Positions 1 to 64,000 of a stretch of DNA of 64,000 nt are shown in pieces. A program made the position numbers and the translations under genes. Source of the stretch: Nafulsella turpanensis ZLM-10 (GTDB lineage: Bacteria > Bacteroidota > Bacteroidia > Cytophagales > Cyclobacteriaceae); contig NZ_ANNU01000024.1 of assembly GCF_000346615.1 (NCBI RefSeq), forward strand, positions 1-64,000. Reading direction: 5' to 3'. The notes below the pieces were generated by a model. That model searched no databases and was not told the DNA's origin. It saw only the letters and a list, made by a program, of their open reading frames with translations. Position 1 is the stretch's first letter. The number at the start of each line of letters is the position of its first letter.

Positions 1-80
1 CTCTGGCTCTTCTCCTTGTCTCATAACGTTTCTTTTTGTGTATCGCTATTTCAGGACGGGACAAAAAAGTAAATTAAGAA

Positions 81-110
81 GCCCTGTGCCATCGTACAGG
101 GCTTTTTTGT
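81..110 (+). terminator. Rho-independent terminator
   Basis: Seven-bp stem GCCCTGT (81-87) / ACAGGGC (96-102) with an 8-nt loop, followed by six T. It would end a transcript entering from the left edge. Positions 1-80 contain no frame that I can identify as a gene end. Confidence 0.85.
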
Positions 111-237
111 TGCTGCATCAGTTCAAATGGGCTGTTTTTTTTACAAAGATTAGGTGATTATCCTGCTGCTTTATTTGGATTTTGCCGGCGCAATAGCTTA
201 TTTCATACCCTGACTTTTCTAACTAATGTGAAGAAGC

Positions 238-1251
238 ATGAGCGAAATAAGAAATAACTGGACACGCGAGGAAATCGCGGCAATATACAACTCACCTGTG
301 CTGGAATTAATTTACCGTGCGGCGACTGTTCACCGGGAATTTAATGACCCACAGGAGGTGCAGGTATGTACTCTTTTATCGGTAAAAACAGGCGGATGCC
401 CCGAGGACTGTGCTTACTGTCCCCAGGCTGCCCGCTACCACACAGATGTAAAGGTACATAAGCTAATGGAAGTGGAAGAAGTGTTGGGAAAAGCACAGGA
501 GGCCAAGGAATCCGGCAGCACACGTTTTTGCATGGGCGCTGCCTGGCGCGAGGTGCGGAATAACCGCGACTTTGACAAAGTGCTCGATATGGTAAAAGGC
601 GTAAATAAGCTCGGCATGGAAGTGTGCTGTACCCTTGGCATGCTTACCGAAGAACAGGCCAATAAGCTTAAAGAAGCAGGACTTTATGCTTACAACCATA
701 ATCTCGATACCAGCGAAGAACATTATGGCGATATCATCAGTACCCGAACGTATAAAGATCGCCTCGATACCCTGGAGAATGTACGGCAGGCGAAAATATC
801 TGTCTGCTCCGGCGGTATTATAGGTCTTGGCGAAAGCATGGAAGACCGGATTGGTATGCTGCATACCTTGTCTACGCTGCCTGAGCATCCGGAGTCGGTT
901 CCGGTTAATGCACTGGTGCCGGTGGAAGGAACTCCCCTGGAAGAACAGCCACGCGTATCGGTGTGGGAAATGGTGCGCATGATTGCCACTGCCCGCATAA
1001 TTATGCCAAAAGCTATGGTGCGCCTTTCTGCCGGTCGTGTTCGCATGAATACGGAAGAGCAGGCCCTTTGCTTTATGGCTGGTGCCAACAGTATTTTTGC
1101 CGGCGATAAACTGCTGACAACGCCTAACCCAAATGTGGTATCAGATCAGGAAATGTTCCAGGTGCTGAACCTTAAACCACGAAAGGCTTTCAAAGAAGGG
1201 GAAGAAGCGGTCAAGTTTCAGCAGATTCCATCAGCCCAGGCAGAGGCTTAA
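238..1251 (+). CDS. bioB: Biotin synthase BioB
   Basis: Radical-SAM enzyme that inserts sulfur into dethiobiotin, the last step of biotin synthesis; cytoplasmic. The radical-SAM cluster motif CxxxCxxC is at Cys54, Cys58 and Cys61 ([12 protein letters not shown]). The further conserved cysteines of the [2Fe-2S] site are in RFCMGAAWR and [13 protein letters not shown], and the conserved Arg is in [10 protein letters not shown]. At 337 residues the protein has normal family length. The ATG at 238 gives the standard N-terminus; I see no purine-rich ribosome site, as usual in this phylum. It is transcribed alone: a strong bidirectional terminator follows at 1271, and bioF-D-A lie 1 kb further on past an opposing gene. 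Identification is secure. Confidence 0.97.
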
Positions 1252-1270
1252 CCGGAAAAGCAGAATAAAA

Positions 1271-1305
1271 AATCATCCTGAAACTAACTTCAGGATGATT
1301 TTTTT
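1271..1305. terminator. Bidirectional terminator between bioB and the beta-barrel gene
   Basis: Perfect 12-bp inverted repeat (1271-1282 / 1289-1300) with a 6-nt loop. A T-run follows on the plus strand and an A-run (1267-1272) precedes it, giving a T-run on the minus strand. It serves the convergent genes on both sides. Confidence 0.93.
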
Positions 1306-1351
1306 AAATGGTTATGCAAGTGTCGCAGAAGCTATCCGGGACAGGAGGGTA

Positions 1352-1984
1352 TTAATTCAGGAAATATCCCAGGCTAACTACAAACTGTTGCTGTTGCTGT
1401 TCATTGGGAAGATAGGTATGGATGCTGGTGTTTTCCGGATTATAATCACGTAAGTTGCCGATAGTAGTTTCATAGCGGGCATCAAGGGTAAAGCGGAGAA
1501 AGTCCAGCCCCAGGCCGGCCTGCCACCCCCAAATAGCACGTTCATAATACTCATCCGCACGCGCTACTACTGTTGAGCTTTCGCTTACGGCTTCAGTATC
1601 AATCAGGAAACTTGCAAAAGGGCCTCCGTTGACCCTCAAAAGTTTCGACAGGCGAAAGCCTGCTATTACCGGAACATCCAGACGGTGAAAATCCAGCTCA
1701 AGCCTGTCCGGTACCGAGCCGCCCTGCAGATCTTCTTTACTCAGCACCGCTTTGGTAAAGGTATAGTAAGCTTCGGGCTGAACAAAAAGAGGGCCTAACT
1801 TGAGTCTGCCAAAAACCCCGGCATGTATTCCGGCTGTAATACCATCGTTTTCCCAGCCGTTTTGTACCTTCTCGACATTTGCCGAGCCTAGTCCGGCTCC
1901 AACTTTCAGGCCTTTTGTAAAACTTTGGGCATAGGCAAAGCTGCTAAGGGAACACAGGCTTATAATAAAAAATAATTTTTTCAT
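1352..1984 (-). CDS. Outer-membrane beta-barrel protein (PorT-like / OMP_b-brl_2 type)
   Basis: A secreted 210-residue protein with a clear signal peptide (MKKLFFIISLCSLSSFAYAQ, cleavage after residue 19 or 20). Alternating hydrophobic/polar strands follow (KVGAGLGSANV, AGIHAGVFGRLKLGPLFVQP, VPVIAGFRLSKLLRVNGGP), and it ends in QFVVSLGYFLN, a strand with a near-terminal aromatic residue typical of outer-membrane barrels. The length and pattern fit the small 8-stranded barrel family common in Bacteroidetes. Function is unknown. It lies between bioB and bioF on the opposite strand, so a role in biotin uptake is possible, but nothing in the sequence shows it. Confidence 0.8.
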   Translation of the reverse strand: MKKLFFIISLCSLSSFAYAQSFTKGLKVGAGLGSANVEKVQNGWENDGITAGIHAGVFGRLKLGPLFVQPEAYYTFTKAVLSKEDLQGGSVPDRLELDFHRLDVPVIAGFRLSKLLRVNGGPFASFLIDTEAVSESSTVVARADEYYERAIWGWQAGLGLDFLRFTLDARYETTIGNLRDYNPENTSIHTYLPNEQQQQQFVVSLGYFLN

Positions 1985-2050
1985 AGTTGAAAGAAAAGTT
2001 TAAAAATGATATTTAGCTAACGCACATTCATTAATAACAGATGTGCTTTT

Positions 2051-2095
2051 CCTGTTCAAAAGTACGAGTGTAAACACAAAAAGTATATGAACAGG
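2051..2095. repeat. 8-bp inverted repeat in the bioF upstream region
   Basis: CCTGTTCA (2051-2058) and TGAACAGG (2088-2095) form a perfect inverted repeat spaced by 29 nt in the divergent region between the beta-barrel gene and bioF. It could be an operator half-site pair or a weak RNA stem. No Bacteroidetes-type BirA box was recognised here. Confidence 0.45.
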
Positions 2096-2263
2096 CTGTT
2101 TTTGTTAAGCAATCAGGTGGAAAGGAAAAGAGGATGTGCCCTCATGAGTGGCATTCGTTCTGGCTTTCAGTTCCTGCACTGGCCGAATATAGCCGGTTAC
2201 TGGTTGGTAAACTTTTAGCAGATCAGGCATTTAAAATGCTTTTGAACACCATCATAATTGTTT

Positions 2264-3406
2264 ATGAAGCTTATAGAGGAGCACATACAGAAAAAACTCG
2301 AAAGCCGCAGGCAGGATGGAACCCTTCGCAGGCTCCATCCGGAAAGCAGGAAAATAGATTTTTCATCTAACGACTACCTGGGGCTGGCCCGAAACAAAGA
2401 CCTGAGCAGGCAAATCAGCCAGGCCTTTGAGGAACTGGCACTTATGAATGGTTCTACAGGCTCCCGTCTTATTTGCGGTCATTCTGCCCTGGCAGAAGAG
2501 CTGGAAGCATTTATGGCTTCATTTTTTAAGGCAGGAAGCACGCTGCTCATGAATTCCGGCTATATGGCTAATATGGCCCTGCTGTCTGCCTTGCCACAAA
2601 AAAACGACACGATACTTTATGATGAGCTGGTGCATGCCTCCATAAAAGAAGGCTGCCGACTCAGTATGGCACAACGTTTTTCTTTTAAACATAATGAGGT
2701 GCCGAGCCTTAAAAATCGCCTTAAGCGGGCGAGTGGGCAGGTGTTTGTGGTTGTGGAGTCTGTCTACTCAATGGATGGCGACATTGCACCGCTGGCGGAG
2801 CTCGCAGAGCTGTGCGACTCCCAGGGAGCGGCCCTGGTGGTGGACGAGGCGCACAGTACGGGCATTTTCGGAGAAGGCAAAGGCTTAGTTTGTGCCTTAG
2901 GGCTTGAGGAGAAAGTGTGGGCGCGGGTATATACCTTCGGGAAGGCGATGGGGAGCCACGGCGCCTGTGTGGCAGGTACAGCAGACTTAAAAGAATATTT
3001 AATTAACTTTGCACGACCTTTTATCTATACCACTGCCTTACCGCCTCATTCGCTGGTCGCTTTGCAGGAGTCTTTCCGCTTCCTTTCGAACCACCAGGAG
3101 CTGATTGAAGAGCTGGGCAGGAGAATCGAATGGTTTCAGGTATTGAAGAAGGAAAAACTACTGCCATTGCTGGATAGTAGCTGTCAGATAGAAAGCTACA
3201 GCCCGGTGCAGGCCATCGTAATACCCGATGTAAATAAATTGCGGGAAGTAGCCCTTCAGGTGCAGAAGCAGGACTTTGATGTTCGCCCCATTGTTTCTCC
3301 TACTGTGCCGCAGGGCAAGGAGCGCCTGCGCATCTGCCTGCATGCTTATAATACAGAAACTGAAATTAATGGCCTGGTTGAGAGCCTGGCCGCTGCTTTA
3401 GTATGA
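2264..3406 (+). CDS. bioF: 8-amino-7-oxononanoate synthase BioF
   Basis: PLP enzyme of the alpha-oxoamine synthase family that condenses pimeloyl-thioester with alanine, the first step of biotin ring assembly. The frame opens at a TTG at 2258, but the ATG at 2264 (MKLIEEHIQKK) is the more likely start and gives 380 residues, the family norm. Visible motifs are SSNDYLGLA near the N-terminus, the substrate-binding GSTGSRLICG, VVDEAHSTG with the PLP-binding Asp and His, and the Schiff-base lysine at about residue 227 in TFGKAMGSHG. Its stop overlaps the bioD start by 4 nt (ATGA), so translation is coupled. Confidence 0.96.
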   Translation: MKLIEEHIQKKLESRRQDGTLRRLHPESRKIDFSSNDYLGLARNKDLSRQISQAFEELALMNGSTGSRLICGHSALAEELEAFMASFFKAGSTLLMNSGYMANMALLSALPQKNDTILYDELVHASIKEGCRLSMAQRFSFKHNEVPSLKNRLKRASGQVFVVVESVYSMDGDIAPLAELAELCDSQGAALVVDEAHSTGIFGEGKGLVCALGLEEKVWARVYTFGKAMGSHGACVAGTADLKEYLINFARPFIYTTALPPHSLVALQESFRFLSNHQELIEELGRRIEWFQVLKKEKLLPLLDSSCQIESYSPVQAIVIPDVNKLREVALQVQKQDFDVRPIVSPTVPQGKERLRICLHAYNTETEINGLVESLAAALV

Positions 3407-4017
3407 ATTATTTTGTAACCGCCATTGGAACCGACAGTGGCAAAACGCTTGTCAGTGCCATTCTTGCAGAAGCCCTGCAGGCCGATTACTGGAAGCCTGT
3501 TCAGGCCGGCCTTCCGGCCGATAGTGATACTGTTCGCGAGCTGCTGACGAATTCCCGTACACGCATTCTTCCCGAGGCTGTTCGACTTAAAATGCCGGCT
3601 TCCCCACATGCGGCAGCCGCAGCCGAAGGGAGGGCGCTTAAATTATCAGATATTCAGCTTCCGGAAGGAGCACGAAGCCCTTTGGTTATTGAAGGGGCAG
3701 GCGGTTGCCTGGTGCCCCTCAATGAGCGGGACTCCGTAATAGATTTGGTGCCTCAGTTGAAAGCCAGGGTTGTATTGGTGTCAAACCACTACCTGGGCTC
3801 AATTAACCACACATTACTGACGGCCGAATTGCTGAAAGAGCGAAACTATCCGGTGGAAGGAATCCTATTTAATGGCGATGCCATGCCCGGTACTGAGGAG
3901 GTTATACTGGAGCGCACGGGCTACCGATGCCTCTTGCGCCTGGCCCGTCACAAAAAGGTAGATGCTGCCCTGGTGCAGATGTATGCTCAACAGATAAAAA
4001 AGAACTTATATGCCTAA
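3403..4017 (+). CDS. bioD: Dethiobiotin synthetase BioD
   Basis: ATP-dependent carboxylase that closes the ureido ring of dethiobiotin from 7,8-diaminopelargonic acid and CO2. The N-terminal P-loop reads FVTAIGTDSGKT and is followed by the conserved YWKPVQAG. The second nucleotide/substrate motif VIEGAGGCLVPL is intact (about residues 97-108). At 204 residues it is a little shorter than the E. coli enzyme, mainly at the C-terminus. It overlaps bioF by 4 nt upstream and bioA by 8 nt downstream, so the three genes form one translationally coupled unit. Confidence 0.94.
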   Translation: MNYFVTAIGTDSGKTLVSAILAEALQADYWKPVQAGLPADSDTVRELLTNSRTRILPEAVRLKMPASPHAAAAAEGRALKLSDIQLPEGARSPLVIEGAGGCLVPLNERDSVIDLVPQLKARVVLVSNHYLGSINHTLLTAELLKERNYPVEGILFNGDAMPGTEEVILERTGYRCLLRLARHKKVDAALVQMYAQQIKKNLYA

Positions 4018-5287
4018 TCATTTACAGGAACGCGATAAGGAAGTTGTATGGCATCCTTTTACTCCTTTGCTGCAGGACTTGCCTGTGCTGCCAATCCGGA
4101 GGGCCAAAGGTGTTTATTTATATACCGACAGTGGAAGAGCTATACTGGATGCTGTGTCTTCCTGGTGGGTGAACATCCATGGCCACAGCAATGAATATAT
4201 CGCCGAAGCCATCAGCCGGCAGGCCCGGGAACTCGAGCATGTTATTTTTGCCGGCTTTACCCACGAGCCTGCGGTTAAGCTGGCAGAAGGCTTGCTCAAC
4301 ATACTTCCTTCCCGCCAGGCAAAGGTTTTTTATTCTGATAATGGAAGTACGGCGGTAGAAGTTGCGCTTAAAATGGCTTTCCAGTACTGGCATAATAAGG
4401 GCGGCGCCCGCACTAAGGTAATTGCCCTGGAAGGTGCTTACCATGGCGATACCTTCGGGGCAATGTCTGTAGGCGACAGGAATGCTTTTGTGCAGCCTTT
4501 TAAGCCTTTTCTGTTCGAGGTGTCTTCTCTTCCCTTTCCGGATGGTGAGAATAATGAAGCCCTGATGGCCCGCTTCCGGAAATTAGTCGATACCGGAGAG
4601 GTGGCTGCATTTATTTTCGAGCCGCTTATCCAGGGTTCTGGCGGCATGCGCATGTATCCGGCTGCTGTGCTCGATGAACTCCTCCGGATAGCCAGAGAGG
4701 CAGGAGTCATCTGTATTGCCGATGAGGTAATGACCGGCTTCGGGCGAACGGGCAGAATTTTTGCCTCCGATTACCTTCAGCATCAACCGGATATTTTCTG
4801 CCTGAGCAAAGGACTTACCGGCGGAACCATGCCCTTAGGTGTTACTACCTGTACAGAAGAAATTCAGGCCGCTTTTCGTGATCCGGACATCATGAAGACC
4901 TTTTTTCATGGACATTCCTTTACCGCCAACCCACTGGCCTGTGCGGTGGCAAATGCCAGTATGGAGCTGTTGCTGTCCGATGATTGCCAGTCGAGCATAG
5001 CCCGCATCGCCTACCAGCAGAGCCTGTTTGCCGACCGCCTGAGTGATCATCCGAAGGTACAGAATGCCCGTTCCCTCGGGACCATTATGGCGCTGGATAT
5101 TCGCACGGAAGAGGGAACTTCTTACTTTAATTCCAAAAGAAATCGTTTGTATACCTTCTTCCTCGATAAAGATATTTTACTCAGGCCATTAGGAAATACC
5201 CTGTATATTCTGCCTCCTTATGTAATTAAGGAAGAGGAGCTGGACAGGATTTACAGTGCTATAGAGGAATTACTGGATAAGTTGTAA
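4010..5287 (+). CDS. bioA: Adenosylmethionine-8-amino-7-oxononanoate aminotransferase BioA
   Basis: Class III PLP aminotransferase that makes 7,8-diaminopelargonic acid, the BioD substrate. BioA-specific features are the N-terminal VWHPFTP and SSWWVNIHGHSN segments, which separate it from other class III aminotransferases. The PLP lysine is Lys267 in CLSKGLTGGTMPLG, preceded by CIADEVMTGFGRTG, and HGHSFTANPLAC is also conserved. It has 425 residues, normal length. It ends the bioFDA operon, and the next gene is convergent only 36 nt away. No bioC, bioH or bioG for pimeloyl synthesis is present in the window. Confidence 0.96.
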   Translation: MPNHLQERDKEVVWHPFTPLLQDLPVLPIRRAKGVYLYTDSGRAILDAVSSWWVNIHGHSNEYIAEAISRQARELEHVIFAGFTHEPAVKLAEGLLNILPSRQAKVFYSDNGSTAVEVALKMAFQYWHNKGGARTKVIALEGAYHGDTFGAMSVGDRNAFVQPFKPFLFEVSSLPFPDGENNEALMARFRKLVDTGEVAAFIFEPLIQGSGGMRMYPAAVLDELLRIAREAGVICIADEVMTGFGRTGRIFASDYLQHQPDIFCLSKGLTGGTMPLGVTTCTEEIQAAFRDPDIMKTFFHGHSFTANPLACAVANASMELLLSDDCQSSIARIAYQQSLFADRLSDHPKVQNARSLGTIMALDIRTEEGTSYFNSKRNRLYTFFLDKDILLRPLGNTLYILPPYVIKEEELDRIYSAIEELLDKL

Positions 5288-5323
5288 ATACAGAATGAAA
5301 GCGGAAGCATTTTTTAAGAGGAG

Positions 5324-7288
5324 CTATGGGAGGCGAATGCCCAGGAGCAGCATATCGTCTGTTTGCTCCAGCTTCCCCTGCCATTGTTCTATACTTCCAG
5401 CTATTTTTCTTTTCTGCTGCTGCATGGGGAACTCATAATTTTCTTTTATGAGTTCCTGTAGTCGCCAGTGCATAAACTTTTTATCGCTTGCTTCTCCAAA
5501 CTGGTCGGTAATCCCATCTGTAAAAAGGTACAGACAGCTCCCGGGCAGGTAGTAAAAAGAGCCTTCGCGAAACTGCTCTGCCGGCTGCGAAAGGGGGCCA
5601 CCAAAAGTTGTTTTATTTCCTTTATAAACCCGAAGTTCATGGTGCTGGACAAGGTACAGGGGCCGTTTGGCACTGGCAAAAGTTACCTGCTTTTCTTTGG
5701 TATCAATTGAACAAATGGCCAGGTCGAGCCCATCGGCCGATATTTCCGTTTCCTGCTCCTGCCGAAGGTTTTGTCGCAGGTATTGTCTCAGCTGGTTGAG
5801 AATTTCGGCAGGGGAGTAAACATGCTTGTCGATCACAATCTGGTTGAGCAGGGAATTGACCATCACTGTCATCAGCGCACCGGGAACACCATGACCGGTG
5901 CAGTCAATTACGGCCAGCAGGCAGTTATCTCCCTTTTTATAACACCAGTAAAAGTCTCCGTTAACAATATCACGGGCTTTGCAAAATACAAAAGCTTCTT
6001 TAAAGTAGGTCAGCAACTGCTTTTCCTGGGGGAGCAGGGTTTCCTGAATTGTCCTGGCATAATCAATACTGCTGGTGATGTTCAAATTACGGGCTGCAAT
6101 GGCATCGTTTGTTTTTTTGAGCAGTTGGTTCGAATTTCTCTTTGCCTTAAACTGAAAGAACAGGAAGAACGAAACGGAGATAAGCAGAAACAGCCCGGTA
6201 TACAGGTAGTAGTTCACCATCTGGTTCCGGCTTAGTTGAAGGTGACTGATACGGGCATCCTTTTTGAGTATTTCAATCTCCTTCTCCCGCTTCGACAACT
6301 GGTAATTTGTTTCAATCTGGCTGATGCGCTCCAGGTTCTCCTCATTAAAGATGGAGTCCTTCAGGGCAATGTACTGCTGGTAACAGTTAAAGGCTCTTTT
6401 GTAATTTAACTGTTGGGCATAGGCGTCGGCCAGCATTTTGTAGCTTTCTTTCAAGGCAGTTCTGGATTGAACTTTATTGCCTAAGTCAATGGCCTTCTTC
6501 AGGTATTTTACAGCCGTTTGTGCCTTCTTTTGCGCCAGATAAAGTTGGGCAAGGCTGTTTAAAATGAGGGAATGCTCATATTCCCGCCCCTCTTCGGGTA
6601 GCAGCGCCAGGCTTTGATGGAGATAAAAGCCTGCAGAATCGTACTGTGCCTGCTGAGAAAAAAGTTTTCCCAGATTTTCGCAGGTATACATCTGCCCTTC
6701 TACATTTTGTAGCTTACGGTCAATGTTCAGCGACCTGGTGAAATTCCGGTAGGCCTTATCATACTGGCCCAGTTCCATAAAAGCTATGCCAATATTGCTG
6801 AGCGTACTGGTAATAGCGCTGCTATCGCCCAGCTGCTGTTTAATAGAAAGGGCTTTTTGATAATACTCCAGTGAAGCCTGGTGATTTTTAATATCCCTGT
6901 AGAGGATACCCAGGTTGTTATACATGGCACCAATGCCCGATAAGTTTTCATCTTCTTCGAACATCCTGAGCACCTGCCTGAAATAGGAGAGGGTTTGGTC
7001 ATAATTACCGAGGCGGTGGTGCGCAATACCCATGAGGTGTAGTATCTGGCGCTTCTGCCTTCGGTCCTTTAAAGATTCGGCCAGTAAAAGCCCTTCTTCT
7101 GCATAAGTGAGGGAGCTGCTAAGGTCCGATGTAGAAGTTTGGAAAGCAAGTTCATTTAATACCTGGAGCCGGAGCGTGTCGGGGAGTTCGTTTTGGAGAA
7201 GATTTTGAAGGCTGTCGGTACCTGTCGAGCTGCCGGCAAAAAGGAATCTGCTACAAAAAAGAAAAACGAAGAGCCAGGTACTTCTCAT
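5324..7288 (-). CDS. TPR-repeat membrane protein with SpoIIE-type (PP2C) serine phosphatase domain
   Basis: A 654-residue signalling protein. A signal peptide (residues 1-20) leads into roughly six TPR repeats (about 60-330; for example the YNNLGILYRDIKNHQASLEYYQKA unit), predicted periplasmic. A helical linker rich in K and E and one transmembrane helix follow (about 352-375, YLYTGLFLLISVSFFLFFQF). The cytoplasmic C-terminus is a SpoIIE/RsbU phosphatase with all metal-binding motifs: DIVNGDFYW, VIDCTGHGVPGALM, YLFTDGITDQFGE and the closing DDMLLLGIRLP. Such proteins sense outside signals and dephosphorylate anti-anti-sigma-type partners. The target is unknown and no STAS or kinase gene is adjacent. 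Confidence 0.9.
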   Translation of the reverse strand: MRSTWLFVFLFCSRFLFAGSSTGTDSLQNLLQNELPDTLRLQVLNELAFQTSTSDLSSSLTYAEEGLLLAESLKDRRQKRQILHLMGIAHHRLGNYDQTLSYFRQVLRMFEEDENLSGIGAMYNNLGILYRDIKNHQASLEYYQKALSIKQQLGDSSAITSTLSNIGIAFMELGQYDKAYRNFTRSLNIDRKLQNVEGQMYTCENLGKLFSQQAQYDSAGFYLHQSLALLPEEGREYEHSLILNSLAQLYLAQKKAQTAVKYLKKAIDLGNKVQSRTALKESYKMLADAYAQQLNYKRAFNCYQQYIALKDSIFNEENLERISQIETNYQLSKREKEIEILKKDARISHLQLSRNQMVNYYLYTGLFLLISVSFFLFFQFKAKRNSNQLLKKTNDAIAARNLNITSSIDYARTIQETLLPQEKQLLTYFKEAFVFCKARDIVNGDFYWCYKKGDNCLLAVIDCTGHGVPGALMTVMVNSLLNQIVIDKHVYSPAEILNQLRQYLRQNLRQEQETEISADGLDLAICSIDTKEKQVTFASAKRPLYLVQHHELRVYKGNKTTFGGPLSQPAEQFREGSFYYLPGSCLYLFTDGITDQFGEASDKKFMHWRLQELIKENYEFPMQQQKRKIAGSIEQWQGKLEQTDDMLLLGIRLP

Positions 7289-7439
7289 GCAATAATCTAA
7301 TCCTCTTTTATCAGTAGTAAATATAAAAGAATTGATATACGAATGATAGTGGATTGAAAAAATTATACCGGATATTTTAAAAATAATTTTTCAGGGAGCA
7401 GAAAAGCGCTAGCAGGGCAGGTGTGTCATCTTTTTTGAT

Positions 7440-7497
7440 CTGCCATCATTCCTTTGAAAGGGAAGCAAACATTTTTCGTTTCATGTTTTGCTGGCAG
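7440..7497. other. Possible structured RNA: three-way-junction-like fold
   Basis: Outer arms CTGCCA (7440-7445) and TGGCAG (7492-7497) enclose two smaller hairpins: TTCC/GGAA near 7449-7463, and AGCAAAC (7464-7470) with GTTTTGCT (7485-7492, one bulge). It lies in the 276-nt gap between the phosphatase gene start and the E2 gene end. Strand and expression are unknown. Confidence 0.25.
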
Positions 7498-7518
7498 AAA
7501 GCAAGGTGGAAATAAAAA

Positions 7519-7544
7519 AGCCCCGCTATGGAAATAGCAGGGCT
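7519..7544 (-). terminator. Terminator of the E2 gene
   Basis: An 11-bp stem (7519-7529 / 7534-7544) with a 4-nt loop. The single mismatch is a G-U wobble only when read on the minus strand, and the A-run at 7513-7519 gives the minus-strand T-tract. It starts 20 nt after the E2 stop codon. Confidence 0.9.
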
Positions 7545-7564
7545 TCCGGTTTTGGAAAGGATTC

Positions 7565-8890
7565 TTAAATTCCTCTTTTCGTGTCAAATCGTTCCAGGTA
7601 ATCGGCTACACGGCGTACAAACATGCCTCCGAGTGAGCCATCTACTACGCGGTGGTCGTAGGAGTGGGAGAGGAACATTTTATGGCGGATAGCAATGGCG
7701 TCTCCATTAGCTGTTTCAATTACAGCAGGTTTCTTTACAATAGCGCCAAGAGCAAGTATACCCACCTGGGGCTGCATAATAATAGGCGTTCCCATTACAT
7801 TGCCAAAAGAGCCAACATTCGAAACGGTATAGGTTCCGCCGGAAAGCTCATCGGGCTTCAGCTTGTTTTCCCGTGCTCTTTTTGCCAGGTCATTTACTTT
7901 ATTGGTAAGGCCAACAATGTTCAGCTGGTCGGCCTTGTGAATAACCGGCACAATAAGGTTTCCGGTAGGCAGGGCTACGGCAACCCCTATATTAATGTCT
8001 CTGCGCTTAATAATTTTGCCTCCGTCTTCCGACACAGAAACATTGATCATCGGGTAATCCTTAATGGCTTTAACCACTGCCTCTATAAAGATAGGAGTGA
8101 AGGTAAGGTTGCCGCCTTCGCGCTGCTTGAATTCGTTCTTCATACGGTTCCGCCAGAAAACGATATCCGTAACATCGGCTTCTACAAAAGAAGTAACGTG
8201 CGGAGAGATGCGCTTACTGTCAACCATACGGTCGGCAATCATTTTGCGCATGCGGTCCATTTCAATGATTTCGTCATTGGCGTTAACAGAAACAGACACT
8301 TTTGGTGCCGCCTGCTGTGGAGATGCTGCTGCTGCCGGAGTGCTGCTGCTCTGCTGCGGAGCTGCCTGTGCAGGGGCAGGCGCCTGGCTGCGGTTTTCTA
8401 CATAAGCCAGAATATCTTTTTTGGTAACTCTTCCTTCCTTACCAGTGCCGGGAACAGACTCCAGCTCCTGCATGCTGATCCCTTCTTCGCGGGCAATATT
8501 CAGGACGAGTGGAGAATAGAACCGGCCGCTTGCAGGCTTCTCCATCGGTTCGGCAGAACGGGAGGCGGCAGATGCGGCCGCTGCCTGCTGGTTTTCGGCT
8601 GAAGAGGAGCTTTCGGCTGCTGGTGCTGCGGTGTCGCCTGCTTCTTCTCCTTCGGTTTCTATAATGGCAATAGGCTTTCCTACCTGTACCACATCGCCTT
8701 CCTGAACCAGAATTTTAGCAAGGGTTCCGGCATGAGTGGCAGGTACTTCGGTGTCTACCTTGTCAGTCGCTACTTCAAGAACAGATTCATCCTGTTCTAT
8801 GGTATCTCCTTCTTTTTTTAACCAGGTAAGGATGGTGCCTTCCATGATACTTTCGCCCATTTTGGGCATTACCATTTCTACTTTTGCCAT
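7565..8890 (-). CDS. Dihydrolipoamide acyltransferase (E2) of a 2-oxoacid dehydrogenase complex
   Basis: The acyl-transfer core subunit of a 2-oxoacid dehydrogenase, 441 residues. An N-terminal lipoyl domain (residues 1-78) carries the lipoylation site Lys44 in EVATDKVDTEVPA. An Ala/Pro/Ser-rich flexible linker follows (about 80-125), then the E3/E1-binding domain (about 128-172, SPLVLNIAREEGI...GRVTKKDI), a second Ala/Pro/Gln-rich linker, and the catalytic domain ending with the active-site HRVVDG in SYDHRVVDGSLGG. Two long low-complexity linkers are typical. The single lipoyl domain and context do not say whether the partner E1 is for pyruvate or branched-chain oxoacids; Bacteroidetes homologues are often annotated as branched-chain/general E2. 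E1 and E3 are not adjacent. Confidence 0.92.
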   Translation of the reverse strand: MAKVEMVMPKMGESIMEGTILTWLKKEGDTIEQDESVLEVATDKVDTEVPATHAGTLAKILVQEGDVVQVGKPIAIIETEGEEAGDTAAPAAESSSSAENQQAAAASAASRSAEPMEKPASGRFYSPLVLNIAREEGISMQELESVPGTGKEGRVTKKDILAYVENRSQAPAPAQAAPQQSSSTPAAAASPQQAAPKVSVSVNANDEIIEMDRMRKMIADRMVDSKRISPHVTSFVEADVTDIVFWRNRMKNEFKQREGGNLTFTPIFIEAVVKAIKDYPMINVSVSEDGGKIIKRRDINIGVAVALPTGNLIVPVIHKADQLNIVGLTNKVNDLAKRARENKLKPDELSGGTYTVSNVGSFGNVMGTPIIMQPQVGILALGAIVKKPAVIETANGDAIAIRHKMFLSHSYDHRVVDGSLGGMFVRRVADYLERFDTKRGI

Positions 8891-8919
8891 TATGCTTATA
8901 TTTTAAAAATAGCTTAAAA

Positions 8920-8927
8920 CAAAATTA
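8920..8927 (-). promoter_or_regulatory. -7 promoter box for the E2 gene
   Basis: Read on the minus strand this is TAATTTTG, a perfect match to TAnnTTTG. It predicts a transcript start about 20-25 nt before the ATG. No clear -33 TTG was seen. Confidence 0.45.
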
Positions 8928-9037
8928 TATTCTGAATTACTGAAAATGAAATGCTTATATCAGGTAAAAAATAAATAAGGGGCAAATAATGTTTACAGAA
9001 TATTTTGCACTCCAGGAGTATTTGCTTTACAAAAATA

Positions 9038-10309
9038 CTATTTTCCTGCTCTTTGCCAATCGTTTTTTACCAAAGTTTGCCTGAACAGGTTCAATAGAGC
9101 AGCGGCCGTATAGCGGATGTTCAGGTCACGATCTTTGGTGAAGTTGAGTTTTTTTGCAATCGTTTGCTCTCCATTGCTAACGGCTATCCATACCAGGCCG
9201 ACTGGTTTTTCTGCCGAACCGCCTCCTGGTCCGGCAACGCCGGTGGTAGATAAGCCATAATCTGCCTTTAATACTTTTCGTGCCCCTTCGGCCATTTCCC
9301 GGGCTGTTTGCTCGCTTACCGCCCCGTACTGCTCCAGCGTTTCTTTTTTTACGCCTAAAATCGATTCCTTTATCTCGTTCTGGTAGGCCACCACGGAACC
9401 GTTAAAGTAAAAAGAGCTGCCAGGCACGGAGGTAAGAGTATAGCCGACAAAGCCGGAGGTACAGCTTTCGGCCGCAGCCACTTTTTTCCCTTCTTTTTGC
9501 AGGAGTTGTCCTACGGCTTTGGCCAGTGTATCATCTCCCTCACCATATACCCATTGCTCAATCAGGGGCATCAGTTTATGGAATTCTTCGTCTACATTTC
9601 TTTGCAGCCCTTCCATATGTTCCCCAAAGGCGGTTATGCGCAGCTTCACCTCTCCAAGGCCGGGCAAATACGCCAGCTTCATATTCGGGGGCAGCGCCTC
9701 CTCCCATTCCTGTATATGTTCTGCGAGCCATGATTCTCCTATGCCGGAAGTGCGAACCATGCGGTGGAAAATGGCCGGCGGGTTAAACTGGCGAATGAGA
9801 AGCGGGATAATTTCGAACTCCATCATATGCTTCATTTCATGTGGAACGCCTGGCATGGCCACAAAAACTTTCCCTTCTTTATCGAACCACATGCCGGGGG
9901 CGGTGCCATGGTGGTTGGGTATATACCTGCAGCTTTCCGGTAAGGCGGCCTGCTGGCGATTACGCTCGGTCAGCTCCAGGCCGCGGCGCGCAAAAATCTT
10001 ACGGATGTTCTCCAGAGCATCTTCATGAACTTTAAGGGGGCTATTGAAGTATTTCGAAAGCAAAGGTTTGGTCAGGTCATCTGCCGTAGGGCCTAACCCT
10101 CCGGTTATGAGGAGAATATCGGCCCTGCTTTCTGCCTCCTCAAATGCATGGAGTATGGCTTCTTCCTCATCGCCCACAGTGGTTCTCCGGACTACCCGGA
10201 TGCCTGCTTCACTTAATTTTTCACTCATCCACTGAGCATTGGTATCGGTGATTTGGCCATAGAGCAGCTCATCGCCAATCGTTAAAATTTCAGCCCTGAT
10301 TTCTTTCAT
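9038..10309 (-). CDS. cinA: CinA family protein (nicotinamide mononucleotide deamidase / ADP-ribose pyrophosphatase type)
   Basis: Full-length two-domain CinA, 423 residues. The N-terminal molybdopterin-binding-like domain (about 1-250) has GDELLYGQITDTNAQW and LLITGGLGPTADDLT. The C-terminal domain (about 260-415) has the deamidase motifs AAESCTSGFVGYTLTSVPGSS and STTGVAGPGGGSAEKPVG. In characterised CinA proteins the C-terminal domain deamidates NMN to recycle pyridine nucleotides and the N-terminal domain has ADP-ribose pyrophosphatase activity. It is transcribed before the E2 gene on the same strand with a 147-nt gap, which holds the E2 promoter candidate, so the two need not be co-transcribed. 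Confidence 0.93.
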   Translation of the reverse strand: MKEIRAEILTIGDELLYGQITDTNAQWMSEKLSEAGIRVVRRTTVGDEEEAILHAFEEAESRADILLITGGLGPTADDLTKPLLSKYFNSPLKVHEDALENIRKIFARRGLELTERNRQQAALPESCRYIPNHHGTAPGMWFDKEGKVFVAMPGVPHEMKHMMEFEIIPLLIRQFNPPAIFHRMVRTSGIGESWLAEHIQEWEEALPPNMKLAYLPGLGEVKLRITAFGEHMEGLQRNVDEEFHKLMPLIEQWVYGEGDDTLAKAVGQLLQKEGKKVAAAESCTSGFVGYTLTSVPGSSFYFNGSVVAYQNEIKESILGVKKETLEQYGAVSEQTAREMAEGARKVLKADYGLSTTGVAGPGGGSAEKPVGLVWIAVSNGEQTIAKKLNFTKDRDLNIRYTAAALLNLFRQTLVKNDWQRAGK

Positions 10310-10445
10310 CTATATAAAGAGCGTAAGCCCCTGAATTTTGGTAGAATTTTTGATAGGTTGTTAACTGAGATGGAAAATTACGATTTATCCATTCCTCTTA
10401 TTCAAAACAAAACGGAATAATATTGTTTACTCTAAAACTAATTTT

Positions 10446-11165
10446 ATGAGATACATCAACAGAATCGGCCTTTTGGTCTTCCTTTTCTTTGCAGTCTCCT
10501 GCACAACCCAGCAAATTAACCAGACTTTAGGTGAGATTTTAGCAGAAAATCAAAGTCTTACCACCGAAGAGGTGGCAGAGGGGCTGAAGCAGGCGCTGTC
10601 GAAAGGGATAAGCCAGGGGGCTGCGCAGGCTTCGCAGGAAGGAGGCTATTACGAAAATCCACGACTTAAAATTCCTTTTCCGGAAGATGCTCAAAGAGTA
10701 GAAGAAAAGCTTCGGCAAATTGGCCTGGGCAATCAGGTGGACCGGTTTATTCTTACGCTGAACCGGGGAGCGGAAGAGGCCGCCAAAGAAGCCAAGCCTA
10801 TTTTTCTGGATGCCATCCGCAGCATGACCATCCGCGATGCCTGGAATATATTAAAAGGAGAGGATGATGCCGCTACGGAATACCTTCGGAGAACGACCGG
10901 GGAGCAGTTAAGGGCAAAGTTTGAGCCTGTTATTAGCCGGGCCCTTGACCAGGTAGAGGCTACCCGCTATTATGGCGATATTGTTTCGACTTATAACCGC
11001 CTGCCGGGTGTAACAAGAGTAAACCCCGACCTGACCGATTATGCCACCCAAAAGGCCATTGATGGTCTGTTCCTGCTGGTGGCGGAAGAAGAAAAGAACA
11101 TCAGGGAAAACCCTGTTGCCCGTACTACCGAATTGCTGAAAAAAGTGTTTGCCCAGGCAGACTGA
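10446..11165 (+). CDS. DUF4197 lipoprotein
   Basis: A 239-residue predicted lipoprotein: the N-terminus MRYINRIGLLVFLFFAVSC ends in a lipobox with Cys19. The rest is a mostly helical, charged DUF4197-type domain (SIRDAW-like SMTIRDAWNILKGEDDAATEYLRRTT, then RYYGDIVSTYNRLPG and LTDYATQKAIDGLFLLVAEEEKNIRENP). These conserved runs are hallmarks of the family, which occurs in many Bacteroidetes and Proteobacteria. Function is unknown; an envelope location is inferred from the lipobox. It stands alone between a divergent cinA and its own strong terminator. Confidence 0.87.
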   Translation: MRYINRIGLLVFLFFAVSCTTQQINQTLGEILAENQSLTTEEVAEGLKQALSKGISQGAAQASQEGGYYENPRLKIPFPEDAQRVEEKLRQIGLGNQVDRFILTLNRGAEEAAKEAKPIFLDAIRSMTIRDAWNILKGEDDAATEYLRRTTGEQLRAKFEPVISRALDQVEATRYYGDIVSTYNRLPGVTRVNPDLTDYATQKAIDGLFLLVAEEEKNIRENPVARTTELLKKVFAQAD

Positions 11166-11214
11166 GTAGTGGTAAGAACGGTTTTTTAGTACCTTTTTAT
11201 TTAAATAAATGAAA

Positions 11215-11250
11215 AGCCCTTCGCACTTAAAGGGTGTGAAGGGCTTTTTT
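11215..11250 (+). terminator. Terminator of the DUF4197 gene
   Basis: A 12-bp stem (11215-11226 / 11234-11245) with one G-U wobble and a T-run at 11245-11250. Confidence 0.92.
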
Positions 11251-11300
11251 GTTGGGGCATTTAAAGACCAGGGATAGTGAGTTTTAGCCTTCAGGTGAAA

Positions 11301-14300
11301 TCATTGCCTGGTAAACCGGCTGGTATAGGTTCCTTTTTCTGTTTGCAGGCGAAGCCAGTATAAACCCTGGGGCAGCGCCTGAACTGAAAGTTCGAACAGG
11401 CTTTGTCCGGCGTTTACAGAGTAGGTCTTTATCAGTTTTCCGCTGGCATCTTGGAGGTGTAAAACAGATTTGCCAGAAATTTCCGGCACCTGAATTTGTA
11501 GCTGCTCCTTTGCCGGGTTTGGGTACACCCCCAGTCCTGATGCTGCACTTTTTTCCTCACCTGTAGCCGTATTTTGCATTACCACCAGCGTTTTACTGGC
11601 TACCTCTGTACACCCTTTTTGGTTTTTTGCCCTGAGGCTAATGGTGTAGGTGCCTGCATTTTTGTACGGGTGTTCCGGGGCTGGAAGGGAAGAGGTAATT
11701 CCGTTGCCGAAGTTCCATAACCATTCACTCACTTCGGTATGAGTGCTTTGGCAGAGTACAGCTTCTCCACTATGTAAAAAAATGGTATCGGCAGAAAGTG
11801 TGAAATCGGCCAGGCCCTCGGGTATATTAACGTCTACGGAAAGTGCTTCACTTTCCTGGCCAAGACTGATGTTGGTAACGAAATAGGTATGGGAAGCCTG
11901 CACGGGCTCTAATAAATACTCCCGGCCCTTCTTGAGCAGACTGTCTTTTTCAGCATTGTAATAGAAGTAATAGATGCCATCGTCCTGCGGGCGGAGTAAA
12001 GCGGTTTCCCCTTTACACAGCTCCTGCGAAGCCAACAGGGGCAGCGGGCTTTTTTCGAGCATAACCTCTTCTGAAACACTCGCCTGGCAGCCATTCCGGT
12101 AATAGGCATATACCTGCAGGGAAATGCTTTCATCTTCCTCAGTGTAGGACCAATGCAGTTGCTCTCCCTGTTGCGCTAGTACGCCATTCACAAACCAGTC
12201 AATACGGGCCAACTCTTCCGCTTGCTGAACAGTGGCCTTAAATTGTAGAGCCTGGTGGGCTTCGGCAAGGGTATCGATGCTGTAGCGCAGGTTTATATCT
12301 GCACTAAACACTTCAATGGAAACCGCTATGCTTCTGCTTTCGTAAGCGCCCTGCCCGCTGCTGGCATAAAAAGTTGTATCTTTTGTGAGTTGTGCTGTTT
12401 CAAACACGGTGCCGCTGAATATTTTCATCTTGCTTCCTTCATCGGCGTATAAATGGAAAGGAGTCCCATCTGCTGTAAGCAAAATGGCTTTGCCTGGTTC
12501 GCATAACAGCTGATTATCTATTACGGGGGGAGCATTCCGCTGCACCACTACCAGCTGTTTGTTAAGCGTATCGGAGCAGCCGGCAATATTCGTCATTACC
12601 AGTTCAATGGTGTAGGTGCCGGGGGTGTTAAAATAAGCTTTGGGCGATTGCTGAATGCTCTGATAGCCATTGTTAAAATTCCAGTACCACTCAGCAGGAA
12701 ATTCACTTTTGTCGGTTAACTGAACCATGCCAGTTTCGCCGGCTTCAATGGAGAGGGTATCGGTACTCATGCTAAATTGAGCCAGTGGTGCCTTTAGCAT
12801 TAACTCTATTCGTTCAATATCGCCCGGGAACTCATTATCGGTATTGGCAACATAAAACGTGGTATCCGTAGTTAGATTTTCCAGTATAATAGTGCTGCCT
12901 TCAGCTATCAGTTCCTGCCCGTAGGGGTCGGAGTAAAATTGAAACCGCTCCCCATTGGCAGGATTTACTTCCAGCTGGCTGCCGGGGCAGGCCAGCAGCC
13001 GGGAGTTTAGTGGAGGTGTTTGCAGGTAATGCAGGTATTTTTTCTGTACTTCTTCTGCTGCCTTCTTCAGTCCATCGAGCGAGGAAGCTGTAAGCAGGGC
13101 AAAGGCTACCTTTTCGCTGCCCTTTGACTGCAGAAGAGGAATAGTGCCTCCTAAAAACTGCGCCACATCCGTTCCGTTCCCTTCAACGCCGGCTGTTTGT
13201 TTGCCTATCCCGCCAGAAAGGTAGGTATAAAGATCTGCACGGCTGAGGCTATCGGCCAGCTCACTGGTATTGCCGTTTCGGGTAGCAATGTCCAGGGCAT
13301 GAAAAGAAGGGGCGTGGGAGCTCAGAAGAGCCATTCCGGCATAGCGATTTTGCTCATAATCATAGGCATATCCTATTTTTGTAGCAGTATCCCAGCCTCC
13401 TTTGTTTCGAAAAAACTCATTGATATCAAAATCAGTGAAAATGCCGGTGTGGAGTTGTTCATAAGCAGTATCTGCTTTATTGATAAACCGGTATTCTATC
13501 ACCATGGCTGCACTGGCAAGGGTATCTTCCCAGCCGAGAATTTTCTGCTCCACCCTTATATTCAGCGGTACATTTTCTGATACAATGGTCTCGTAGGCAG
13601 AGCGGGCGTCGCGGCTGGCGGTGGAATTGGTGAAAAGCTTCAGCCTCTCAAGGGGGCGGAAGTCAAGATAACGTTCCGCAGGACTGATATTGTACATGGT
13701 ATTGGTGGCCACTGCTTTGGAACTTTGAGCCAGCACCAGGCCAAGGTTATGGGCAAGTGGTGCCTTTTGGAAGCGAAATCCGCTGCCCTGCAGGTTGAAA
13801 TTGTAGTTGTAGCCCAAATTACCTTCCGAAGAAACGGTTAGAGAGAGCTGGTCGGAGGCAAAATCAAAATAAGAGCCACTGGTTCTTAGCTGAAAATATT
13901 GATAATCTTCATAATTGATGTCGGAATAGCCAATCCGGAAGGTAATTACTTCGTTACTCGGGAGGTTGGGGTGGAGGTAAAAGCGAAAGGGGGTAGCTTC
14001 GTTTTTGTAAGTGCCCAGGGTGTTAATGGTGCCGGGGCTTACTTCAGAATCGATGAAAGTTACATATGGGCTTTCGGTGCTTAAGGTTAATTTCAGTTTT
14101 GTAGTAGCAGAAAGGAAGTTAATCAGATCCATCCGTACTTCCACTGTATCGTTGTAAAAGGCAAAAGGACCAGTTCCATTGAAAATATTAAACTGCTGCA
14201 TTCGAACGGCAGGTGAAACTGTTCTGGAAAGGGCTTTTTCCATGTTCAGGCGGCCCTTTCCAATTTTTTCAGGAAAAGCACTATCGTCTACCGAATCAGA

Positions 14301-15557
14301 CGAAACCCTTAAACGCTCCATTACCTGCAGGGCATTCAATTCAGGAAAGTAAGAACGGACAAGAGCGGCTGCTCCGGCTACCTGGGGGCTGGCAAAGGAA
14401 GTGCCGGTACCATTTCCGTACCCTCCACCATTGGTGGTAGAGAAAACATCTTTACCCGGGGCCAGTAAATCAACGAAGCGGCTCCAGGTGGCGTAAGCTG
14501 CCTTTGCATCGGTATAGTCGGAGGAGGAAACGGAGAGCACATTTTCGTAGGAGGCAGGGTAAAAGTTCAGTTCTTTTGCATCATTACCGGCTGCAGCAAC
14601 AATTACCACATTTTTTTCCAGCACCAGGTAGTTGATAATATCCTGTACATATTGTGAGGGCAGACCGGGGGCACCCCAGCTCAGGTTTAGAACATCGCAA
14701 CCCATTTCGGCAGCATATACCATGGCTTCGTAGCCGTTCCTAAACCGGTTATCTTCTGAACGAAAAATTTTAATGGGCATATAGCGGCAGTTGTAACCGG
14801 TGCCTGCTATGCCAATATCGTTGTTAGTGGAGGCCGAGGAAAAACCTGTAACGATGGTTCCATGGCCACTTTTGTCGGCCGAGGGGTTATTGTCGTTATT
14901 GGCAAAGTCCCAGCCATGATAGTTGTCGGTAAAGCCATCGCTATCATTGTCAATTCCATCAATAGGGTCTGCTTCATTCAGGTACAGATTGTGTTTCAGG
15001 TCCGGATGGTTAAGGTCTACGCCCGTATCTAAAATACCAATAACTACATCCCTGCTTCCCTGGCTTATGCTCCATGCCAGGGAAGCTTTAATGTTCGTGA
15101 GGTGCTCTTGCTGGTCAAAAAATTCATCATCGGGCTGCTGAAGGAGCTGCGGGAGGTAATACGGCTCGGCATACTCCACCAGCTTACTGCTTTGCAACTG
15201 GCGGATAACCTCCTCTACCTGCTGGCCTGGCTGTAGTTCAAGTTTGTATAAACTGGAAAGTGGGTTGTTTTCTGTCTGGCGTGCCGATTTCATTCCTTTC
15301 TTTTGCATTCCAAGGGAGGCAAACGGCTGAACAAGCTCTTTTGCGCCTACACTGGCCGCGAGGGCTTTTGCCTGTTCCTGTAAACCTCTGGCTGTGCGGG
15401 CCGAGGCAGCAGACAGTGGGGGAAGTTCCTCACCTTTTAGTTTGAAAACAACGATACCTGCCGCGTAGGGAGCGGTTGCAGGGCCGAAAGCCGGCTGGGC
15501 ATACAGCAAGAAGGGGAAGAGGAGGAAAGTTAGGCAGCTAGTAAATATTTTTAGCAT
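11301..15557 (-). CDS. Secreted S8 family serine peptidase (subtilase) with Ig-like/PKD modules and T9SS C-terminal sorting domain
   Basis: A 1418-residue exported protease. The frame extends 35 codons further, but the ATG at 15557 gives a proper signal peptide (MLKIFTSCLTFLLFPFLLYA). A propeptide-like region (about 21-155) precedes the S8 domain with the full catalytic triad: Asp177 (ILDTGVD), His232 (SGHGTIV) and Ser387 (GTGTSFASP), plus the oxyanion Asn in AAAGN. A DNDSDG loop after Asp177 resembles a calcium site. The C-terminal half holds three related Ig-like units that begin with CPG/CEPG/CKG and end in TFYV/TFYA/TYFV, alternating with two PKD domains (WYWNFNNG..., WLWNFGNG...). The last 75 residues (VYPNPAKEQLQIQV ... 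GLYWLRLQT) are the type A sorting domain, which sends the protein through the type IX system to the surface or medium. It is monocistronic. Confidence 0.94.
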   Translation of the reverse strand: MLKIFTSCLTFLLFPFLLYAQPAFGPATAPYAAGIVVFKLKGEELPPLSAASARTARGLQEQAKALAASVGAKELVQPFASLGMQKKGMKSARQTENNPLSSLYKLELQPGQQVEEVIRQLQSSKLVEYAEPYYLPQLLQQPDDEFFDQQEHLTNIKASLAWSISQGSRDVVIGILDTGVDLNHPDLKHNLYLNEADPIDGIDNDSDGFTDNYHGWDFANNDNNPSADKSGHGTIVTGFSSASTNNDIGIAGTGYNCRYMPIKIFRSEDNRFRNGYEAMVYAAEMGCDVLNLSWGAPGLPSQYVQDIINYLVLEKNVVIVAAAGNDAKELNFYPASYENVLSVSSSDYTDAKAAYATWSRFVDLLAPGKDVFSTTNGGGYGNGTGTSFASPQVAGAAALVRSYFPELNALQVMERLRVSSDSVDDSAFPEKIGKGRLNMEKALSRTVSPAVRMQQFNIFNGTGPFAFYNDTVEVRMDLINFLSATTKLKLTLSTESPYVTFIDSEVSPGTINTLGTYKNEATPFRFYLHPNLPSNEVITFRIGYSDINYEDYQYFQLRTSGSYFDFASDQLSLTVSSEGNLGYNYNFNLQGSGFRFQKAPLAHNLGLVLAQSSKAVATNTMYNISPAERYLDFRPLERLKLFTNSTASRDARSAYETIVSENVPLNIRVEQKILGWEDTLASAAMVIEYRFINKADTAYEQLHTGIFTDFDINEFFRNKGGWDTATKIGYAYDYEQNRYAGMALLSSHAPSFHALDIATRNGNTSELADSLSRADLYTYLSGGIGKQTAGVEGNGTDVAQFLGGTIPLLQSKGSEKVAFALLTASSLDGLKKAAEEVQKKYLHYLQTPPLNSRLLACPGSQLEVNPANGERFQFYSDPYGQELIAEGSTIILENLTTDTTFYVANTDNEFPGDIERIELMLKAPLAQFSMSTDTLSIEAGETGMVQLTDKSEFPAEWYWNFNNGYQSIQQSPKAYFNTPGTYTIELVMTNIAGCSDTLNKQLVVVQRNAPPVIDNQLLCEPGKAILLTADGTPFHLYADEGSKMKIFSGTVFETAQLTKDTTFYASSGQGAYESRSIAVSIEVFSADINLRYSIDTLAEAHQALQFKATVQQAEELARIDWFVNGVLAQQGEQLHWSYTEEDESISLQVYAYYRNGCQASVSEEVMLEKSPLPLLASQELCKGETALLRPQDDGIYYFYYNAEKDSLLKKGREYLLEPVQASHTYFVTNISLGQESEALSVDVNIPEGLADFTLSADTIFLHSGEAVLCQSTHTEVSEWLWNFGNGITSSLPAPEHPYKNAGTYTISLRAKNQKGCTEVASKTLVVMQNTATGEEKSAASGLGVYPNPAKEQLQIQVPEISGKSVLHLQDASGKLIKTYSVNAGQSLFELSVQALPQGLYWLRLQTEKGTYTSRFTRQ

Positions 15558-15703
15558 AAAACTGTTATCTTGCAGGTACCGGTATTTATCAAATATATTT
15601 GGTTTTTGCCTATTTTGCTCATATGCTACTACTTTTAGATGTAAGATAGCGCAGGCCGGCACGAAACTTTTTATCTATTTAGTCAGATTTAAATAAAAAT
15701 TAC

Positions 15704-17371
15704 ATGTCACTTTTTGAAAAGCATCAGTCTATTCTGGAGAATGCCATTAACGCCCTTCACAGCCGCGATTTTTATGCGCAGTACCCGGAGCATCCATCAC
15801 CAAAAATATATGGTGAAACGGCCGACGAAGAAGGCCGGAAGCAATTTCAATCCCGAATCGGTAAAAAATATGAAGAGCTTTTGCAGTCAGGTGCTGAAGA
15901 CTGGAAAGGGCAGGAGGAATCACCTTACCTTGGGGAGTCGCTAAATATTCAGTATCCTCTTTTTTCTCCAGAAACCCTTATCAGCCGCGCTAAGGAAGCG
16001 TTTACAGCTTGGCGGAAGGCCACCCCTGAAACCCGTGCCGGTATCCTGGTGGAATCGCTGGAGCGAATGAAGGAACGTTTTTTCGAGATTGCCTATGCGA
16101 CCATGCACACCACCGGTCAGGGATATATGATGGCGTTCCAGGCCAGCGGACCTCACGCTGCTGACCGTGCACTGGAGGCCATTGCCTACGGCTTCGAGGA
16201 GCTGAAGCGAGTCCCGGCCGGTACTACCTGGGATAAGCCCATGGGCAAGTTCAATATAAAGCTGGAAAAGGAATGGCGGGCTGTACCAAAAGGAATAGGG
16301 CTTGTTGTAGGCTGCTCCACTTTCCCCATCTGGAATTCCGTTCCCGGTATTTATGCCAGCCTTATTACAGGGAACCCGGTAATTGTTAAGCCGCACCCGG
16401 GGGGTATTTTGCCGATTGCCATAGTAATAGCCGAAATACAGAAAGTACTGAAGGAAGAAGGTTTCGACCCGAATGTGATTCAGCTGGGGGCCGATACTTT
16501 CGACAAAATGATAACCAAAGAACTGGCAGAACACCCGGAGGTGAAAGTGATTGACTATACCGGTGGCTCAGAGTTTGGTAACTACCTCGAAAACCTGAAA
16601 GGTAAGGCAGTCTTCACCGAAAAAACAGGGGTAAATTCCATTATCCTCGATTCTGTGGAAGATGCAGATAAGGTAGCTGCCAACCTTGCTTTTTCTGTGC
16701 TGCTATACAGCGGGCAGATGTGTACAGCCCCTCAGAACTTTTATATACCGGAGAGCGGTATTAAAACGCCCGAAGGAACGCTTAGCTTTGATGATTTTGC
16801 CCAAAAGTTTATTGAGCAGGTGAATGCACTGGTCGATAACCCGAAAGCGGGGCCTTTTGTCCTCGGTGCCATTCAGAATCCGCGTACCTGCGAAAGGGTG
16901 GCCGATGCTGAAAAACTGGATGCAAAGGTACTGCTGAAATCACGTACCATCGAAAACCCTATGTTTAAGAAAGCCCGTACCGCTACACCTGTGGTGCTGG
17001 AGGTAGATAGCAGCAAAAAGGAGCTGTTCAGCAGTGAACTGTTCGGCCCGATTGTACTTCTGATTAAAACCAAAAGTACCGACGAAAGCATTGCCCTGGC
17101 GAAAGAGCTGGCGCAGGCGCATGGAGCCATCAGCTGCGGTGCCTACGTAACGGACGAAAGCCTGAAAGAAACCATTGCCGACGAAATGAGCCTGGCGGCT
17201 ACACCCGTAAGCTTTAACCTAACCGGCGGCATCTATGTAAACCAGAATGCAGGCTTCTCCGACTTTCACGTAACAGGAGGCAACCCTGCAGGAAATGCCA
17301 GCTTTACGAATCCCGAATATGTGGTGAAACGCTTCACCTGGGTAGGCTTTAGAGAGCCGGCTAAGGCCTAA
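15704..17371 (+). CDS. paaN: Phenylacetic acid degradation protein PaaN (aldehyde dehydrogenase family)
   Basis: A 555-residue aldehyde dehydrogenase-fold protein of the PaaN type; no hydratase domain is fused, unlike E. coli PaaZ. The catalytic Cys is in YSGQMCTAPQNFYIP and the general base Glu in VFTEKTGVNS. The characteristic PaaN N-terminus (HSRDFYAQYPEHPSPKIYG) and C-terminus (HVTGGNPAGNASF, VVKRFTWVGFREP) are present. By family knowledge it oxidises the semialdehyde released on opening of the oxepin-CoA ring in aerobic phenylacetate breakdown. No paaABCDE, paaG, paaJ or paaK is in this window, so it is either separated from its pathway or serves another aldehyde. A terminator follows. 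Confidence 0.9.
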   Translation: MSLFEKHQSILENAINALHSRDFYAQYPEHPSPKIYGETADEEGRKQFQSRIGKKYEELLQSGAEDWKGQEESPYLGESLNIQYPLFSPETLISRAKEAFTAWRKATPETRAGILVESLERMKERFFEIAYATMHTTGQGYMMAFQASGPHAADRALEAIAYGFEELKRVPAGTTWDKPMGKFNIKLEKEWRAVPKGIGLVVGCSTFPIWNSVPGIYASLITGNPVIVKPHPGGILPIAIVIAEIQKVLKEEGFDPNVIQLGADTFDKMITKELAEHPEVKVIDYTGGSEFGNYLENLKGKAVFTEKTGVNSIILDSVEDADKVAANLAFSVLLYSGQMCTAPQNFYIPESGIKTPEGTLSFDDFAQKFIEQVNALVDNPKAGPFVLGAIQNPRTCERVADAEKLDAKVLLKSRTIENPMFKKARTATPVVLEVDSSKKELFSSELFGPIVLLIKTKSTDESIALAKELAQAHGAISCGAYVTDESLKETIADEMSLAATPVSFNLTGGIYVNQNAGFSDFHVTGGNPAGNASFTNPEYVVKRFTWVGFREPAKA

Positions 17372-17424
17372 GACAGGCAGTAGATAAATAAATAATAATA
17401 GACAATAGAAAAGGAAAGCAATAG

Positions 17425-17452
17425 AAAAGGCCGGCTTTTGCCGGCTTTTTTT
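17425..17452 (+). terminator. Terminator of paaN
   Basis: Stem GCCGGC (17430-17435) / GCCGGC (17440-17445), TTTT loop, extended by A-U pairs and followed by a T-run. Confidence 0.92.
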
Positions 17453-17695
17453 GTTGCACATGGCGAAACTCTAATTGTGAAATGAAATCGGCCGGTGGAG
17501 AGGAGAGGCTTTCCCGGAAAGTAGCAAACTTCCGCTATTTTCTGCAAAAGTGTACAGAGCGCGTGCATCCATTTACTTCGGAGACACTTGTCCAACTGTA
17601 TAATATAATGGTAAGAGTGCGGAGGAATTGAAGGAATGGCCTATGCTGAGCTTTCCAGCTTTAGTTTATGGAATGAGCAGGTGCAGGAGAGTAAA

Positions 17696-17727
17696 GCATA
17701 AAAAATCCCCGGCTTTTTGCCAGGGAT
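17696..17727 (-). terminator. Terminator of the Hsp20 gene
   Basis: Nine-bp stem (17705-17713 / 17719-17727) with one wobble pair. The A-run at 17699-17704 gives the minus-strand T-tract. It begins 22 nt after the stop codon. Confidence 0.88.
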
Positions 17728-17748
17728 ACTACTTATTCTTACCCGTTT

Positions 17749-18174
17749 TTACCTGATGTCGATGCGCTTTGGTGGTTTGGCCTTAGCTTCTTCCTTTTTA
17801 GGAATGTTAATGACCAAAACTCCATTATTATACTTTGCATTTATTTTATCGGCATTGGCCGAAGCAGGTAGGGTAAAAGTTCGCTGAAAGGCGCCATAAC
17901 TGAATTCACGCCGGCTTACATTTTCTTCTTCTTTTTTATCTTCCAGCTGTTTTTCTGAAGAAATTGTAAGCATGTTGTTTTCCACATGGAGGTTAAAATC
18001 CTCTTTGTTAAAGCCGGGCGCCGCTACATCTATCCTGAACTGTTCATCTGTTTCGCATACATTTACGGCAGGCATCGATATAGGGGACCGGTCGGTGCTC
18101 AGTCCTCTGGTATCCCAGAAGTCTTCCAGAAAATTACTTAATGTAGGCTGGTTGGATCTTCTCATCAGTGACAT
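17749..18174 (-). CDS. Small heat-shock protein, Hsp20 / alpha-crystallin family
   Basis: A 141-residue holdase chaperone. The alpha-crystallin domain spans about residues 35-130 and includes FRIDVAAPGFNKEDFNLHVENNMLTIS and the conserved closing motif YNNGVLVINIPKK. The C-terminal tail KPPKRIDIR supplies the I-x-I anchor used in oligomer assembly. It binds unfolding proteins without ATP. It has its own terminator and 155 nt of upstream sequence containing a near-match -7 box (TATCTTTT on the minus strand). I recognise no CIRCE element. Confidence 0.95.
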   Translation of the reverse strand: MSLMRRSNQPTLSNFLEDFWDTRGLSTDRSPISMPAVNVCETDEQFRIDVAAPGFNKEDFNLHVENNMLTISSEKQLEDKKEEENVSRREFSYGAFQRTFTLPASANADKINAKYNNGVLVINIPKKEEAKAKPPKRIDIR

Positions 18175-18329
18175 AGTTCTATCGGTTTTAGTTCTACATC
18201 AGTTAAAAAGATATTTACAGATTATACTGATATCTGGCCTTAAAGTTTCTGAAATACAGCGGTTTATGTCTGCAATGCAGAATGGTTTAACTTTTCAACA
18301 TCCTTTCTGGAACTTTGCTTTTCCAGCTT

Positions 18330-18827
18330 CTACTTCCGCTCCAGTATTACAAAAGCATAATCGTGGGGGTTCTTTTCGTCCGCTTTAAACTCTTCCCGCT
18401 GGGTTTCCTTCCATTGAGAGGCATCCAGTTCCGGGAAAAAAGTATCACCCTCAAACTCCTCTTTAATTTCTGTCAGGTAAATGCGGTCGACCAGGTTATT
18501 TTTAAAGGCCTGCCGATAAATTTCGCCCCCGCCTAAAATAAAAGCTTCCTTCTGCTTCTGGTCTTCTGCAAGCCGGAGCGCACTTTCCAGGCTGTGGACG
18601 ACCATGGCGCCTTCAACAACATAGTCGGGATTGCGGGTTATGATGATGTTGAGCCGGTTCGGAAGTGGTTTGCCTATCGCTTCATAGCTCTTTCTTCCCA
18701 TTAGTACATAATGGCCGGTGGTGGTATCCTTAAAAAACTTGAGGTCGTTTGGCATGTGCCAGATAAGGCTATTGTCCTTGCCGATAACGCCATTACTGGC
18801 ACGGGCTACGATAATTGATCGGATCAT
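18330..18827 (-). CDS. folA: Dihydrofolate reductase
   Basis: NADPH-dependent reduction of dihydrofolate to tetrahydrofolate; 165 residues, normal length. The substrate site motif NGVIGKDNSLIWHMPNDLKFF carries the catalytic Asp. GRKSYEAIGKPLPNRLNIIITR and FILGGGEIYRQAF (cofactor site) are typical. Its start overlaps the stop of fmt by 4 nt (ATGA), so it is the second gene of an fmt-folA operon. The pairing makes sense because formylation of initiator tRNA uses a folate cofactor. Confidence 0.96.
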   Translation of the reverse strand: MIRSIIVARASNGVIGKDNSLIWHMPNDLKFFKDTTTGHYVLMGRKSYEAIGKPLPNRLNIIITRNPDYVVEGAMVVHSLESALRLAEDQKQKEAFILGGGEIYRQAFKNNLVDRIYLTEIKEEFEGDTFFPELDASQWKETQREEFKADEKNPHDYAFVILERK

Positions 18828-19744
18828 AATTGGTTTCCTCTTAAAAAGTCGGCTACAGGCATACGCTTTTTGCCTTGCAGCTGTATTTCGTCTAAATAAA
18901 TTAACTCATCTTTTCCTTTTACGGCAATAAAGGATTTATTGTCTGTTACTACTTCGCCGGCTTCCTTTTCGGTTCCTTTATCGCCCTTCAGGCTTGTGGC
19001 AAAAACCTTGCAATGCTGACCATTCAGTTCCATCCAGGCAGCCGGGTAAGGGCTCAGCCCCCGGATAAAATTTTGAATTTCCGCACCAGGCTTCTGCCAA
19101 TCAATCTGGCAGGTCTCTTTAAAAATTTTGGGGGCATGCGTGGCAGCAGTGTCGGCCTGCGGCTTTGGATGGTAATCGTCCTGCTCAATGGCCTGCACAG
19201 TTTTAAGCACCAGCTTTGCTCCTTTGTGCATGAGGCGCTCATAGAGGCTGCCGGCAGTATCATCTGGCAGAATTGGCTCTTTCTCCTGGAAGAGGATATG
19301 GCCTGTATCTATTTCGTGCTGCAGAAAAAAAGTGGTGATGCCGGTTTCCTTCTCCCCCTTAATAATAGCCCAGTTGATAGGGGCAGCGCCCCGGTATTTT
19401 GGCAGGAGGGAAGCATGCAGGTTAAAAGTGCCAATTTCAGGCATGGACCAGACTGCTTCCGGCAGCATACGGAAGGCGACTACAATCTGGAGGTTGGCCT
19501 CTAAAGCTTTTAGCTCAGCCTGGAAGTCAGGCGATTTTAAATTAGTGGGCTGAAGTACCGGGAGATTCTGGGAAACCGCATATTCCTTTACGGGCGAGGG
19601 AATGACCTTTTGTCCGCGACCCTTGGGCCTGTCAGGGGCTGTAACCACCGCCACCACCTTGTAGTCGTTTTCCACGAGAATTTGGAGGCTCGGAACGGCA
19701 AAATCAGGGGTGCCCATAAAAATGATGCGAAGGTCTTTTTTCAT
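18824..19744 (-). CDS. fmt: Methionyl-tRNA formyltransferase
   Basis: Transfers a formyl group from 10-formyl-THF to Met-tRNA(fMet) for translation initiation; 306 residues. The N-terminal domain has FMGTPDFAVPSL and the folate-site motif FNLHASLLPKYRGAAPINWAI with catalytic Asn and His, then ETGITTFFLQHEIDTG with the catalytic Asp. The C-terminal tRNA-binding OB domain starts near residue 205 (QIDWQKPGAEIQNFIRGLSPYP). It overlaps folA downstream by 4 nt. A peptide deformylase gene is not adjacent. Confidence 0.96.
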   Translation of the reverse strand: MKKDLRIIFMGTPDFAVPSLQILVENDYKVVAVVTAPDRPKGRGQKVIPSPVKEYAVSQNLPVLQPTNLKSPDFQAELKALEANLQIVVAFRMLPEAVWSMPEIGTFNLHASLLPKYRGAAPINWAIIKGEKETGITTFFLQHEIDTGHILFQEKEPILPDDTAGSLYERLMHKGAKLVLKTVQAIEQDDYHPKPQADTAATHAPKIFKETCQIDWQKPGAEIQNFIRGLSPYPAAWMELNGQHCKVFATSLKGDKGTEKEAGEVVTDNKSFIAVKGKDELIYLDEIQLQGKKRMPVADFLRGNQL

Positions 19745-19805
19745 TCAGTCAGGTGTTTTTTGTAAAACTACAGATTTTCTGTTTTGTCAGGCAAACCAAA
19801 GCATG

Positions 19806-21029
19806 TTACTCCAGGGGGTAGAGTGCATATTTCTTCCGGAGCAGCTTATAATCTTCCAGTTCAGGAGCCCAGCTCTCCCGTATTTCCTCCTCTGTTGCCC
19901 CTGCTATGATTTGTTTCTTCAGTTCATCTGTACCTGCCAACAGGTTAAAGAATGGAATGAAAAAATCGTCTTTGGGCTCATAGGTTTTGTAAAAGTCGAT
20001 AAGGTAGGCTAATTCGAGCTGATTTGGGGCTGCCGCTTCGCGCAGGTCAATGCCATAGCAGGTTTGGTTTTCGTGCTTTGGGCTTTTAGCGCCAGGAGTG
20101 CTGACAGGCGTAAAAGTAAAACTGCCAAAGCGCTCTGCCGGGTAGCCGGCTACCTGAAAAGGAAAGGAAGTGCCCCGACCCACACTCACAGGGGTGCCTT
20201 CGAAAAAGCAAAGACTGGGGTAGAGCATAATGGCCTGCTGGTTGGGCAGGTTAGGCGAGGGTTTAACCGGAAGTGTATAGGGGGTGGAATGGGTGTAGTT
20301 GTCCATCGGCACCACTTCCAGCGCTACTTTTTTACCCCCGGCCAGCCAGCCTTCTTCATTGATCATTTGTGCTAATTCGCCAACGGTAAGGCCATGGATC
20401 ACCGGAATAGGGTGCATGCCCACGAAAGAGCGGAATGCGGGTTCCAGAACAGGCCCGTCTACATAATGACCATGCGGGTTAGGCCGGTCCAGGACGATAA
20501 ACTTTTTATCATTTTCGGCACTGGCTTCCATGGCATAATGCATGCTGCTGATATAGGTGTAAAAGCGGGCGCCTACATCCTGAATATCAAAGAGAAGAAC
20601 ATCGATGTTTTTCAGCTGCTCGGCGGTTGGCTTTTTATTGCTTCCATAAAGCGAAACAATGGGCAGGCCCGTTTGCGCATCGGTCCCACTGTTCACTTTT
20701 TCGCCTGCGTCGGCCGTACCCCTGAAACCATGTTCAGGCGTAAAAATGGTCGTAACGTTTACTCCTTTCGACAGCAGGAAGTCGAGCAGGTGTACATACT
20801 CTCCTTCCTGTGGCAGCAGGGAGGTGTGGTTAATGAGGAGGCCTACTCTTTTTCCTTCCAGTGCAGGCAGGTAGCGATCGGTGCGGGTAGCACCTAACAC
20901 AAGGGGCGCATCTTTTACTGGCTGGAGCGCTGTTTGCTCCTGAGCGGTTTTAGCTTTGTTGCGAGAAGGTTGGGCACAGGCAAGCAAACTAAAACTGCAT
21001 AATATGAGTAAGAGGTATGGATGCTTCAT
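19806..21029 (-). CDS. DUF1343 / NamZ-type exo-beta-N-acetylmuramidase lipoprotein
   Basis: A 407-residue lipoprotein. The frame opens at 21050, but the ATG at 21029 gives a clean signal (MKHPYLLLILCSFSLLAC) with a lipobox ending at Cys18. Family motifs are VGLLINHTSLL, TIFTPEHGFRG, LLFDIQDVGARFYTYISSM, VLDRPNPHG and VIHGLTVGELA. DUF1343 members such as B. subtilis and Tannerella NamZ remove terminal MurNAc from peptidoglycan fragments (family GH171). The role inferred here is cell-wall recycling in the envelope. No murQ, nagZ or MurNAc transporter gene is adjacent. Confidence 0.88.
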   Translation of the reverse strand: MKHPYLLLILCSFSLLACAQPSRNKAKTAQEQTALQPVKDAPLVLGATRTDRYLPALEGKRVGLLINHTSLLPQEGEYVHLLDFLLSKGVNVTTIFTPEHGFRGTADAGEKVNSGTDAQTGLPIVSLYGSNKKPTAEQLKNIDVLLFDIQDVGARFYTYISSMHYAMEASAENDKKFIVLDRPNPHGHYVDGPVLEPAFRSFVGMHPIPVIHGLTVGELAQMINEEGWLAGGKKVALEVVPMDNYTHSTPYTLPVKPSPNLPNQQAIMLYPSLCFFEGTPVSVGRGTSFPFQVAGYPAERFGSFTFTPVSTPGAKSPKHENQTCYGIDLREAAAPNQLELAYLIDFYKTYEPKDDFFIPFFNLLAGTDELKKQIIAGATEEEIRESWAPELEDYKLLRKKYALYPLE

Positions 21030-21121
21030 GAAGAATTTTATAATTTGCAAAACATTTTTTCCAGGCAGGGAGTAGCCTTAGCTGCAAAGATGCTATTTTT
21101 CAGGCAATCCGGAAATAGCAA

Positions 21122-22369
21122 ATGCCGCAGGCTGTTTTAAAACGAGCAACATTGAATCTATCGTATTTTATATCTTCGAGAATAAATAAAAGTAAGGTAA
21201 GCTCCTTCTCATCAGTAATTTATAAAATTGCTATTGCCAGTATAGGTTTGGGCCTGGCGGTAATGCTTATTTCTTTTCTAATCCTTCGTGGCTTTCAGGA
21301 GAATATCAGGAACAGGGTGGTAAGCTTTGGAGGTCACCTGCAGGTAACCCGTTATACGGCCAGTAATTTATTTGGAGAGAACCCCCTGTCTTCCGGGCAG
21401 GCTTTTGCGCTTGAGCAGGAAGAATATCCTTTTATTGAGCATGTACAGGCCTTCGCCTATAAGCCCGGCTTGCTCAAGACAGAAGAAGAAGTGCAGGGGG
21501 TGGTGATAAAAGGGGTTGGCCCGGATTTTCGTGAGGAATACTTCATTGAGAATATGGTAGAAGGGGAAATTCCCCAGTATACCGATACGGCCGTATCGAC
21601 CGAAGTGGTGGTGAGCCAGAAAATAGCCGACCAGCTAAGGCTAGAGTTGGGCGATGAAGTATTGATGTACTTCGTGCAAAACCCTCCGCGTTTTCGGCCT
21701 TTGCAAATTAAAGGAATATACAGCACCGGCATGGAAGATTTTGATGCCTCCATTATTTTAGGTGATTTGAACCTGATTCGGCAACTTAATAGCTGGCCCG
21801 ATACTTTGGTGGGAGGCTACGAAGTGTTTGTAAAGGATTTCGACCAGCTGGATGCGGCACAGGAAGCGCTCTATGAAGCGACTGATTACAATTACTTCGT
21901 TGAAAAAATTACGGATAAAAACATCCAGATATTTGAGTGGCTGGGGCTGCTGGATCGTAATGTGGTTATTTTCCTGACCATTATCCTGTTCGTGGCCTTT
22001 TTCAATATCATTTCAATTCTGCTGATATTGATAATGGAGCGAACCAGTATGATTGGTACCCTTATGGCTTTAGGCGCTCAAAACAGCCTGTTGCGCCGTA
22101 TCTTTTTATATAACGGTATGCTGATGGTGGCAAGGGGTATTATGTGGGGGAATATCATAGGGCTTGGCCTGGCGGCCATACAATATTACTTCCACCTGAT
22201 ACCGCTCGATAAGCAGAACTACTACATGGACTATGTGCCGATACAATGGAATTGGTCGCTGATTATTCTGCTGAACGTGTTGGTGCTGATTTTAGGCTTA
22301 TTAATGATGCTGGTCCCTACTATGGTAATCTCCCGTATCCGGCCAATTAAAGCCATTAAGTTTTCCTAG
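21122..22369 (+). CDS. ABC transporter permease of the LolC/LolE (FtsX-like) family
   Basis: A 415-residue inner-membrane permease with the LolC/E architecture. One N-terminal transmembrane helix is present (about 38-60, IASIGLGLAVMLISFLILRGF). A large periplasmic MacB-type domain follows (about 65-270), then three C-terminal helices (about 278-300, 320-350, 375-405), ending in PTMVISRIRPIKAIKFS, the usual FtsX-family tail. By homology it extracts lipoproteins for release to the outer membrane together with an ATPase (LolD). No lolD is adjacent, as is common in Bacteroidetes. It diverges from the NamZ gene across 92 nt. Confidence 0.88.
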   Translation: MPQAVLKRATLNLSYFISSRINKSKVSSFSSVIYKIAIASIGLGLAVMLISFLILRGFQENIRNRVVSFGGHLQVTRYTASNLFGENPLSSGQAFALEQEEYPFIEHVQAFAYKPGLLKTEEEVQGVVIKGVGPDFREEYFIENMVEGEIPQYTDTAVSTEVVVSQKIADQLRLELGDEVLMYFVQNPPRFRPLQIKGIYSTGMEDFDASIILGDLNLIRQLNSWPDTLVGGYEVFVKDFDQLDAAQEALYEATDYNYFVEKITDKNIQIFEWLGLLDRNVVIFLTIILFVAFFNIISILLILIMERTSMIGTLMALGAQNSLLRRIFLYNGMLMVARGIMWGNIIGLGLAAIQYYFHLIPLDKQNYYMDYVPIQWNWSLIILLNVLVLILGLLMMLVPTMVISRIRPIKAIKFS

Positions 22370-22476
22370 TAGAAGGGTTCTGTCCAAGAGGTGAAAGGCT
22401 GAGAAGGAGAAAAAGCTGCTTCTGCTATACCAAAACCAAGTAGCCTGTTTTGCAGAGGAACTCCTGCTTCATTTCG

Positions 22477-23256
22477 TTAAGCTGGTATACTTTTATTTTT
22501 GTCCTTTCCCTTAATTTTCTTTTGCTCAGGCTGGTATTTCCTGAAGAAGGACTTCAGCTTCATCTGAATGACGCCGATCACCGCTTCCCGGAAAATATGC
22601 CGGGACATTTTAGATTCTCCCTTATCGCGTTCGGTAAAAATAATGGGTACCTCTTTAATCCGGAATCCCCACTTCCAGGTTGTAAACTTCATCTCTATCT
22701 GAAAGGCGTATCCTACAAAGCGAATCTTGTCCAGGTTAATAGATTCCAGCACCTTTCGGCGGTAGCACTTAAAGCCAGCGGTGCTGTCGTGTATGGGAAG
22801 GCCGGTAATAAAGCGAACATAATGAGAGGCAAAGTAAGACATCAGTACCCGCGACATCGGCCAGTTAACCACGTTTACTCCTTTTACATAGCGGGAGCCA
22901 ATCGCCAGGTCATAGCCTTCTGAAGCGCAGGCATCATGGAGCCTGATGAGGTCCATCGGGTTGTGAGAGAAGTCGGCATCCATTTCAAATATATACTCGA
23001 ACTGGTGTTCAATGGCATATTTGAAGCCAAGAATGTAGGCGGTGCCCAAACCCAGTTTTCCGGAGCGTTCCAGCAGGTGTAGCCTGGTTCCAAATTCAGC
23101 CTGTAGCTCCTGCACTTTAGCAGCTGTTCCGTCTGGTGAGTTGTCATCAATAATGAGCACATCGAAGGCGCGCGGAAGAGTAAAGATCCTTCGGATGAGC
23201 GCCTCAATGTTTTCAATCTCGTTATAGGTCGGTATAATTACAATACAATTACTCAC
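22477..23256 (-). CDS. Polyprenol-phosphate mannosyltransferase-like glycosyltransferase (GT2, Dpm1 type)
   Basis: A 259-residue GT-A enzyme. It starts with GTG at 23256 (MSNCIVIIPTYNEIENIEALI); no ATG is nearby. The nucleotide-sugar motifs are IIDDNSPDGT (Asp37/Asp38) and EMDADFSHNP (the DxD). GSRYVKGVNVVNWPMSR and DSTAGFKCYRRKVLESI are typical of dolichyl/polyprenol-phosphate mannose synthases. There is no C-terminal membrane domain, so it is a peripheral type I/III enzyme. It likely makes polyprenyl-phospho-mannose, donor for periplasmic glycosylation such as the O-glycosylation known in Bacteroidetes; glucose as the sugar cannot be excluded. Confidence 0.88.
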   Translation of the reverse strand: MSNCIVIIPTYNEIENIEALIRRIFTLPRAFDVLIIDDNSPDGTAAKVQELQAEFGTRLHLLERSGKLGLGTAYILGFKYAIEHQFEYIFEMDADFSHNPMDLIRLHDACASEGYDLAIGSRYVKGVNVVNWPMSRVLMSYFASHYVRFITGLPIHDSTAGFKCYRRKVLESINLDKIRFVGYAFQIEMKFTTWKWGFRIKEVPIIFTERDKGESKMSRHIFREAVIGVIQMKLKSFFRKYQPEQKKIKGKDKNKSIPA

Positions 23257-23278
23257 TTCGGTTTTGCTTAGGAAAATT

Positions 23279-23286
23279 CAAAAATA
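23279..23286 (-). promoter_or_regulatory. -7 promoter box for the Dpm1-like gene
   Basis: The minus strand reads TATTTTTG, a perfect TAnnTTTG, 22 nt before the GTG start. Confidence 0.5.
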
Positions 23287-23592
23287 GTAAAAACCTTTAG
23301 TTTTTTAGAATGCAGGAGTCCATGTCTTTTCCCATGATAACACCAATGAGTGGTAAATAATTGAATTACAATGAATTGAGGGTGTTGGTAAATATTGCTT
23401 TTCCCTGGCAAACAAAGAAAAATGGCAGTCACGTAACAGCCGACCGTGCAGAAACACTACTTTATCTCTGAGTCCTGAATTCTTTTAAACTGCCTCCTCC
23501 AGCTCCCCTGCAGGGTATAAAGGCAGAACAGAGGATTTTCAAAAGAGAAAATCAGGAAGCCATTGAACTATTAAAACATCAGGGGCATAAAA

Positions 23593-23614
23593 AAGGCCGG
23601 TTTGTACCAGCCTT
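23593..23614 (-). terminator. Terminator of the arginine decarboxylase gene
   Basis: Nine-bp stem (23593-23601 / 23606-23614) with one wobble on the minus strand. The A-run at 23589-23594 gives the T-tract. Confidence 0.88.
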
Positions 23615-23654
23615 CATTTTAATCACTTTTTAGCTCTTAATACTTCTTACGGCC

Positions 23655-25043
23655 CTAGTAGCCCAGTACCTTCATCATGCTTTCGCTATCCTGCTCAGCG
23701 GCAAAAAGCTCCGACTGGATATTGCCATTTTCATCACGTTGAATAATCACGTGCTTAGGGGCAGGGATGAGGCAGTGCTGAATGCCGCCATAGCCACCAA
23801 GCGACTCCTGGTAGGCTCCTGTATGGAACATGCCCATGTACAGCGTTTCTCCCTCCTCTATTTTAGGTAGGTACACCTCCGAGGTATGAGCCTCTGAATT
23901 ATAGAAATCGTGGCTGTCGCAGGTAAGCCCGCCAAGGTTTACCTTATGGAAGTTGTTGTTCCAGTGGTTGACGGACATCATCAGGAATTTCTGATTCAGT
24001 CCCCATACATCGGGCAATTGTGTAATAAAGGAGCCGTCGATCATATACCAGAGCTCTTTATCGTTCTGAAGCTTTTTACCAATAACTGAGTAAATAGTGG
24101 CGCCGCTTTCGCCTACCGTGTAGCTGCCAAATTCGGTAATGATATTGGGTTCGGGTACATCGTTCTCGCGGCACATTTCCTTAATGTTGAATACAATCTG
24201 GTCGATCATGTATTCATAATTGTACTCGAAGTGCAGCGAAAGCTTAATTGGAAAGCCTCCGCCGATATCGATGGTATCCAGCTCAGGGCAAATTTTCTTC
24301 AGGTCGCAGTACATCTGCACAAACTTGCTCAGCTCACTCCAGTAATACACGGTGTCTTTTATTCCGGTATTAATAAAGTAGTGCAGCATTTTAAGCCTGG
24401 CTTTTTCGCTCTTGCTGATAACGTTTTTATAGTAATCGATAATATCGTTATAGCGGATACCCAGGCGGGAGGTATAGAAGTCGAAGTTTGGCTCTTCATC
24501 CGAGGCTACCCGCATTCCTACATTAAATTCTCCCTTTACATGCTGCTCGTAATAATCGAGTTCTGTGAGGTGGTCGAGTATAGGCGTACAGTTATTAAAG
24601 CCCTCATTTATAAAGTCGGTGATATACCTACTATATTGCTCTCTTTTATAGCCATTACAAACAATTAATGTATCTTTGCTTATCTTTCCGCGCTCATACA
24701 GCTTTTTGATAATGGGCATATCAAAAGTTGAAGAGGTCTCCAGATGGATGTCATTTTTTAGAGCCTCTTCCAGTACAAAGCTGAAGTGCGAGGATTTCGT
24801 ACAGTAGCAATAAGTATAGTTACCTTTATAGTCATGCTTTTCAAAAGCCTTCGAAAAAAGCTTCTTCGCTTGCTGAATATTCTTACTGATTTTGGGTAGG
24901 TACGTGATCTTTAGCGGTGTTCCATACTCTTTGATGATATCCATCAAAGGCACACCATTAAAAATCAACTCGTTATTTTCTACTTTAAATTCTTCGGTAG
25001 GAAAATAAAAGGTCTGATGAATCAGATCGGCGTAACTTCTCAT
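23655..25043 (-). CDS. PLP-dependent arginine decarboxylase (short, alanine-racemase fold)
   Basis: A 462-residue fold-type III PLP decarboxylase. The Schiff-base lysine is in YTYCYCTKSSHFSFVLEEA near residue 85. The phosphate-binding glycines are in DIGGGFPIKL, and the catalytic Cys-Asp pair near the C-terminus is in GLTCDSHDFYNSEAH. It is much shorter than the about 630-residue biosynthetic SpeA of E. coli. This short form is usually annotated as arginine decarboxylase in Cytophagales. Arginine as substrate is supported by the divergent ureohydrolase gene 63 nt away. Another basic amino acid (lysine, ornithine, or a polyamine precursor) cannot be excluded from sequence alone. Confidence 0.82.
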   Translation of the reverse strand: MRSYADLIHQTFYFPTEEFKVENNELIFNGVPLMDIIKEYGTPLKITYLPKISKNIQQAKKLFSKAFEKHDYKGNYTYCYCTKSSHFSFVLEEALKNDIHLETSSTFDMPIIKKLYERGKISKDTLIVCNGYKREQYSRYITDFINEGFNNCTPILDHLTELDYYEQHVKGEFNVGMRVASDEEPNFDFYTSRLGIRYNDIIDYYKNVISKSEKARLKMLHYFINTGIKDTVYYWSELSKFVQMYCDLKKICPELDTIDIGGGFPIKLSLHFEYNYEYMIDQIVFNIKEMCRENDVPEPNIITEFGSYTVGESGATIYSVIGKKLQNDKELWYMIDGSFITQLPDVWGLNQKFLMMSVNHWNNNFHKVNLGGLTCDSHDFYNSEAHTSEVYLPKIEEGETLYMGMFHTGAYQESLGGYGGIQHCLIPAPKHVIIQRDENGNIQSELFAAEQDSESMMKVLGY

Positions 25044-25094
25044 TCTAAGGATTTAGGTTGTATAGGTTAAGCTGCAAAATTTGGTTAAAATAAT

Positions 25095-25102
25095 AATCTT
25101 TG
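25095..25102 (+). promoter_or_regulatory. -7 box for the ureohydrolase gene
   Basis: AATCTTTG matches TAnnTTTG at 5 of 6 fixed positions, with a TTTG at 25080-25083 upstream. It ends only 4 nt before the ATG, predicting a leaderless or nearly leaderless mRNA. Confidence 0.4.
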
Positions 25103-25106
25103 CAAA

Positions 25107-26075
25107 ATGGAAAAGTTAAAATTAGTCGAAGTAAGTTCGGAACTGGCTGCCGGAACCCGCGGAGCAAGCTTAGGCGTAGGTGCAATTAAAACGGCTTCAC
25201 TTAATAAAGGTTCAGATTTCTTTCGTAAATACAAAACAACTGCTGTCCCCACTATTAACGAATCACTCTTCCTGGATATTGAAAATCCGTATGCCAAACA
25301 TATTCATGAAGTGCGGATTATGCTGGAGCGGACCTGCGAGACAATCAGCGACACCATAAATAAAGGCTTTGTTCCTGTAGTGCTCGCCGGCGACCATTCT
25401 ACGGCTGCCGGTACCATCTGCGGAATAAAGAATGCCAACCCGGATAAGCGCATTGGAGTAATTTGGATCGATGCTCATGCCGATTTTCATACTCCCTATA
25501 CCTCGCCATCCGGAAATATGCATGGCTTTTCGCTGGCCATTGCCGCGGCTATCGATAACCTGGAATGCAGGGTCAATAACCCGAAAGAGTCGACCCTGCA
25601 GGAGTGGGAGGAGATAAAAAAAATAGGAGTGGATGGCCCTAAAATTAAACCGGAAGATGTGGTATTTATTGGTGTTCGTAGTACAGAAGAGCCGGAGCGC
25701 TGTTTAATGGAAAACCATGGTATCCGCAATTTTACAGTTAGCGAAGTGCGTGAAAAAGGCGTAAAAGCTATTGCAGAAGAAGCACTTTCCCGCCTGGCCG
25801 ATTGCGACCTGGTGTATGTTTCCTTTGATGTGGACAGCATGGACCCCGACGCAATTAGCGAAGGAACAGGTACTCCCGTGCCAAATGGTTTATATGAAGA
25901 TGAGGCCAAGGAATTGAACCGACTCCTTGTGCAGCACCCAAAAGTATGCGCATGGGAAATTGTGGAGGTAAACCCTACCCTCGACGAACACAATGCCATG
26001 GCCGAAACTGCCTTCGAAATTATTGAATCGACCGTTAAGGCTCTCGAAAATCGTTCGGCAGAGGTTAAAATTTAA
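25107..26075 (+). CDS. Ureohydrolase: arginase (or agmatinase) family
   Basis: A 322-residue binuclear manganese enzyme that releases urea from arginine or agmatine. The metal-site motifs are all present: VLAGDHSTAAGT, IDAHADFHTP and SFDVDSMDPDAISEGTGTP, plus the late EIVEVNP. The SGNMHG stretch after the second motif resembles the arginase substrate loop more than agmatinases. Context points the other way: the divergent neighbour is an arginine decarboxylase, whose product agmatine would be the substrate of an agmatinase leading to putrescine. The family is certain, the exact substrate is not. A terminator follows at 26103. Confidence 0.85.
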   Translation: MEKLKLVEVSSELAAGTRGASLGVGAIKTASLNKGSDFFRKYKTTAVPTINESLFLDIENPYAKHIHEVRIMLERTCETISDTINKGFVPVVLAGDHSTAAGTICGIKNANPDKRIGVIWIDAHADFHTPYTSPSGNMHGFSLAIAAAIDNLECRVNNPKESTLQEWEEIKKIGVDGPKIKPEDVVFIGVRSTEEPERCLMENHGIRNFTVSEVREKGVKAIAEEALSRLADCDLVYVSFDVDSMDPDAISEGTGTPVPNGLYEDEAKELNRLLVQHPKVCAWEIVEVNPTLDEHNAMAETAFEIIESTVKALENRSAEVKI

Positions 26076-26102
26076 CTTAGCCATAAATAAAACAAAAAGA
26101 GG

Positions 26103-26148
26103 GTGGCATTCCGGGGATATATCTGACGGAGTGTCACTTTCCTTTTTT
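26103..26148 (+). terminator. Terminator of the ureohydrolase gene
   Basis: An 11-bp stem (26103-26113 / 26127-26137) containing two G-U wobbles, 13-nt loop, and a following pyrimidine/T tract to 26148. Confidence 0.8.
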
Positions 26149-26155
26149 ATCTTTG
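26148..26155 (+). promoter_or_regulatory. -7 promoter box upstream of argS
   Basis: TATCTTTG, a perfect TAnnTTTG, begins where the T-tract of the preceding terminator ends. It lies 130 nt before the argS start, implying a 5' leader of about 120 nt. Confidence 0.45.
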
Positions 26156-26284
26156 TCCGGATTGGGCTGCTTTTTTTTGCAGAAATGAGATAAATGGCCG
26201 AACCCGAACTACTACTTTAGATAAAAGGCAGGCTGAAGAAAAGGCCTTACTCAGGACTATTGACTAAAGACTACTATTAAGCTG

Positions 26285-28075
26285 ATGAACTTAGAACAAG
26301 AGATTACCCCTTATATTCAGCAGGCGTTTAGCGAGCTGTACCAGCATAGCCTGGAGTTGCAGGAAATTAAGCTGCAGCCCACACGCAAAGACTTTGAAGG
26401 AACCTATACCTTCGTCACTTTTCCCTATAGCCGCATCAGCCGAAAAAGTCCTGACCAGACCGCTACAGAAATAGGGGAGTTCCTGAAAGAAAAGTCGGCC
26501 CTTATCAGCGACTTTAATGTCGTAAAAGGTTTCCTGAACATGGTAATTGCCGAAGAGGCATGGCTGCGTGTGTTTGCCGACCTTGCCCGCGACAGCCACT
26601 GGGGACAGCAGCCGGCCAACGGAAAAAAAGTGGTAGTAGAATATTCATCACCCAATACCAATAAGCCCCTTCACCTGGGCCACCTCCGGAATAACTTCCT
26701 CGGCTTTTCCGTTTCGGAGATCCTGAAAGCAAACGGCTATACCGTTGCCATGGTAAACCTGGTGAACGACCGGGGCATTCACATTTGTAAGTCCATGCTG
26801 GCTTACCAGAAGTGGGGTAATGGCGAAACCCCGGAAAGTGCCGGTATGAAGGGCGACCACCTGATTGGCAAGTACTATGTAATTTTCGATAAGGAATACA
26901 AGAAGCAGATAGAAGCGCTGGCAGAGGAGGGGATGGATAAGGAAAAAGCCAAAGCTGAAGCGCCGCTCATTAAAGAAGCACAGCAAATGCTGCAGCAGTG
27001 GGAGGCAGGCGATGAAGAGACAGTCGCGCTCTGGCAAAAGATGAATGAGTGGGTATATGCAGGCTTTGATGAGACCTACCGGAAAATAGGTGTACGCTTC
27101 GATAAAATGTACAAGGAATCCAATACCTACCTGCTCGGTAAAGATATTGTGGAAGAAGGCCTGCAAAAAGGTGTTTTCTTTAAAAAGGAAGATGGCTCTG
27201 TGTGGGCAGATTTGAGCGCAGAAGGGCTGGATGAAAAGCTGGTGCTTCGTGGCGACGGTACCTCTGTTTATATTACCCAGGATATGGGCACTGCCGACCT
27301 GAAGTACCAGGATTTTGGCATGGATAAATCCATTGTTGTGGTGGGTAACGAGCAGGACTACCACTTTAAAGTGCTGTTTAGTCTGCTGAGCAAACTCGAC
27401 CGACCTTATGCAAAGGGAAATTACCACCTGAGCTATGGAATGGTAGACCTGCCAAGCGGCAAGATGAAAAGTCGTGAAGGAACCGTTGTGGATGCCGACG
27501 ACCTGGTGCAGGAAATGCAGAATACAGCAAAAGAATATACTCAGGAGTTAGGGAAGCTTGAAGATATCGAAAGCCAGGAGGCCGAAGTTCTCTACAACAT
27601 TATTGGAATGGGTGCTCTCAAGTATTACCTCCTGAAGGTAGATCCTAAAAAACGGATGCTGTTTAACCCGCAGGAGTCGGTGGATTTCCAGGGGCATACC
27701 GGGCCTTTTATCCAGTATACCTTTGCCCGTATCTCCAGTCTTCTGCGCAGGGCCGATCAGCTCGAAATTCCTTATCAGGATGTGGATTATAGTGCAATAA
27801 AAGAGCTGCAGGCCAGCGAGCGGGAAGTGATTTTCCAGCTGAGCCAGTGGCCCGATAAGCTGAGACTGGCCGGCGAAGAGTATGCTCCATCGGTTGTGGC
27901 GCAGTATGTGTATGACCTGGCAAAGGAGTATAACCGTTTTTATACTGATGTATCGGTCTTTAACGCGGAGGATGAGCTGCGCCGAAACTTCCGGATTGCC
28001 CTTTCCTCTGCCGTTGCCCGCACCATCCGGATGGGCATGGGCCTGCTGGGGATAGAGGTGCCGGAAAGGATGTGA
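26285..28075 (+). CDS. argS: Arginyl-tRNA synthetase
   Basis: Class I synthetase charging tRNA-Arg; 596 residues, normal length. The N-terminal Add1 domain (about 1-100) precedes the signature VEYSSPNTNKPLHLGHLRNN with HLGH in place of HIGH. The KMSK-type loop is GKMKSREGTVVDADDL, a known ArgRS variant. The C-terminal anticodon-binding helical domain (about 465-596) ends in the characteristic SSAVARTIRMGMGLLGIEVPERM stretch. It sits just downstream of the arginine decarboxylase/ureohydrolase pair, but a terminator and its own promoter separate it. Confidence 0.97.
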   Translation: MNLEQEITPYIQQAFSELYQHSLELQEIKLQPTRKDFEGTYTFVTFPYSRISRKSPDQTATEIGEFLKEKSALISDFNVVKGFLNMVIAEEAWLRVFADLARDSHWGQQPANGKKVVVEYSSPNTNKPLHLGHLRNNFLGFSVSEILKANGYTVAMVNLVNDRGIHICKSMLAYQKWGNGETPESAGMKGDHLIGKYYVIFDKEYKKQIEALAEEGMDKEKAKAEAPLIKEAQQMLQQWEAGDEETVALWQKMNEWVYAGFDETYRKIGVRFDKMYKESNTYLLGKDIVEEGLQKGVFFKKEDGSVWADLSAEGLDEKLVLRGDGTSVYITQDMGTADLKYQDFGMDKSIVVVGNEQDYHFKVLFSLLSKLDRPYAKGNYHLSYGMVDLPSGKMKSREGTVVDADDLVQEMQNTAKEYTQELGKLEDIESQEAEVLYNIIGMGALKYYLLKVDPKKRMLFNPQESVDFQGHTGPFIQYTFARISSLLRRADQLEIPYQDVDYSAIKELQASEREVIFQLSQWPDKLRLAGEEYAPSVVAQYVYDLAKEYNRFYTDVSVFNAEDELRRNFRIALSSAVARTIRMGMGLLGIEVPERM

Positions 28076-28128
28076 TAAGTATCATAAAAAGGTAGATTAG
28101 GGATGGAGGCTTAGGCTATGTTATACAG

Positions 28129-28169
28129 GGAGAGCTGATTATTGAACTGCCGCTCTCCATTTCAGTTCA
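28129..28169 (+). other. Possible H-type pseudoknot or alternative hairpins in the argS-gpx gap
   Basis: GGAGAGC (28129-28135) pairs perfectly with GCTCTCC (28152-28158). TGAACTG (28143-28149), inside that loop, pairs perfectly with CAGTTCA (28163-28169) outside it. The order is that of an H-type pseudoknot with loops of 7, 2 and 4 nt. It ends 30 nt before the gpx start. Confidence 0.4.
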
Positions 28170-28199
28170 TAGTATAATATGCTTCCATGATCTCTTAAA

Positions 28200-28793
28200 T
28201 TGAAGAAGACGTTTATTGGAAGAGAAGTGAGAGATTTTTTAGGAGTATCATTTTTTATTTGTCTGCTTCTGTTGCAATCCTGTAGTGAGACTACCGGCGA
28301 GCAGGAAGTGGGTGTAAACCAGCTTAAGAATATGAGTGATTTTTATGATTTTCGATTAAAGTCCCTGAATGGCGAAGAAATTGATTTTTCGCGCTATAAA
28401 GGCAAAAAGGTGCTGCTGGTGAACGTGGCTTCGGAGTGTGGGTATACCCCGCAGTACGCAGACCTGCAAAAACTGCATGAGGAATATGGCGATAAGGTAG
28501 CTGTACTTGGTTTTCCTGCCAACAATTTTGGCAGCCAGGAGCCAGGTTCCAACCAGCAGATTGCCGACTTTTGCCAAAAGAACTATGGCGTGGAGTTTCA
28601 GATGTTCTCTAAAATAAGTGTAAAAGGAGCCGACCAGCACCCGCTCTACGAATGGTTGCGGGAGCAGTCAGGGCAGGAGCCCAGCTGGAACTTCAGCAAG
28701 TTTCTGATTGATGAGAATGGGGAAGTAATCGGCTTTTATCCATCCGGCGTTAACCCTATGGATGACGAGATTGTAGAGAAAGTTCGTAAATAA
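28200..28793 (+). CDS. Glutathione peroxidase-family lipoprotein (thiol peroxidase)
   Basis: A 197-residue peroxidase of the GPx fold. It starts with TTG at 28200, chosen because it gives a lipoprotein signal (FFICLLLLQSC, lipobox Cys28); the first internal ATG would cut into the start of the mature domain. The peroxidatic Cys80 is in NVASECGYTPQY. GFPANNFGSQEPGS replaces the usual Q with N in the tetrad region, and the Trp is in WNFSKFLID. Cys125 (IADFCQKN) is the likely resolving cysteine of thioredoxin-dependent GPx enzymes. Role: hydroperoxide detoxification in the envelope. It is followed by a terminator. Confidence 0.9.
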   Translation: MKKTFIGREVRDFLGVSFFICLLLLQSCSETTGEQEVGVNQLKNMSDFYDFRLKSLNGEEIDFSRYKGKKVLLVNVASECGYTPQYADLQKLHEEYGDKVAVLGFPANNFGSQEPGSNQQIADFCQKNYGVEFQMFSKISVKGADQHPLYEWLREQSGQEPSWNFSKFLIDENGEVIGFYPSGVNPMDDEIVEKVRK

Positions 28794-28812
28794 ACGCAAA
28801 AAGTAAAATAAG

Positions 28813-28847
28813 AAAGTGGCGAGCCGAAAAGGCCAGCCACTTTTTTT
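28813..28847 (+). terminator. Terminator of the gpx gene
   Basis: Eight-bp stem AAAGTGGC (28813-28820) / GCCACTTT (28836-28843) with an inner GCC/GGC pairing and a T-run to 28847. Confidence 0.9.
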
Positions 28848-28910
28848 ATGGCAAATTGGCTTAAGTTTGTGCTAAAAGTGGTGCTGAAGTAGCAAGCCAT
28901 TATTTAAAGG

Positions 28911-29828
28911 ATGGAGAAAAAAGTAAGTAAGAGGGGGGCATGGGTAGCAGCTGCCCGTCCGCGTACCCTGCCGTTGGCATTGGCCAGTATATTTTTAGGA
29001 AGCTTTCTGGCTGCTTTTTATGGTGCTTTTGAGTGGGAGGTGTTATTGCTTGCGGCCTTGACAACCGTTTTTCTGCAGGTACTCTCGAACCTGGCCAATG
29101 ATTATGGCGATAGCATTCATGGCGCAGACAGTGTGGAACGGGAAGGGCCTTCCCGCTCAGTGCAGGCGGGGCATATTTCTGCAGCAGATATGCGCAAGGC
29201 GATGATCCTATTTGCCTGTTTGTCTTTTATTTCCGGGGTTTTACTATTAGCCGTAGCCATTGATTTCAGCTGGCAGGAACTTTTATTTTTTCTGGGGCTG
29301 GGTGTGCTGGCTATTATTGCGGCGATTACCTACACCTCCGGGAAACGACCTTACGGCTATGCCGGTCTGGGCGATATCAGCGTATTTGTTTTTTTTGGTC
29401 TGGTAGGAGTGTTGGGTACCTTTTACCTCCACACAGGCTATGTTGAGCCTGCCTTATTCCTTCCGGCAGCCAGCAGCGGCTTCTTTGCCACGGCGGTGCT
29501 CAACCTCAACAATATTCGCGATATCCGCTCCGATAAGGCTGCCGGAAAATTATCCATTCCGGTGCGTATTGGGCGCAGGGCTGCTGTATTTTACCACTGG
29601 CTCCTTCTAGGTGGCGGGTTGTTGGCATCGGCAATATATGTGCTGCTCAATTACCGATCGCCCTGGCAGTGGTTGTTCCTGCTGAGTGTGCCGCTCCTGG
29701 TAATCAATGCAAAAGCGGTAAAAGAGAAAGAAACAGCTTCGGCTCTTGATCCGTACCTGAAGCAAATGGCCCTGGCTACCCTGGCGTATGTTATTACCTT
29801 TGGTATAGGTCACCTTTTGGCAAAATAA
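28911..29828 (+). CDS. menA: 1,4-dihydroxy-2-naphthoate polyprenyltransferase MenA
   Basis: Integral-membrane UbiA-family prenyltransferase that attaches the isoprenoid tail to DHNA in menaquinone synthesis; 305 residues and about eight or nine transmembrane helices. The N-terminal AARPRTLPLALASIFLGS and the first Asp-rich prenyl-diphosphate motif NLANDYGDSIHGAD are MenA-typical. The second motif lies in NNIRDIRSDKAAGK. Other men genes are not in the window. Being the respiratory quinone enzyme of this phylum, it is expected to be essential. Confidence 0.94.
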   Translation: MEKKVSKRGAWVAAARPRTLPLALASIFLGSFLAAFYGAFEWEVLLLAALTTVFLQVLSNLANDYGDSIHGADSVEREGPSRSVQAGHISAADMRKAMILFACLSFISGVLLLAVAIDFSWQELLFFLGLGVLAIIAAITYTSGKRPYGYAGLGDISVFVFFGLVGVLGTFYLHTGYVEPALFLPAASSGFFATAVLNLNNIRDIRSDKAAGKLSIPVRIGRRAAVFYHWLLLGGGLLASAIYVLLNYRSPWQWLFLLSVPLLVINAKAVKEKETASALDPYLKQMALATLAYVITFGIGHLLAK

Positions 29829-29888
29829 TCGAATGTCTGAATGAGGGAATATCAGAATAGAAAAATTTTAACATCTTCCTCCAATCAG

Positions 29889-29896
29889 TATTTTTG
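29889..29896 (+). promoter_or_regulatory. -7 promoter box for the SUI1 gene
   Basis: TATTTTTG, perfect TAnnTTTG, 28 nt before the ATG at 29924. Confidence 0.5.
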
Positions 29897-29923
29897 TTCA
29901 AACTAACAACGAGCAAGCAGCAA

Positions 29924-30271
29924 ATGAGTAAAAAAAATAAAGGAAAGAACAGGGTCGGGATTATGTATTCTACAGACCCAAATTTTGAATACCAGCAGGA
30001 AGGGCAGGAGGAACAGGAAACGCTGCCTCCTCAGCAGCAGGATTTGCGGGTTAGCCTCGACCGAAAGGGAGGTGGTAAAGTAGTAACGGTCGTCTACGAC
30101 TTTGTAGGCAGCGAAGCCGATTTAAAAGAGCTGGGAAAGCTGCTCAAAAGCAAGTGTGGAGTAGGAGGGACGGTAAAGGATGGTGAAATTCTGATTCAGG
30201 GAGATTTTCGCGATAAGGTATTGGAAATTCTGCACAAAGAAGGCTTTAAAGCCAAAAAGGCTGGCGGATAA
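29924..30271 (+). CDS. SUI1/eIF1-family translation initiation factor (YciH-like)
   Basis: A 115-residue protein. The frame is open from 29894, but the ATG at 29924 ([19 protein letters not shown]) fits the family N-terminus and lies downstream of a perfect -7 box. A flexible Gln/Glu-rich linker (about 20-40) leads into the SUI1 domain (about 42-112): the family-typical basic start [18 protein letters not shown], the conserved [16 protein letters not shown], and a C-terminal helix. E. coli YciH and archaeal aIF1 share this fold and influence start-site fidelity. The role here is inferred from homology only. Confidence 0.93.
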
Positions 30272-30398
30272 GAGGGTTTCCATTTTACAATGACTCCTGT
30301 TTTTTGGCTATGAATAAATTTAAACTACCTGCCCATCAGGTGCCCGATTATCTGTGTCCTTCAGTCCTTTTCTAAATTGATGTTTAGCAAAACTCTTC

Positions 30399-30447
30399 TG
30401 CCCTTCAACAGTTAAAAAAGAGAGGAAGGGCAAAGAATGTCTTTGCC
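30399..30447 (+). promoter_or_regulatory. Mutually exclusive hairpins in the dps leader
   Basis: TGCCCTTC (30399-30406) can pair with GAAGGGCA (30425-30432). GGCAAAG (30429-30435) can pair with CTTTGCC (30441-30447). The two perfect stems share bases 30429-30432 and so exclude each other. The region lies 32 nt before the dps start. Confidence 0.35.
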
Positions 30448-30478
30448 GGTTGAACTCAATGAACTTTTCTAAAATAAA

Positions 30479-30961
30479 ATGGACTATTTAGGACTAGACA
30501 GACAAAAAGTAGATAATGTAGCGAAGAGCCTGAACGAATTACTGGCGGCCTACCATCTTCACTACCAGAAATTAAGAAATTTCCACTGGAACCTAAAAAG
30601 CAATCACTTCTTCGTGCTGCACGAGAAGTTTGAAGAATTCTATAACGATGCCAACGAAAAAATAGATGACATCGCAGAACGTATTTTAACGCTGAGAGTG
30701 CAGCCCCTGAGTCAGCTTTCAGACTACCTGAAAGTGTCGCGAATAAAAGAAGTTTCCGGCGATATGGACGATACATCCATGGTAAATGAGGTACTGAAAG
30801 ACTTTACTGCTCTTATTGCCCTTGGGCGCGAAGTGCTGGAGGTTGCAGGCGATGCCAATGACGAAGGAACTATCGACCTGATTGGGGGCTATGTTGGAGA
30901 CCTGGAGAAAAACAGCTGGATGCTGGCTTCCTATCTTGAAAAGCATCTCCCTAAAAAATAA
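30479..30961 (+). CDS. dps: Dps family ferritin-like DNA-protection protein
   Basis: A 160-residue four-helix-bundle protein forming dodecamers that oxidise and store iron and protect DNA from peroxide. The inter-subunit ferroxidase ligands are visible: His in KLRNFHWNLKSNHFF, and Asp/Glu in FEEFYNDANEKIDDIAERI about 27 residues later. The length and the C-terminal helix (LEKNSWMLASYLEKHLPKK) are normal. It lacks a long Lys-rich N-terminal tail, so direct DNA binding is uncertain. It is monocistronic, with a 207-nt upstream region holding two alternative hairpins and its own terminator. Confidence 0.94.
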   Translation: MDYLGLDRQKVDNVAKSLNELLAAYHLHYQKLRNFHWNLKSNHFFVLHEKFEEFYNDANEKIDDIAERILTLRVQPLSQLSDYLKVSRIKEVSGDMDDTSMVNEVLKDFTALIALGREVLEVAGDANDEGTIDLIGGYVGDLEKNSWMLASYLEKHLPKK

Positions 30962-30980
30962 ATGTACTTCAAAGCAATTA

Positions 30981-31016
30981 AAAAGAACAGGCATCTCTTT
31001 CAGGGCCTGTTCTTTT
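30981..31016 (+). terminator. Terminator of dps
   Basis: Perfect 12-bp stem (30981-30992 / 31005-31016), 12-nt loop, ending in TTTT. It insulates the his promoter just downstream. Confidence 0.9.
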
Positions 31017-31046
31017 AAGTTTATTTTTATTGTTCGGCTTCTTCCC

Positions 31047-31054
31047 TATATTTG
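31047..31054 (+). promoter_or_regulatory. -7 promoter box of the his operon
   Basis: TATATTTG is a perfect TAnnTTTG. It ends 6 nt before the ATG of the histidine-rich leader frame, so transcription should begin at or within a few nt of that codon. The only TTG upstream (31030-31032) is closer than the usual -33 spacing. Confidence 0.6.
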
Positions 31055-31060
31055 CACCAC

Positions 31061-31150
31061 ATGAGTATGCAGTTACATATCCACCTCCATCATCACCACG
31101 CAACAGCATGGCAGGCTACTCATGTACACCACCATCACCATTGTGCATAA
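31061..31150 (+). CDS. hisL: Histidine-rich leader peptide of the his operon (candidate attenuator)
   Basis: A 29-codon frame, ATG at 31061 and TAA at 31148-31150, with 12 histidine codons. The first run is at codons 6-13 (LHIHLHHHH) and the second at codons 21-27 (HVHHHHH). A second ATG at 31067 could also start it. It lies between the dps terminator and hisG, directly after a perfect -7 box. Both CAC and CAT codons are used, so it is not a simple repeat. This is the arrangement of His leader peptides in enterobacteria, where ribosome stalling at His codons reports histidyl-tRNA supply. The peptide itself is probably without function. The symbol is given by analogy. Confidence 0.8.
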   Translation: MSMQLHIHLHHHHATAWQATHVHHHHHCA

Positions 31151-31238
31151 GCACACCTCTTCCTCTTCAGGAAAATCCTTTTAGCCTTACTTAATTACTT
31201 TCACGCCTATTCAGGCAGTTTGCCCAAATTCTTTTTTT
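31113..31238 (+). promoter_or_regulatory. Candidate attenuator between hisL and hisG
   Basis: Segments in order: AGGCTA (31113-31118), TAGCCT (31182-31187), AGGC/GGCA (31213-31217) and TGCC (31221-31224), followed by seven T at 31232-31238 running into the hisG ATG. Segment 1 pairs with 2, 3 with 4, or 2 with 3 (GCCT/AGGC). A local GCCT (31205-31208) / AGGC hairpin competes as well. The stems are short (4-6 bp) and the T-run is 7 nt away from the last stem, so mechanism is uncertain. TGTGC/GCACA (31142-31155) also forms a hairpin around the leader stop codon. Confidence 0.4.
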
Positions 31239-32096
31239 ATGGAAAAAATAAGAATCGCCGTTCAAAAAAGTGGACGTTTAAGCGAAGATTCCCTCAGCCT
31301 CCTCCGTGAGTGTGGCATCAAATTCTCCAATGGCATGCGTAAATTAAAGTCCGAAGCAGCCAATTTCCCTATTGAGTTCCTTTTCCTGCGCGACGACGAT
31401 ATACCAGGTTATGTAGAAGATGGCGTGGCTGATATTGGTATTGTAGGTGAAAATGTAGCAGTGGAAAAAGGTCGGGAGGTTACCATTGCCAAGAGGCTGG
31501 GCTTTTCAAAATGCCGGTTATCGCTGGCAGTTGCTAAAAATGCACAGTATAATAGCCTGGAAGATTTAGAAGGTGGCAATATCGCCACTTCTTATCCTGT
31601 TATCCTCGGGCAATATCTCAAGGAGAAAGGGGTAAAGGCAACGATCCATGAAATTAGCGGCTCGGTAGAAATTGCGCCAAGCATTGGTTTGGCCGAGGCC
31701 ATTTGCGACATTGTAAGCTCCGGAAGTACGCTGTTTATGAATGGCCTTAAAGAAGTGGAAACCATTTTCCGATCAGAGGCGGTGCTCATCAAAGGCACAG
31801 CCTTATCTGCCGAAAAGCTGGAAATACTGGATCGCCTGCTGTTTAGGATAGATGCCGTACAGCGGGGCAAAAATAATAAATATATCCTGCTCAATGCGCC
31901 TGAAGATCAGTTGCAGGAAATAATCCGGATACTGCCAGGTATGCGCAGTCCAACGGTTTTGCCGCTTGCAGAAAAGGGCTGGAATTCTGTGCATTCCGTT
32001 ATTCAGGAGGAGGAATTTTGGGAGGTAATTGACCAGTTGAAGGCAGCCGGTGCCGAAGGAATTTTAGTAGTCCCGATTGAAAAAATGATTTTATAG
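31239..32096 (+). CDS. hisG: ATP phosphoribosyltransferase HisG (long form)
   Basis: First enzyme of histidine synthesis, joining ATP and PRPP. The 285-residue length includes the C-terminal regulatory ACT-like HisG_C domain (about 213-285), so no HisZ partner is needed and histidine feedback inhibition is expected. The catalytic part has IAVQKSGRLSEDSL at the start, DGVADIGIVGENV and the PRPP-site segment EAICDIVSSGSTL. It is the first gene of the hisG-D-C-B operon, 88 nt after the histidine-rich leader frame and preceded directly by a T-run. Confidence 0.97.
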   Translation: MEKIRIAVQKSGRLSEDSLSLLRECGIKFSNGMRKLKSEAANFPIEFLFLRDDDIPGYVEDGVADIGIVGENVAVEKGREVTIAKRLGFSKCRLSLAVAKNAQYNSLEDLEGGNIATSYPVILGQYLKEKGVKATIHEISGSVEIAPSIGLAEAICDIVSSGSTLFMNGLKEVETIFRSEAVLIKGTALSAEKLEILDRLLFRIDAVQRGKNNKYILLNAPEDQLQEIIRILPGMRSPTVLPLAEKGWNSVHSVIQEEEFWEVIDQLKAAGAEGILVVPIEKMIL

Positions 32097-32126
32097 CTTA
32101 TTTTTCTGAAAACTATTACAGACGGA

Positions 32127-33419
32127 ATGGAAATAATTGTGAATCCGGAGCGGAGCCGATGGCCGGAATTATTAGAGAGACCAAGGCAGGAACAGAAAAG
32201 GATAAAGAAGATTATAAAGCCCATCCTGAAAAAGGTGAAGCGAAATGGCGATAGCGCCCTGCTTAAATTTGCTCTTGAGTTCGATTTGGTTCATCTGGAA
32301 GAGGTGGTAGTGTCGGACAATGAGTTGCTGTCTGCCGCGGACGAAATCAATGGAGAACTCAAGGAAGCGATTCAGCTGGCAAAGCAAAATATTGAAACCT
32401 TCCATAAGGCCCAGATGGGGGAGCGGTTGGTCGTAGAAACGATGCCTGGTGTTCGCTGCAGCCGCAAAAGTGTCGCCATTGAAAAAGTAGGTCTCTATAT
32501 CCCCGGAGGTACAGCGCCCCTTTTTTCTACCGTTCTGATGCTGGGTATTCCGGCACGGCTGGCAGGTTGTAAAGAAATTGTGCTGTGTACGCCGCCCGAC
32601 CGTAGCGGAAAAATTCATCCGGCCATTTTGTATACTGCTCATTTGCTGGGTATCCGTAAAGTTTTTAAAACCGGAGGGGCACAGGCCATTGGAGCCATGA
32701 TGTATGGGACGGAAAGTGTTCCGAAAGTAGATAAGATTTTCGGCCCCGGAAATCAGTATGTAACAGCAGCCAAGTTAAAAGCGGCAAAGGAAGGAATTGC
32801 CATCGATATGCCTGCCGGTCCGTCTGAAGTAGCGGTATATGCCGATGTCTCTGCTCATCCTGCCTTTGTGGCGGCCGACCTGTTGTCGCAGGCAGAGCAC
32901 GGGGCCGATAGCCAAGTGGTGCTGGTTGCCACCAGCAAAGAAATAGCCGAAGCTATACAGAAAGAGGTGGAAACGCAACTTCAGGACCTGCCCAGGAAGG
33001 AAATGGCACAGCAGGCACTGGAAAACAGCCGTTTCCTGGTGGTATCCCGGGAGGCAGATGCTATTGACCTGCTGAATGCCTATGCCGCTGAGCACCTGAT
33101 TTTAAGCGTGCATAATTACGGGGAAGTGGCGGAGAAAATTATAAATGCCGGCTCGGTCTTCCTCGGGAATTACTCACCCGAATCGGCTGGCGATTATGCT
33201 TCGGGTACCAACCATACGCTCCCGACCAATGGCTTTGCCCGGGCCTATAGCGGGGTATCGGTCGATAGTTTTGTGAAGAAGATTACCTTTCAGGAAATTA
33301 GTCCAGAAGGGCTTAAGAATATTGGCCCTGCAATTGAAACCATGGCCGAAGCAGAGCACCTGCAGGCCCATGCCAATGCCGTAAGCCTCCGACTACAGCA
33401 AATAAAAAATAATGGCTGA
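32127..33419 (+). CDS. hisD: Histidinol dehydrogenase HisD
   Basis: Zinc enzyme that performs the last two oxidations from histidinol to histidine with NAD; 430 residues. Conserved stretches are GLYIPGGTAPLFSTVLML, IFGPGNQYVTAAKLKA, DMPAGPSEVAVYAD, LLSQAEHGADSQ with Zn-binding and catalytic residues, and SGTNHTLPTNGFARAYSGVS. Spacing from hisG is 30 nt, and its end overlaps hisC by 8 nt. Confidence 0.97.
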   Translation: MEIIVNPERSRWPELLERPRQEQKRIKKIIKPILKKVKRNGDSALLKFALEFDLVHLEEVVVSDNELLSAADEINGELKEAIQLAKQNIETFHKAQMGERLVVETMPGVRCSRKSVAIEKVGLYIPGGTAPLFSTVLMLGIPARLAGCKEIVLCTPPDRSGKIHPAILYTAHLLGIRKVFKTGGAQAIGAMMYGTESVPKVDKIFGPGNQYVTAAKLKAAKEGIAIDMPAGPSEVAVYADVSAHPAFVAADLLSQAEHGADSQVVLVATSKEIAEAIQKEVETQLQDLPRKEMAQQALENSRFLVVSREADAIDLLNAYAAEHLILSVHNYGEVAEKIINAGSVFLGNYSPESAGDYASGTNHTLPTNGFARAYSGVSVDSFVKKITFQEISPEGLKNIGPAIETMAEAEHLQAHANAVSLRLQQIKNNG

Positions 33420-34461
33420 ACTACTTCAACTACTGCGTCCGCACCTCCAAAAGCTGGTGCCTTATTCCTCTGCCCGCGATGAGTTTTCGGGCGAGGCGGC
33501 TGTTTTTCTTGATGCCAACGAAAACCCGCTTGGTTCAGCCACCCTGGAGAACTACAATCGTTATCCTGATCCTTACCAGTACCGCGTAAAGCGAATGCTG
33601 GCAAAAATAAAATGTGTGGAACAGGAGCAAACTTTTCTGGGCAATGGCAGCGACGAAGCCATCGACCTGCTGATTCGCGCCTTCTGCGAACCAGGGCAGG
33701 ACCACATCATTATTCTGCCGCCCACCTACGGCATGTACAAGGTAAGTGCCGATATTAATAATGTGGAGGTTCGGGAACTGCTCCTCTCCTCCGATTTTCA
33801 GCCAAGGGTGGAGGCTATTCTGGAAGCGGCTAATGCACAAAGTAAAATCCTGTTCATTTGCTCACCCAATAACCCAACGGCCAACCTGCAGAATCCGGAG
33901 GCTGTTCGGCTCCTGCTTCAAAGCTTCCCGGGCCTGGTGGTGGTCGATGAAGCATATATCGATTTTGCCCGGGTAAATTCATGGACCGAAAAGCTGGAGG
34001 AGTTTCCTAACCTGGTAGTGCTGCAGACCTTTAGTAAGGCCTGGGGCCTCGCCGCCCTCCGCCTGGGTATTGCCATGGCTTCGCCGGAAATAATTGCCAT
34101 TCTTAATAAGATTAAGCCTCCCTATAATATTAACGAGCTTACGCAGGAACGGGCATTAAATGCCATGCGCAATTTCGATAAAATGGAAATGCATGTTAAA
34201 CTCATTTTGCATGAGCGCGAAAGACTGGTGAAGGCTTTGGAGGATCTGGCACTGGTAGAAAAGGTGTACCCGAGTGATGCCAATTTTGTATTGCTGAAGG
34301 TAAAGGGGGCCCGGCAGGTGTATGAATACCTGGTAAAGCAGGGAATAATTGTTCGCGATCGTTCAAAAGTTGCCCTCTGCGAAGACTGCCTCAGGATAAC
34401 AGTAGGAACACCCGAAGAAAACGATTTATTACTGGAGCAGCTCGCTCTCTATTCTGCATAA
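33412..34461 (+). CDS. hisC: Histidinol-phosphate aminotransferase HisC
   Basis: Class I/II PLP aminotransferase converting imidazole-acetol phosphate to histidinol phosphate; 349 residues. Visible are LDANENPLGS at the N-terminus, FICSPNNPTAN, VVDEAYIDFA with the PLP-pyridine Asp, and the Schiff-base Lys209 in TFSKAWGLAALRLG. It overlaps hisD by 8 nt, so translation is coupled. A 66-81-nt gap with two hairpins separates it from hisB. Confidence 0.96.
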   Translation: MAELLQLLRPHLQKLVPYSSARDEFSGEAAVFLDANENPLGSATLENYNRYPDPYQYRVKRMLAKIKCVEQEQTFLGNGSDEAIDLLIRAFCEPGQDHIIILPPTYGMYKVSADINNVEVRELLLSSDFQPRVEAILEAANAQSKILFICSPNNPTANLQNPEAVRLLLQSFPGLVVVDEAYIDFARVNSWTEKLEEFPNLVVLQTFSKAWGLAALRLGIAMASPEIIAILNKIKPPYNINELTQERALNAMRNFDKMEMHVKLILHERERLVKALEDLALVEKVYPSDANFVLLKVKGARQVYEYLVKQGIIVRDRSKVALCEDCLRITVGTPEENDLLLEQLALYSA

Positions 34462-34471
34462 TATTTCCTGG

Positions 34472-34524
34472 TTTTTTATGCGTGCATCAAAAAATATTGG
34501 AATAGGGAGCAGTTACGGTGCTCC
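34472..34524 (+). other. Two hairpins in the hisC-hisB gap
   Basis: Hairpin one pairs TTTTTTATG (34472-34480) with CAT and AAAAAA (34485-34494, one bulged C). Hairpin two is a perfect 6-bp stem GGAGCA (34506-34511) / TGCTCC (34519-34524). Neither is followed by a T-run, so they could be mRNA-processing or stabilising elements. Confidence 0.3.
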
Positions 34525-34542
34525 ACTTTGAAAGAAAATAAA

Positions 34543-35649
34543 ATGGAGGAAAAGAAAAAAGCCTTATTTATAGACAGGGACGGAACCATAATTGTAGAGC
34601 CGAAAACTGATTTTCAGGTCGATTCGCTCGAAAAGCTCGCCTTTATCCCAAAAGCCATTTCTAACCTCAGACGTATTGCTGAACAGTCGGATTATGAGCT
34701 GGTAATGGTGACGAACCAGGATGGTTTAGGTACCGGGAGTTTCCCGGAAGAAACATTTTGGCCCGCTCATCAGAAAATGCTGGATATTCTGGAGGCTGAA
34801 GGGGTGGTGTTCGACAATATCCTTATTGATCGGAGCTTTGAGCACGAAGGGCTGGATACCCGCAAGCCCGGCACTGGTATGTTTCCTTCTTACCTGGCAG
34901 GCGATTACGACCTAACCAACAGTTATGTAATCGGCGACCGGCTTTCAGATGTGCAGCTGGCTAAAAACCTGGGCTGTAAAGCTATTTTTATCGGCGAATC
35001 AGGCGCTCCGGATGCGGAGCTTAGCTCGACCAACTGGGATGAAATAGCTGATTTCGTGCTACTGCCTTTCCGCTCGGCCGAAGTCCGCCGCACTACAAAA
35101 GAAACAGATATCCAGCTGCAGCTGCTGCTCGATAGTAAAGGTACTGCCGATATACAAACGGGTCTGCACTTTTTCGACCATATGCTCGACCAGCTGGCCC
35201 GGCACAGTGGAGTAAGCATACAGCTGCAGGTAAAAGGAGATCTCCAGGTAGATGAGCACCATACCATTGAAGATACTGCCTTGGCTTTAGGAGAGGCTTT
35301 TGCGAAGGCTATCGGCGATAAGCGTGGCATGGAGCGTTATGGCTTTCACCTGGTTATGGACGATGCCCTGGCCCAGGTGGCAATTGATTTTGGCGGTCGC
35401 CCCTGGATCGTGTGGGAGGCAGAGTTTAAGCGGGAGAAAATAGGGGATATGCCTACCGAAATGTTCTACCACTTCTTTAAATCCTTTAGCGATGCTGCCC
35501 GCTGCAATCTCCACATGAAGGTTTCGGGCGAAAATGAGCATCATAAAATCGAAGCCCTTTTCAAGGGACTGGCTCGCTCTATTCGGATGGCTATTCGGCA
35601 GGACCCGAACCAGCTCCAGAATTTGCCGAGTACCAAAGGCGTATTGTGA
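34543..35649 (+). CDS. hisB: Bifunctional histidinol-phosphatase / imidazoleglycerol-phosphate dehydratase HisB
   Basis: Two enzymes in one 368-residue chain. The frame opens at a TTG (34528), but the ATG at 34543 ([15 protein letters not shown]) is preferred. Residues about 1-165 are a HAD phosphatase ([13 protein letters not shown] with the DxD nucleophile; [20 protein letters not shown]). Residues about 170-368 are the dehydratase, with metal-binding motifs [28 protein letters not shown] and [12 protein letters not shown]. It is the last his gene here: hisH, hisA, hisF and hisIE do not follow. Confidence 0.97.
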
Positions 35650-35850
35650 GGCTGGTTGCTGAGGAATAGAAAATGTTAGGCATTAAATCTCCCTTTAGTT
35701 GTGCTGGTGTGGAAGTTTGATGAAGAAACTACCTGCTACTTTTTTATCCATTGGTAATCAGTCAGATGAGTGATGTTTTGAAGAGTGTCGTTCAGGCGAC
35801 TGCCAGGTTAAAGATTAATTGGTATAGCATTTGCTTTACTGCCTGTAAGG

Positions 35851-35862
35851 CCGGAGCTCCGG
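35851..35862. repeat. 12-nt perfect palindrome CCGGAGCTCCGG
   Basis: It lies in the 297-nt gap between hisB and the SIMPL gene, 85 nt before the latter's start. It may be an operator or chance; no T-run follows. The rest of the gap shows no gene. Confidence 0.3.
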
Positions 35863-35946
35863 TAAAAGAGCATGTATTTGAAAGGACTGCTTATTTTTAG
35901 TAGCTTGTAGTGCCTGCATTCAAAACCTGAACTAATTTTTATCATT

Positions 35947-36684
35947 ATGAAAAAAGCATCTATTTATCTCTTTTTGTTGCTGCCATTTCTTACGCTGAGC
36001 ATAGCCCAGGCACAGGTAACCACTGCTCAGCCCTTACCGCCAACCTTTTCCTTAAAAATTGATGGAACAGGCAGTCTTAAAGTAGTGCCCGACCTGGCGG
36101 TCCTCAACATGACGGTTAAGGCCACCAGCCCGGATTTTAACCAGGCGGTAAAAGAGCTTCATGCCAAAATAGAACGCCTGCAGCAGAAGCTGATGAAAGC
36201 CGGCTTTGAGCGGGAGGAAATAAAGACCAGCCAGCTCAATGTGCAGGAAAACGGAGAGTGGCGCGAAGGGGAGTACCGGCAGATTGGTTATGCCGCCACT
36301 CAGCATATTGAGCTGAAGTTTAAGCGCGACCCCAAAAGAGTTACTAAGCTGATGGAAGCTTTTGCCAAAGAGCAGGGGGCGGAAGCGCTCTTTCATTTTG
36401 GTTTTACCCTTTCCGATGAAGCGAAGAAAGAGGCGGAGGAAAAGCTAATCCAGCGTGCCATAGCGGATGCCCGGAGCAAAGCGGCAGTTATTGCCAAGGC
36501 ATCGGGTGTATCCTTAGGCAAAATCCAGCACATTGTCTACGGGCAACCTTCTGTACATCCCCTGCCAATGTACGAAATGGACATGCGTGCAGCTTCTGCA
36601 GCTCCTAAACAGGAATCGGCAGGTATGGAGGTGAAGGAAATTGAAATGAATGACCAGATTACGATTTTCTGGAATATCCAGTAA
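35947..36684 (+). CDS. SIMPL (DUF541) domain periplasmic protein
   Basis: A 245-residue exported protein. The signal peptide covers residues 1-22 (LLLPFLTLSIAQAQ). The mature part is a single SIMPL domain: it starts with FSLKIDGTGSLKVVPDLAVLNMTV, has the helical KELHAKIERLQQKLMKAGFEREEIKTS and the long AIADARSKAAVIAKASGVSLGKI run, and ends in ITIFWNIQ. E. coli YggE of this family lowers oxidative stress; BP26 of Brucella forms channel-like oligomers. No specific function can be claimed here. It is monocistronic with a good terminator. Confidence 0.9.
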   Translation: MKKASIYLFLLLPFLTLSIAQAQVTTAQPLPPTFSLKIDGTGSLKVVPDLAVLNMTVKATSPDFNQAVKELHAKIERLQQKLMKAGFEREEIKTSQLNVQENGEWREGEYRQIGYAATQHIELKFKRDPKRVTKLMEAFAKEQGAEALFHFGFTLSDEAKKEAEEKLIQRAIADARSKAAVIAKASGVSLGKIQHIVYGQPSVHPLPMYEMDMRAASAAPKQESAGMEVKEIEMNDQITIFWNIQ

Positions 36685-36703
36685 AACACTTATTCGAGAG
36701 GAG

Positions 36704-36740
36704 AAAGCTGCTTCGTGAACAGACGGGGCGGCTTTTTTTA
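36704..36740 (+). terminator. Terminator of the SIMPL gene
   Basis: A 13-bp stem (36704-36716 / 36723-36735) with three G-U wobbles on the plus strand and a T-run to 36739. Confidence 0.87.
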
Positions 36741-36913
36741 TGACCCTCATTTTTTGATGGATTATAGGCAGGATGAATTTTTTAGGTTTGGTTAATAGGA
36801 ATAAAATCGCAAATACGGAAGGCTTTCAGCAGGTAGGAGAGGCAGCAGGGGAGTCCCTCTGAAAATAAATGCTTTTTATCTTCTAATCTTTAGTATAAAC
36901 CCTGCAGTCGTAT

Positions 36914-36921
36914 TATTTTTG
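36914..36921 (+). promoter_or_regulatory. -7 promoter box of guaA
   Basis: TATTTTTG, perfect TAnnTTTG, ending 5 nt before the guaA ATG. A leaderless or nearly leaderless transcript is predicted. Confidence 0.5.
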
Positions 36922-36926
36922 TTGGC

Positions 36927-38456
36927 ATGCAAGAACAAATCCTTATCCTCGACTTTGGCTCGCAGTATACCCAGCTCATCGCCCGACGGGTGCGGGAGCT
37001 AAATGTCTATTGCGAAATCCACCCTTTTAACGATCCGCCTCCTTTAACAGAAGATATAAAGGGAGTTATCCTTTCCGGCAGCCCCTGTTCGGTTAGCGAA
37101 GCAGATGCGCCCGATGTGGACCTGAGTGCCTACCGTGGCAAAGTGCCTGTGTTGGGGGTATGCTATGGCGCCCAGCTGATGGTGCACAAAAACGGAGGCT
37201 ATGTGCAGCCTTCCACCATCCGCGAATATGGTCGTGCGCGCCTCCATGAGGTAAACGATAAGCTGGACCTGATGAAGGAGATTACTGTTAACTCCCAGGT
37301 GTGGATGTCGCATGGTGATACCATCTCGCAGTTGCCCGAAAATTTCGATATTATTGCCAGTACCCCATCGGTGCGGGTGGCTGCTTATAAAATTCAGGAT
37401 GAGCAGACTTACGGCATCCAGTTTCACCCGGAGGTTACCCACTCTACAGAAGGTAAAATTGTACTGCGGAACTTCGTCGTCCACATCTGCGACTGTAGCC
37501 AGGACTGGACCCCCAAAACTTTTATTGAAGAGACTGTTGATGGCTTAAAGGCACAGCTGGGAGAGGATAAGGTAGTATTAGGTTTGAGCGGGGGCGTCGA
37601 TTCTTCAGTGGCAGCCATGCTTATTCACCAGGCAATAGGAAAGAACCTATACTGTATTTTTGTAGATAATGGTTTGCTGCGAAAAGGGGAATTTCAGCAG
37701 GTACTGGACTCTTACAAGCATATGGGGCTAAATGTAAAAGGAGTGGACGCCCGTGCCGCCTTTTATGCAGCCCTGGAAGGTTTAACAGACCCGGAGGATA
37801 AACGAAAAGCCATCGGCCGTACGTTTATAGAGGTGTTCGATGCCGAAGCCCACAGCATTCAGGACGTGAAGTGGCTGGGACAGGGCACCATATACCCCGA
37901 CGTAATTGAGTCGGTAAGTGTAAAAGGACCATCTGCTACCATAAAATCGCACCACAATGTGGGCGGTTTGCCAGAGCGGATGAAGATGAAAGTCGTAGAA
38001 CCTCTTAATACGCTCTTTAAAGATGAAGTGCGGCTGGTGGGTAAAACCCTCGGAATAGACGAAGCCATCATTGGCCGCCATCCTTTTCCCGGTCCGGGGC
38101 TGGCCATCCGCATTCTGGGCGATGTTACCGCCGCCAAAGTGGCCTTAATTCAGGAGGTAGACCATATCTTTATTGACGGGCTGAAAAAAGCAGGCCTTTA
38201 CAATGAGATCTGGCAGGCAGGCGCTATCCTTCTGCCGATTCAATCCGTAGGAGTGATGGGCGACGAGCGCACCTATGAATCTGTAGTGGCCCTTCGGGCG
38301 GTAAGCAGCGTCGATGGCATGACGGCCGACTGGTATCACCTGCCCTATGAATTTATGGGCGATATATCAAACGAAATTATTAACAGGGTAAAAGGCGTGA
38401 ACCGCGTGGTGTATGATATCAGTTCCAAGCCACCGGCCACCATTGAATGGGAATAA
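36927..38456 (+). CDS. guaA: GMP synthase (glutamine-hydrolysing)
   Basis: Converts XMP to GMP using glutamine and ATP; 509 residues. The N-terminal class I glutamine amidotransferase has nucleophile Cys79 ([11 protein letters not shown]) and the His-Glu pair in [10 protein letters not shown]. The ATP-pyrophosphatase P-loop is [16 protein letters not shown] (about residue 218). The C-terminal dimerisation domain ends in the canonical [16 protein letters not shown]. No guaB is adjacent. The following gene begins 11 nt after its stop, suggesting co-transcription. Confidence 0.97.
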
Positions 38457-38467
38457 ATTTTATGTGC

Positions 38468-40216
38468 ATGAAAAACCAGTTTTTAATTCTGTTGCTACTC
38501 ATGCTGCCCTTGCAGCTTGCTTTTGGCCAGAACAAAAATGATTACCAGCAAATGTACCTTCGCGCCAAAAGCCTGTATCAGCAGGAGCGTTGGGACCAGG
38601 CGATGGATGCTTTTCGGGAGCTGGCCGTACAGCAGAAGAACAATTCGTTTGCCGAATATGCCTCTTTTTACTATGCCCTCTCTGCTATTAAAAGTGGGGA
38701 ATTAGGACAGGCTAAAGCCATGCTGCAGCAGGTACGGCAGAAGTATGCCGGCTGGGATAAAATGCCGGAGGTGAACTACTGGCTTAGCAGGGTATACCTT
38801 GAAGAGGAGGCTTATCGTAAAGCTGTTGAACTGATTGGAGAAATCGATAATGCCGGCGTAAAGGCTGATGCAGAGGAGATGGCAGCTTTCTTTTTAGCCA
38901 AAGAAGAGGACCTGAAGCTACTGCGCAACCTCCTGAAGGGGCACCCGGAGGCTAAATACCTTGCAAAGGTAATCGCCGGAAAAATAAGCAGGCTCCCTTT
39001 GCATGCGCAGGATCAGGCATATCTTGAAAGCCTGGTGCAGACTTATCAGCTGGACCGAGAGTTATTGCTTGAGGAGCCGGTGTTGGGTAAGTCGGAACGT
39101 AAGGATCAGTATCATGTAGCGGTGCTTCTGCCTTTTCTGATGAAAGATCTGGAGGCGGCCACCAATTTGCATGACCGTTATTTTGTGCTGGATCTGTACG
39201 AAGGGATGAAAATTGCCCAGCAGGAGCTGGCAGAAGAAAACATTAATATAAAACTGCATGCCTACGATGTGGAGCGCGATAGCCTGATGGCCAGAAGTTT
39301 ACTGGCAAGGCCGGAAATGAAGAAGATGGATTTACTGGTTGGGCCGCTCTTTCCTGGTCCGGCTCAGCTTGCATACGAGTTTGCCTATAACGAAGGGATT
39401 AATATGGTGAATCCTCTCTCGGTTAATTCCGAAGTGATTCGCAACAACCCATACTCCTTTCTATTTAAACCTTCCATCGAAACCCAGGGAAAGAAAGCGG
39501 CTGAGTTTGCTGCCAAAACTTTTAAAGATTCTACAGCCGTTATTCTCTATGGCCCGAAAGAACGTGATTCGGTGCTGGCATACAGCTATAAGCAGGCGAT
39601 TGAAGAGGCAGGCTTCCGCATTAAAATGATAAAAGAAATCCCTGCCGGTGAAGAAAACCTGATTAAAAAATTACTGGTTCCTGTACCGGTAGAAAAAGAC
39701 GGAAAAGAGAAGGACATCCGCACGATGCTGAAGGAAGGCCATCGCCTTAGCAAGGACTCTCTGGGCCACGTATTTGTAGCCTCGGAAGACGAACTGATTG
39801 TAGCCAACTCTCTGAGTGCGCTAATGAGCCGGGGCGATGGTTTGCCCATGATTGGACAGGAAGCCTGGCTGCGGAAAAACTTTGTCTCCTTCGAGCAGCT
39901 GGAGCGCCTGGGAGTATACTTTGTCGCTCCCGAATATATTAATTATACCGGCGAAAGCTTCAAGAATTTCAGAGAGCGCTATCTCGAAAAAGTTAATCAT
40001 ATGCCTTCCCGCTTTGCCTATATCGGCTACGACCTGATGATGTATTATGGAAGGATGATGGCCGAAAGAGGTAATCTCTTCCAGAAGGGTGCCGTTAACG
40101 GTCCTTATCAGCAGGGCCTGCTGTGTACCGGTTATAACTTTTCGGAAGGAAACGACAATCAGTGCGTACCCATTGTGCGCTTTAAGGATTCTGCCCTCGA
40201 GCTGGTTTACCAGTAA
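38468..40216 (+). CDS. Exported TPR and periplasmic-binding-fold protein (LpoA / branched-chain-binding-like)
   Basis: A 582-residue exported protein. Upstream starts at 38447 and 38462 are possible, but the ATG at 38468 begins a clean signal peptide (MKNQFLILLLLMLPLQLAFG). Residues about 25-180 are helical TPR-like repeats (YQQMYLRAKSLYQQERWDQAM). From about 205 a type I periplasmic-binding domain begins (HVAVLLPFLMKDL, DLYEGMKIAQQEL, DLLVGPLFPGPAQLAYEFA, FAYIGYDLMMYYGRM). TPR plus this fold is the arrangement of LpoA, the outer-membrane activator of PBP1A, but there is no lipobox here. An amino-acid-binding role is the alternative. Family assignment is reasonable, function open. Confidence 0.75.
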   Translation: MKNQFLILLLLMLPLQLAFGQNKNDYQQMYLRAKSLYQQERWDQAMDAFRELAVQQKNNSFAEYASFYYALSAIKSGELGQAKAMLQQVRQKYAGWDKMPEVNYWLSRVYLEEEAYRKAVELIGEIDNAGVKADAEEMAAFFLAKEEDLKLLRNLLKGHPEAKYLAKVIAGKISRLPLHAQDQAYLESLVQTYQLDRELLLEEPVLGKSERKDQYHVAVLLPFLMKDLEAATNLHDRYFVLDLYEGMKIAQQELAEENINIKLHAYDVERDSLMARSLLARPEMKKMDLLVGPLFPGPAQLAYEFAYNEGINMVNPLSVNSEVIRNNPYSFLFKPSIETQGKKAAEFAAKTFKDSTAVILYGPKERDSVLAYSYKQAIEEAGFRIKMIKEIPAGEENLIKKLLVPVPVEKDGKEKDIRTMLKEGHRLSKDSLGHVFVASEDELIVANSLSALMSRGDGLPMIGQEAWLRKNFVSFEQLERLGVYFVAPEYINYTGESFKNFRERYLEKVNHMPSRFAYIGYDLMMYYGRMMAERGNLFQKGAVNGPYQQGLLCTGYNFSEGNDNQCVPIVRFKDSALELVYQ

Positions 40217-40288
40217 GCGTGGGTAGCCGAGGAGAGGCCTGGAGCAGCCAATAAATTGATTTATTAAGTTTATAGAATTACCATTTTT

Positions 40289-41587
40289 ATGTTAAAGAAC
40301 GATAGAAGCAGCCAGCTTTTTAGTAACGCACAAAATTTTATACCTGGGGGTGTTAACTCGCCGGTAAGAGCCTTTAAAGCAGTAGGCGGCAACCCGCTGT
40401 TCATTAAATCTGCGAAGGGGGTCTACCTGCACGACGAAGATGGAAATGCTTATATCGACCTGATTAACTCATGGGGGCCCATGATTTTGGGGCACGCTCA
40501 TGAGCGTATTAATAAAGCGGTAATGGAGGCCATTCCTGCTTCACTTTCTTTCGGAGCCCCAACAGCCCGGGAAATTGAAATTGCCGAGCTTATTACCAGC
40601 ATGGTGCCTTCCATAGAAAAAGTACGCATGGTCAATAGCGGTACAGAAGCTACCATGTCAGCGGTTCGGCTGGCACGCGGGTACACCGGGCGGGAAAAAA
40701 TTATTAAGTTCGAAGGCTGCTACCACGGGCATGGCGATTCTTTCCTGATTGCCGCCGGCAGTGGAGCGATAACCATGGGCACGCCAGATAGCCCTGGTGT
40801 AACGGAAGGAACCGCCAGGGATACACTTACAGCACCTTTTAATAACCTTCAGGCAGTAGAGGAGCTGGTAAGTGCGAACAAAGGAAAGGTAGCAGCGATT
40901 ATTCTGGAGCCTGTTGCCGGCAATATGGGCTGTGTGCTGCCGCGCGAAGGTTATTTACAGGGATTACGCGACCTGTGCGACAGGGAAGGTATTGTGCTGA
41001 TTTTCGACGAGGTTATGACCGGCTTCAGGCTGGCAAAAGGAGGGGCTCAGGAAGTTTTTGGCGTGCAGGCCGACCTCACGACTTTAGGTAAAATCATTGG
41101 GGGCGGAATGCCCGTAGGTGCTTATGGTGGCCGTAAAGAAATAATGGATTTTGTTTCGCCGGTCGGTCCGGTTTACCAGGCAGGGACCCTCTCCGGCAAC
41201 CCGGTAGCTATGGCGGCAGGTATGGCTATGCTTACTTACCTGAATGAGCACCCGGAGGTTTATGAGCAGTTAGCGCAAACCACCGGCGCGATTGTAAAGG
41301 GGATGCGGGAAAACCTTAACAGCCTGAATTTATCCTACACCATCAATCAAATCGGTTCTATGTACAGCCTTTTCTTTACCCATGAAGAGGTAGTGGATTT
41401 CGAAACTGCCAGGAAGTCCGATACTGCTCTTTTTGGTCGTTATTTCAGGGCTATGCTTGAGCGGGGGGTATATCTTGCGCCTTCGCAATTCGAAACTCTC
41501 TTTGTTTCGGCCGCTATTGCAGGTAAAGAAGTTGAAAAGCTGCAGCAGGCCAATCTCGAAAGCCTTAAAGCTATCCATTCTGCTTAA
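40289..41587 (+). CDS. hemL: Glutamate-1-semialdehyde 2,1-aminomutase
   Basis: PLP enzyme producing 5-aminolevulinate in the C5 heme pathway; 432 residues. Motifs are [16 protein letters not shown], the PLP-phosphate site [49 protein letters not shown] and the Schiff-base Lys268 in [17 protein letters not shown]. Its stop overlaps the end of the convergent DUF3667 gene by 4 nt, leaving no room for a separate terminator. No other heme gene is adjacent. Confidence 0.97.
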
Positions 41588-42579
41588 AAGGTAAGGAAGG
41601 AATAAGCCGTTTCGGCTAGCATAAAGACAAAGAAAGTGCTGAAGTAGAACATGCCGAGCAGGCAAAAGTTAAGCAGGGTTCGGGCCCACCCCTTTTGGTA
41701 TACCTGTTTTACAGAGAGAAAGGCATAAAGGGTAATGAGCAGAAAAGTTACCCAGAAGAAGAAATAACCACTGGCCCAGCCGATAATCAGGAAAAGGCTG
41801 AGGAGAAGAAAAGCCATGGAATGTATATGCAGTGCATGGATAATGTGGCTGATGTAGAAATTTGGCTTATTCCTGAACAGCATTTTGAGGTAAAGGGCGA
41901 AAATGGGCAGGAGCAGGAACATCATCAGCGGAAGGTTTTTGAGCACGTAGGGGATAAAAACATCCATGTCTTTTTGTACTACCCGTCGGCTTTGTTTTAA
42001 AAGGAGCTGAAAGTTTTCACTATTTCTCGTTGCCTGCTGAACGCCCAGAGAATCCATCAGGACTTCATCCGTCATCTCTTTATCCCCTATCCATTGAAGT
42101 ATCTTCTGAAATCCATCCACGCTCGATTCGGCCTGAGGAATGAGCGTATCGGCTGCCGCTGAAAATCGCGGATTTTCCCTAAGCTGTGCCATGGCAACAC
42201 TATCTTTTTCGTTGGTGACCGAACTTTTTTCATTGGCCATCAGCTGAAAGGAAGCTTCCTGAAGCTGAAAAGCAAGAAGGTAGGAAAGAAAGAAAAAGAA
42301 GAGTACACTGATAATAAGATAGAGGCGTAGAGGGTGCACGTAACGCACTCTCTTGCCTTCGTTATAGTGCCTGGTTAAGTAGCCGGGCCGCAAAAAGAAG
42401 TGGTGAAGGCTCCGTCCCAGTTTGGAGTCAAAAGCGAAATAATTGCTCATGAAGTCGCTTAGCAGGTCTTTCAGCCTGAGCTGCAGTTCCCGGTTTTCCT
42501 GTCCGCAGTTAGGACAGAAGTGATCGCTTTCGGTAAGTGGTTTTCCGCAATCGAGGCAGGGGCCGGCTAAGTGGCGCAT
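41584..42579 (-). CDS. DUF3667 membrane protein with N-terminal zinc ribbon
   Basis: A 331-residue inner-membrane protein. Residues 8-30 form a zinc ribbon (CLDCGKPL ... CPNCGQEN). The DUF3667 signature follows ([54 protein letters not shown]), leading into the first transmembrane helix (about 85-105). A soluble loop (about 110-205) precedes three or four further helices (about 210-330). Function is unknown. A near-match -7 box lies only 1 nt before the ATG on the minus strand. Confidence 0.87.
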
Positions 42580-42734
42580 ACAAAAATCATTTGTTATTTA
42601 AGATAAATGTAGCATTTTTTTACTATTTATTTATCTGGTTAGGTCTTATCTTTTTCAAGATAAAATGTAAATTTTGCTAAAACATTGCATGCTCCTGACG
42701 ATGATGGTGCCGGATTAAAGTCTTTTTGTATATT

Positions 42735-42742
42735 TAATTTTG
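42735..42742 (+). promoter_or_regulatory. -7 promoter box for the outer-membrane protein gene at 42783
   Basis: TAATTTTG, perfect TAnnTTTG, 40 nt before the GTG start. Confidence 0.42.
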
Positions 42743-42782
42743 AATTGAAGGCTCAGTCTCCTAACCTCTTAATGCCCACGCT

Positions 42783-43790
42783 GTGAATAAAATACTACTA
42801 CCTGCACTATTCTTTTTTCTGCTCGTTACCGATGGCTTATTTGCCCAGGGAAACAGAAATGAGAAAAAGATACTTACCTACGAAACGCTTTATGATGCTC
42901 CCTACGAAATCAATAAGCTGTGGGTGCAGTTCCAGCCAGTGTATACCGAATTGTTCGCGACCAATGTAAATGTAGGGTTTGGAGTGGAAGCGACTTATTA
43001 CTGGGCAGATAAGTTCGACTTTCGCGCCCATTTCCGTAAACCGTATCTCCGCCAGACTGACTACCAGCGGAATATTGCCCATTACAACTCACCTGATATC
43101 GATAATAAGCCGGCTATCTTTAACTTCTTTGAAGTAGGCGGCACGTACCATATTAAAGACTGGGAAGAGGATACGGAAACCTTTATCTACTTATATTCAC
43201 AACGGTACTCCAATGCCAATAAGTGGAAATCCATGGTTCCGGAAAAATCCATGATACCGACGAAGGTGAGAAAAATTATTGGTGCCCGTGGTGGTGCCAT
43301 CGCCTATAAATCAAACTTTGCGCTCGACCGCTTGATAGAAGAAGGACTGGAACTGCCGGATGTGGAAGGAAACCTTTTACCGGCTACTATCGAGCACCCT
43401 TTCTCCAGTGTTAGCATGCAGGGCGGTTACGTGGGAGCCTCTTACAGCTGGATTAAAAATGTGGCTATTGACCCTGACCGTAGCTATAGCGACCTGGTTA
43501 AAGACCTGATTTTAACTACTTATGTCGACTTTATTGTAGCAGGCAATGTGGGTATTAACGATGTGTACCACGATGGAACTGCCTATAGTGCAGAAAACAT
43601 TGGAAAGAATAAGTTTGGCTTCAGGGCAGGTATTGACGGTAAATTTAACAGGAACCTCAGCTGGGCCTACAATGGAGAATTCGGCTATCGCCCCGGAGTA
43701 AGCGGCAAAGGCTTGTATGCTCTCATCAAAATCAGCTTCCCGGTTTACAGCACCGACCTCGATAACAGGGTGGAAGCATTCAGTAAGTAA
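42783..43790 (+). CDS. Predicted outer-membrane beta-barrel protein of unknown family
   Basis: A 335-residue exported protein with GTG start and signal peptide (NKILLPALFFFLLVTDGLFAQ). The mature chain is rich in short amphipathic strands with aromatic ends (NVNVGFGVEATYYWADKFDF, GGYVGASYSWIKNVAID, LSWAYNGEFGYRPGVSG) and ends near LYALIKISFPVYSTDLDNR. This supports a barrel. I do not recognise a named family. It has its own promoter candidate and terminator, so it is a single-gene unit. Confidence 0.7.
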   Translation: MNKILLPALFFFLLVTDGLFAQGNRNEKKILTYETLYDAPYEINKLWVQFQPVYTELFATNVNVGFGVEATYYWADKFDFRAHFRKPYLRQTDYQRNIAHYNSPDIDNKPAIFNFFEVGGTYHIKDWEEDTETFIYLYSQRYSNANKWKSMVPEKSMIPTKVRKIIGARGGAIAYKSNFALDRLIEEGLELPDVEGNLLPATIEHPFSSVSMQGGYVGASYSWIKNVAIDPDRSYSDLVKDLILTTYVDFIVAGNVGINDVYHDGTAYSAENIGKNKFGFRAGIDGKFNRNLSWAYNGEFGYRPGVSGKGLYALIKISFPVYSTDLDNRVEAFSK

Positions 43791-43808
43791 TACTCTTTAC
43801 AGATATAG

Positions 43809-43842
43809 AAAGCCTTCTTCAGCAATGAGGAAGGCTTTTTTT
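43809..43842 (+). terminator. Terminator of the outer-membrane protein gene
   Basis: A 12-bp stem (43809-43820 / 43827-43838) with one wobble, 6-nt loop and a T-run to 43842. Confidence 0.9.
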
Positions 43843-43867
43843 GTTAAATGGACTAGTGCAGGAAAAC

Positions 43868-44374
43868 TTAAAGCCTGGTGGGTTCCGCTTTAAACTCCCC
43901 CTTCAAGTACCTTTTTCCTAGTTCTACATAACGGGCGGCATTTTCTTTAATCTTTTCGGCCTGTTCAGGACTTAGCTGTTTAACTACCTTGCCCGGAGTG
44001 CCCATTACCAGCGAATAATCAGGTATTTCAGTACCTTCCGTCAGCAGGCTATGAGCACCAATAATACAGCCTCTGCCTACTTTTACCCGGTTGAGCAGGG
44101 TAGCCCGCATTCCTATTAAGCTACTATCGTCAACGGTAGCGCCATGGACAATGGCCCCGTGGCCTACGACCACATCTTCGCCTATATGAACGGGAACTCC
44201 CGGGTCTACATGAACAATAGCCCCATCCTGAATGTTAGAGCGGGCACCTACCACTATTTTATCTCCATCGCCGCGCAAAACCGCCCCAAACCATACGGAG
44301 CTTTCGTCGCCCAACTCCACCTGTCCTATAAGGGTGGCGTTAGGTGCCACAAATACCTCTTTTCCTTTTTTCAT
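43868..44374 (-). CDS. Gamma-class carbonic anhydrase family protein
   Basis: A 168-residue left-handed beta-helix protein. A longer frame exists, but the ATG at 44374 overlaps the kdsB stop by 4 nt (ATGA) and gives the usual family length. Hexapeptide repeats run from about 10 to 140. The zinc histidines are the one in AIVHVDPG and the two in VVGHGAIVHG; RGDGDKI and NIQDG are also conserved. The family also includes PaaY/YrdA-like proteins, so carbonic anhydrase activity is probable but not certain. It is third in an NfeD-kdsB-gamma-CA operon. Confidence 0.9.
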   Translation of the reverse strand: MKKGKEVFVAPNATLIGQVELGDESSVWFGAVLRGDGDKIVVGARSNIQDGAIVHVDPGVPVHIGEDVVVGHGAIVHGATVDDSSLIGMRATLLNRVKVGRGCIIGAHSLLTEGTEIPDYSLVMGTPGKVVKQLSPEQAEKIKENAARYVELGKRYLKGEFKAEPTRL

Positions 44375-45120
44375 AAGTCCTTTGAGTCTAAAAAGGCCAG
44401 TGCTCTTTGCAGGTCTTCGGGTGTATCGATGCCCATACTTTCGAGGCTGGTTTCTGCCAGCTGAATGCGAAAGCCTGCCTGTAGCCACCTTAACTGTTCC
44501 AGCGATTCGGCCTGCTCAAGGGAGGAGGGAGGGAGTCGGGTGATTTTCTCCAGCACGTCGGCCCGATAGGCATATATGCCAATGTGTTTATAAAAAGAAT
44601 GAGCCTGCAGCCATTCCTCCTCCTTTTGGTTACGGATGTGCGGAATGGGGGAGCGGCTGAAGTACAGGGCCTGCCCCACCTCATTGGCCACTACTTTTAC
44701 GGTATTCGGGCTGAAGAGGTAGGCAGGATCCTTGATGCGCTTCATGAGCGTGGCCAGTTCGGTCTGCCCATTAAGAAGAGCGGCTAAAGCTTTTATTTGC
44801 CCAGGGTCAATAAAAGGTTCATCGCCCTGGATGTTGATCACATAATCATAGGCTTCTTTTTGCTGCATGAGGGCTTCATGGCAGCGGTCGGTGCCGCTCT
44901 GGTGCGATTCGTTCGTCATGCAGGCTTTTCCGCCGGCCTTTTCAACGGCCTCATAAATGGCAGGGTGGTCGGTGGCGACAATTACCTCATCCAGCACAGT
45001 GCAGGCTTTGGCTTTTTCCCACACCCACTGTACCATCGGTTTCCCTTTTATGTTGGCCAGCGCTTTGGCCGGAAAGCGGCTGGAACCATAGCGGGCCGGA
45101 ATAATTCCTATTATTTTCAT
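44371..45120 (-). CDS. kdsB: 3-deoxy-manno-octulosonate cytidylyltransferase
   Basis: Activates Kdo as CMP-Kdo for lipopolysaccharide core assembly; 249 residues. The nucleotide-binding N-terminus is GIIPARYGSSRFPAKALANIKG, and NIQGDEPFIDPGQIKAL, YFSRSPIPHIR and HIGIYAYRADVLEKITRLPPS are family signatures. Start and stop overlap the neighbours by 4 nt on both sides. It implies a Kdo-containing lipid A in this organism. Confidence 0.96.
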   Translation of the reverse strand: MKIIGIIPARYGSSRFPAKALANIKGKPMVQWVWEKAKACTVLDEVIVATDHPAIYEAVEKAGGKACMTNESHQSGTDRCHEALMQQKEAYDYVINIQGDEPFIDPGQIKALAALLNGQTELATLMKRIKDPAYLFSPNTVKVVANEVGQALYFSRSPIPHIRNQKEEEWLQAHSFYKHIGIYAYRADVLEKITRLPPSSLEQAESLEQLRWLQAGFRIQLAETSLESMGIDTPEDLQRALAFLDSKDL

Positions 45121-46487
45121 TCTTCCAGTTTAACTTTAAAGGAGGAACCGCGATCATCTACTATTACCACTTTGGCTCCCCGTTCAATATAATCGCCCCT
45201 GGTATAGGCATCATAAATTTCTCCGTCGAGGAGTATTTTCCCGCTCGGGCGCAACACCGTATACGCAGTTCCTTTTTTGCCGATGAAAGTTTCTGTTCTG
45301 TAATTGGCGGTATACCCCTGTTTACTATCCTGAGTATCTTCGAGTGCCACCCTGCGGAAGGCATTGGAATTGACAAAACGTAGTCCGCCTGCAAAAATAA
45401 ACACCAGGCTCCCTAACATACCGGCAATGGTAGCCAGTACGGCTTTTAAAATACGCTCCCCATCTACAAACTCAAAGCTGAGGGCATCGTTATTCAGCAT
45501 CATAATAATGAGTGTACCAATGGTAATAAAGAGTCCACTGATACCCGCTATTCCAAAGCCGGGAATAAAAAACACCTCTGCTATAATAAGCCCCAGCCCC
45601 ACGAAGAACAGGAGGATCTCCCAGTTTTCGGCAAGGCCGTTGAGGTAGTAAGGCACCAGGTACAGCACCAGTGCAATAATGGAAGCGGCGAGTGGAAAGC
45701 CTACGCCTGGTGTCTGCAGCTCAAAGTATAGGCCTCCTACAATTACAAGGATAAGGATACCACTGATAAAAGGATTGATGAAAATGGATATAATCTTCTC
45801 CGTCAGGCTTACTTCATACTGAATGATTTCATAATTTTCTATCCCGTTACGTTCCAGTATTTCTTCAATACTTTGTACCTGGCCTTCTGCAAACCCATGT
45901 TGTATAGCCTCACTGGTGGAAAAGGTGATAACTTCGCCTTTTTTGCTGACGCCTTCTACTTCCAGGTCTTCATCGACCATGGCCTCGGCAATCTGAGGGT
46001 CGCGGCCATTGGCTTCGGCGGTCGATCGCATAATAGAACGCATGTACGACTGGTATTTATCCGGGGCAGCTTCTCCCGTGCCACTTACTACGGTAGCAGC
46101 GCCTATACTGGCTCCATTTGCCATATAAATAGAGTCGGCCGCCAGGGATATAAGGGCACCTGCCGAGGCGGCATCTTTATTAATAAATACCCATACCGGC
46201 GCAGGATACTCGAGAATGCGGGTTCTGATTTCATCGGCATCATTTAAGGCGCCGCCATAGGTATCCATCTCAATAATTACCAGATCGGCCTTTTCTTCAG
46301 TCGCCTCCTCCAGTGCCAGCTTTGTATAGCGATTGGTGCGGGGATCAATGGGGCCCTGCAGCTCCATTACAAAAACTTTCACCTCCTCAGCGGGAGGGGC
46401 ATTCTGTGCTGATACCGTTAGGGTAAAAAGGCAGAGTAGCAGAAAGATACTGCTCCATGCCTCTGTTTTAAATTTCTTTTTCAACAT
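45117..46487 (-). CDS. NfeD-family membrane-bound ClpP-class serine protease
   Basis: A 456-residue protein. A signal segment (about 10-27) precedes a ClpP-like protease domain (about 35-220) with nucleophile Ser108 in KDAASAGALISLAADSIYMANGASIGAA. Lys144 (EAAPDKYQSYM) is the likely general base, by comparison with the Ser-Lys dyad of Pyrococcus 1510-N. About five transmembrane helices follow (about 235-380), and the NfeD OB-fold domain closes the chain (about 390-456, KIL-LDGEIYDAY, VVIVDDRGSSFKV). Such proteins often work with a flotillin/stomatin partner; none is adjacent here. First gene of the operon with kdsB and the gamma-CA. Confidence 0.9.
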   Translation of the reverse strand: MLKKKFKTEAWSSIFLLLCLFTLTVSAQNAPPAEEVKVFVMELQGPIDPRTNRYTKLALEEATEEKADLVIIEMDTYGGALNDADEIRTRILEYPAPVWVFINKDAASAGALISLAADSIYMANGASIGAATVVSGTGEAAPDKYQSYMRSIMRSTAEANGRDPQIAEAMVDEDLEVEGVSKKGEVITFSTSEAIQHGFAEGQVQSIEEILERNGIENYEIIQYEVSLTEKIISIFINPFISGILILVIVGGLYFELQTPGVGFPLAASIIALVLYLVPYYLNGLAENWEILLFFVGLGLIIAEVFFIPGFGIAGISGLFITIGTLIIMMLNNDALSFEFVDGERILKAVLATIAGMLGSLVFIFAGGLRFVNSNAFRRVALEDTQDSKQGYTANYRTETFIGKKGTAYTVLRPSGKILLDGEIYDAYTRGDYIERGAKVVIVDDRGSSFKVKLEE

Positions 46488-46536
46488 GTTTTAAAACCAT
46501 CGTTAAAGTTTTAATTTTACGAAAAAGATAGCACAA

Positions 46537-46544
46537 TACCTTTG
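46537..46544 (+). promoter_or_regulatory. -7 promoter box before a 24-codon small frame
   Basis: TACCTTTG, perfect TAnnTTTG, ending 7 nt before an ATG at 46552. Confidence 0.35.
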
Positions 46545-46551
46545 TCTCTAA

Positions 46552-46626
46552 ATGAAAAGTATAGTCTTGCTTTTCATAACAGCAGGAAAGGGGCTGGATG
46601 TTTCATATAATCTGTTCGGGCAGTGA
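46552..46626 (+). CDS. Possible small protein of 24 residues
   Basis: Frame MKSIVLLFITAGKG... with a hydrophobic N-terminal half, ending at TGA 46624-46626. It follows a perfect -7 box at the same short spacing as seen for hisL and guaA. No homology can be judged. It may equally be chance in an AT-rich region, so this is a weak call. Confidence 0.22.
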   Translation: MKSIVLLFITAGKGLDVSYNLFGQ

Positions 46627-46804
46627 ATGTTAGCCGCTAAAGGAGAAGGCGGGGCAATTTTGATTAAACCATTATTCTTATTATACTGCACATAGGGAAA
46701 AGTTTTTCAGGAGATTTAATGTTTCAGCCGCTTACTGAAGGAAGTAAAATAAGGTCTGCAAAAGGAAGGAATGGGTTTTTCTTTTTTGTTGCATGCAAAA
46801 GGCG

Positions 46805-46812
46805 TATTTTTG
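46805..46812 (+). promoter_or_regulatory. -7 promoter box of the LysM gene
   Basis: TATTTTTG, perfect TAnnTTTG, with TTTG/TTG at 46785-46791 upstream; 27 nt before the ATG at 46840. Confidence 0.52.
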
Positions 46813-46839
46813 AAAAGGGAAAAAGAATCAGCGAAAGCA

Positions 46840-47928
46840 ATGAAATGTAATAGATGGTTTATTTTATTATTGATGATGTTAACCCTTGCGGCTGTTTCGC
46901 CGGTGCTGGCCGGGTACAGCGTTCCGGGCGATTCAGTAGGATCTGAAATAATCAATGGTAAAACGTTTATTCTCTATAAGGTAGAACCAAAGGAAACCCT
47001 CTATGCCATTTCGAATAAGTATAATGTTTCTGTAGAGGAATTGGTGAAATATAATCCGGAGACGGAAGCGGGTTTAAAGGTCGGAGCCATCCTCCGGGTT
47101 CCATACGTTCTCCATGCTCCGGTTGAAGAAAAGTACCATATTGTTACAAAATCTGAAACGCTGTACAGTATTGGTCGGCAGTACAATGTAACGGTTGACC
47201 AGCTAAAAGAATGGAATAATTTAACCACCGATGCCATTAACCTGGGGGATAGGCTGCTGGTAGCCGCTCCTGCCACTAATGCAGGAACTAGCAGGACCAG
47301 TGCAAATACTGCTGCAGGAGAGCCGAAAAACAACGCGCTCGATTATGCCGGAAAAATTATTCATACTGTGCAAAGCCAGGAAACCCTCTACAGTATTTCC
47401 CGCCTTTTCGACACCACCGAAGAGCAGCTGAAGGAATGGAATAATCTCGCTACTAATAACCTGGCCATAGGCCAGAAGCTTATCGTAGGGATAAGTAAAG
47501 GGATTGCCGGCAAAGAAGAGGAGCGGCTTATCCGGAACGGGAAAAAAGAAGAAGCCCCCACAGACTACCAGTATAACAGGAACCCGGTAACCATTAGCCA
47601 GATTGGCGATCCTTCACAGACAGAGCTCAAGGATGCCACTGCAGATCGTACCAGTGTCAGGAAAATGACAGAGCTGGGAATGGCCATGGTTATTACCGAT
47701 TCTATTAATACCAAAAAATACCTTGCACTGCACCGCACCGCACCTATTGGTACCATTATGCAGGTACACAATGAAATGAATAACCTTAGTGTATTTGTTA
47801 GGGTTGTTGGGGTTCTACCTCCTACAGGGGCCAACGATAAGGTACTGATTATGCTTTCGCAAAAGGCATTTGAAAAGTTGGGGGCTTATAATGATAAGTT
47901 TCCTGTTCGCCTCACCTATGTTCCTTAA
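46840..47928 (+). CDS. Exported protein with three LysM domains and a double-psi-barrel-like C-terminus
   Basis: A 362-residue exported peptidoglycan-binding protein. The frame opens at 46771, but the ATG at 46840 starts the signal peptide (about 1-24, ILLLMMLTLAAVSPVLAG) and follows a -7 box. Three LysM modules are seen (about 43-89, 95-140 and 165-210), each with the ETLYxIxxxYxVxxxxLxxWN pattern. The C-terminal about 100 residues (TELGMAMVITDSINTKKYLALHRTAPIGTIMQV ... VRVVGVLPPTGANDKVLIMLS) resemble the RlpA-like double-psi barrel. No catalytic cysteine or NlpC motif is visible, so it is likely a structural or accessory wall protein. Confidence 0.85.
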   Translation: MKCNRWFILLLMMLTLAAVSPVLAGYSVPGDSVGSEIINGKTFILYKVEPKETLYAISNKYNVSVEELVKYNPETEAGLKVGAILRVPYVLHAPVEEKYHIVTKSETLYSIGRQYNVTVDQLKEWNNLTTDAINLGDRLLVAAPATNAGTSRTSANTAAGEPKNNALDYAGKIIHTVQSQETLYSISRLFDTTEEQLKEWNNLATNNLAIGQKLIVGISKGIAGKEEERLIRNGKKEEAPTDYQYNRNPVTISQIGDPSQTELKDATADRTSVRKMTELGMAMVITDSINTKKYLALHRTAPIGTIMQVHNEMNNLSVFVRVVGVLPPTGANDKVLIMLSQKAFEKLGAYNDKFPVRLTYVP

Positions 47929-47952
47929 GGCTACAAATTAACTAAATTCCCG

Positions 47953-47982
47953 GCCTGCAGGAACCCATCTGCAGGCTTTTTA
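47953..47982 (+). terminator. Terminator of the LysM gene
   Basis: Perfect 8-bp stem GCCTGCAG (47953-47960) / CTGCAGGC (47969-47976) followed by TTTTT. Confidence 0.9.
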
Positions 47983-48014
47983 TTTTATACGCTGCTTAAA
48001 CACTGCTTTTCTTC

Positions 48015-48659
48015 ATGAACGAAATTTTTTCTTTTGCTCTTCTTTGCTTTACCTCTTTTTTAACGCTTGTGAATCCTTTGGGGCTTATGCCGGTCTTTAT
48101 GGGAATGACTTCCGGGCTGGATTCTGCCGAAAGAGCTGTAGTGGCACGAAAGGCCCTGATTGCGGCTTTTATAGCCATGGTGTTTTTCGCCTTTACCGGG
48201 CAGCTTATTTTTAATTTTTTCGGTATTTCCATCAATGGACTCAGGATTGTGGGTGGGTTTATCTTTTTTAAGATGGGCTATGAAATGCTGCAGGCCAAAA
48301 ATTCAAAGATAAAGGTTACCCAGTCGGAGATGGAAGGTAGTAATGAAGAAGACGATATTTCCATCACTCCGCTGGCCATACCAATGATTTGCGGACCCGG
48401 TGTTATTACCAATTCGATTGTTTTAATGGAAGATGCGCATGAAGTCGGGTTAAAAGTGGCACTCGTTCTGGTAATGCTTCTTATAAGTGTACTAACGCTG
48501 GTGATACTATTGAGTGCCGGTAAAATTCTTCGGGTGTTAGGATCTACGGGAAATAAAGTACTGATGCGCCTCATGGGCCTGATTATTATGGTAATTGCCG
48601 TAGAGTTTTTTGCCAGTGGGATAGGTCCTATTCTGCAAAATATTTTACGCGGCGTGTGA
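48015..48659 (+). CDS. MarC family integral membrane protein
   Basis: A 214-residue protein with six transmembrane helices. The family hallmark NPLGLMPVFMGMTSG lies in the first helix/loop, and ITPLAIPMICGPGVITNSIVL is the matching second-half motif. The two halves are pseudo-symmetric. A basic/acidic loop (about 100-120) separates them. E. coli MarC was once linked to antibiotic resistance, but the function remains unknown; some members are called NAAT amino-acid transporters. Confidence 0.92.
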   Translation: MNEIFSFALLCFTSFLTLVNPLGLMPVFMGMTSGLDSAERAVVARKALIAAFIAMVFFAFTGQLIFNFFGISINGLRIVGGFIFFKMGYEMLQAKNSKIKVTQSEMEGSNEEDDISITPLAIPMICGPGVITNSIVLMEDAHEVGLKVALVLVMLLISVLTLVILLSAGKILRVLGSTGNKVLMRLMGLIIMVIAVEFFASGIGPILQNILRGV

Positions 48660-48722
48660 GGTTTCCGTCTCTTTCCTGTTAAACCTACGGAAGAGTAACT
48701 GAAGCTTTAGTATTTGCGCCAA

Positions 48723-49262
48723 ATGAAAAATATTTTTAAAATACTCTGGAAGATTGTTTTTATAGTCCTATACCCCTTTATTACCCTTTTCTCGCTCTTT
48801 TTCACAGGAGTAATTCTTTTACTTTCCCACCTTTCTGCATTCTTGGCCCGGTTATCAGCAGCCGGAGGGCTGGAGGAAGAAAAGGAGGAAGAATGGCAGA
48901 CTTTCCTTCACCTGGAGGGCCTGCAATTAAGCAAACGAAAAATTGATGAGGTCTTATTCGGGCCTCCTTATTTTCAGTTAAATGCCAGTCCCCGTTTTCC
49001 TGACCTGCAACAGCATGTATGGGGGCAGTTTCATTTCACCTGCTTTGAGGGTGCACTGCTGCAAAAATGGCACTCGGTAAAGGAGCATGAGCTGGAAGCT
49101 TTTGATCTGGTATATATCGATCCTGTCCGGCGAAGGCTTAAGAAGTTATGTACCTTACCTACTTACGACTGGGAGGTGCGCCAGCTGGATGCCGAGCGGG
49201 TGCTCCTCGAATGGTTTAACGGCAAAGAGCGTATGGTTATACGAGCCGCAGATTTAGTGTAA
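48723..49262 (+). CDS. Hypothetical membrane-anchored protein
   Basis: A 179-residue protein of unknown function; the ATG at 48723 is preferred over an in-frame TTG at 48714. It begins with a membrane hairpin (about 5-45, ILWKIVFIVLYPFITLFSLFFTGVILLLSH). A soluble domain follows, rich in aromatic and charged residues (QTFLHLEGLQLSKRKIDEVLFGPPYF, AFDLVYIDPVRRRLKKL, DWEVRQLDAERVLLEWFNG). Its stop and the next gene's start share one base (TAATG), so it is co-translated with the TIGR02757 gene. I recognise no domain. Confidence 0.75.
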   Translation: MKNIFKILWKIVFIVLYPFITLFSLFFTGVILLLSHLSAFLARLSAAGGLEEEKEEEWQTFLHLEGLQLSKRKIDEVLFGPPYFQLNASPRFPDLQQHVWGQFHFTCFEGALLQKWHSVKEHELEAFDLVYIDPVRRRLKKLCTLPTYDWEVRQLDAERVLLEWFNGKERMVIRAADLV

Positions 49263-50053
49263 TGGATAAAGCAGTTTCTGAAAAAATAAAGCAGTTAAAG
49301 CCTTTTCTTGATGAGAAGGTGGCAAAATATAACCAGCCTTCCTTTATTCCTGATGACCCGGTAAGTATTCCGCACCTGTTTTCAAAAAAGGAGGATATTG
49401 AAATCAGCGGTTTTTGGGCAGCTGTTTTGGCCTGGGGCCAGCGGAAAACCATTATTAAAAAATGCAGGGAACTATTTGCCCTGATGGACTGGGCTCCTCA
49501 TGATTTTATGCTCCACCACCAGGAGGAGGACCTGAAACGCTTTCTTCAGTTTAAGCACCGCACATTTAATACCACCGATACACTTTACTTTATCGAGTTT
49601 CTGAGTTGGTATTATCGCAGGTATCCTTCGCTGGAAGATGGCTTTGTACAGCACTTATCACCTGCCGATACTCATGTAGGTCCGGGTCTTATTGGTTTTC
49701 ATAACCTCTTCTTTAGCCTGCCCTATGCTCCTCAGCGTACCCGCAAGCATGTGGCAACGCCTGCCAGGAAGGCGGCCTGTAAACGCCTGCTGATGTTTCT
49801 TCGCTGGATGGTTCGGCACGATAATAATGGAGTGGACTTCGGCATCTGGAAACAGATACAGCCTTCTCAGCTCGTTTGCCCCTGCGACGTGCACGTGGAC
49901 AGGGTAGGGCGCAAACTTGGCCTCATCAGTCGCAAACAAACCGATTGGTTAACGGCCCTGGAGCTAACCGAAAATTTAAAGCTGCTCGACTCCCGCGACC
50001 CGGTAAAATACGATTTCGCTCTTTTTGGATTAGGAGTAGAGGAGAAGTTTTAA
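49262..50053 (+). CDS. TIGR02757 family protein
   Basis: A 263-residue conserved protein found in Bacteroidetes and some other bacteria. Recognisable stretches are YNQPSFIPDDPVSIPHLFSKKEDIEISGFWAAVLAWGQRKTI, the conserved CKRLLMFLRWMVRHDNNGVDFGIW and LVCPCDVHVDRVGRKLGL, which resemble helix-hairpin-helix/HhH-GPD-like DNA-repair proteins. A DNA-related role is inferred from that resemblance only. It overlaps the preceding gene by one base and ends 14 nt before the convergent pyrE. Confidence 0.87.
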   Translation: MDKAVSEKIKQLKPFLDEKVAKYNQPSFIPDDPVSIPHLFSKKEDIEISGFWAAVLAWGQRKTIIKKCRELFALMDWAPHDFMLHHQEEDLKRFLQFKHRTFNTTDTLYFIEFLSWYYRRYPSLEDGFVQHLSPADTHVGPGLIGFHNLFFSLPYAPQRTRKHVATPARKAACKRLLMFLRWMVRHDNNGVDFGIWKQIQPSQLVCPCDVHVDRVGRKLGLISRKQTDWLTALELTENLKLLDSRDPVKYDFALFGLGVEEKF

Positions 50054-50067
50054 GGAAGAAGCTGGAT

Positions 50068-50721
50068 TTACCTTCCCTTCCAGCTTTCGGGGGCTTTTCG
50101 CCAGGCTTCCAGTGAACCTATCTCACCGGCTGTTACCAGTCCGAGTTTTTCTGCTTCCTCAATTAAAATGTTGTAATTGCTCAGGCTGTAGAGAGGGAGC
50201 TGAGCCGCGGCAAAGTTTTCCTTCGCCAGTTCAAATCCATAGGTAAAAATGGAGGCCATGCCTAAAACTTCACAACCTGCCGATCTAAGTGCTTCGGCTG
50301 CTTTTAGAGAACTTCCTCCGGTAGAGACCAGGTCTTCCACCACCACTACTTTCCGGCCTGCAGGCAGGTGCCCTTCAATCAGGTTTTCCATTCCATGGCC
50401 CTTTGGCTTTGAGCGAACATAAGCGAAGGGGAGTTGTAAAGCATCTGCTACCAGGGCTCCCTGTGGTATACCTGCCGTAGCAACACCAGCAATGGATTCT
50501 GCTGCAGGAAAATGCTGGCTGATTAAGCTACTTAAACCCCTCTTAATGAAGTTGCGTATATCGGGATAGGAAAGTGCAAGGCGGTTATCGCAATAAATGG
50601 GCGAATGCCAGCCCGAGCTCCACTGGAAAGGCTGCTCCGGGCTAAGCTTTATGGCGCCTATTTCCAGTAACTTAGTGGCGATATCACGGGCAATCTGGGT
50701 AGTATTATCTGCAATGCTCAT
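50068..50721 (-). CDS. pyrE: Orotate phosphoribosyltransferase
   Basis: Makes OMP from orotate and PRPP in pyrimidine synthesis; 217 residues. The PRPP-binding motif is VVVVEDLVSTGGSSLKAAEAL, with the catalytic loop lysines in YVRSKPKGHGMEN and substrate-site IYCDNRLALSYPDIR. It is transcribed divergently from the Nudix gene. No other pyr gene is adjacent. Confidence 0.96.
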   Translation of the reverse strand: MSIADNTTQIARDIATKLLEIGAIKLSPEQPFQWSSGWHSPIYCDNRLALSYPDIRNFIKRGLSSLISQHFPAAESIAGVATAGIPQGALVADALQLPFAYVRSKPKGHGMENLIEGHLPAGRKVVVVEDLVSTGGSSLKAAEALRSAGCEVLGMASIFTYGFELAKENFAAAQLPLYSLSNYNILIEEAEKLGLVTAGEIGSLEAWRKAPESWKGR

Positions 50722-50826
50722 GCTGCGAATTTACGTAAACAAATTAAAAGTAATAAAATTAATCATTTTTGTCTTTGCTGGTAGAGCATCTTTCTTTTGC
50801 TTTGTGGCAGGGCAAACCCTTACTCT

Positions 50827-51513
50827 ATGAAAATCTTCATAAATGATATCTCTGTTAACCTTATTCGAGCGACCGAAGAGCACAGCCACCATATTTATGA
50901 TGTGCAGCTAAATGGACGTACCGATAATATAGACAGTAAAAAACTGATTGATGATGTGCTGGTGAAAGAGGCTACCCGGAGCCAGGTGCAGGCCCTGATA
51001 AACCTGATGCAGGAAAAGAAGTTTAAGGAGCTTGACAGCATAACCTTTTCGGTTGAACCGGATGAGTACAAAAGTATTAAGAAGGCCGTAAGGAGTCAGT
51101 TCAAGATTGTAAAGGCTGGTGGAGGTATCGTAGAAAAAGACGATAAAATTCTTCTGATTTTTCGCAAGGGGAAGTGGGATTTGCCGAAAGGAAAGCTGGA
51201 GAAAAAGGAAGGAAAGAAAGAGGGCGCCTTACGGGAAGTTGAGGAGGAGTGTAATGTAAAAGTACGGCTGTCGGATAAAATTACGCATACCTGGCATACG
51301 TATGTCCGGAATGGCAAAAAGCACCTGAAAAAGACCTACTGGTACCGTTTCGACTGCCTGGACGATAGCCAGATGAAGCCCCAGCTGGAGGAAAGTATAA
51401 CAGATGTTTGCTGGATGGATGAAAAGGGGGTAAACCAGGCGATGGTGAACTCTTACAGGAGCATTCGGCACGTCATTAAGAAATACCACAAATTAAGCAC
51501 CAGGCTTATCTGA
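50827..51513 (+). CDS. Nudix hydrolase with N-terminal extension
   Basis: A 228-residue protein. The frame opens at 50797, but the ATG at 50827 (MKIFINDISVNLIR) is the plausible start. Residues about 1-95 form an extra domain of unknown type (LNGRTDNIDSKKLIDDVLVKE ...). The Nudix domain follows with box GKLEKKEGKKEGALREVEEECNV: the metal-binding Glu residues of REVxEE are intact, the usual Gly before the last position is Asn. The substrate is unknown. The N-terminal extension and the basic cluster around the box suggest a polyphosphorylated or nucleic-acid substrate, but this is inference. Confidence 0.85.
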   Translation: MKIFINDISVNLIRATEEHSHHIYDVQLNGRTDNIDSKKLIDDVLVKEATRSQVQALINLMQEKKFKELDSITFSVEPDEYKSIKKAVRSQFKIVKAGGGIVEKDDKILLIFRKGKWDLPKGKLEKKEGKKEGALREVEEECNVKVRLSDKITHTWHTYVRNGKKHLKKTYWYRFDCLDDSQMKPQLEESITDVCWMDEKGVNQAMVNSYRSIRHVIKKYHKLSTRLI

Positions 51514-51524
51514 AAGAACTGCCT

Positions 51525-51989
51525 CTATAATTCGTAGGGAAGGAATTCATTAACATCGGCACCATATTTATGTACTTCCCTGATAATGGAAGAGCTAATA
51601 GCGGCATAAGTAGGGGAGGTAATCAGAAAAACTGTCTCAAGTTCCTTAAACAGGTAGCGGTTCATTTGCGAAACCGAATTTTCGAATTCGAAGTCGGTGG
51701 TATTGCGCAGGCCCCTCAGCAGAAAGCGAGCGCCTGTTTTATGCGCCAGGCCGGCGGTTAGTTCATTGTAGGTTATTACGCTTACCCGCTCTTCATTGGC
51801 AAAGCTCTTTTCTATCAGGCCGATCATCCGGTCGATCTCAATATAGCGGTTTTGTTTCTGGCTGTTGTAGCCAATGGCAATTATAATCTGGTCGAACAGC
51901 TTCAGCCCCCGAAGTACAATATCCTCATGGCCTTTTGTAAAGGGATCGAAGGAGCCGGGGAAAAGGGCTACTCTTTTGTTATTATCCAT
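51525..51989 (-). CDS. coaD: Pantetheine-phosphate adenylyltransferase
   Basis: Penultimate step of coenzyme A synthesis; 154 residues. The nucleotidyltransferase motif is ALFPGSFDPFTKGHEDIV (TxGH), with FLLRGLRNTTDFEFE and the C-terminal SSSIIREVHKYG (ISSxxIR) motif. Its start overlaps the end of the DUF3822 gene by one base, so it is the last gene of a three-gene operon. Confidence 0.97.
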   Translation of the reverse strand: MDNNKRVALFPGSFDPFTKGHEDIVLRGLKLFDQIIIAIGYNSQKQNRYIEIDRMIGLIEKSFANEERVSVITYNELTAGLAHKTGARFLLRGLRNTTDFEFENSVSQMNRYLFKELETVFLITSPTYAAISSSIIREVHKYGADVNEFLPYEL

Positions 51990-52876
51990 TATTCACAAAC
52001 GTAAATGCTGTACAGGTCGAAGAACTGGTGGTCCGGTACTTCGTCGAACATATAATTAAAACGGATAAACCTGGGGCGGCCTCCAAACGAAATATTTCTG
52101 ATATACGGGGCAAGGGCATTAAAGTAAGAAGATTGGGTATCGATGCTGCCCCATAAAATTGTTTTGGTAGTGGTTCTGTCGAGCTGTAACTGCTGGAAGA
52201 TGAGCATAACATACCGTACAAATTCCTGTTCGGTACGACAGTAAAACATATTGCAGTACTCCAGCTTTCTGCTGTTTGTAACCACGGCCGTCAGTACATT
52301 ATTCTCCAGCATCAGGAAGAGATCCTGCTGACTGCTGTGGTCTTCATACTGAAGGATGCCTTCGGTAAAGGCGCAGGTGTGGTGGAGTACCTGTAGGTGG
52401 AGGTTAGGATAGCGTTGGTGGAGCCACTCAATCAGGCGGCTATTGGCAGCAAAAACGGTTACTGCATTTGTTTTAATATGCTTGTAGTAAAAAAGCCGTT
52501 CGCGCTGCTCATCAATATGGCAGTTCAGCCGTAGGTACGCGCCCAGCTTTTCTTTATCGAAAAGCGAGGCGGGTACCAGGCAAAACTTATGGTTTTTTAC
52601 AGAAAATTTAACCCCATTCCAGAAGCCGGCCATCAGGAGGTGATGGTCACGGAAAAGCGTTTCCAGTATCTGGAGGTAGTCTTCTTCTGTATCTATACCG
52701 AATAAATCATAATGCTCCAGTAAAAGGCAATGGTGAGTTTTGGAATCTACAATAATTAATTGAAATTCCTTATCGCCGGCCTGTAAGAGTAAGTTGTATT
52801 GTTCCAGCTGGTCAATGTCGAACTTACCGTCTTTTATTTTCTGGCGTAGTTTATAATATGCTTCGGTGGTATTCAA
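51989..52876 (-). CDS. DUF3822 family protein
   Basis: A 295-residue cytoplasmic protein of the Bacteroidetes-specific DUF3822 family, without signal peptide or membrane segments. It has features that suggest a two-lobed actin/RNase H-like fold (LFLMLENNVLTAVVTNSRKLEYCNMFYCRTEQEFVRYVM; TILWGSIDTQSSYFNALAPY). It ends in DHQFFDLYSIYVCE. Function is unknown. Close linkage to coaD is seen in many relatives as far as I recall. Here it also follows a small membrane-anchored protein by one base. Confidence 0.85.
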   Translation of the reverse strand: MNTTEAYYKLRQKIKDGKFDIDQLEQYNLLLQAGDKEFQLIIVDSKTHHCLLLEHYDLFGIDTEEDYLQILETLFRDHHLLMAGFWNGVKFSVKNHKFCLVPASLFDKEKLGAYLRLNCHIDEQRERLFYYKHIKTNAVTVFAANSRLIEWLHQRYPNLHLQVLHHTCAFTEGILQYEDHSSQQDLFLMLENNVLTAVVTNSRKLEYCNMFYCRTEQEFVRYVMLIFQQLQLDRTTTKTILWGSIDTQSSYFNALAPYIRNISFGGRPRFIRFNYMFDEVPDHQFFDLYSIYVCE

Positions 52877-52877
52877 A

Positions 52878-53459
52878 TTAAAATTCCCAGTTTCCCTGAG
52901 TGGTGGCTTCTGTTCTTGAACCTACTCTTAACGGACCAGGGCCAACATCTCCTCGGCGCTCCGGATTAATTACATGCACATCTTTTACTTCAAAAACATC
53001 TACGACAGCACCGGTTCCCTTTGTAATCTGGTCGGCAAAAAGTTCGAAACGTTTGCCTTCACTTCCGGGAATTATCGGCAGTTCCGCAAGGTTAAAGTCA
53101 GGATATTTTCTCTCGTTAAAGAGGGAGTCTCTTACACTTACCGTACCAAGAGTATCATAATTCACGATGGTACTATCTGCACCATAATCAAGCGTTATAA
53201 CCCTTTCCCTTTTCTGTACAATATACATTTTACCGGTATCAATAAAGCCCAGCAGGGAATCCCAGTTGTCGGTATATTCACCACGTACGGCCTGGTAGGC
53301 AATCTGGGCATCGCGAATCATTTTCAGTTTGCGTATAACCCTTTCTTCAGTAGAGGTTATCAACCGCTCCTGATTAATGTCAGTTCTGATAGAATCGTAG
53401 AGGAAGTATCCCAGCCCAATGGCTACTACAAAAAGTAAAATAGTAAATATTCTAGTCAT
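52878..53459 (-). CDS. Hypothetical single-span membrane protein with pseudopilin-like N-terminus
   Basis: A 193-residue protein. One transmembrane helix lies at residues 5-23 (FTILLFVVAIGLGYFLYDSI). It continues into a helical stretch (ERLITSTEERVIRKLKMIRDAQIAYQAVRGEY) and then a beta-rich domain (MYIVQKRERVITLDYG ... FELFADQITKGTGAVVDVFEVKDVHVINPERRGD). The helix followed by IRDAQIAYQAVRGEYTDNWDSL resembles pseudopilins, though no prepilin peptidase site (G/FTxxE) is present. It is the first gene of the operon with DUF3822 and coaD. A near-match -7 box (TATACTTG) lies at 53479-53486 on the minus strand. Confidence 0.72.
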   Translation of the reverse strand: MTRIFTILLFVVAIGLGYFLYDSIRTDINQERLITSTEERVIRKLKMIRDAQIAYQAVRGEYTDNWDSLLGFIDTGKMYIVQKRERVITLDYGADSTIVNYDTLGTVSVRDSLFNERKYPDFNLAELPIIPGSEGKRFELFADQITKGTGAVVDVFEVKDVHVINPERRGDVGPGPLRVGSRTEATTQGNWEF

Positions 53460-53534
53460 TTTTCCGTGATTTTAAATGCAAGTATAAAAATTTTATGGTG
53501 TAAAACATAGTGAATGAAGTCGCTATTTTATTGA

Positions 53535-54026
53535 TTATTTTTCAAATTTGAAATATCCGGCCTTATTATTTAGCTCTTCCATGCTGCTGCAGCCATGGAA
53601 AAGAGCATGTAATTTCTTCATCCCCATCCTATTTAATTCGTCAAAATTCATAAAGCGAACTTCCTGTATTATTTGCTCCTGCGAACTAAGTTCGGGGTCT
53701 GTTCCCCGGTGTAGGTGCCCTCCTTTTCGTTGCACTGAAAAAAAAAGCTCTACTGCATGTAACGGGGCCTGTAAATGTTCGTGAACAAAAAGAAAATCTT
53801 TTACCGAAATCTCCAGGCCTGTTTCCTCTTTAAATTCCCTCTTCAGGTTATCAGGCAGGGAAGAGTCCCATTCTGCTTCACCGCCGGGGGGTAGCCACAA
53901 TTCGCCTTCTTCTCCAAGCCCTTTGTGGCGCACCAGTAAAATGTGCCCGTTTTCTATACAAATGCCACAAACCCTGAGTCGGAGACGGTTGCCGTATTTT
54001 TGATGTATGAAGTCTCGATCGCTCAT
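53535..54026 (-). CDS. Nudix hydrolase with altered Nudix box
   Basis: A 163-residue Nudix-fold protein. LRVCGICIENGHILLVRH and LWLPPGGEAEWDSSL open the domain, and the box ends normally in LKREFKEETGLEI. The position of the first box Glu (G-x5-E) is Ser, while the REFxEE metal ligands are kept. VRFMNFDELNRM follows. The substrate is unknown; a nucleoside-diphosphate derivative is usual for this family. It stands alone and diverges from the PaaI gene. Confidence 0.85.
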   Translation of the reverse strand: MSDRDFIHQKYGNRLRLRVCGICIENGHILLVRHKGLGEEGELWLPPGGEAEWDSSLPDNLKREFKEETGLEISVKDFLFVHEHLQAPLHAVELFFSVQRKGGHLHRGTDPELSSQEQIIQEVRFMNFDELNRMGMKKLHALFHGCSSMEELNNKAGYFKFEK

Positions 54027-54123
54027 GCTATTTATTGTTATAGAGCCCCTATTATATGCTTCTGGGTATTCAAAGCTGCTTCCGAAAAGCTTTTTTATCC
54101 TCTGGAAGCTCCTGCTTATGTTT

Positions 54124-54131
54124 TATATTTG
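54124..54131 (+). promoter_or_regulatory. -7 promoter box of the PaaI-type thioesterase gene
   Basis: TATATTTG, perfect TAnnTTTG and identical to the his operon box; 19 nt before the ATG. Confidence 0.5.
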
Positions 54132-54150
54132 CAGCAGAAAATAATTTATT

Positions 54151-54612
54151 ATGCTTCAAACCTATAACAAAGATTATAAAGAAAGGGTAAAAAAATTTTT
54201 AAAAGGACAGCATTTCATGCACCTGATCGGCTTTGACTTAAGTGTAATTGAAGAAGGAAGGACAGAGGGATGGCTGGAAATAGAGCAGCAGCATAAGCAG
54301 CAGAAAGGCTTTGTTCATGGAGGTTTAGTTGCTACCCTGGCCGATATTACGGCTGGTTTTGCGGCTTACACCCTGGTGCCGGAAGATCAGCATGTGGTGA
54401 CGGCTGAAATAAAAGTTTCCTACTTCCGGCCTGCCGTGGGAGTAAAGCTGCATGTGGTGGGCAGTGTCCTAAAGCAGGGCAGGAAAATTAACTTTTGTGA
54501 AGCAGAGGTGTGGGATGTCAGCTATGATAGTAAGGGGCAGGAAGTGCGCCATTTGGCAGCAAAGGCTACTACTTCCATGGCAACCGTTTTCCCGGACGAT
54601 AGGGCTCCGTAA
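54151..54612 (+). CDS. PaaI family hotdog-fold thioesterase
   Basis: A 153-residue acyl-CoA thioesterase. The active-site segment is FVHGGLVATLADITAGFAAYTL, with the catalytic Asp after the HGG loop, followed by the strand VVTAEIKVSYFRPAVG typical of the PaaI/YbgC class. It hydrolyses CoA thioesters; the physiological substrate cannot be told. PaaN is encoded 37 kb away, so there is no local phenylacetate operon. Confidence 0.9.
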   Translation: MLQTYNKDYKERVKKFLKGQHFMHLIGFDLSVIEEGRTEGWLEIEQQHKQQKGFVHGGLVATLADITAGFAAYTLVPEDQHVVTAEIKVSYFRPAVGVKLHVVGSVLKQGRKINFCEAEVWDVSYDSKGQEVRHLAAKATTSMATVFPDDRAP

Positions 54613-54692
54613 GGGTTTCGCTTCTTTTTTACTTATGTTTCAGGAAAGCAAACTTGAAAGCTTTTCAGAACAGACATTAAAATCCATCTAAT

Positions 54693-56102
54693 TTGCCTTT
54701 ATTTTCCCAAATCATTCTTAAAAAATTTCCTTTTCAGCCGACGAGTGGGCAGTCGCGTTTCTTTAACCTGCTCGACAGCTTTATAAAGGCGCCTGAAGGT
54801 AGCCGGCAAGCCCTTTTGTTGCGTGGCTATGCAGGTACGGGAAAAACCACCGTGGTGAGCGCCCTGGTGCAGACGCTGCCGCTCTTCAATTACCGCTTTG
54901 CACTAATGGCCCCTACCGGAAGGGCCGCCAAGGTAATGAGCTCCTATACCGGTAAAGCGGCTTATACCATCCACAAGATTATTTACCGGCAGGCAGGAGA
55001 ACCTGGAGGAGGAGATGATCTCCTGTTTGACCTTCAGAAGAACTATTTTAAAAATACCATTTTTATTATCGACGAAGCCTCTATGCTGTCTGATGTGGCA
55101 GAGGTAGGCCATAACGGATTGCTGAAGGATTTAATTGACTTTGTTTATGCCCATGAAAATAATAAGCTACTGCTGATTGGCGACAGTGCGCAGCTGCCAC
55201 CGGTGCATCAGCAGCAAAGCCCTGCCCTGGATATTAATTATTTGCAGCGCCACCTCCGGCTGCAGGTACAGGAGGTAGAGTTTACAGAAGTAATGCGGCA
55301 GGAGCATGATAGCGGTATTTTGTTTAATGCCACTAATTTGCGGAATGAGCTGCAAAAAGAAGCTTTCTCTATTAAGTTCGTTACCCGCACTTTTAAAGAT
55401 ACCTACCGGATGACGGGTGAAAAGCTGGAAGATGGACTCCGCTATGCCTACAATAAATTCGGGATGGAAAATGCCATTATCATTACCCGATCCAATAAAG
55501 CGGCAGTGCAATATAACCAGTATATCCGGCGGGTCATCCAGTATAGCGAAAGCGAAATTGATGCCGGCGACTACCTGATGATAGTTCGTAACAATTATAC
55601 CTACCTGCCTCCCGATTCGCCAGCCAACTTTCTGGCAAACGGCGATTTTGTGGAGGTAATGAAGATTGTGAACTTCGAAGACCTTTATGGCTACCGCTTC
55701 GCCACCCTGGAACTGCGCCTGACAGATTATCCGGATGTGCCACCTTTCGAAGCCAAAATTATTCTGGACACCCTTCACACGCCCCAGGCTTCCCTATCGT
55801 CCGAAGATTACCGGAAGCTATACGAAGCAGTAAAATTGGATTATGCCGACCTGTCGAAGAAGAAGGAGCTGCGCGAAGCCTTAAAAAAAGATCCCTATCT
55901 GAATGCCCTGCAGGTAAAATTTGCCTATGCACTTACCTGCCATAAATCGCAGGGAGGGCAGTGGGATGCGGTTTTCGTAGACCAGGGCTACCTTACCGAA
56001 GAGATGGTAGACCGGGAATATATCCGCTGGTTGTATACCGCCATTACCCGTGCCACCAAAGAATTATATTTAATTAATTTCAATAAGAATTTTTTTTCGT
56101 AA
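54693..56102 (+). CDS. RecD-like superfamily 1 DNA helicase
   Basis: A 469-residue ATP-dependent helicase. It starts at TTG (54693) because no ATG exists before the conserved FPFQPTSGQSRFF segment. Motifs in order: Walker A LLRGYAGTGKTTVVSAL, motif Ia LMAPTGRAAKVMSSY, Walker B FIIDEASMLSD, motif III LIGDSAQLPPVHQQQS, the late CHKSQGGQWDAVFVDQG and motif VI YTAITRATKELYLI. It lacks the long N-terminal domain of RecD2, so it is the compact form common in Bacteroidetes. A role in recombination or repair is inferred. It is followed closely by the DUF1573 gene. Confidence 0.92.
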   Translation: MPLFSQIILKKFPFQPTSGQSRFFNLLDSFIKAPEGSRQALLLRGYAGTGKTTVVSALVQTLPLFNYRFALMAPTGRAAKVMSSYTGKAAYTIHKIIYRQAGEPGGGDDLLFDLQKNYFKNTIFIIDEASMLSDVAEVGHNGLLKDLIDFVYAHENNKLLLIGDSAQLPPVHQQQSPALDINYLQRHLRLQVQEVEFTEVMRQEHDSGILFNATNLRNELQKEAFSIKFVTRTFKDTYRMTGEKLEDGLRYAYNKFGMENAIIITRSNKAAVQYNQYIRRVIQYSESEIDAGDYLMIVRNNYTYLPPDSPANFLANGDFVEVMKIVNFEDLYGYRFATLELRLTDYPDVPPFEAKIILDTLHTPQASLSSEDYRKLYEAVKLDYADLSKKKELREALKKDPYLNALQVKFAYALTCHKSQGGQWDAVFVDQGYLTEEMVDREYIRWLYTAITRATKELYLINFNKNFFS

Positions 56103-56177
56103 TATTTGTTAATGAGAAAGGCATTGTTTTTGCCTGTGGTAGTAGAGAAAACATCATCCAAAATAACCAACAAAAAT

Positions 56178-56600
56178 ATGAAGCAAGTATTATTTACCAT
56201 CCTGGCTCTTTTTGTAAGTGTAGCCGTATTTGCCCAGAAGCCTGTGGCGGAAAAATCGACTCAGGCCGGCCCCAGAATTACTTTTGAAGAAAGCGAGTAC
56301 AACTTTGGTGATATTTACCAGGGCGACAAGGTTGAGCATGTTTTTACCTTCGAAAACACAGGTACTGAGCCGCTTATTCTCACCAACGTAAATGTAACCT
56401 GTGGCTGTACAGCTACCGACTGGCCCCGCAATCCTGTTGCTCCAGGCGATACTGCTCAATTGAAAGTGACTTTTAACAGTGCCGGAAAAATGGGAGGGCA
56501 AACGAAAGTGATTACCATTATCTCCAATGCGGTAAACTCCCAGGAAAGGGTAAAAATGGTAGGCAATATACTTCCTCCCAAAAAAGAGGAGACTAAGTAA
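56178..56600 (+). CDS. DUF1573 exported protein
   Basis: A 140-residue protein. A longer frame opens at 56106, but the ATG at 56178 starts the signal peptide (KQVLFTILALFVSVAVFAQ). The mature part is a single Ig-like DUF1573 domain: ITFEESEYNFGDIYQGDKV, FTFENTGTEPLILTNV, the conserved VTCGCTATDW and PGDTAQLKVTFNSAGKMG. It is a periplasmic or surface protein of unknown function and is abundant in Bacteroidetes. It has its own strong terminator. Confidence 0.92.
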   Translation: MKQVLFTILALFVSVAVFAQKPVAEKSTQAGPRITFEESEYNFGDIYQGDKVEHVFTFENTGTEPLILTNVNVTCGCTATDWPRNPVAPGDTAQLKVTFNSAGKMGGQTKVITIISNAVNSQERVKMVGNILPPKKEETK

Positions 56601-56621
56601 AAATAGAATTAGTGAGAAATG

Positions 56622-56659
56622 AAAAGGGGCTGCTTTAAAAAGCAGCCCCTTTTTTTTTG
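56622..56659 (+). terminator. Terminator of the DUF1573 gene
   Basis: Perfect 14-bp stem (56622-56635 / 56640-56653) with a 4-nt loop and an eight-base T-run. It may also act weakly on the minus strand for the DUF423 gene. Confidence 0.95.
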
Positions 56660-56685
56660 GGGTTCCCGATGGAAGAGCAGTTCTT

Positions 56686-57060
56686 TTACAGGTTCTTAAA
56701 AACACCTATAAACAGGCAAACCCAGGCAGCAATAAGCGCCAGTCCACCAATAGGAGTTACAGCGCCCCATTTGCCAACATTGCTCAGGCAAAGAATGTAA
56801 AGTGAGCCGGAAAATATTATAATGCCGGCAATATAGGCCCAGCCTGCATATTCAAACCACCGGCTTTCTGCTCTGCCGAGGAGTAAAGCTGTAGCCAGTA
56901 AAGCAAGCGTATGGTACATCTGGTATTTAACGGCAGTTTCAAAGGTGGCCGTGCGGCCGGTTTGCTCGAGCATAGCACTTAAGGCATGTGCGCCAAAGGC
57001 ACCAATCATCACTCCCAGCGCCCCGAGGGCAGCGCTCCAGAGTAAGAAAATTTTTTGCAT
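56686..57060 (-). CDS. DUF423 family small membrane protein
   Basis: A 124-residue protein with four transmembrane helices. The family signature GALGVMIGAFGAHAL is at the N-terminus, followed by TAVKYQMYHTLALLATALL and IIFSGSLYILCLSN, and the end SNVGKWGAVTPIGGLALIAAWVCL is typical. E. coli YgdD belongs here. Function is unknown. Confidence 0.93.
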   Translation of the reverse strand: MQKIFLLWSAALGALGVMIGAFGAHALSAMLEQTGRTATFETAVKYQMYHTLALLATALLLGRAESRWFEYAGWAYIAGIIIFSGSLYILCLSNVGKWGAVTPIGGLALIAAWVCLFIGVFKNL

Positions 57061-57182
57061 ATCATTCGGGTTAGGTGGTGGAGGTTAGTTTTCAGAAAAT
57101 TCTGCAGCGGCTCATCTTCAGGAAGGAAGTCCCAATGGGGCCGGCAGGTGTGTTGTTTCAATAGTACCTTAGTGCCAGTTTT

Positions 57183-57857
57183 TCAATGGTAATTTCTGCT
57201 GCCAAAGAGGGCACTACCAATGCGTACCATCGTACTTCCTTCCTCAAGGGCGGTAAGGTAGTCGCTGCTCATACCCATGGAAAGTTCCTTCATCTCCGCA
57301 TTAGGTAAGGTATAGTCTGTCCTGATACGGTCGAAGAGCTCCCGGAGGTAATGGAACTCCTCCCGTATCCGTTCCAGGTTTTCGGTATTGGTTGCCATTC
57401 CCATAAGTCCTGTAACCTGGATGTGCCCCAGGGCGGCAAATTCCGGAGACTGCAGGAGCTCCAGCAATTCTTCTTCACTCAAGCCGAACTTTGTTTCTTC
57501 GCGGGCAATATGAACCTGTAAAAGACAGTTGATGGTCCTGCCCACTTTCTCTCCCTGCTTGTTTATTTCTTTTAGCAGTCTCCAGCTATCGACCGAATGG
57601 ATAAGGTGGACGAAGGAAGCAATGTATTTTACTTTGTTACGCTGGAGGTGGCCAATCATGTGCCAGCGGATATCCTTTGGGAGCTGTTCAAATTTTTCCG
57701 TCAGCTCCTGCACTTTATTTTCACCAAAATCTTTTAAACCTGCTTCATACGCCTCCAGAATATCTTCCACCGGCTTTGTCTTACTTACAGCAATTAAAGT
57801 GCAGGAGTCGTTTTGTATTATGTTTTCAAATCTTTTAATGTTTTCTGCTATATTCAT
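57183..57857 (-). CDS. YggS/PLPBP family pyridoxal-phosphate homeostasis protein
   Basis: A 224-residue single-domain alanine-racemase-fold protein. The frame opens at 57893, but the ATG at 57857 (MNIAENIKRFENII) is the likely start. PLP-binding Lys26 is in LIAVSKTKP, followed by FGENKVQEL and IRWHMIGHLQRNK. The phosphate-binding end is MGMSSDYLTALEEGSTMVRIGSALFGSR. Family members buffer free PLP and affect amino-acid homeostasis without known catalysis. Confidence 0.95.
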   Translation of the reverse strand: MNIAENIKRFENIIQNDSCTLIAVSKTKPVEDILEAYEAGLKDFGENKVQELTEKFEQLPKDIRWHMIGHLQRNKVKYIASFVHLIHSVDSWRLLKEINKQGEKVGRTINCLLQVHIAREETKFGLSEEELLELLQSPEFAALGHIQVTGLMGMATNTENLERIREEFHYLRELFDRIRTDYTLPNAEMKELSMGMSSDYLTALEEGSTMVRIGSALFGSRNYH

Positions 57858-58008
57858 GCTTTTATTATTTTTGGCTTTAGCTATATTTATCACTTAAATG
57901 TCCTTAGTGGATATTGTTGTAAGTAATAAAGCTTAATTTTAAGTAAAATCCCCAAACCTCTGCAAAATACACAGCAGAATGTAAAGAGGGTAATGAACAA
58001 AGGAATTT

Positions 58009-59571
58009 ATGGCGATTTTAGGGAGCTTGCTCAAAAAAGGAATCAGAATAAGAGAAAGTATAGAGCAGGAAAAACTTGAACCGCAGCAGTTACAGTGCAA
58101 AGAACTGAAAAAGCTATTGGCTAAAGCGCAGCAGACAGCCATCGGGAAAGACTTTTCCTTTACTGAAATCCTTGCAGCAGGAGGGGGAGGTGCTAAGGAA
58201 CTATACCGCTCTTTCAAAGAAAATGTGCCGGTACATGATTATAATAAAATGTACAATTCCTACTGGCACCGTACACGTACCGGCGAAAAAGATGTTTGCT
58301 GGCCCGGGCAGGTTAAGTATTTTGCTTTAAGCTCCGGTACCTCCGAGGCCGCGTCAAAGTATATTCCTGTTACCAACGACATGCTGAGGGCCATCCGGCG
58401 GACCAGTGTCCGGCAAATTCTTTCGCTTTCCCATTATAAAAACCTGCCATCGGACCTTTTTACAACTAATATTCTGATGTTGGGTGGCAGCACTTTGCTG
58501 AATCATTCGGGTTCTTACTACGAAGGAGATTTAAGTGGGATAACGGCCTCTAAACTGCCATTTTGGTTCCAGGGGTTCTATAAGCCCGGCCAGAAGATTG
58601 CCAAGGAGCGGAACTGGGAAGAAAAGCTTAATGAGATTACCCGCCAGGCAAAGGATTGGAATATTGGCGTGATTGTGGGCGTTCCTGCCTGGATCCAAAT
58701 TCTAATCGAGAAAATTATTGCCTACTATAAGGTAGATACCATACACGATATCTGGCCTAACCTCTCCATATTTGTGCATGGTGGAGTGGCTTTCGAGCCA
58801 TATAAAAAGAGCTTTGAAAAGCTACTGGCGCGCCCTATAACCTATATGGAAACTTATCTGGCTTCCGAGGGCTTTATTGCCTTTCAGGCTTACCCAAATC
58901 GCCGAAGCATGAGACTGGTGCTGAACAATGGCATTTTCCATGAGTTTGTGCCATTTACCGAAAAGAACTTTGGCCCTGATGGGCAAATGGTGGAAAAGCC
59001 CGAAACCTGTATGATAGATGAGGTGGAGGAGGGGAAGGAGTATGCACTCCTGCTCACCACCTGCTCAGGAGCTTACCGTTACCTGATTGGCGATGTTATT
59101 AAATTTGTATCGAAAAAGGAAAGTGAAATCATAATTACCGGACGCACCAAGCATTTCCTGAGCCTGTGTGGAGAACATTTGTCGGTAGATAATATGAACC
59201 GGGCAATTCAATTAGTGGCAGAAGAGCTGGACACGGAAATTAATGAATTTACAGTGGCAGGGATACCCTATGAAAGTTTGTTTGCCCACCACTGGATTAT
59301 TGGTACCGATAAAGCTGTAGAGCCTCAGGTGGTAAAAGAAAGGCTGGATACTCATTTAAAAGCACTAAATGACGACTATGCCACGGAACGCAGTGCCGCC
59401 CTTAAGGAAGTACTAGTGGATGTAGTGCCTGTACAGGCTTTTTATAAATTTCTGAAGCAAAAAGGAAAAGAAGGAGGGCAGCATAAGTTTCCGCGGGTAA
59501 TTAAAAGCCAGATGTACCAGGAACTCCTGCATTTTATTGAAGAAGAACGCAAGAATGAATGGCAACAGTAG
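58009..59571 (+). CDS. GH3 auxin-responsive promoter family protein (acyl-adenylate/amide synthetase fold)
   Basis: A 520-residue bacterial member of the family of plant GH3 enzymes, which adenylate carboxylic acids and join them to amino acids. The ATP-binding loop is KYFALSSGTSEAASKYIPVT, and the second ATP motif YMETYLASEGFIAFQ contains the conserved Tyr and Glu. The hinge region YLIGDVIKFVSKKESEIIITGRTKHFLS and LCGEHLS are intact, so it should be active. The substrate in bacteria is not known to me. Its end overlaps the LysE-type exporter gene by 13 nt, which suggests the product or an amino acid may be exported. Confidence 0.92.
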   Translation: MAILGSLLKKGIRIRESIEQEKLEPQQLQCKELKKLLAKAQQTAIGKDFSFTEILAAGGGGAKELYRSFKENVPVHDYNKMYNSYWHRTRTGEKDVCWPGQVKYFALSSGTSEAASKYIPVTNDMLRAIRRTSVRQILSLSHYKNLPSDLFTTNILMLGGSTLLNHSGSYYEGDLSGITASKLPFWFQGFYKPGQKIAKERNWEEKLNEITRQAKDWNIGVIVGVPAWIQILIEKIIAYYKVDTIHDIWPNLSIFVHGGVAFEPYKKSFEKLLARPITYMETYLASEGFIAFQAYPNRRSMRLVLNNGIFHEFVPFTEKNFGPDGQMVEKPETCMIDEVEEGKEYALLLTTCSGAYRYLIGDVIKFVSKKESEIIITGRTKHFLSLCGEHLSVDNMNRAIQLVAEELDTEINEFTVAGIPYESLFAHHWIIGTDKAVEPQVVKERLDTHLKALNDDYATERSAALKEVLVDVVPVQAFYKFLKQKGKEGGQHKFPRVIKSQMYQELLHFIEEERKNEWQQ

Positions 59572-60200
59572 ATGCTCTAATTAATGGCATTCTGCATGGC
59601 TTACTCCTGGCGCTACTGATTGGGCCTGTTTTTTTTGCCCTTATCCAAACCAGCATCGAAAAAGGTTTTGCATCCGGTGCAGGAATGGCAGTAGGCATAG
59701 CCCTGAGTGATGCTTTATTTGTTGTAATTGCCTCCATTGGTGTGGCCACTCTCACCAAAAATACGGATTTTCAGCTGTGGCTTGGCCTTGCCGGTGGGAT
59801 TATCATGCTGATTTTTGGCGGGAGTAGTTTAGTCCGGAAAGTACAGGAGCAGCAGAGGCAGGTAGTTGCCGTAAACGGAAAGTCAATTGGCCGGCAGTTA
59901 ATCAAAGGATTTCTGCTGAATGGTATCAATCCTTTCGTATTGTTATTCTGGATTGGAGTTGCCAGCATGGTGGCTCTCAACTATCGTTATCCTTTTGAAC
60001 TTGAAGTGGTTTTCTTCGCTGCCACCATTCTCACCGTTTTACTACTGGATTTTGTAAAAGCGTATGCCGCCAATAAGTTAAGGAGGGTGTTAACCCCTCT
60101 CTTCATGAACTGGATGAACAGAATTGTAGGTGTTGTGCTGATTCTCTTCAGCTTTAGGTTGTTTTTCTTTGCCTTTGAAGCAATAGACTACAGGTTTTAG
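59559..60200 (+). CDS. LysE family amino-acid exporter (RhtB/LysE type)
   Basis: A 213-residue protein with six transmembrane helices. The signature GILHGLLLALLIGPVFFALIQTSIEKGF is at the N-terminus (family G-x-x-x-GP near helix one), then GMAVGIALSDALFV, and GFLLNGINPFVLLFWIGVASMV carries the conserved NP of the fourth helix. It exports amino acids or small amino compounds; the substrate is unknown. Translationally coupled to GH3 by a 13-nt overlap. Confidence 0.9.
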   Translation: MATVDALINGILHGLLLALLIGPVFFALIQTSIEKGFASGAGMAVGIALSDALFVVIASIGVATLTKNTDFQLWLGLAGGIIMLIFGGSSLVRKVQEQQRQVVAVNGKSIGRQLIKGFLLNGINPFVLLFWIGVASMVALNYRYPFELEVVFFAATILTVLLLDFVKAYAANKLRRVLTPLFMNWMNRIVGVVLILFSFRLFFFAFEAIDYRF

Positions 60201-60305
60201 GTGGAAGAAAGGATGGTGAGCGTTTAAATATCTTTTTTCAGGAGCGGATTTTATCAGCTTGTGCAAAGCTACCTACCTGCGCAGGCGTTGTAAGTCATTA
60301 CTTCC

Positions 60306-61358
60306 TTAGTCATGCAAAATATTGCTGATGAAGGTTCCTTTCAGGAAAATCCATACGATAAAAAAAGCAATAGCCCAGCTCAGGTAAATATCATAAAAGT
60401 CGGTTGTATCTTTAAAGCGGGTCTCCTTAATTTCGGCCTTTTCCAGGCGATCGATTTCGGCAAAAATTTCTTCCAGAGCCTCCTGATTCGCCGCCCTGTA
60501 AAACCTGCCACCGCCTATGTTGGCTATTTTCCGGAGGGTGGTTTCATCCAGCTCATTTTCAATGTAGTTGGTATTGCCGAAAATATCTTTGCCAAACGGT
60601 ACCCTTCCTTCTTTCCCTACTGCAATGGTATATATTTTAATGCCATAGGCATGGGCCAGCTTGGCAGCGGTAATGGGGTCGATGCTCCCGGCGTTATTTT
60701 CTCCATCGCTCAGCAGAATAAGCACCTTTGACTCAGAATCTGATTCCCGCATACGGTTGGTCGAAACGGCCAGCGCACTGCCAATAGCCGTGCCTCCGGC
60801 TTCTATCATGGAAAAGTTAAGGCTTTCAATGTACTCATTGAGTAGCTGGTAGTCAGTGGTTAAGGGGGCGAGCGAGAAGGCTTCTCCGGCGAAAACCACC
60901 ATGCCAATGCGGTCCTGAAAGCGGCCCTGTATAAATTCTCTGGCCACATCCTTGGCTGCTTCCAGTCGGTTCGGCTTAAAATCTTCTATTTTCATGGATT
61001 CTGAAATATCCATTGTCAGCATAATGTCAATGCCTTCGGTCCATTGCTCTACCTGCTCATTACTTCTCTGGGGCCGGGCAAGTGCAATGCATAAAAAAGT
61101 AAGGGCTATGCCTAATACCACAGGAGGAACAAAGCGTAAAAGGCTGACGGGGCTCCACTTTAGCTGATCTTCCGGCAGGGCTACATCCAGCCGCTGTTTT
61201 CTTCGCCAGCGAAACAGGTAGCGGAGGAGGAACAGAATGGGGATAAGGAGAATCAGGTAAAGCATTAACGGGTTCGCCCACTCAAAAGAACGGAGCGTTT
61301 CGGGCTGAAACCAGTGTGTGGAGAGCCAGATCCAGCTATCGGAGGCAGTTTTAAGCAT
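60306..61358 (-). CDS. BatA-like VWA-domain membrane protein
   Basis: A 350-residue protein: transmembrane helices near residues 32-46 (LYLILLIPILFLLRYLF) and about 75-90, a von Willebrand A domain (about 105-300), and a C-terminal helix (about 325-345). The MIDAS metal site is complete: MLTMDISESMKIEDF, GGTAIGSAL and ILLSDGENNAG. BatA proteins of the Bacteroides aerotolerance operon sit in the inner membrane. The first 8 nt overlap the preceding gene, and this is the last gene of a three-gene operon; no batB, batC or batE follows. Confidence 0.9.
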   Translation of the reverse strand: MLKTASDSWIWLSTHWFQPETLRSFEWANPLMLYLILLIPILFLLRYLFRWRRKQRLDVALPEDQLKWSPVSLLRFVPPVVLGIALTFLCIALARPQRSNEQVEQWTEGIDIMLTMDISESMKIEDFKPNRLEAAKDVAREFIQGRFQDRIGMVVFAGEAFSLAPLTTDYQLLNEYIESLNFSMIEAGGTAIGSALAVSTNRMRESDSESKVLILLSDGENNAGSIDPITAAKLAHAYGIKIYTIAVGKEGRVPFGKDIFGNTNYIENELDETTLRKIANIGGGRFYRAANQEALEEIFAEIDRLEKAEIKETRFKDTTDFYDIYLSWAIAFFIVWIFLKGTFISNILHD

Positions 61359-62253
61359 GTTGCACCTCCTTTACTTTGGACTCAAAGCTTTCTCTTGCCA
61401 CCTTTTGCAATTCACGAAAACTGGCAGAAAAACGATTGTCACTCAGGCGGCCATAAATGCCCCGGTCGATAATGCGCAGCACGTCGCTAAGCTGCTGTTC
61501 ATGCCGCTGCAGGGCTGCAATCTCTTTTGTGGTTAAACGTGTATAGGGTATGCTTTCGAGTTGCTCCATATAGCTCTTCCATATATTCAGCAGGCCTTCC
61601 GGCTGCACATGTTCATTCTTTGCTTCGTAGGCCGCCAATGCTTCCTGATAAGCTTTTTCATACTTCCGGTACCCTTTTCTTAATTTGTAAATCCGGTAGC
61701 GCCGCTGCAAAGGCTTGCCAAAAACAAAGCCAAGCATTACCAGAATTAGCAGGCCCGCTAAAGTGCCGGCAATGGCATAAGGGTAGTTAAACTCATACTC
61801 CACATCCGTATAAGCGATGTGTTCTACAAAAGTGGCAGAGTCAGTCAATACCGAAATCATTTCTTCTACAAAAACAGTGTCGGGGCTGGAAAAGACCACG
61901 CTACTGTCACCGCCCTGAATTACATAGGCCGGCATGCGTAAGAGTTGTACAGAGTCAAGCTCGAAGGTTGCCAGTGTATATATTACACTATCGGTGCTGT
62001 AAAGAGAGTCCGAAACAGTAGGATAATAAGTTTTGTCGACAATCTCGAAAGGAGCAAAGTTAAAGGTGGAGTCAGGCAAAAGCACATTCAGGTGGCGAGG
62101 GTACCGAACGGTAAAAGTATACATTACCGGCTGGCCCACTTTCAGGCTTTGATCTGAGAACTGGCCTCTAAGTTCAATTTCCTGTGCAAATCCGGAAACA
62201 GGAAGGGCAAGACTGCAACAAAAAATAATAAAGTACAGGAAGCGTTTAAGCAC
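61351..62253 (-). CDS. BatD-like exported membrane protein
   Basis: A 300-residue protein of the BatD/oxygen-tolerance type, poorly conserved. The frame is open far upstream within the DUF58 gene, but the GTG at 62253 begins a signal peptide (LKRFLYFIIFCCSLALPVSGFAQ) and overlaps the DUF58 stop by 8 nt. A beta-rich periplasmic domain follows (about 25-155, IELRGQFSDQSLKVGQPVMYTFTVRYP). Then come one transmembrane helix (about 170-190, YAIAGTLAGLLILVMLGFVF) and a helical cytoplasmic tail (KLRKGYRKYEKAYQEALAAYEAKN). It has one Ig-like domain where full BatD has several. Confidence 0.75.
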   Translation of the reverse strand: MLKRFLYFIIFCCSLALPVSGFAQEIELRGQFSDQSLKVGQPVMYTFTVRYPRHLNVLLPDSTFNFAPFEIVDKTYYPTVSDSLYSTDSVIYTLATFELDSVQLLRMPAYVIQGGDSSVVFSSPDTVFVEEMISVLTDSATFVEHIAYTDVEYEFNYPYAIAGTLAGLLILVMLGFVFGKPLQRRYRIYKLRKGYRKYEKAYQEALAAYEAKNEHVQPEGLLNIWKSYMEQLESIPYTRLTTKEIAALQRHEQQLSDVLRIIDRGIYGRLSDNRFSASFRELQKVARESFESKVKEVQHA

Positions 62254-63124
62254 GTTTTCTTGATTTATTACGGATTTTAAACAATGAAATAAGCTTGGGA
62301 ACAAAATTTTCCGCAGTATCCACAAACAGGTAGTCGGCCTGATACTGAGAACAAATCTTTCTGAGCTGCTCCTGGTTCTCCTGATAGGTTTTGACCATTT
62401 TTTTTCTGAATGCGCCGGAAGAAGTATTGGTCCATACTGTTTTTTGCTTCTCCTTATCATATACCGGAATCAGCCCAAGGCCGGGAAGGTGGGTTTCCCG
62501 CTTATCCCCAATATGTATTACCACCAAATCGTGTTTTCTGGCCAGGGCCTTTAGGTTATGTTCCCACCCGGTATCAATAAAATCCGAGAGCACCACAATT
62601 ACACTACGCCGGCGAATAAGCTTAAGGGCGAACAGAAATGCCGCACTTAAATCTGTTTGGGTAGACTGGGGCTGGAGCCGGAACATCTGGCTAATCATTT
62701 CATAGGCATGGCGACCACCTGCCCCGGGGCGAAGGTATTTCTCATTCCTGTCTGAAAAGCAGATGAGTCCTACCTGGCTGGCTTCTTTGATAGAAGAAAG
62801 GGTAAGGACACCACAAATTTCTTTGGCAATATCGAGCTTTTGCTGCGACTGCTGGCCTATTTCCTGAGAGGCACTTACGTCGAGCAGAAAGTATACTAAC
62901 TGTTCCTTCTCCTCTTTGAAGGTTTTGGTAAAAGTGCCATGACCTTTAGCCGTCACTTTCCAGTCAATGGCCCGCACATCATCGCCATACTGGTAAGCCC
63001 GAACATCGTCAAACTCCAGCCCGGAGCCTTTAAAAATGGAATGAAAGTTGCCCTGCATTTGCCAGTTGACCGCCTTTCTTATCTGAATTTCATACTTTCT
63101 GAGCTTTTTAAGGAGCTCTTTCAT
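62246..63124 (-). CDS. DUF58 domain protein (VWA-like, MoxR-associated)
   Basis: A 292-residue cytoplasmic protein. The DUF58 signature is SGLEFDDVRAYQYGDDVRAIDWKVTAKG, followed by a VWA-like fold with FLLDVSASQEIG and SVIVVLSDFIDTGW. Such proteins are normally encoded after a MoxR ATPase and before BatA. Here it is the first gene of the operon, and no moxR is visible between it and the divergent DUF4296 and mutS2 genes. By family context it works with MoxR and Bat proteins in envelope or stress functions. Confidence 0.92.
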   Translation of the reverse strand: MKELLKKLRKYEIQIRKAVNWQMQGNFHSIFKGSGLEFDDVRAYQYGDDVRAIDWKVTAKGHGTFTKTFKEEKEQLVYFLLDVSASQEIGQQSQQKLDIAKEICGVLTLSSIKEASQVGLICFSDRNEKYLRPGAGGRHAYEMISQMFRLQPQSTQTDLSAAFLFALKLIRRRSVIVVLSDFIDTGWEHNLKALARKHDLVVIHIGDKRETHLPGLGLIPVYDKEKQKTVWTNTSSGAFRKKMVKTYQENQEQLRKICSQYQADYLFVDTAENFVPKLISLFKIRNKSRKRA

Positions 63125-63176
63125 GTTTGCTGATGTTTAACTTTTAAAATTAGGACTTAATTAAGTAATTTTCAGC

Positions 63177-63524
63177 ATGAAAAATCTTTTTTTGCTGCTA
63201 CTTGTTACTCTCTTAACGACGGCCTGTTCAAATAATGCAGATAAACCCGAAAATGTTCTTTCACAGGAAACGCTGGTAAGGGTAATGGCCGATTTGCAGC
63301 TTGCTGAAGCAAAAGTAAAAAATTTGCGGGTTTCTACCGATTCGGCCCGCCAGTTGTTCAGTATTTATGAGCTGCAGATATTTGAGGAGTGGAACATTAG
63401 CCCGGAGCAGTACACGGAAAGTTATGAGTATTACCTGAATGAGTACGACGAAATGTCTGATATTCATGCGGCCCTTATCGACACCCTTAGCAGGCGACAG
63501 AAGGCTGAGAAAGAGAGACGCTGA
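63177..63524 (+). CDS. DUF4296 lipoprotein
   Basis: A 115-residue lipoprotein: signal LFLLLLVTLLTTAC with lipidated Cys17. A helical DUF4296 domain follows (LVRVMADLQLAEAKVKNLR, SIYELQIFEEWNISPEQYTESYEYYLNEYDEMSDIHAALIDTLS). Bacteroidetes often place such genes near mutS2, Dus or similar housekeeping genes. Function is unknown. It diverges from the DUF58 operon across 52 nt. Confidence 0.85.
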   Translation: MKNLFLLLLVTLLTTACSNNADKPENVLSQETLVRVMADLQLAEAKVKNLRVSTDSARQLFSIYELQIFEEWNISPEQYTESYEYYLNEYDEMSDIHAALIDTLSRRQKAEKERR

Positions 63525-63776
63525 TCTTGGCAAGCCAACTTTTTGCCTGAATGTTTATTAGCTAAAATTCGTTAAAGAGAAAAGTGAGCGGGTGATTGTT
63601 GATGTAGTTTAGCTCGTTTTGATTTGACACCCTTCCTTCTTGTTGTGGAGTAGAATCTGGGAACTTTTCCGGAAGAATTAAATCGGGCAGCGGCCGGAGT
63701 CTTCTTCATTTAAATTCCATTCATATTAATAAAAGAAAGTTTGCCCTGCCTTTGGGTAGAGCATGTTAAAATATAG

Positions 63777-64000
63777 ATGTTATATCCGAGAAATTTAGAA
63801 AATAAAATAGGCTTCGATCAGGTAAGAAGCTTGTTGAAAGAGGAGTGCCTGAGTGTAATGGGCCAGTATTATGTAGAAAAGCTTCGTTTTACCGATGACT
63901 TTTCCTTACTGCAGAAACTGCTGGAGCAAACCAGGGAGTTTACTGCCATTTTACAGAGTGGCGATGAGTTTCCTTCTTCTAACTTTTTTCCTATTGATAA
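63777..64000 (+). CDS. mutS2: Endonuclease MutS2, N-terminal part (cut by the window edge)
   Basis: The frame is open from the ATG at 63777 to the right edge (74 codons). It reads MLYPRNLENKIGFDQVRSLL, then KEECLSVMGQYYVEKLRF and ends in GDEFPSSNFFPID. This matches the start of Bacteroidetes MutS2, the MutS paralogue with a C-terminal Smr nuclease domain that acts on recombination or stalled-ribosome intermediates. The MutS ATPase and Smr domains lie beyond the window. The 252 nt before it show no other gene and no clear promoter. Confidence 0.85.
   Translation, partial: MLYPRNLENKIGFDQVRSLLKEECLSVMGQYYVEKLRFTDDFSLLQKLLEQTREFTAILQSGDEFPSSNFFPID

Follow-up and report, generated by a model that had tools for sequence, protein, structure and literature searches.

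Organization of the hisGDCB locus

The window, meaning the whole stretch of 64,000 nucleotides analysed here, has a dps gene followed in order by a terminator hairpin, a -7 promoter box, a short histidine-rich leader frame and the genes hisG, hisD, hisC and hisB. The features identified are as follows.

30981..31016, plus strand: intrinsic terminator hairpin of dps, which parts the leader from dps transcription (RNA fold)
31047..31054, plus strand: predicted -7 promoter element TATATTTG (Bacteroidota consensus TAHHTTTG), with a start at about 31059 (sequence)
31061..31150, plus strand: His-rich leader peptide ORF, 29 codons, 12 His (sequence; similar frames across the phylum)
31080..31157, plus strand: candidate site of Rho loading, rich in C and poor in G (78 nt with 31 C and 10 G; composition)
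31142..31155, plus strand: hairpin UGUGC-AUAA-GCACA with the leader stop codon in its loop, -5.2 kcal/mol alone (folds)
31160..31173, plus strand: second small hairpin UUCCU-CUUC-AGGAA, weak at -2.8 kcal/mol (folds)
31214..31238, plus strand: weak hairpin GGCA-GUU-UGCC (-2.9 kcal/mol), a 7-nt gap and a T7 run adjoining hisG (sequence, fold)
31239..32096, plus strand: hisG, ATP phosphoribosyltransferase, the gene next to the leader (TIGR00070, 199.1 bits against a cut-off of 75.75)
32127..33419, plus strand: hisD, histidinol dehydrogenase (TIGR00069, 529.6 bits)
33412..34461, plus strand: hisC, histidinol-phosphate transaminase (TIGR01141, 366.9 bits)
34543..35649, plus strand: hisB, bifunctional phosphatase/dehydratase (NF003937, 533.5 bits)

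The genes hisG, hisD, hisC and the bifunctional hisB all pass their NCBIfam cut-offs, and the dps gene matches Dps models with scores below theirs. The dps terminator is strong, with the stretch 30976-31030 folding at -18.1 kcal/mol. On contig 19 of the same genome (L322), hisF and a hisA-like gene sit away from hisGDCB; the ORF ahead of them, which by its likeness we take to be hisH, has no His-rich ORF upstream. At the corresponding locus of a congener (L323), an ORF with NHHYYHH is found about 290 nt upstream of the hisH-like ORF.

The leader frame and its recurrence across the Bacteroidota

The leader frame, MSMQLHIHLHHHHATAWQATHVHHHHHCA, runs from an ATG at 31061 to a TAA at 31150, downstream of the dps terminator and upstream of hisGDCB. 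Its 12 His codons in 29 are arranged in two runs and comprise 6 CAC and 6 CAT. The original prediction, which described a 29-codon frame between the dps terminator and hisG with 12 His codons in two runs and both codons in use, is thus correct in content and position. An alternative longer start exists in frame, namely TTG at 31052, and ATG 31061 is considered the likelier one because this TTG overlaps the predicted -7 box.

Two measures of chance, both counting the frame from TTG 31052, were applied. Among the 1,124 ORFs of 10-60 aa in the six frames of the window, only the leader frame reaches 6 His in 12 codons; no ORF has 5, and five others have 4. In 3,000 dinucleotide shuffles of the leader's own upstream region, none reaches 6 His and nine reach 5.

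Similar frames were sought upstream of hisG in other genomes. The hisG search gave a match in 50 of 59 relatives and in 325 of 392 genomes across the phylum, and in the named genomes the best 80 loci of a longer list were kept. The resulting 237 loci comprise 30 from the relatives, 80 from the named genomes, 27 new ones from the phylum search and 100 hand-picked stretches, taken from the match lists of the relatives and of the phylum and mostly representing different genera, with the far end of the phylum list unsampled. An upstream ORF with at least 4 His in 12 codons is present at 185 of the 237 loci, which share kinship and do not give independent counts, against 150 of 9,480 dinucleotide shuffles (1.6%). 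Loci under this threshold (52/237) cluster by family, and families sampled without a leader include f66 and f37 (0/3 each) and f4, f2 and f74 (0/2 each), along with nine further families sampled once. Fifteen of the 80 named loci fall below it: those of Fibrella, Rudanella, Siphonobacter, Flexithrix and Rhodocytophaga have a His score of 0 to 2, and three Cyclobacterium loci, with a score of 3, lie just under the threshold. One locus counted as positive, L091 (MCLRHMHKQHRQH), looks like chance.

The frame in the window is not a chance frame, since it is unique there and its kind recurs at 185 of 237 loci compared with 1.6% of shuffles; a frame devoid of function, in whose favour the 52 loci lacking a leader by this measure would count, has a negligible probability. 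In the nearest relatives, L002 of the same genus (MSYQLNTYSHHHYLHAPAWHGSHVHHHCA) and L031, Cesiribacter sp. SM1 (MIALLHHHHCLFFTAPHHWQAVHHHHA), the His runs are kept and the flanking residues vary. This is the pattern of conserved runs and variable flanks that had been proposed as a check, and its recurrence before hisG supports the idea of a dedicated His leader. Overall, the distribution of these frames indicates that leader-peptide control by amino acids may be widespread in the Bacteroidota, where ribosomes make little use of Shine-Dalgarno sites, and provides loci at which such control can be tested.

Leader frames of other amino acid operons

Short ORFs rich in the codon of the operon's product are also found before other biosynthetic genes. 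Upstream of trpE, an ORF with WW or WWW is present at 18 of 24 full-length loci of relatives, six paralogous or partial loci having been left out. These include the window's own genome, where a Trp leader with WWW, MKMTNLYSAWWWHTLQPRK, precedes trpE on contig 65 (L267); by eye, it is followed by a terminator with a T-run and has a leader-end segment complementary to the 5' arm of that terminator, which looks classical. The Rfam Trp_leader model matches L267 only under its gathering score. Dense Val/Ile runs (9 or more of 12 codons for I, L or V) lie upstream of ilvD at 6 of 21 loci (L284, L287, L291, L293, L294, and L300), nine others having been left out, and are likely to be branched-chain leaders; the ilvD search gave no match in the window's genome. 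Unlike the hisG count, the trpE and ilvD counts stand without a shuffle control.

That the enriched codon tracks the product of the operon favours codon sensing and disfavours a metal-binding peptide. Clusters of histidine do bind metals, and the frame could on that account be read as coding for a small His-rich protein that has its own function. This reading is highly improbable, as the length of the peptide and its sequence outside the His runs vary widely, its end residues fall in paired RNA segments in several families, and its position before hisG is constant, with Trp runs taking the place of His runs at trpE loci.

Terminators and antiterminators

The 237 loci contain 231 distinct upstream stretches, of which 199 have a frame with at least 3 His in 12 codons and 179 of these have at least 4. 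Between leader and hisG, a hairpin of -10 kcal/mol or lower with a T-run was found at 98 of the 199 loci and at 87 of the 179. The share differs by family, with terminators at 23/23 loci in f25, 11/12 in f23, 7/8 in f35, 6/6 in f48 and 5/5 in f26, as compared to 0/6 in both f22 and f42, and 14/39 in f1, the family of the window. Leader loci with an intrinsic terminator belong mostly to families other than that of the window. The 5' arm of the terminator can pair with the end of the leader, at a median of -11.95 kcal/mol compared with -7.1 kcal/mol in mononucleotide shuffles; this antiterminator pairing is individually significant at 55 of the 98 terminator loci and not significant at the other 43, which include all six in f48. 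The off-step at about half of the leader loci has the look of common intrinsic termination, in many cases accompanied by an antiterminator.

In the window, terminator scans found no intrinsic terminator between leader and hisG; for one of the scans, 0.2 were expected. The hairpin at 31214..31238 was missed by these scans and is not a canonical terminator. It is nevertheless the basis of a classical attenuation model in which GGCA-GUU-UGCC and the T7 run would terminate transcription and GGCAGGCU (31110-31117) would pair with AGUUUGCC as antiterminator, a pairing that is predicted with the ribosome stalled in the first His run. The classical look of the trp leader in the same genome and the strong terminators at 98 of the 199 loci are in keeping with such a model, which is unlikely all the same, given the result of the scans, the weakness of the hairpin and its distance of 7 nt from the T-run. 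Nor does pairing of the leader interior with the downstream RNA reach significance, the p values being 0.10 for the window and between 0.17 and 0.72 for L002, L003 and L031.

Rfam RF00514 (His_leader) has no match in the window at its gathering score, nor up to an E-value of 1 in 30950-31300; RF01692 (Bacteroid-trp) matches neither the window nor the seven trpE loci searched, and no T-box family is among the Rfam matches of the window. For ten related loci, Rfam returned two matches, both under the gathering score. The enterobacterial mechanism as such, to which the leader had first been likened, is hence not borne out in the window, where neither an intrinsic terminator, a significant antiterminator nor a His_leader match was found.

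Promoter box and predicted transcript start

The Bacteroidota -7 element is TAnnTTTG, with transcription starting 5 nt past its last G (PMC6847099, PMC9723704). From the box in the window, transcription is predicted to start 2 nt ahead of the leader ATG, and not downstream of 31150, the outcome that had been named as counting against a leader. In 128 of the 179 leaders, the 90 nt preceding the first His codon contain a box of the form TAnnTT[TC]G; the same box was found in 356 of 3,580 dinucleotide shuffles (9.9%) and, among 101 windows of full length taken from inside hisG, in one. Box-bearing loci number 63 among the 74 terminator-less ones, 17 among the 18 intermediate ones and 56 among the 87 with a terminator; in 52, 16 and 24 of these, respectively, no more than 10 nt separate the predicted start from the leader ATG. 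Flavobacterium johnsoniae has leaders of more than 10 nt on 87% of its predicted transcripts (PMC6847099). The leader ORF would accordingly be nearly leaderless, sitting at the extreme 5' end of its transcript, an arrangement that bears on how Bacteroidota begin translation. A sigma-70 promoter scan of the window found nothing, as expected in this phylum. A conserved stretch similar to CGTATATTTGCATACATG or AGCGTAACTTGC, located just before hisG in relatives from Belliella and Algoriphagus (L042 and L057 among them), looks like a second -7 box.

Stop-codon hairpin and C-rich RNA

Many terminator-less relatives likewise have a hairpin enclosing the leader stop codon. At terminator-less loci, these hairpins fold at -5.9 kcal/mol versus -2.2 kcal/mol in shuffles; at terminator loci the two values are -3.0 and -3.1 kcal/mol. 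A visible hairpin with arms similar to those of 31160..31173 is found in the congener L002. The fold of the whole leader of the window is only slightly stabler than shuffles (z -1.64). A perfect 9-bp pairing of 31059-31067 with 31117-31125 was observed in the window (-16.3 kcal/mol, compared to -8.1 kcal/mol shuffled, 0/300) and is present in L002 also (p 0.013), being absent in L003 and L031; this pairing of the start-codon region with the leader interior might limit re-initiation.

The stretch 31080-31157 lies in and just after the leader and is C-rich and G-poor, partly from its His codons. Equally extreme 78-nt stretches number 16 of 63,923 on the plus strand of the window and 242 on the minus strand. 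The 16 are at two places only, three at the leader and 13 starting at 44241-44254; plus-strand 44241-44331 is the sole other place on this strand of the window that matches the leader in its excess of C over G. Across the loci, C minus G downstream of the leader is 0.090 where there is no terminator (n=74) and 0.012 where there is one (n=87, hairpin excluded; p 3e-8). The best 78-nt C-minus-G value in leader regions is 12 at terminator-less and 6 at terminator loci, the corresponding values inside hisG being 8 and 3, and hisG as such is less G-biased at terminator-less loci (-0.037 vs -0.070). The C-rich signal is owed partly to the His codons and partly to background, and some terminator-less relatives (L042, L200) have little C excess.

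Proposed control of hisGDCB

With a probability of roughly 80%, we consider 31061-31150 to be a leader ORF that acts in cis, sensing charged histidyl-tRNA and controlling hisGDCB. Comparison supports the frame itself, the way it recurs and its position downstream of a promoter box. Ribosome-stalling control is strongly supported by comparison too, on account of the recurrence of the frame relative to shuffles and the presence of a Trp leader with terminator in the same genome; we infer the translation of the leader, the stalling and the direction of control. Translation of the leader would begin right at the 5' end of the hisGDCB mRNA. With histidine plentiful, the ribosome would cross both His runs, open the stop-codon hairpin and depart, after which transcription would end before hisG or early within it. 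When charged tRNA-His is scarce, ribosomes would stall in the His runs and hisGDCB would be transcribed, so that the leader would respond to histidine.

For the off-step in this genome, Rho-dependent termination is our first choice, at somewhat less than even odds. The His runs and the RNA behind them are C-rich and G-poor, and would be covered by stalled ribosomes and exposed by those that have finished. Our best guess places Rho ahead of an imperfect intrinsic terminator and the latter ahead of translational control; Rho is ranked first because neither a terminator nor significant pairing was found, the stop-codon hairpin and the C excess are both there, and predicted access to hisG is unchanged. 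As regards the last of these, it could be that the position of the ribosome alters the burial of the hisG start in RNA structure. Attenuators of this type exist (PMC9413887), and the hisG ATG of the window lies inside a predicted local hairpin, but the predicted accessibility of the hisG start in the window is 0.467 with the ribosome stalled and 0.470 with it released, and the mean difference over the 74 terminator-less loci is -0.001. Masking of hisG was rejected on this equality of the two states, and translational control is doubtful, more so than the classical model.

A more speculative extension of Rho-dependent termination, of rather low probability, would make the His sensor and the Rho loading site one and the same RNA in this clade, namely the His run of a nearly leaderless ORF. 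The CAC and CAT codons, having C and no G, would be either read by a ribosome or left bare for Rho; stalled ribosomes would mask the site, keeping the operon on, and the stop-codon hairpin would time their release. Lineages would then have swapped an intrinsic terminator for a Rho switch while keeping the leader. The comparison of terminator loci with those having a stop-codon hairpin and C-rich RNA makes such a swap of termination modes under one sensor testable.

Comparison with known leader systems

Like enterobacterial hisL (RF00514), the leader is a short ORF with His runs directly before hisG and is expected to respond to charged tRNA-His. It differs from hisL in having no intrinsic terminator found and no supported antiterminator, and in its predicted near-leaderless start and two His runs.

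For the proposed off-step, mgtL is one leader ORF that controls Rho. A tested precedent is CruR, in which a stalled ribosome bars Rho from a stretch with C in excess of G and its release permits termination (PMC9426467), and this was counted in favour of a Rho-type off-step here, for which the same polarity is proposed. CruR senses copper by means of an arrest peptide, in contrast to the codon starvation proposed for the his leader.

His-rich leader ORFs before histidine genes have been described in another phylum, the Firmicutes (PMC2965389, PMC9413887), and terminator and antiterminator hairpins have been proposed for these (PMC9413887). The leaders of Firmicutes and Proteobacteria have no sequence likeness and convergent evolution was considered (PMC2965389). 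According to the same 2010 survey, leader-peptide systems had, to its authors' knowledge, been shown only in Proteobacteria and Actinobacteria, ermC apart, and the Firmicutes were added to these (PMC2965389).

Within the Bacteroidota, the principle of leader-peptide attenuation is not new, since strong clues for it upstream of amino acid operons of Flavobacterium psychrophilum are reported in one sentence (PMC9723704) and the Bacteroid-trp motif (RF01692), listed since 2010 by Weinberg (PMC2864571), is related to Trp attenuation (PMC6414381). These share phylum and principle with the his leader, and the window's genome, with its Trp leader before trpE, resembles Bacteroid-trp in principle. No his operon is mentioned in the F. 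psychrophilum passage, and the main text of that paper has no match for 'histidine' (PMC9723704). The word 'bacteroid' has none in the main text of a comparative study from 2022 on how histidine genes are regulated (PMC9413887). In the limited collection of literature searched, no phylum-wide His leader, near-leaderless start or terminator-less variant was found. An attenuation survey across bacteria by Lopatovskaya and others (2010) may have included Bacteroidetes. The original prediction of a little-described case holds in part only, given the F. psychrophilum clues and Bacteroid-trp (PMC9723704, PMC2864571).

A conserved element in the Cyclobacteriaceae

At Cyclobacteriaceae loci, for example L042, L077 and L101, the leader end CATCATTTCCATCATTCCTC is followed by a stop-codon hairpin and then by ACATATCGCCC, and this whole element is highly conserved in sequence. 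Seven of 37 candidates were left out of the alignment of this element, namely the near-identical L053 and L060, and L050, L058, L069, L055 and L106, which are without the downstream motif. A single conserved RNA structure was rejected, as RNAalifold keeps only three pairs, covariation is weak, and 34 of 500 shuffles reach the covariation score of the stop hairpin. A model of the element, searched with strict filters in the 59 relatives, gave one match in each of 11 genomes, always before hisG, ten of these genomes having helped to build the model; there was no match in the window's genome. An extra weak match (E 0.08) lies in a genome without a hisG match. Several Cyclobacteriaceae leaders also have a CATATCG-like copy near the leader start.
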